Part shown: positions 1 to 13,641 of the stretch, piece after piece
Layout of the letters: each line of letters opens with the position of its first letter
Position numbering within the stretch: position 1 is the first letter of the stretch
Source of the DNA: Thermomicrobiaceae bacterium
Lineage (GTDB): Bacteria > Chloroflexota > Chloroflexia > Thermomicrobiales > Thermomicrobiaceae
Direction: 5' to 3'
Assembly: GCA_007123655.1 (NCBI GenBank)
Contig: SKKR01000066.1
Location: 1 to 13,641, forward strand
DNA length: 13,641 nucleotides
Notes under the pieces: generated by a model
Seen by the model: the letters and a program-made list of their open reading frames with translations, nothing else
Databases searched by the model: none
Told to the model about the DNA's origin: nothing
Made by a program: the position numbers and the translations under genes

Positions 1-953
1 CCGTCGACAAGTGATCGCTGGTCAGGGTCGTTCGTAAGGGTCCCGATTCTCACGACAGGCGTTTCGACCGCCGCGTACGCCTGGATCACGTTCGATACTC
101 GTTCTTCAGGAACGACAACCAGCAACGCTCCGGAAGCGATCAGTCCCCAGGGGTCGAGCCCCAGTTGAGCACAGATCGCGCGGGTCTCCGGGAAGATGTG
201 CACGGGATCGGACGAGATCTCCAGCCCGAGACCAGTTGCCTGGGCGATTTCATCCAACCCGGTAGCCAGACCTCCCTCGGTCGGGTCATGCATCGCCCGG
301 ACTGACGGGCCAAGCGATTCGCGGATGGTTCGGGCGTATCCAACAACGCTGATTCCAGGGTCGAATCGGAATCGCGCGGCGCGACCGAGCGTCTCCGCTG
401 GAATCGAATCCTGAAGCTGATCGACGGCGTCAGTCGCGAGTATCGACGTGCCTTCTACCGCGATGCCGCCGACGAGCAGAACCGCGTCGCCCGGGATTGC
501 CGTACGCGGGTTGATCAGGCTCGCTTCGCTGCCGACTCCAATCATCTGCCCCACTAGAATGGGCCGCTCCAGCCCTTCGGTGATCTCCGTGTGTCCGCCG
601 ACGAGCGAGCAACCAACTGCCTGGCAGCCACGGTTCAGGTCCGCGAAGATCGATTCAACGAGATCGGGAGTCGTTTCGTTCTCCGGTAGCAGGGCGGTGA
701 CCAGCAGCCAGCGTGGATCGGCGCCCATACAGGCAATGTCGTTGGCGTTTACATTCACCAGGTACCAGCCGATGTCGTCCGCCGCGAACGTGATCGGGTC
801 GGTCTTGAGCACCAGGACCTGGTCTCCAAGGCGGACCGCAGCAGCGTCTCGTCCGATGCCGGGACCGACGATAACGTCCTGGTCCGTCTCGATGCTGTTC
901 AGTAGCGACTTGAGCAAATGGTTCGGGTACTTTCCGACAGGTAATGCGTTCAT
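1..953 (-). CDS. AIR synthase-related protein (HypE/PurM/ThiL superfamily), C-terminus cut by window edge
   Basis: The reading frame opens at an ATG at 953-951 and runs without a stop to the window edge, giving 317 residues, so only a short C-terminus is missing if it has the usual 330-350 residue length. An N-terminal glycine/aspartate ATP-Mg motif (GPGIGRDAAAV, residues 30-40) is followed by NDIACMGADPRW (71-82), a GGHTE segment and a later HDPTEGGLATGLDEIA segment. These are hallmarks of the PurM/HypE/ThiL/SelD fold, whose members activate a substrate with ATP. The KTDPIT...DDIGWYLVNVNAND pattern resembles archaeal 'hydrogenase formation HypE-like' AIR-synthase proteins more than true PurM. 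The substrate is unknown, and the terminal Cys that would mark a real HypE lies outside the window. The start overlaps the pfk stop in an ATGA, so the two genes are probably cotranscribed and translationally coupled. Confidence 0.85.
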   Translation of the reverse strand, partial: MNALPVGKYPNHLLKSLLNSIETDQDVIVGPGIGRDAAAVRLGDQVLVLKTDPITFAADDIGWYLVNVNANDIACMGADPRWLLVTALLPENETTPDLVESIFADLNRGCQAVGCSLVGGHTEITEGLERPILVGQMIGVGSEASLINPRTAIPGDAVLLVGGIAVEGTSILATDAVDQLQDSIPAETLGRAARFRFDPGISVVGYARTIRESLGPSVRAMHDPTEGGLATGLDEIAQATGLGLEISSDPVHIFPETRAICAQLGLDPWGLIASGALLVVVPEERVSNVIQAYAAVETPVVRIGTLTNDPDQRSLVD

Positions 954-2089
954 AGCTTCTGATTACTCACATCCACGGGCGAATCGCCGATGCAGATGTC
1001 CATCATGCGAGCGCTCCGGATCAGTGGATGGCTCAATGGAACGTGCCGCGGTCCCCGGGTTGCCACCACCATCGGAACGGAGGTCATGTCGGTGCTTGAT
1101 TGACCCATGGGATCACGACTGATCGCGACCATCCGGTCAGTTTCCCCGCTCCCCAGGAGATCGACCGCGAAGGAGCCCATCATCGTACCGAGAGCGCGAT
1201 CCCGCGCGGTGGGTTCGCCACCGCGCTGAAGATGTCCGAGTACGACGGAGCGAACTTCCTGATCAAGGCGCTCACTCAGTTCGTGCTCCAGCCAGGCGGC
1301 AATGCCACCGTAGCGCTTTTCGTACCATTTCTCGCCGATTTGCTGGTAGATCGCTTGTCCACTGGCCGTCTGCGCTCCTTCGGCAACCGCGATGATCGTG
1401 AAGTTGGAACCGTGTCGCGCGCGCCGTTGGATTTTGTCGCGCACCGCATCAAGGTGGAACGGGAGCTCGGGGATCAGGACGATGTCCGCTCCGCCGGCAA
1501 CCCCGGCGTACAGGGCGATCCAGCCGGCGGTGCGCCCCATCAGCTCCACGATCATCACGCGGTGATGGCTCTCAGCAGTCGTATGAAGTTTGTCGATCGC
1601 CCACGTGGCGGTCGAAACGGCAGTATCAAAGCCGAACGTCACTTTGGTCCCGCGTACGTCATTGTCGATCGTTTTGGGGATGCCGATCACCTGTACCCCT
1701 TTGCGAGAGAGTTCGTGGGAAATCGACATCGTTCCATCACCGCCGATGACCACAACGGCGTCGATACCCAGGTCCGAGAAGCGCCGAACGACGTCATCAG
1801 AGTGGTCTCTGGGCGCGGTGTCGCCGGCAGCGATGTTCCGGTAGGAAAACGGATTGCAGCGATTGCTGGCGCCGAGGATAGTCCCGCCTCTCGGCAGGAT
1901 GCCCTGCACTGAATGGAGGCCGAGTTCCTCCGCTTCGCCGGTAATGCACCCTTCGAAGCCGTTGCGGAAGCCGGTCACTGCCCAGCCGTACTGGAGGATC
2001 GCGGACTTGGTTACCGCCCGGATGACCGCGTTGAGCCCCGGTGCGTCCCCGCCGCCAGTGAGGAGACCAATCCGTCGAATGTCTGTCAT
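950..2089 (-). CDS. pfkA: 6-phosphofructokinase (PfkA family)
   Basis: The 379-residue protein phosphorylates fructose 6-phosphate to fructose 1,6-bisphosphate in glycolysis. The phosphate-donor loop is GGGDAPGLNA (12-21). GGDGT (116-120), PKTIDND (138-144, with the catalytic-base Asp142), MGRTAGW (184-190), PELPF and LGHLQRGG follow in the family order. At the two donor-specificity positions it has Gly119 (E. coli Gly104) and Lys139 (E. coli Gly124). Gly at the first is usual for ATP users, while Lys at the second is usual for PPi enzymes and for some ATP-dependent long-type enzymes. ATP is therefore the likely donor, but PPi cannot be excluded. The start is supported by AGGGG at 2100-2096, six bases upstream. 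The stop overlaps the ATG of the AIR-synthase-like gene. The gene is divergent from proS. Confidence 0.93.
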   Translation of the reverse strand: MTDIRRIGLLTGGGDAPGLNAVIRAVTKSAILQYGWAVTGFRNGFEGCITGEAEELGLHSVQGILPRGGTILGASNRCNPFSYRNIAAGDTAPRDHSDDVVRRFSDLGIDAVVVIGGDGTMSISHELSRKGVQVIGIPKTIDNDVRGTKVTFGFDTAVSTATWAIDKLHTTAESHHRVMIVELMGRTAGWIALYAGVAGGADIVLIPELPFHLDAVRDKIQRRARHGSNFTIIAVAEGAQTASGQAIYQQIGEKWYEKRYGGIAAWLEHELSERLDQEVRSVVLGHLQRGGEPTARDRALGTMMGSFAVDLLGSGETDRMVAISRDPMGQSSTDMTSVPMVVATRGPRHVPLSHPLIRSARMMDICIGDSPVDVSNQKL

Positions 2090-2142
2090 ACCCCGCCCCT
2101 TCGGTTGCCGGCTTCCCGGTCATCGTGATCGCTCGCCCATAA

Positions 2143-2168
2143 TTGACCGCGAATCGTGCTGATATAAT
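2143..2168 (+). promoter_or_regulatory. Extended -10 promoter for proS
   Basis: TGATATAAT at 2160-2168 is a perfect extended -10 (TGn plus TATAAT). TTGACC at 2143-2148 gives a 14-bp spacer, too short for a standard -35, but an extended -10 can act with a poor -35. Transcription would begin near 2175, leaving a leader of about 155 nt before the proS ATG. Confidence 0.6.
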
Positions 2169-2186
2169 CCGCAGCACACCGAGCGC

Positions 2187-2330
2187 CGCACGCCGGTGCG
2201 AACCCAGCGGGCCTTTTGCGAACATTCTACATATGTGGTCGCACGCGGCGGAGTGTTAGAACGAACAGACTTCGTTGTGCTGCGTCCGACACGATACGTC
2301 GGCCCCGATCAACAGACGGAGGTGGAACGG
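2187..2330 (+). promoter_or_regulatory. Structured proS leader (three small hairpins) with a strong Shine-Dalgarno
   Basis: Three short perfect stems occur in the leader: CGCAC/GTGCG (2187-2191 with 2196-2200), AACGAA/TTCGTT (2260-2265 with 2271-2276) and CCGAC/GTCGG (2286-2290 with 2298-2302). GGAGGTGG at 2318-2325 lies five bases before the ATG at 2331 and fixes the proS start. No terminator and no convincing T-box sequence is present. Any regulatory role for the hairpins is inference. Confidence 0.35.
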
Positions 2331-3782
2331 ATGGTTACGGATCGCGGATACGTTGAAGAGCTGGCGGATGTCGAGGACGATTTCGATCGCTGGTATGTCG
2401 AGGTTGTCCGAAAGGCCGAGATGGCCGATGACTCGCCCGTCCGCGGGACCAAGATCATTCGCCCTTACGGGTTCGCTCTGTGGGAGAATATTCAGCGCCA
2501 GCTAGATGACCGGATCAAGGCGACGGGCGTCGAAAACGCCTACTTCCCCCTGTTCATTCCGAAGGGGATGCTTGAACGCGAGGCGGAACACGTCGAAGGA
2601 TTCGCGCCGGAAGTTGCCTGGGTTACGCACGGCGGGCATCGCAAGCTGGAGGAACCGTGGGCGGTTCGTCCGACGTCTGAGGCAATCATCTGTCCGATCT
2701 ATGCCCGGTGGGTGCAGTCGTACCGTGATCTGCCGATTCTGATCAATCAGTGGTCGAATGTCGTCCGCTGGGAGGAACGGCCGCGAGCTTTTCTGCGTAC
2801 AGTCGAGTTTCTCTGGCAGGAAGGTCATACCGCTCACGCTTCGCTCGAAGAAGCCGAAGAACGCACGCTCATGATGCTCGATGTCTATCGCGACCTCTGC
2901 GAGACCGAGCTGGCCATCCCGGTGATACCAGGGCTCAAGAGCGACTCCGAGAAGTTCGCCGGAGCGCTGCGCACCTACACCATCGAGGCGATGATGGGCG
3001 GGAAGCACTGGGCGCTGCAGTCCGGGACATCCCATAATCTCGGCGATCACTTCGGACGGGTCTTCGAGATCAATTTTCTGGACGATCAGGGCAAACGCCA
3101 CTTCGCCTACAACACGAGCTGGGGCCTCAGCACCCGCATCGTTGGCGCGGTCATTATGGTCCACGGTGACGAGCGCGGATTGAAAATGCCGCCGAGAGTT
3201 GCCCCGACCCAGGCCGTCATCGTGCCGATCTGGCGCAAGAACAAAGAGCGCGAGGAGGTCGAGTCCGCAGTGCAGCAGGTCAGAGACAGTCTGCCATCGA
3301 ACCTTCGCGTCAAAGCGGATCTCCGCGACGACAAGACCCCGGGCTGGAAGTTCAACGAGTGGGAGCTCAAAGGCGTACCGGTGCGGATCGAACTTGGCCC
3401 GCGGGATATCGCATCCGAGCAGGTTATGGTGGTGCGGCGAGATACCGGTGAGAAATCGGCTGTGCCGATGACGGAGCTTCCGGCGTTGCTCCCGGGCCTG
3501 CTCGATGAGATCCAGGACAACATGTACCAGGCTGCTCTGCGGATGCTCACTGAGAAGTCGGTCCGGGTGACCGATTATGAAGAACTCAGACAACGCGCGG
3601 CAGGCAATGCCGGGTTCTCCTACGCCTACTGGTGTGGAAGCGAGGCATGCGAGGACAAGGTCAAGACCGAAACCCGGGCGACGATCCGGTGTATTCCGTT
3701 CACCCAGCCAGAACAATCCGGACCCTGTATCGTGTGCGGGACCGATTCCGAAACTGAAGTCGTGTTCGCGCGCGCCTACTGA
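2331..3782 (+). CDS. proS: Prolyl-tRNA synthetase, archaeal/eukaryotic type (type 3)
   Basis: This 483-residue class II synthetase charges tRNA-Pro with proline in the cytoplasm. Motif 1 covers the IRPYGFALWE region near residue 45. Motif 2 is RWEERPRAFLRTVEF (146-160). Motif 3 includes HGDERGL (278-284) followed by PPRVAP. The anticodon-binding domain follows from PTQAVIVPIW. The C-terminal extension carries Cys435, Cys440, Cys466 and Cys469 (C-x4-C and C-x2-C), the zinc-binding module of type 3 ProS, and the protein ends in Tyr as usual for this type. It has no editing INS domain, unlike the longer bacterial ProS. The frame stays open upstream to 2196, but the Shine-Dalgarno at 2318-2325 and the family N-terminus favour ATG 2331. 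A membrane protein gene starts 8 bases after the stop. Confidence 0.96.
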   Translation: MVTDRGYVEELADVEDDFDRWYVEVVRKAEMADDSPVRGTKIIRPYGFALWENIQRQLDDRIKATGVENAYFPLFIPKGMLEREAEHVEGFAPEVAWVTHGGHRKLEEPWAVRPTSEAIICPIYARWVQSYRDLPILINQWSNVVRWEERPRAFLRTVEFLWQEGHTAHASLEEAEERTLMMLDVYRDLCETELAIPVIPGLKSDSEKFAGALRTYTIEAMMGGKHWALQSGTSHNLGDHFGRVFEINFLDDQGKRHFAYNTSWGLSTRIVGAVIMVHGDERGLKMPPRVAPTQAVIVPIWRKNKEREEVESAVQQVRDSLPSNLRVKADLRDDKTPGWKFNEWELKGVPVRIELGPRDIASEQVMVVRRDTGEKSAVPMTELPALLPGLLDEIQDNMYQAALRMLTEKSVRVTDYEELRQRAAGNAGFSYAYWCGSEACEDKVKTETRATIRCIPFTQPEQSGPCIVCGTDSETEVVFARAY

Positions 3783-3790
3783 CAAGTGTT

Positions 3791-4390
3791 GTGAGCAACG
3801 ACCAGCGACGGATCTTTGTCTACAAGCCGCCCGCGGAGGGGTCCGGATCCGGATATTCCCGGGTCTGGGCAGAGAGATTGCGCGCCTGGTCGTTTTCGGC
3901 GATCGGACTGATCATCGCCTGGCTGCTTGTCGCCGGCCTGCTGATCCCGGCCGGGGCACTTGTGATCTTCATTCTCCGGGAAGACTATGCGATTCTCACT
4001 CTGAGCGGGGGCCTCTGGCTTCTGCTCGGGATCTGTGTTGTTCAATGGTGGATACCGCCTGCCCGGGCGGCAAACGAACGCACCGAGGGTATCGCGGCGG
4101 CCGGCTGGCAGATCCTTCTGAGTACCATCGCCACCGGGCTTGTCGCGTCTCAGTTTCTGCTGGGAGACGGGCTGCGACCCGCGTTCACTCTCGCCGATAT
4201 CCGGCCGGTGATTGTGGCTGGCGTATCTTCCGTCCTCGTGTCCGGCGCCGGTGTCGTCTGGTTGCGCGGGCATAGCAGCACGCGAGCGATGCGCTACTCG
4301 ATGACCGCTATCTCCGTGATCACCGTGTGGATGGCGCTCTGGCTGGTCGCGGAACACGCTGGCCTGCTCGGGTCCTCGATTTCGACGTGA
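3791..4390 (+). CDS. Unknown multi-spanning membrane protein
   Basis: I do not recognise a family. The 199-residue frame begins at GTG 3791, eight bases after the proS stop, and has no clear Shine-Dalgarno, so translation may depend on ribosomes leaving proS. A polar N-terminus of about 33 residues (cytoplasmic if the positive-inside rule holds) precedes about five hydrophobic segments near residues 37-62, 67-88, 105-126, 138-158 and 170-190. Basic residues lie around R63 and between the fourth and fifth segments. There are no obvious catalytic motifs. Codon use matches the neighbours. The close spacing suggests cotranscription with proS, but no functional link can be claimed. Confidence 0.7.
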   Translation: MSNDQRRIFVYKPPAEGSGSGYSRVWAERLRAWSFSAIGLIIAWLLVAGLLIPAGALVIFILREDYAILTLSGGLWLLLGICVVQWWIPPARAANERTEGIAAAGWQILLSTIATGLVASQFLLGDGLRPAFTLADIRPVIVAGVSSVLVSGAGVVWLRGHSSTRAMRYSMTAISVITVWMALWLVAEHAGLLGSSIST

Positions 4391-4548
4391 TCACTGACGC
4401 CCTGGAATTTATTTCCTGAGGCTTGAACAGCTGAACAAATCGTCATCATTGGTTCCCTCCCGGCAATGGTATGAGCATTGCGTTCTGGTGCCCGGGTCTG
4501 GACGTCAGACCGTTGAATTACGTCGCTATTAACGTGGAGCCGAACCGA
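4391..4548. other. Intergenic region without clear signals
   Basis: This 158-base gap separates the unknown membrane protein from the first small membrane ORF. I see only a weak GGAA/TTCC repeat near 4412-4424 and no convincing promoter or terminator. Confidence 0.4.
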
Positions 4549-4704
4549 ATGATCTTTTTTGTCCTGTTCATACTTTCATTCCTGTCCGCGGACTACCTGC
4601 TAACTGGTTCGGTGACGAGCACATGGATCGGAATCGCAATCATCTCCGGAGCGACGACGACGCTGCTCCGCCGCGTCCTGTCCGGCAGCGGAACGCTGAA
4701 TTGA
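4549..4704 (+). CDS. Small membrane protein, 51 residues, unknown function
   Basis: ATG 4549 is preceded by GTGGAG (4534-4539) at nine bases. The frame stays open up to an ATG at 4471, but that start has no ribosome-binding site and would add a non-hydrophobic 26-residue extension. The short product has two hydrophobic segments (about 2-19 and 24-41) joined by a short TGSVTST turn, then a basic RR and a small polar tail. This looks like a helical hairpin membrane protein. I do not recognise a family. It is followed 60 bases later by another two-segment small membrane ORF in the same direction. Confidence 0.5.
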   Translation: MIFFVLFILSFLSADYLLTGSVTSTWIGIAIISGATTTLLRRVLSGSGTLN

Positions 4705-4764
4705 CTGGTATCCTGCGAGGTTGTGAGAACGATTCGAGCGAACCGGATTCTGTGAGCGTCGCCT

Positions 4765-4950
4765 ATGAGCCTGAGGTACATCCTGATCATCATCATAACG
4801 TTCGCTGGCGTCTATGCGGGCGTTAGCTGGATCGACCGTGGAGAGGTCTACTGGGCGGGATTGATCGGTGGCGCGGTCGGGGTACTTATCGCGTTCGTTG
4901 CCGTCTGGTACTGGCGATCCCGCAGCCGCGCGAACCGGTTGACCCGCTGA
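4765..4950 (+). CDS. Small membrane protein, 61 residues, unknown function
   Basis: The frame runs from ATG 4765 to TGA 4948-4950. Two hydrophobic helices are visible (about 4-20 and 28-50), separated by WIDRGEVYW, and the C-terminal tail RSRSRANRLTR is strongly basic. By the positive-inside rule the tail should be cytoplasmic, so both ends are probably inside. The ribosome-binding site is weak. It is the second of two tiny membrane ORFs in tandem. No family was recognised. A coding role rests on the clean transmembrane pattern only. Confidence 0.5.
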   Translation: MSLRYILIIIITFAGVYAGVSWIDRGEVYWAGLIGGAVGVLIAFVAVWYWRSRSRANRLTR

Positions 4951-5006
4951 GCTCTTCTTCCGAGACGAGCATCCTTCGCATGCGACCGGCATGAACGGCA
5001 CAACAA

Positions 5007-5015
5007 TGTGATAAT
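5007..5015 (+). promoter_or_regulatory. Possible extended -10 promoter for the acetamidase gene
   Basis: TGTGATAAT at 5007-5015 fits an extended -10 element. I find no good -35 at the usual distance. It lies 65 bases before the chosen GTG start at 5080. Confidence 0.35.
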
Positions 5016-5079
5016 GTACCGCTACGCAGTTTGAACAATCGACGCACCGTGACCTTCGGGCGTGCGAGAGGAGATCGCC

Positions 5080-6204
5080 GTGGCGGAAAAACATCACATC
5101 GCCGTAGACGCGTACAAACCGCTGTCCGACCAGACGGACGTCGGCCATAACCGCTGGCACGAGGGTATCGACCCGATCGCGGAGGTGGAACAGGGTGATG
5201 CGGTCAGCTTCGAGACACTGGATGCTCTCGATGGACAGCTTGGGCCGGGATCGGAACACGCGGACGTGGGCGGCATTGACCTGGGCCGGGTTCACCCGCT
5301 GACCGGCCCGGTCTACGTCAAAGGCGCTGAACCCGGCGATCTCCTGGAAATCAAGCTTCTCGATATTGAAGCTGATCCCTGGGAGAACTGGGGATTCACG
5401 GCCGAGGTACCCGGATTTGGCTTTCTGCAGGATATTTTCACTGAGCCATATCTCGTTCACTGGCAGCTGGTTGACCATTACTACGCGGAATCTCCACAGA
5501 TCCCCGGCGTCCGGATTCCGTGCAGCCCGTTCCCGGGAATTCTCGGGATCGCGCCGTCCGAGTCGCTACGAAAGCTGACGACCGAGCGGGAACAGAATTT
5601 GATTGACGAAGGCGGCACATGCCTGCCACCGGACGCAACTGGAGCAATTCCGGGTGGGGCCATCGCGCCCGAAGCTCTGCGAACCATTCCGCCACGCGAA
5701 ACCGGCGGCAACATCGACATCAAGCAACTGACACCAGGTTCGAGCCTGTTCCTTCCGGTTCACGCGCCGGGCGCGCTGGTCTCCGCGGGGGATGTGCATT
5801 ACGCACAGGGTGACTGTGAGGCCTGCGGAACCGCGATCGAGATACGCTCGGTTCTGCACCTCAGTTTCAAAGTACACAAAGGTGAGGCGGAGCGCCGGAA
5901 CATCCGTTTCCCGCAGTTTTCCCATTCCGACTACTTCGCCGGCACGGAGATCGCCGTCCCCCGGCGCTTCTACGCGACCACGGGAATGCCAATACACAGT
6001 GACGGCCGAAACGCGGACGGCGATCTCTCACTCGCCGCGCGGAACGCGCTTCTCGCTATGATCGAGCATCTCGAGTCCAGGGGTTATACGAGGCAGCAGG
6101 CGTATGCGCTCTGCAGCGTCGCGGTTGATCTCCGGGTGAGTCAGGTCGTGGACGTGCCCAACTTCATCGTCTCCGCTCTGCTCCCGCTTGATATTTTCAA
6201 CTAG
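5080..6204 (+). CDS. Acetamidase/formamidase family amidohydrolase
   Basis: Members of the FmdA/AmdA family hydrolyse small amides such as formamide and acetamide to ammonia and the acid in the cytoplasm. The 374-residue product has the family segments LTGPVYVKGAEPGDLLEI, GNIDIKQL (210-217), LPVHAPGALVSAGD (225-238) and QGDCEACGTAIE (243-254). Of two in-frame GTG codons (5062 and 5080), the second is preferred because AGGAG (5069-5073) sits six bases upstream. Residue 246 is Cys where I would expect Gly (QGDGEVCG). Substrate preference cannot be read from sequence. It appears monocistronic: it has a possible promoter of its own and ends 16 bases before a terminator hairpin. No nitrogen-regulation genes or amide transporters are nearby. 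Confidence 0.9.
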   Translation: MAEKHHIAVDAYKPLSDQTDVGHNRWHEGIDPIAEVEQGDAVSFETLDALDGQLGPGSEHADVGGIDLGRVHPLTGPVYVKGAEPGDLLEIKLLDIEADPWENWGFTAEVPGFGFLQDIFTEPYLVHWQLVDHYYAESPQIPGVRIPCSPFPGILGIAPSESLRKLTTEREQNLIDEGGTCLPPDATGAIPGGAIAPEALRTIPPRETGGNIDIKQLTPGSSLFLPVHAPGALVSAGDVHYAQGDCEACGTAIEIRSVLHLSFKVHKGEAERRNIRFPQFSHSDYFAGTEIAVPRRFYATTGMPIHSDGRNADGDLSLAARNALLAMIEHLESRGYTRQQAYALCSVAVDLRVSQVVDVPNFIVSALLPLDIFN

Positions 6205-6220
6205 GTTGCTGAATAGAATC

Positions 6221-6250
6221 ACCCCGGAAACCGTGCACGGCTTCCGGGGT
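6221..6250. terminator. Bidirectional terminator between the amidase gene and the tRNA cluster
   Basis: ACCCCGGAA (6221-6229) pairs perfectly with TTCCGGGGT (6242-6250), enclosing the self-complementary CCGTGCACGG (6231-6240). T-containing tracts follow on both strands but are short. The position between convergent units supports use by both. Confidence 0.65.
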
Positions 6251-6273
6251 TTGACCAGTCCTGTTTGGGATGA

Positions 6274-6364
6274 TGGCGGAAGGGGAGGGATTCGAACCCT
6301 CGAGGGCTATTAACCCTACGCGATTTCCAATCGCGCGCACTAGGCCAGACTATGCGACCCTTCC
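6274..6364 (-). tRNA. tRNA-Ser (anticodon GGA)
   Basis: The reverse strand folds as a class II tRNA. The acceptor stem is GGAAGGG/CCCTTCC with discriminator G73 and an encoded CCA (6276-6274). The anticodon stem is CGCGA/TCGCG around loop TTGGAAA, giving anticodon GGA for UCC/UCU. The T arm is GAGGG/CCCTC around TTCGAAT. A long variable arm (GGG/CCC) confirms serine. It is the last of three tandem tRNAs. Confidence 0.96.
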
Positions 6365-6378
6365 GTGTATCTGGCTGT

Positions 6379-6469
<91 letters not shown>

Positions 6470-6493
6470 GCGAGACATTCTGGCAGTCTGAAT

Positions 6494-6524
6494 ACAGAAA
6501 TGCAAGGCGGCAGACCGCCCTGCA
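6494..6524 (-). terminator. Probable minus-strand terminator after tRNA-Arg
   Basis: TGCA-a-GGCGG (6501-6510) pairs with CCGCC-c-TGCA (6515-6524) across a CAGA loop, with one A/C mismatch. Read on the minus strand, the hairpin is followed by a T-rich tail (TTTCTGTATT). It may partly separate tRNA-Arg from the two tRNA-Ser genes. Confidence 0.5.
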
Positions 6525-6533
6525 TTCACCTCG

Positions 6534-6606
6534 TACGCCCGGCAGGACTCGAACCTGCGACCTTTTGGTCCGCAACCAAACGCTCTATCCACTGAGCTAC
6601 GGGCGC
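6534..6606 (-). tRNA. tRNA-Arg (anticodon GCG)
   Basis: A canonical 73-base cloverleaf is present on the reverse strand. The acceptor is GCGCCCG/CGGGCGT (one G-U at the end) and the D stem is GCTC/GAGC with loop AGTGGATA. The anticodon stem is TTTGG/CCAAA with loop TTGCGGA, and the T arm is GCAGG/CCTGC with TTCGAGT. Anticodon GCG reads the Arg codon CGC. Arg identity is supported by A20, C35 and discriminator A73. CCA is not encoded, unlike in the two tRNA-Ser genes. G34 is unusual because most bacteria use A34 edited to inosine. Confidence 0.93.
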
Positions 6607-6644
6607 ATGTTTCTGGAGCTCACGATTTCTCGCGAACTCATGAA

Positions 6645-6674
6645 ACGATACCATATCGTCGGGAATGCCGGCAA
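6645..6674 (-). promoter_or_regulatory. Possible tRNA-Arg promoter with embedded palindrome
   Basis: On the minus strand TTGCCG (6674-6669), an 18-bp spacer and TATCGT (6650-6645) make a weak promoter about 40 bases upstream of tRNA-Arg. The -10 forms one arm of a perfect inverted repeat, ACGATA-CCA-TATCGT (6645-6659). Confidence 0.3.
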
Positions 6675-6803
6675 CGCGGCGCGTCACATATCGCGACACG
6701 CTGACACCGGCAGGTTCCCGGCTGTGGAAAGGGAAAATGCTCTCCCCACGCGGTCACGTCTGATGTACGCTTGGTAACCATAACGAGGACGAAATCTGTT
6801 CAT

Positions 6804-6831
6804 GGGCAGGAATAGGTGTCGATGTCTGCCC
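6804..6831 (+). repeat. Inverted repeat upstream of the DUF3105 gene
   Basis: GGGCAG (6804-6809) pairs with CTGCCC (6826-6831) across a 16-base loop and can be extended by one A-T and one G-U pair. It lies 57 bases before the gene and could be an mRNA leader hairpin or an operator. The rest of the 281-base gap from 6607 shows only the tRNA-side palindrome. Confidence 0.3.
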
Positions 6832-6887
6832 GTTCCAACTGATGGATACCACAGGCGTCGTTGACACAATGAGGGGGATCGACACGG

Positions 6888-7466
6888 ATGAGCACGAGCA
6901 GGCAACGGAGCCGAAGTAAGAAGGAAGAGCAGAGCTGGCTCAACGGACGTACGCTCTGGGCCGTGGGTGGAGTGCTTGCGCTCATCATTGCCGCGCCGCT
7001 GCTGTGGGGCTGGATGAGTGGAGACGACGAGATGCCCGCGGTGCTCGAAGACGTTGTGCAGGAGATGCCTGATGAAGGGCGAGACCACGTAGCCCAGGGT
7101 ACGGAAGTCGATTACGACTCCGATCCGCCTACCTCAGGCCCGCATTATCCAAGCGTTGCTCCGCCAGATCTGTATCGCGAGGTCGTGCCGGACGAAATGC
7201 TGGTCCACAATCTCGAGCACGGTCACGTGATCGTCTATTATCACCCGTCGCTGTCGGACGAGTCGGCCAGAAAAATCAGCGAACTCACCAGCGAGTATGA
7301 CGGTCAGTGGGACGCCGTTCTTGCTGTTCCGCGGCCGGAGATGGAGTACGAACTCACGCTGACCGCGTGGAACGTCAAGATGGAGCTTGAAGAGTTTGAC
7401 GAAGAGCTGATCGACGCGTTCGTAGATGCCTTTCGCGGTAAGGGGCCTGAAAACCCCGTGCGCTGA
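6888..7466 (+). CDS. DUF3105 membrane-anchored protein
   Basis: The 192-residue protein has a very basic N-terminus (residues 1-15), one hydrophobic helix (about 22-42) and an acidic extracytoplasmic domain. PPTSGPHY (80-87) and VHNLEHGHVIVYYH (106-119) are the signature of the DUF3105 family, whose function is not established to my knowledge. Conserved His86, His107, His111 and His113 with Glu110 could bind a metal, which is inference. AGGGGG (6872-6877), ten bases upstream, supports ATG 6888. It seems to stand alone, between the minus-strand tRNA genes and the ilv leader promoter. Confidence 0.85.
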   Translation: MSTSRQRSRSKKEEQSWLNGRTLWAVGGVLALIIAAPLLWGWMSGDDEMPAVLEDVVQEMPDEGRDHVAQGTEVDYDSDPPTSGPHYPSVAPPDLYREVVPDEMLVHNLEHGHVIVYYHPSLSDESARKISELTSEYDGQWDAVLAVPRPEMEYELTLTAWNVKMELEEFDEELIDAFVDAFRGKGPENPVR

Positions 7467-7519
7467 CTGTCAATACCGCACGAAGTGGCCTTGTGAAGTC
7501 GCGTGGCGAGCACATCAGG

Positions 7520-7548
7520 TTGACAGGGATTTCACAAACTGCTACTAT
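7520..7548 (+). promoter_or_regulatory. Promoter for the ilvBN leader
   Basis: A perfect TTGACA (7520-7525) is followed after exactly 17 bases by TACTAT (7543-7548, four of six consensus bases). The start of transcription should fall near 7555, placing the leader ORF and attenuator in a transcribed leader of about 330 nt before ilvB. Confidence 0.7.
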
Positions 7549-7598
7549 GCCCTGAGTCGAGATGCATATCCGGACGATCAAGACAGGTTATTGAGTTC

Positions 7599-7772
7599 GT
7601 GGCAATCGCGGCAGACACTTCCATTGCACTGAACGTCGGGAAGTCGCAGTTCCTGGCGGATGCGCATGTCGTGATTGAGCGCGTCTCGGTTTTCCTTGGT
7701 GTTCTCGTACTCGTCGTAGTAGGCCTCATTATTAGCGGCCGTGTAGCCGACGGAGGTTTTGCGAGAAGCTAG
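7599..7772 (+). CDS. Candidate ilvBN attenuation leader peptide (Val/Leu/Ile-rich)
   Basis: A GTG-initiated frame encodes 57 residues ending at TAG 7770-7772. A second in-frame GTG at 7671 would give 33 residues, closer to known leader peptides; both starts have weak ribosome-binding sites. From 7668 to 7733, 16 of 22 codons are Val, Leu or Ile (nine Val, four Leu, three Ile), in the stretch VSVFLGVLVLVVVGLII. Several Val codons are GTA, which is uncommon in the neighbouring genes. The ORF lies just after a good promoter and just before an intrinsic terminator and ilvB. Its stop falls directly after the strand that can form the antiterminator. The alternative reading is a small single-pass membrane protein, since the same residues would make a transmembrane helix. 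Confidence 0.6.
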   Translation: MAIAADTSIALNVGKSQFLADAHVVIERVSVFLGVLVLVVVGLIISGRVADGGFARS

Positions 7773-7834
7773 GGATCACGAAGAAGATACCAAGCTCGCG
7801 AGCCTCCGGAAGCGACCGGAGGCTCGCTTTATTA
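7722..7834 (+). promoter_or_regulatory. Candidate transcription attenuator of ilvBN (antiterminator and terminator)
   Basis: Segment 2, CGGAGGTTTTGCGAG (7751-7765), can pair with segment 3, CTCGCGAGCCTCCG (7795-7808), giving 14 pairs (12 Watson-Crick, 2 G-U) with one bulged T at 7760. Segment 3 is also the 5' arm of the terminator, so the two structures exclude each other. A weaker protector pairing is possible between GGCCTC (7722-7727) and GAGGTT (7753-7758), with CGGC/GCCG (7736-7739 and 7746-7749) nested inside. A ribosome stalled at the Val/Leu/Ile codons would leave segment 2 free, favouring read-through. A ribosome at the stop codon would cover segment 2, favouring termination. Confidence 0.6.
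7798..7834 (+). terminator. Rho-independent terminator in the ilvB leader
   Basis: GCGAGCCTCCGG (7798-7809) and CCGGAGGCTCGC (7816-7827) form a perfect 12-bp stem with a six-base loop, followed by TTTATTAT. The hairpin ends about 50 bases before the ilvB ATG, so unless an unseen promoter lies in that gap, ilvBN transcription must pass through it. Confidence 0.9.
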
Positions 7835-7884
7835 TGTGACGCGAGTGAAGTGGCCGAACGTGGCCGGTAGAGAGGGGCGAATCG

Positions 7885-9627
7885 ATGGTTTCGACAGGCT
7901 CAGGAGCGAGTACGGAGGCGGCACCAGCACAGGCTGCGGCCGCGGACGTTCCACAGAACGGGGCAAGGCTACTCTGTCAGGCGCTTGAGCGGGAAGGGGT
8001 CGACCTGGTTTTCGGGTATCCCGGCGGTGCGGTGATCCCGCTCTACGATGTGCTGCCCGAGTTCGGTATCACTCACGTGCTCGTCCGCCACGAGCAGGGA
8101 GCTGCTCACGCGGCGGATGGCTACGCTCGCGCGACCGGGAAGGCCGGCGTGTGCATCGCGACCTCCGGACCCGGGGCGACGAACCTTGTCACCGGCATCG
8201 CGACGGCGATGATGGACTCCGTCCCGATGGTTGCCGTGACGGGTCAGGTTCCGCAGGCGGTGATCGGGAGTGATGCGTTTCAGGAAACCGACATCACGGG
8301 AATAACGATCCCGATTACCAAACACAACTTCGTCATCCGTCGCGTTGAAGATATCGGCCCGACGATCCAGAAGGCGTTCTATCTGGCGACCTCTGGACGG
8401 CCGGGGCCGGTACTGGTCGATGTGCCGAAAGATGTGCAACTGGCGGAAGGGACGCTTGCCCCTCGCGGACCTATCAACCTGCCAGGATACCGGCCAACGA
8501 TCGTCCCGCACCGGCGACAGATCAAGCGTGCCGCGGAGCTGATCAATGAAGCGGAACGCCCCCTCATTCTCGCCGGCCACGGCATTCTGATCTCCGGCGC
8601 GACCGACGAACTTGTCGCTTTTTCAGAGCACGCGGATGTCCCGGTCGGGCTGACGTTGCTTGGCATCGGTGGATTTCCGTCATCTCATCCCAACTGCCTC
8701 GGCATGGTGGGCATGCACGGGTTCTCGCACGCGAACCACGCAATCAACGATGCAGATGTTCTGATCGGCATCGGGATGAGGTTCGACGACCGGGTTACCG
8801 GCCGGATTAGCGAATTCGCGCCGAACGCGAAAATCATCCATGTGGATATCGACCCGGCTGAGGTCGGAAAGAACGTGGAGACCGCCGTTCCCGTTGTTGG
8901 TGACGCAAAGGAAGCGCTCAAGCTGTTGAGGGACAGCGTTGAACCTGTCGAGCACCGTGTCTGGCAGAAGGCGATCGACTCCTGGCGCTACCCGCTTCCG
9001 TCGACGCCGGCGTCGATGGATGGAAACCTGCCCCCGCAGTACGCGCTGGAACGCTTGCACACGTTGACCGAAGGAAAGGCCATTGTCACGACAGATGTTG
9101 GTCAGCATCAGATGTGGGCAGCCCAGTTCTACAAGTGCGATATCCCGAATCAGTGGCTGTCTTCCGGTGGCCTGGGAACGATGGGTTACGGTGTGCCGTC
9201 CGCGATGGGTGCGGCCTTCGGCAAACCCGATGAGGAAGTCTGGGCGATCGTTGGCGACGGTGGCGTCCAGATGACGCTGTTCGAGTTCGCCACCATTGTC
9301 CAGCACAACCTGAACGTCAAGATCGCGATCATCAACAATGGCTACCTGGGCATGGTGCGGCAGTGGCAGCAGTTGTTCCACGACCGGAACTACTCGGAGA
9401 CCCCGATCTCCAGTCCGGACTACGTCATGCTTGGCCAGGCCTACGGTATGGCCTCGCGCCGGGTCGCCAGACCGAACGAGGTCGAAGAGGTCATTCGCTG
9501 GGCGCAGTCCGTTCATGGCCCGGTCCTCATCGAATTCGTGGTCAATCAGGAAGAGAATGTCTATCCGATGATTCCGTCCGGCGGGTCATTCCGGGAGATC
9601 ATCGAACAGCACGAAACGGAGTGGTAG
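7885..9627 (+). CDS. ilvB: Acetolactate synthase, large (catalytic) subunit
   Basis: This ThDP-, FAD- and Mg-dependent enzyme condenses two pyruvates, or pyruvate with 2-oxobutyrate, in the first shared step of valine, leucine and isoleucine synthesis. At 580 residues it has the usual length. The N-terminal Pyr domain carries the catalytic Glu70 in [15 protein letters not shown], then [15 protein letters not shown] and the AFQETDI segment. The FAD-binding middle domain includes [12 protein letters not shown]. The C-terminal PP domain has the ThDP/Mg motif GDGG (457-460) with Asn484-Asn485, and the MVRQWQ loop typical of acetolactate synthases as opposed to other pyruvate decarboxylases. About 20 Ala/Gln-rich residues precede the conserved core. 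AGAGGGG (7871-7877) supports ATG 7885. ilvN follows after a two-base gap. Confidence 0.97.
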
Positions 9628-9629
9628 GA

Positions 9630-10148
9630 ATGAGAAGTCACACACTGGTCGTGCTGGTTGAGGATCAGCCAGGTGTCATGAACCGGATCATGAGTCTGTT
9701 CCGCCAGCGCGGGTTCAACGTCGACAGCATTGCGGTCGGTCACAGCGAGACGAGCGATCAATCGCGGATCACGCTGGTCGTGCGCGGGGATGACAAGACG
9801 ATCGAGCAACTCACCAAACAGTTGTACAAGCAGCTGGAAGTCATCAAGGTGACGAACGTCACCGGTGAGAATCTGATCCAGCGCGAGCTTGCGCTGATCA
9901 AGATCGCGGCGAGCGAACGTACGCGCGGCGATATCATGCGGCTGGTGTCTGAGGTCTACCGGGCGCGGATCGTCGACGCCTCGCCGGACTCGCTGGTGAT
10001 CGAGGTGACCGGCCCCTCTGACAAGATCGAGTCACTGATTTCGCTGATCCGGCCATATGGGATCAAGGAGATTACGCGGACCGGAATGGTCGCGATGCAG
10101 CGCGGCCAGGGTACGGTGAACGTCGCCAGGCAGGAAGCTGTTGCCTGA
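9630..10148 (+). CDS. ilvN: Acetolactate synthase, small (regulatory) subunit
   Basis: The 172-residue protein stimulates IlvB and makes it sensitive to feedback inhibition, usually by valine. An ACT domain spans about residues 3-78 (HTLVVLVEDQPGVMNRIMSL at its start, then FNVDSIAVG). The C-terminal ALS small-subunit domain follows from about 85 (RELALIKIA) to about 158. The start ATG lies two bases after the ilvB stop, with GGAG in the end of ilvB as ribosome-binding site, so translation is coupled and the subunits are made together. The usual next gene, ilvC, is not present; rpsO follows under its own promoter. Confidence 0.95.
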   Translation: MRSHTLVVLVEDQPGVMNRIMSLFRQRGFNVDSIAVGHSETSDQSRITLVVRGDDKTIEQLTKQLYKQLEVIKVTNVTGENLIQRELALIKIAASERTRGDIMRLVSEVYRARIVDASPDSLVIEVTGPSDKIESLISLIRPYGIKEITRTGMVAMQRGQGTVNVARQEAVA

Positions 10149-10202
10149 TCCGGAACCCATAGCTCAGGGAAAGATCCCCGTGTTGGCGGGCGGAATCAGT
10201 AA

Positions 10203-10231
10203 TTGTGGTGAGATGCACACGCTGCTATAAT
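10203..10231 (+). promoter_or_regulatory. Promoter for rpsO(-pnp)
   Basis: TTGTGG (10203-10208), a 17-base spacer and a perfect TATAAT (10226-10231) place the transcription start near 10238, about 45 bases before rpsO. Confidence 0.75.
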
Positions 10232-10283
10232 TGGAGAGTATTTGATCGTGATTTGCGCGGGAGTAGAGGGAGGCGCCGAGTAG

Positions 10284-10553
10284 ATGGCGTTGCACAAGGC
10301 CCAGAAACAGGACATTGTCAATGACTTCCAGACCCACGAGAGCGACACGGGGTCACCGGAAGTTCAGATTGCGCTGCTGACCGAGCGGATCAACAACCAG
10401 GTGCAGCACCTGCGCGAACATCCGCATGACAACCATTCACGGCGAGGACTGCTGAAGCTGGTCGGTCGTCGTCGACGGCTGTTGAGCTATCTGAGCAAGA
10501 AGGATGTTGAGCGGTATCGCGAGACGATCACCCGGCTCGGGCTACGCCGCTAA
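10284..10553 (+). CDS. rpsO: 30S ribosomal protein S15
   Basis: The 89-residue protein has the exact family length and the S15 signature: [16 protein letters not shown], then [28 protein letters not shown] and a basic C-terminus. S15 binds the central domain of 16S rRNA early in small-subunit assembly. AGGGAGG (10267-10273), ten bases upstream, supports ATG 10284. It precedes pnp in the order conserved across many bacteria. Confidence 0.98.
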
Positions 10554-10641
10554 GAGTTTGTATGATCAGGCGATGTGCATTCCCGTTCCCGCGGGTATCT
10601 AGCGAGATCAAAACACCTGTTGCAGACGTGCCATTTGGAGC

Positions 10642-10668
10642 GGCCCTGGGATCGAGTCCCTGGGCCGT
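10642..10668 (+). terminator. Hairpin after rpsO, weak terminator or processing site
   Basis: CGGCCC-T-GGG (10642-10651) pairs with CCC-T-GGGCCG (10659-10668) around a seven-base loop, with one T/T mismatch. The following TTGACGTTT is poor in T, so termination would be partial at best. It may protect the rpsO 3' end or serve as an attenuator. Confidence 0.4.
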
Positions 10669-10751
10669 TGACGTTTCCAGGGCACGTTGAGCGCGTCCGG
10701 CAACGAGTCGGGCGCCAGTTGACGTCGGAGAGGCAACTAGTTCGGCATTTT

Positions 10752-10913
10752 GATCAGCGTGATGGTGAGGTGTTAGGTATTGGAGTACGGCGGTGAGCAC
10801 TCCGCTATGGTTCGTCGCCGAACGCCAGTTCCTAACTCCTCCCACACTGATCGCAACGCCGGCTACAGCATGACATGGCGGGCGCAGAGCGCCTGCACGA
10901 AAAGGAGTGGGAG
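10752..10913 (+). promoter_or_regulatory. Structured pnp leader with a long imperfect stem and alternative Shine-Dalgarno pairing
   Basis: The 367-base rpsO-pnp spacer contains a long stem. GATCAGCGTG (10752-10761) pairs with CACACTGATC (10843-10852), nine of ten bases; GAGG-T-GTTAGG (10767-10777) pairs with CCTAAC-T-CCTC (10831-10841). Inside it are hairpins GGAGT/ACTCC (10782-10786 with 10799-10803) and GTTCG/CGAAC (10810-10814 with 10819-10823). CTCCCAC (10839-10845) in the descending arm is a perfect complement of GTGGGAG (10907-10913) in the pnp ribosome-binding region. The long stem and this sequestering helix cannot coexist. I see no clear promoter in the spacer. Confidence 0.5.
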
Positions 10914-10920
10914 CATACAT

Positions 10921-13281
10921 ATGCCTCCAGTAATTACCGAACGAACTGTAGAAGTTAACGGCAGGACGTTGACAATCGAACATGGCCGGATCGCCGGACT
11001 GGCGGACGGCGCAGTTACGGTTCGCTATGGCGATACCGTGGTGCTGAGTACCGCGGTCGGCTCCAAGGAGCCTCGGCCCGGCGTTGATTTCCTGCCGCTG
11101 ACCGTTGATTACGAAGAGAAGATGTACGCGGCCGGGAAGATCCCTGGCGGGTTCATCAAGCGCGAAGGACGTCCGTCCGAGAAGGCAACGTTGACCGCCC
11201 GTCTTACCGACCGACCGATCCGGCCGCTGTTCCCGGATGGATGGCGCTCGGAAATCCAGGTCATTGCGACGGTGATGTCAACCGACCAGCAGAACGACCC
11301 CGACGTCCTCTCCATCATTGGTGCCTCGGCGGCGCTTTCAATCTCGGATATTCCGTGGAACGGACCGGTCGCGGCGGTACGCGTTGGCGATATAGATGGC
11401 CAACTGGTGATCAACCCTACCTCCGCGGAACTTGAAAACAGCCGGCTCGACATGGTGGTCGCCGGTACCGCCGATGCGGTCATGATGGTTGAAGGTGGCG
11501 CCAGCGAAGTCGACGAGGAACGCATGATCGAAGCGGTCATGGTTGGTCATGACGAGATCAAGCGGCTCGTTGACGTGATCAATGATCTCCGCGAAGCGGT
11601 CGGCAAACCAAAGCGCGAGTTTTCACCGCCTGAAGAGAACACTGAGCTCAAGAACAAGATCGAGGCCTATGTCTCGGACAAGCTTAAGGGCGCCCTGTTC
11701 AACCCGGATAAAGAGCGTCGAATTGAGGCGACGGCCGAACTCAAGAACGAGGTCGTTGCTCATTTCTGCACGGCGGACCCGGAGCGAATGTCCGATGAGG
11801 AGGTTGCGACACTTCCCTCATCCCGCGAGGTCTCGGACATCTACCAGAGTCTCGTCAAGGGAATGGTGCGACGTGAGATTCTGGAGTCGGGTGAGCGACC
11901 CGATGGCCGGAAGCCAGACGAGATCCGCGAGATCTGGGGAGAGGTCAGTTATCTCCCGAGAACGCACGGTTCGGCGATCTTCACCCGAGGTCAGACCCAG
12001 GCTGTAACGGTCGCGACGCTCGGTACGTCCGGTGAAGGCCAGATGATCGACGGTATTGGCCTCGAAGAGTCCAAGCGCTACATGCACCATTACAACTTCC
12101 CGCCGTACAGCGTTGGTGAAGCACGGTTCATGCGTGGTCCAAGCCGGCGGGACATCGGGCATGGCGCACTGGCGGAGCGGGCGCTGCTTCCCATGCTGCC
12201 GGACGAAGACGACTTCCCGTACACGATGCGGCTCGTCTCCGAAGTCGTGACATCAAACGGATCAACCTCGATGGCGAGTGTCTGTGGCAGCACGATGGCG
12301 CTCATGGACGCCGGCGTCCCGATAAAGGCTCCTGTGGCCGGCATGGCGATGGGACTCATCACCGAAGAAAGTTCTGGAAAGTATCAGATCCTGAGTGACA
12401 TTCAGGGCGTTGAGGATGCGCTCGGTGACATGGACTTCAAGGTCGCTGGAACGGCGGATGGCGTTACCGCGATCCAGATGGACATCAAGGTGGCCGGTAT
12501 CACCGCGGAGGTTATGCGGGAAGCGCTGGAACAGGCACGCAAAGGACGCCTGTTCATCCTGAGCAAGATGGCAGAGGTTATCGAAGCGGTTCGCGGCAAA
12601 GTCTCCGACTACGCCCCGCAGATAACCCGGCTGCAGATCGACAAGCAGCAGATCGGCATGCTCATCGGCCCGGGTGGCAAGACGGTCCGCGGTATCCAGG
12701 AAGAAACCGGCGCCAAAATCGAGATTGAAGAAGACGGTACGGTCTACGTGAGTTCGGTTGACCGCGAAAGTTCGGACGCCGCGATCGGACGCATCGAGGC
12801 CCTGACGAAGGTTCCCGAGGTCGGGGAGGTCTATACCGGCAAGGTGAAGACGATTATTCAGTCCGGCGCGTTCGTCGAAATCCTCCCGGGCAAGGATGGG
12901 TTCGTCCACATCTCGGAACTCGAGAACCGGCGCGTCGAGAAGGTCGAGGACGTCGTCGAGGTTGGTGACGAAGTCACGGTGGTCGTCAGCGCGATCCGGA
13001 ATGACGGCAAGATCAATCTCTCTCGCAAGCGGCTCATGACACCGGAAAACGGTGACAGCGGCGCTTCCGGCGGTGGAGGCGATCGAAGCGGCGGAGGGTC
13101 AGGCGAGCGCCGTGGTGGTGATCGCGGCCGCCAGCAGAACCGCGGCCGGGACCGTGAACGAAGTAGTAGTGGACAGCGATCGGAGTCTCCTCGTGAGGAG
13201 TCTTCTGCGTCAAGCGACGGAGGCGGCGAACAGATCATGCGTCGCCCGCGAGACAGCAGAACCCCTCCCGGGCGTCAGTAG
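10921..13281 (+). CDS. pnp: Polyribonucleotide nucleotidyltransferase (PNPase)
   Basis: PNPase degrades RNA 3' to 5' phosphorolytically and is a core part of bacterial RNA turnover. The 786-residue product has two RNase PH cores. The first includes GFIKREGRPSE (77-87) and the second SRRDIGHG (408-415), SNGSTSMASVCG and GDMDF with catalytic Asp503. A KH domain (GPGGK, 583-587) and an S1 domain (about 636-705, GKDGFVHISELE) follow. A low-complexity Gly/Arg/Ser tail of about 80 residues comes after S1 and is longer than in many family members. ATG 10921 matches the family N-terminus (MPPVITERT) and has AAGGAG and GTGGGAG upstream. The frame is open back to 10780, but that part overlaps the leader structure and is not PNPase-like. 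Confidence 0.97.
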   Translation: MPPVITERTVEVNGRTLTIEHGRIAGLADGAVTVRYGDTVVLSTAVGSKEPRPGVDFLPLTVDYEEKMYAAGKIPGGFIKREGRPSEKATLTARLTDRPIRPLFPDGWRSEIQVIATVMSTDQQNDPDVLSIIGASAALSISDIPWNGPVAAVRVGDIDGQLVINPTSAELENSRLDMVVAGTADAVMMVEGGASEVDEERMIEAVMVGHDEIKRLVDVINDLREAVGKPKREFSPPEENTELKNKIEAYVSDKLKGALFNPDKERRIEATAELKNEVVAHFCTADPERMSDEEVATLPSSREVSDIYQSLVKGMVRREILESGERPDGRKPDEIREIWGEVSYLPRTHGSAIFTRGQTQAVTVATLGTSGEGQMIDGIGLEESKRYMHHYNFPPYSVGEARFMRGPSRRDIGHGALAERALLPMLPDEDDFPYTMRLVSEVVTSNGSTSMASVCGSTMALMDAGVPIKAPVAGMAMGLITEESSGKYQILSDIQGVEDALGDMDFKVAGTADGVTAIQMDIKVAGITAEVMREALEQARKGRLFILSKMAEVIEAVRGKVSDYAPQITRLQIDKQQIGMLIGPGGKTVRGIQEETGAKIEIEEDGTVYVSSVDRESSDAAIGRIEALTKVPEVGEVYTGKVKTIIQSGAFVEILPGKDGFVHISELENRRVEKVEDVVEVGDEVTVVVSAIRNDGKINLSRKRLMTPENGDSGASGGGGDRSGGGSGERRGGDRGRQQNRGRDRERSSSGQRSESPREESSASSDGGGEQIMRRPRDSRTPPGRQ

Positions 13282-13321
13282 CGACGTCGCCTGATCAAAC
13301 CCGAAATGTGCGTGATCTCCA

Positions 13322-13342
13322 GGGGTGGCTTACCGTCACCCC
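13322..13342. terminator. Weak hairpin between convergent genes
   Basis: GGGGTGGC (13322-13329) pairs with GTCACCCC (13335-13342) around TTACC, with one G-U. It lies between the pnp stop and the end of the minus-strand gene and includes that gene's stop codon. Neither strand has a T tract, so its terminator role is uncertain. Confidence 0.25.
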
Positions 13343-13641
13343 CGGGCGCTGTCTGGATTCGGCGCGGACGAGCGATCAGGCGCTGCGAGCCCCTGGAAAT
13401 GCCGCTCGATCATCATCAGCGCGATCACGCCCAGCAGGACCCCAAACCAGAGTGTAGCGAACCGCACGAGCAGGGTTGCCGCGCCAGCGACTTCGGTCGT
13501 CATGATCGGGTCCTGTACAAGAATGATCAGCAGACCTGCAACTGAAGCTTCCGCCGCTCCCAGCCCACCTGGGAGCATTGAGAGTGATCCGAGAATGGTC
13601 GCGCTCGCCAGTACGAAGAACGCCAGGATCAATGTTTCCAG
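13336..13641 (-). CDS. Flippase-like membrane protein, C-terminal part (lysylphosphatidylglycerol synthase TM-region/UPF0104 type)
   Basis: The frame enters from the window edge with no start and ends at TGA 13338-13336, giving the last 101 residues. Three hydrophobic segments are visible. SMLPGGLGAAEASVAGLL matches the conserved PGGLGxxE signature of the YbhN/AglD-type integral membrane family, placed as usual before the final helices, and a conserved Arg (LLVRFATLW) follows. Members transfer or flip lipid-linked groups, but the actual substrate is unknown here. A short polar Pro/Ser/Asp tail ends the protein. The gene is convergent with pnp. Confidence 0.8.
   Translation of the reverse strand: METLILAFFVLASATILGSLSMLPGGLGAAEASVAGLLIILVQDPIMTTEVAGAATLLVRFATLWFGVLLGVIALMMIERHFQGLAAPDRSSAPNPDSARG

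Follow-up and report, generated by a model that had tools for sequence, protein, structure and literature searches.

The window analysed here is a stretch of 13,641 nucleotides (positions 1 to 13,641 of contig SKKR01000066.1, assembly GCA_007123655.1) from a Thermomicrobiaceae bacterium, a relative of Sphaerobacter and Thermomicrobium whose genome is 70.6% complete. It contains the genes for both subunits of acetolactate synthase, preceded by a promoter-like site, a short open reading frame (ORF) dense in valine, leucine and isoleucine (V/L/I) codons, and RNA arms that could pair in competing ways (Table 1). We infer the start of ilvN inside an ORF at 9363-10148.

Table 1. Coordinates of the features at the ilvBN locus of the window
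Feature	Position	Strand	Remarks
Sigma-70-like promoter, TTGACA-17-TACTAT	7520..7548	+	-35 at 7520-7525, -10 at 7543-7548; TG precedes the -10
Leader ORF, 57 codons from GTG, and TAG	7599..7772	+	Alternative start GTG 7671 (33 codons)
Putative regulatory run, 16 of 22 codons Val, Leu or Ile	7668..7733	+	
Arm 1, predicted partner of arm 2	7702..7727	+	7702-7709 and 7721-7727; duplex prediction; weak and scattered in the window's genus
Arm 2, CGGAGGTTTTGCGAG, 5' side of the antiterminator	7751..7765	+	
Arm 3	7795..7809	+	Common to antiterminator (7795-7808) and terminator (7798-7809)
Arm 4 of the terminator-like hairpin, with T-rich tail TTTATTA	7816..7834	+	Arm 4 at 7816-7827
ilvB, acetolactate synthase large subunit	7885..9627	+	Pfam TPP_enzyme_N/M/C
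ilvN, acetolactate synthase small subunit	9630..10148	+	Pfam ALS_ss_C and ACT domains

Just upstream of the leader region lie three tRNA genes on the minus strand (Ser-GGA, Ser-CGA and Arg-GCG, 6274-6606) and a DUF3105 gene (6888-7466). Downstream, ilvN is followed by the S15 gene rpsO (confirmed by Pfam) and not by ilvC (9630-10553), with pnp next, identified by inspecting its translation only. In another genome of the window's genus, G004, only a low-scoring, longer ilvC was found elsewhere (G004:C64:117690-118883), and ilvC adjoins ilvBN in all five genomes tested from genera g3 to g6. The window's own assembly also holds a second ilvB end (G000:C231:1-477), 96% identical to that of the window and perhaps from a second strain in the bin.

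Anatomy of the leader region

An initial annotation, made from the window alone, had proposed that a ribosome-mediated attenuator controls ilvBN. The promoter hexamers, the 16 V/L/I codons among 22 in-frame codons and the perfect 12-bp hairpin with its tail all proved to be present as stated, and the antiterminator pairs as it had described, with 7 + 5 pairs by our count and more if central U-A and G-U pairs are included. The leader stop had been placed directly after arm 2; the codon is indeed TAG at 7770-7772, but it follows arm 2 by 4 nt. Translation may begin at GTG 7671, as had been suggested, but GTG 7599 is the more likely start, a relative (L009) having the same GTGGCAATC there. By eye, the Shine-Dalgarno sequence looks weak at either candidate, and both start codon and Shine-Dalgarno sequence look weak throughout the window's genus. 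Among 1000 dinucleotide shuffles of 7549-7884, an open 22-codon window with 16 V/L/I codons never arose, a perfect 12-bp hairpin arose once, and the two never arose together. The leader ORF matched no Pfam family.

One alternative is a riboswitch of a known class, whether a T-box or one that binds a metabolite or ppGpp. T-boxes do occur at leuA in the family, as well as ahead of ilvB in Thermobaculum, in its relatives and in a SAR202 MAG. At the Rfam threshold, however, the window gave only three tRNAs, with no amino-acid operon leader family and no T-box (RF00230), and a search of 7500-7900 at E-values up to 10 gave four matches, all far below their gathering scores. We consider a riboswitch of a known class at this locus extremely improbable.

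Conservation across Thermomicrobiaceae

The family comprised 21 genomes, of which 18 had ilvB with readable upstream DNA and three (G003, G005 and G010) gave ilvB fragments only. The V/L/I-rich ORF, arm 2 and the hairpin, whose retention in relatives the initial annotation had named as support, are kept in all 18 readable loci, and the hairpin stem is uninterrupted over 9-14 bp in each. Across these loci the leader frame contains no stop over the 49 codons ahead of the leader stop, compared with 21 and 53 stops in the other two frames. The leader stop is TAG or TAA just after arm 2 in genera g1, g3 and g6, and a TGA inside arm 2 (GGGAGGC TGA GCGAG) in g4 and g5. The N-terminal part of the ORF varies between genera without conservation.

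Upstream of the leader, a TTGACA-17-TAnnnT site is present in 18/18 loci, with scores of 9.5-11. A promoter between hairpin and ilvB would have spoken against attenuation; the best sites in that interval score only 4-7, so that none is comparable in any of the 18.

Pairing of the RNA arms

We examined the two competing helices in an alignment of family loci (A1). In the antiterminator, 95.8% of cells are paired, compared with 26.6-53.7% when the arms are slid by 1-3 columns, and the covariation score is 0.153 compared with 0.004-0.040; in the terminator, 93.5% of cells are paired, compared with 34.3-51.9%. Six of the 12 pairs in the antiterminator never vary, nor do 8 of the 12 in the terminator. 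The compensatory change that the initial annotation had looked for in both helices is borne out at one three-way position: columns 122, 184 and 193, one in each of the three arms, read C-G-C in the window's genus and G-C-G elsewhere, all three changing together. In number, changes on both sides of a pair are not unusual relative to shuffles: one antiterminator pair (equalled by 342 of 500 shuffles) and three terminator pairs (50 of 500) have changed on both sides, and the number of further pair types is reached by 483 of 500 shuffles for the antiterminator and 388 of 500 for the terminator.

Arm 2 and arm 3 complement each other better than mononucleotide shuffles in every family locus (at most 4 of 200 as good in 18/18). 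With all 73 loci considered, at most 10 of 200 shuffles are as good in 38, and the signal is weak in many distant loci, perhaps because these regions are G-rich. We also exchanged arms between loci, using 69 of the 73 rows after dropping L202, L194, L198 and L204 by hand, in which the hairpin had been chosen far from the leader or a leader was absent. In family f8, which has other arm sequences, the native combination of arm 2 and arm 3 beats 60-61 of 64 swapped pairs in all three loci, while in L206 the native pairing is not better, 31 of 64 swapped pairs being as good.

Arm 1 is more variable. Its predicted duplex with arm 2 has an energy of -16.7 kcal/mol in the window and -14.0 to -16.7 kcal/mol in the four loci of its genus. 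The 14 loci of other genera have values of -21.4 to -31.5 kcal/mol, and in them arm 1 sits at the 5' boundary of the V/L/I run or close to it. When the RNA is folded without a ribosome, the arm 1:arm 2 helix dominates in 12/18 loci, and the other six (L040, L045 and the four from the window's genus) form the antiterminator by default. Only 1.2 arm 1:arm 2 pairs are expected in the window under these conditions, and 1.2-2.2 across the four loci of its genus; since the antiterminator is the predicted default there, the off state in the window should depend on a ribosome covering arm 2.

We modeled that ribosome by masking 29 nt around the A site at each of the last 28 codons, in a calculation that is static, not kinetic. 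In this model, the antiterminator was favoured (at least 6 expected pairs) at 172 of 223 positions with a V/L/I codon in the A site, compared with 131 of 281 positions with another codon. A ribosome at the stop codon left 0.0 expected antiterminator pairs in 18/18 loci. With the A site at the second-last codon of the run, at least 6 antiterminator pairs were predicted in only 9/18 loci; as the A site was moved along the run, permissive codons were predicted further upstream, where arm 1 is covered.

Strength of the terminator-like hairpin

The window has a moderate U-tract behind the hairpin (TTTATTA), and many relatives have a poor one (e.g. TCGTTGTGA and ATGGTGTAT), and the T-box terminator of one relative, G008, ends in six Ts. 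This comparison suggests that the attenuator hairpin may be leaky. The U-tract is full in most loci of family f5 and in several other loci of the class (e.g. TTTTTTGATG).

Another possibility is that leader translation acts on ilvBN without intrinsic termination, through Rho or through the stability of the RNA, the hairpin being a switch element. The poor U-tails in much of the family would fit such a route, and the part of the literature consulted discusses Rho in connection with cys leaders of actinobacteria that lack a clear terminator (PMC1262725). The full T-tails in f5 and several class loci, and the uninterrupted stem in every family locus, argue against a Rho or stability route, which we regard as unlikely. 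Nor is the hairpin likely to block the ilvB ribosome site directly in the window, because that site lies about 40 nt beyond it.

Codon choice in the leaders

For the 18 family loci, we compared codon usage over the final 30 codons of the leader with that of the ilvB genes (Table 2). V/L/I codons in the leaders are strongly shifted toward GTA and ATT and away from CTG, with a correspondingly low GC content at the third position (GC3), and the GC3 of the remaining codons is near ordinary. GTA is raised in each of the five genera. Fisher p-values for codon choice overstate independence because the loci are related. ATA and TTA are absent from the family leaders (0/58 and 0/97), so the shift is not a general preference for A or T.

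Table 2. Codon usage in leaders and in ilvB genes
Measure	Family leaders	Family ilvB genes	f5 leaders (26 loci)	f5 ilvB genes (four)
GTA among Val codons	51/78	15/877	48/60	4/205
CTG among Leu codons	12/97	351/782	7/100	85/175
ATT among Ile codons	33/58	118/829	46/64	11/142
GC3 of V/L/I codons	108/233	2183/2488		
GC3 of remaining codons	211/299	5568/7298		

Outside the family, counts that omit L202 and L172 show the same shift in f5 (Table 2), and it is weaker or absent in some other families, with GTA at 0/5 in the single f2 leader and 2/8 in f8. Several f5 leaders (e.g. L063, L071 and L074) end in an L-P-[IV]-G-S-like sequence, and the corresponding codons (CTCCCGATT..GGGAGC) fold into an additional small hairpin within the ORF.

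Biased, rare regulatory codons are predicted by theory, as set out in the part of PMC1183508 consulted. Among the tRNA genes of G008, Leu(GAG) matches CTC and CTT and Val(TAC) matches GTA, and these two genes adjoin; they stand in one cluster with tRNA-Phe (G008:C1:1736528-1736805).

Leaders matched to leuA and cimA

Similar leaders precede two other genes. For leuA, 17 of the 21 family genomes had a match above the NCBIfam cut-off, and a motif chosen after the first examples had been seen identified a leader ORF ahead of a hairpin at 13/17 loci, with I7 L65 V3 among 182 run residues; in one of these (L255) the frame continues past the hairpin. By this motif, no leader ORF was found at three leuA loci of the window's genus, and the fourth locus without one has only 68 nt of upstream DNA. 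For cimA (citramalate synthase, confirmed by TIGR00977 at two of the loci), a motif likewise chosen after first examples identified a leader at 11/12 loci, with I52 L8 V4 among 154 run residues, and at the remaining locus, L218, an Ile-rich ORF can be seen by eye. Across the twelve cimA loci (L216-L220, L257, L258 and L260-L264) the Ile-rich leader ORF (e.g. AIAIIAIIRPRVAG) is accompanied by a hairpin in 11, with none found at L218. The 18 ilvB leaders have a mixed composition, I55 L90 V61 among 450 run residues. No V/L/I leader was seen upstream of ilvD at 8 loci.

We regard this matching of codons to the product of the downstream pathway as the strongest single argument, from sequence, that the runs are sensors. 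It also bears on the possibility that the ORF encodes a small membrane protein, with the hairpin an ordinary terminator behind it and ilvBN transcribed from a promoter of its own. A V/L/I run could form one transmembrane helix, and at 57 codons the ORF is longer than the 15-residue leader of Corynebacterium glutamicum. Yet the residues of such leaders vary with the pathway downstream, Leu preceding leuA and Ile preceding cimA, and the interval between hairpin and ilvB has no comparable promoter-like site in 18/18 loci. The initial annotation had raised an ordinary membrane protein as an outcome that would count against attenuation; the ORF is unlike one, because its N-terminal part is unconserved between genera and its V/L/I codon usage is the reverse of that in ilvB. 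We judge this explanation very unlikely.

T-boxes in tandem with leader peptides

T-boxes exceeded the Rfam threshold at 10 of the 16 leuA loci scanned and at 0 of 8 cimA loci. The GAACTC specifier context and the TGGTACC core are each present at 15/16 leuA loci. A threshold T-box and a Leu leader occur together at seven leuA loci (L210, L211, L212, L213, L247, L249 and L252); at the three leuA loci of the window's genus the T-box stands alone. The arrangement in G008 (L210, 993-1446) is a T-box with its own terminator and six Ts, then the Leu leader, then a second hairpin. The same pair precedes ilvB in f13, where a T-box, a V/L/I leader ORF and a hairpin are found at 4/4 loci (L169 of Thermobaculum terrenum, 229-657, and L170, L171 and L172), with good arm 2 complementarity in three and poor complementarity in L172.

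The T-box specifier before leuA is CUC, which is also our reading for L169 from the alignment, and 55 of the 65 Leu codons of the leuA leaders are CTT or CTC; both sensors before leuA would thus report on tRNA-Leu(GAG). On balance we favour, with some reserve, a joint reading in which two mechanically different sensors of this one tRNA are stacked before leuA, first a T-box and then an attenuator, the same pair stands before ilvB in Thermobaculum and its relatives, and the window's ilvB belongs to a codon-matched regulon of ilvB, leuA and cimA that would respond to single isoacceptors through GTA for Val and CTY for Leu.

Spread beyond the family

To describe the wider distribution we used a loose rule: at least 6 V/L/I codons in 12, followed by a hairpin of at least 7 bp. 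The order contributed 61 genomes, 53 of them with an ilvB match at 1e-150, and 30 of the 32 loci outside the family with upstream DNA pass the rule. In the other orders of the class, where we sampled 40 of the 80 genomes with an ilvB match, 25/40 loci pass, a count that includes the false L202 and the doubtful L204. L202 was rejected as a leader, since the match looks like the end of ilvD. L172 passes the loose rule, yet 166 of 200 shuffles are as good for its arm 2. Several of the failing class loci (e.g. L179-L181, L184, L185 and L203) have ilvB after what we take to be the end of ilvD, in which case a leader would stand elsewhere. Five f10 loci and L192 have V/L/I-rich ORFs with no hairpin by the loose rule.

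Outside the class, among 80 of 593 named records, a comparable ORF and hairpin occur in Thermosporothrix (Ktedonobacteria, L099) and in a Thermoflexales MAG (L165), and a T-box occurs in a SAR202 MAG (L135) and in another Chloroflexi MAG (L093). A search of 33 related loci with Rfam returned only T-box, tRNA and RNase P.

Relation to known systems

The closest counterpart is the ilvBNC attenuator of C. glutamicum (ilvB-II motif), for which the portion of PMC11857589 consulted describes a V/L/I leader peptide, an antiantiterminator, an antiterminator and a terminator before ilvB. Its control codons are given there as CUU and GUA, two of the codons favoured in the Thermomicrobiaceae leaders. It differs in its arm sequences and in its leader of 15 residues, compared with about 50-60 here depending on the start; with 57 codons, the window's leader is, as the initial annotation had remarked, longer than classic leaders. 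The ilvBN, ilvGMEDA and leu attenuators of Escherichia coli likewise combine regulatory codons with competing RNA arms, according to the part of PMC1183508 consulted. The window's leader ORF is longer than those, leader stops here fall inside or just after arm 2, and the lineage is distant.

The T-box (RF00230) likewise responds to the charging of tRNA, and it is found upstream of leuA in these genomes, but it binds tRNA directly without a ribosome, and none was matched at ilvB in the window. A T-box is combined with a leader peptide in the B. subtilis anti-TRAP operon. Tandem T-boxes precede branched-chain amino acid operons in Bacillota, as described in the text consulted of PMC12452182; the tandem here joins a T-box to a leader-peptide attenuator. 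The ilvB-OMG and Leptospira ilvB motifs are ilvB-associated too, with upstream ORFs rich in branched-chain amino acids and Thr, and attenuation is argued to be common for ilvB genes in the sections consulted of PMC10272879. Neither motif had a match in the window or in the 33 loci scanned, a negative that holds insofar as the Rfam copy used contains them.

One published result speaks against an attenuator reading: mutating codons of a comparable ilvB leader in Streptomyces coelicolor made no difference, as reported in the part of PMC1262725 consulted. T-boxes at the Ile-tRNA ligase and trp genes of two Dehalococcoides appear in the portion consulted of PMC2494555. Switches between T-boxes and leader peptides are treated in PMC2965389, where the string 'Chloroflex' is absent from the main text. 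The initial annotation knew of no description of the mechanism in this lineage, and we found none of leader-peptide attenuation of ilv or leu genes there among the matches listed in the open-access literature, subscription papers being mostly outside this scope. The switch is of a kind already known.

A probable ribosome-mediated attenuator before ilvBN

The anatomy of the leader, its conservation, its codon choice and the matching of its amino acids to the pathway, all established by sequence comparison, support the proposal of the initial annotation and make it very probable that a ribosome-mediated transcription attenuator precedes ilvBN. From these we infer ribosome stalling, transcription termination and a starvation response, which would proceed as follows. 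RNA polymerase would start past 7548, with a ribosome trailing on the leader ORF. When Val-, Leu- or Ile-tRNA is scarce, the ribosome would stall in the V/L/I run and leave arm 2 free, covering arm 1 too in relatives with a strong arm 1; free arm 2 would pair with arm 3, the terminator hairpin would be blocked and ilvBN would be transcribed. When charged tRNA is plentiful, the ribosome would reach the stop just beyond arm 2 and cover arm 2, arm 3 would pair with arm 4, and transcription would end near 7834. In untranslated RNA, arm 1:arm 2 would fold in most relatives and termination is expected, whereas in the window's genus the folding model gives the antiterminator instead and read-through is expected.

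As judged from their leaders, ilvB, leuA and cimA would be switched on when the matching amino acids are short, and the window's ilvBN very probably behaves in this way. These findings suggest that attenuation by leader peptides is a widespread means of controlling branched-chain amino acid genes in the class (Chloroflexia/Thermomicrobia). The regulon, its isoacceptor-specific codon choice and the tandem with T-boxes give the system an interest beyond a single locus: the extreme codon choice offers an independent, quantitative test, far from E. coli, of the selective-charging theory of regulatory codons, and the tandem of T-box and attenuator would provide a natural case for comparing two tRNA sensors on one RNA.
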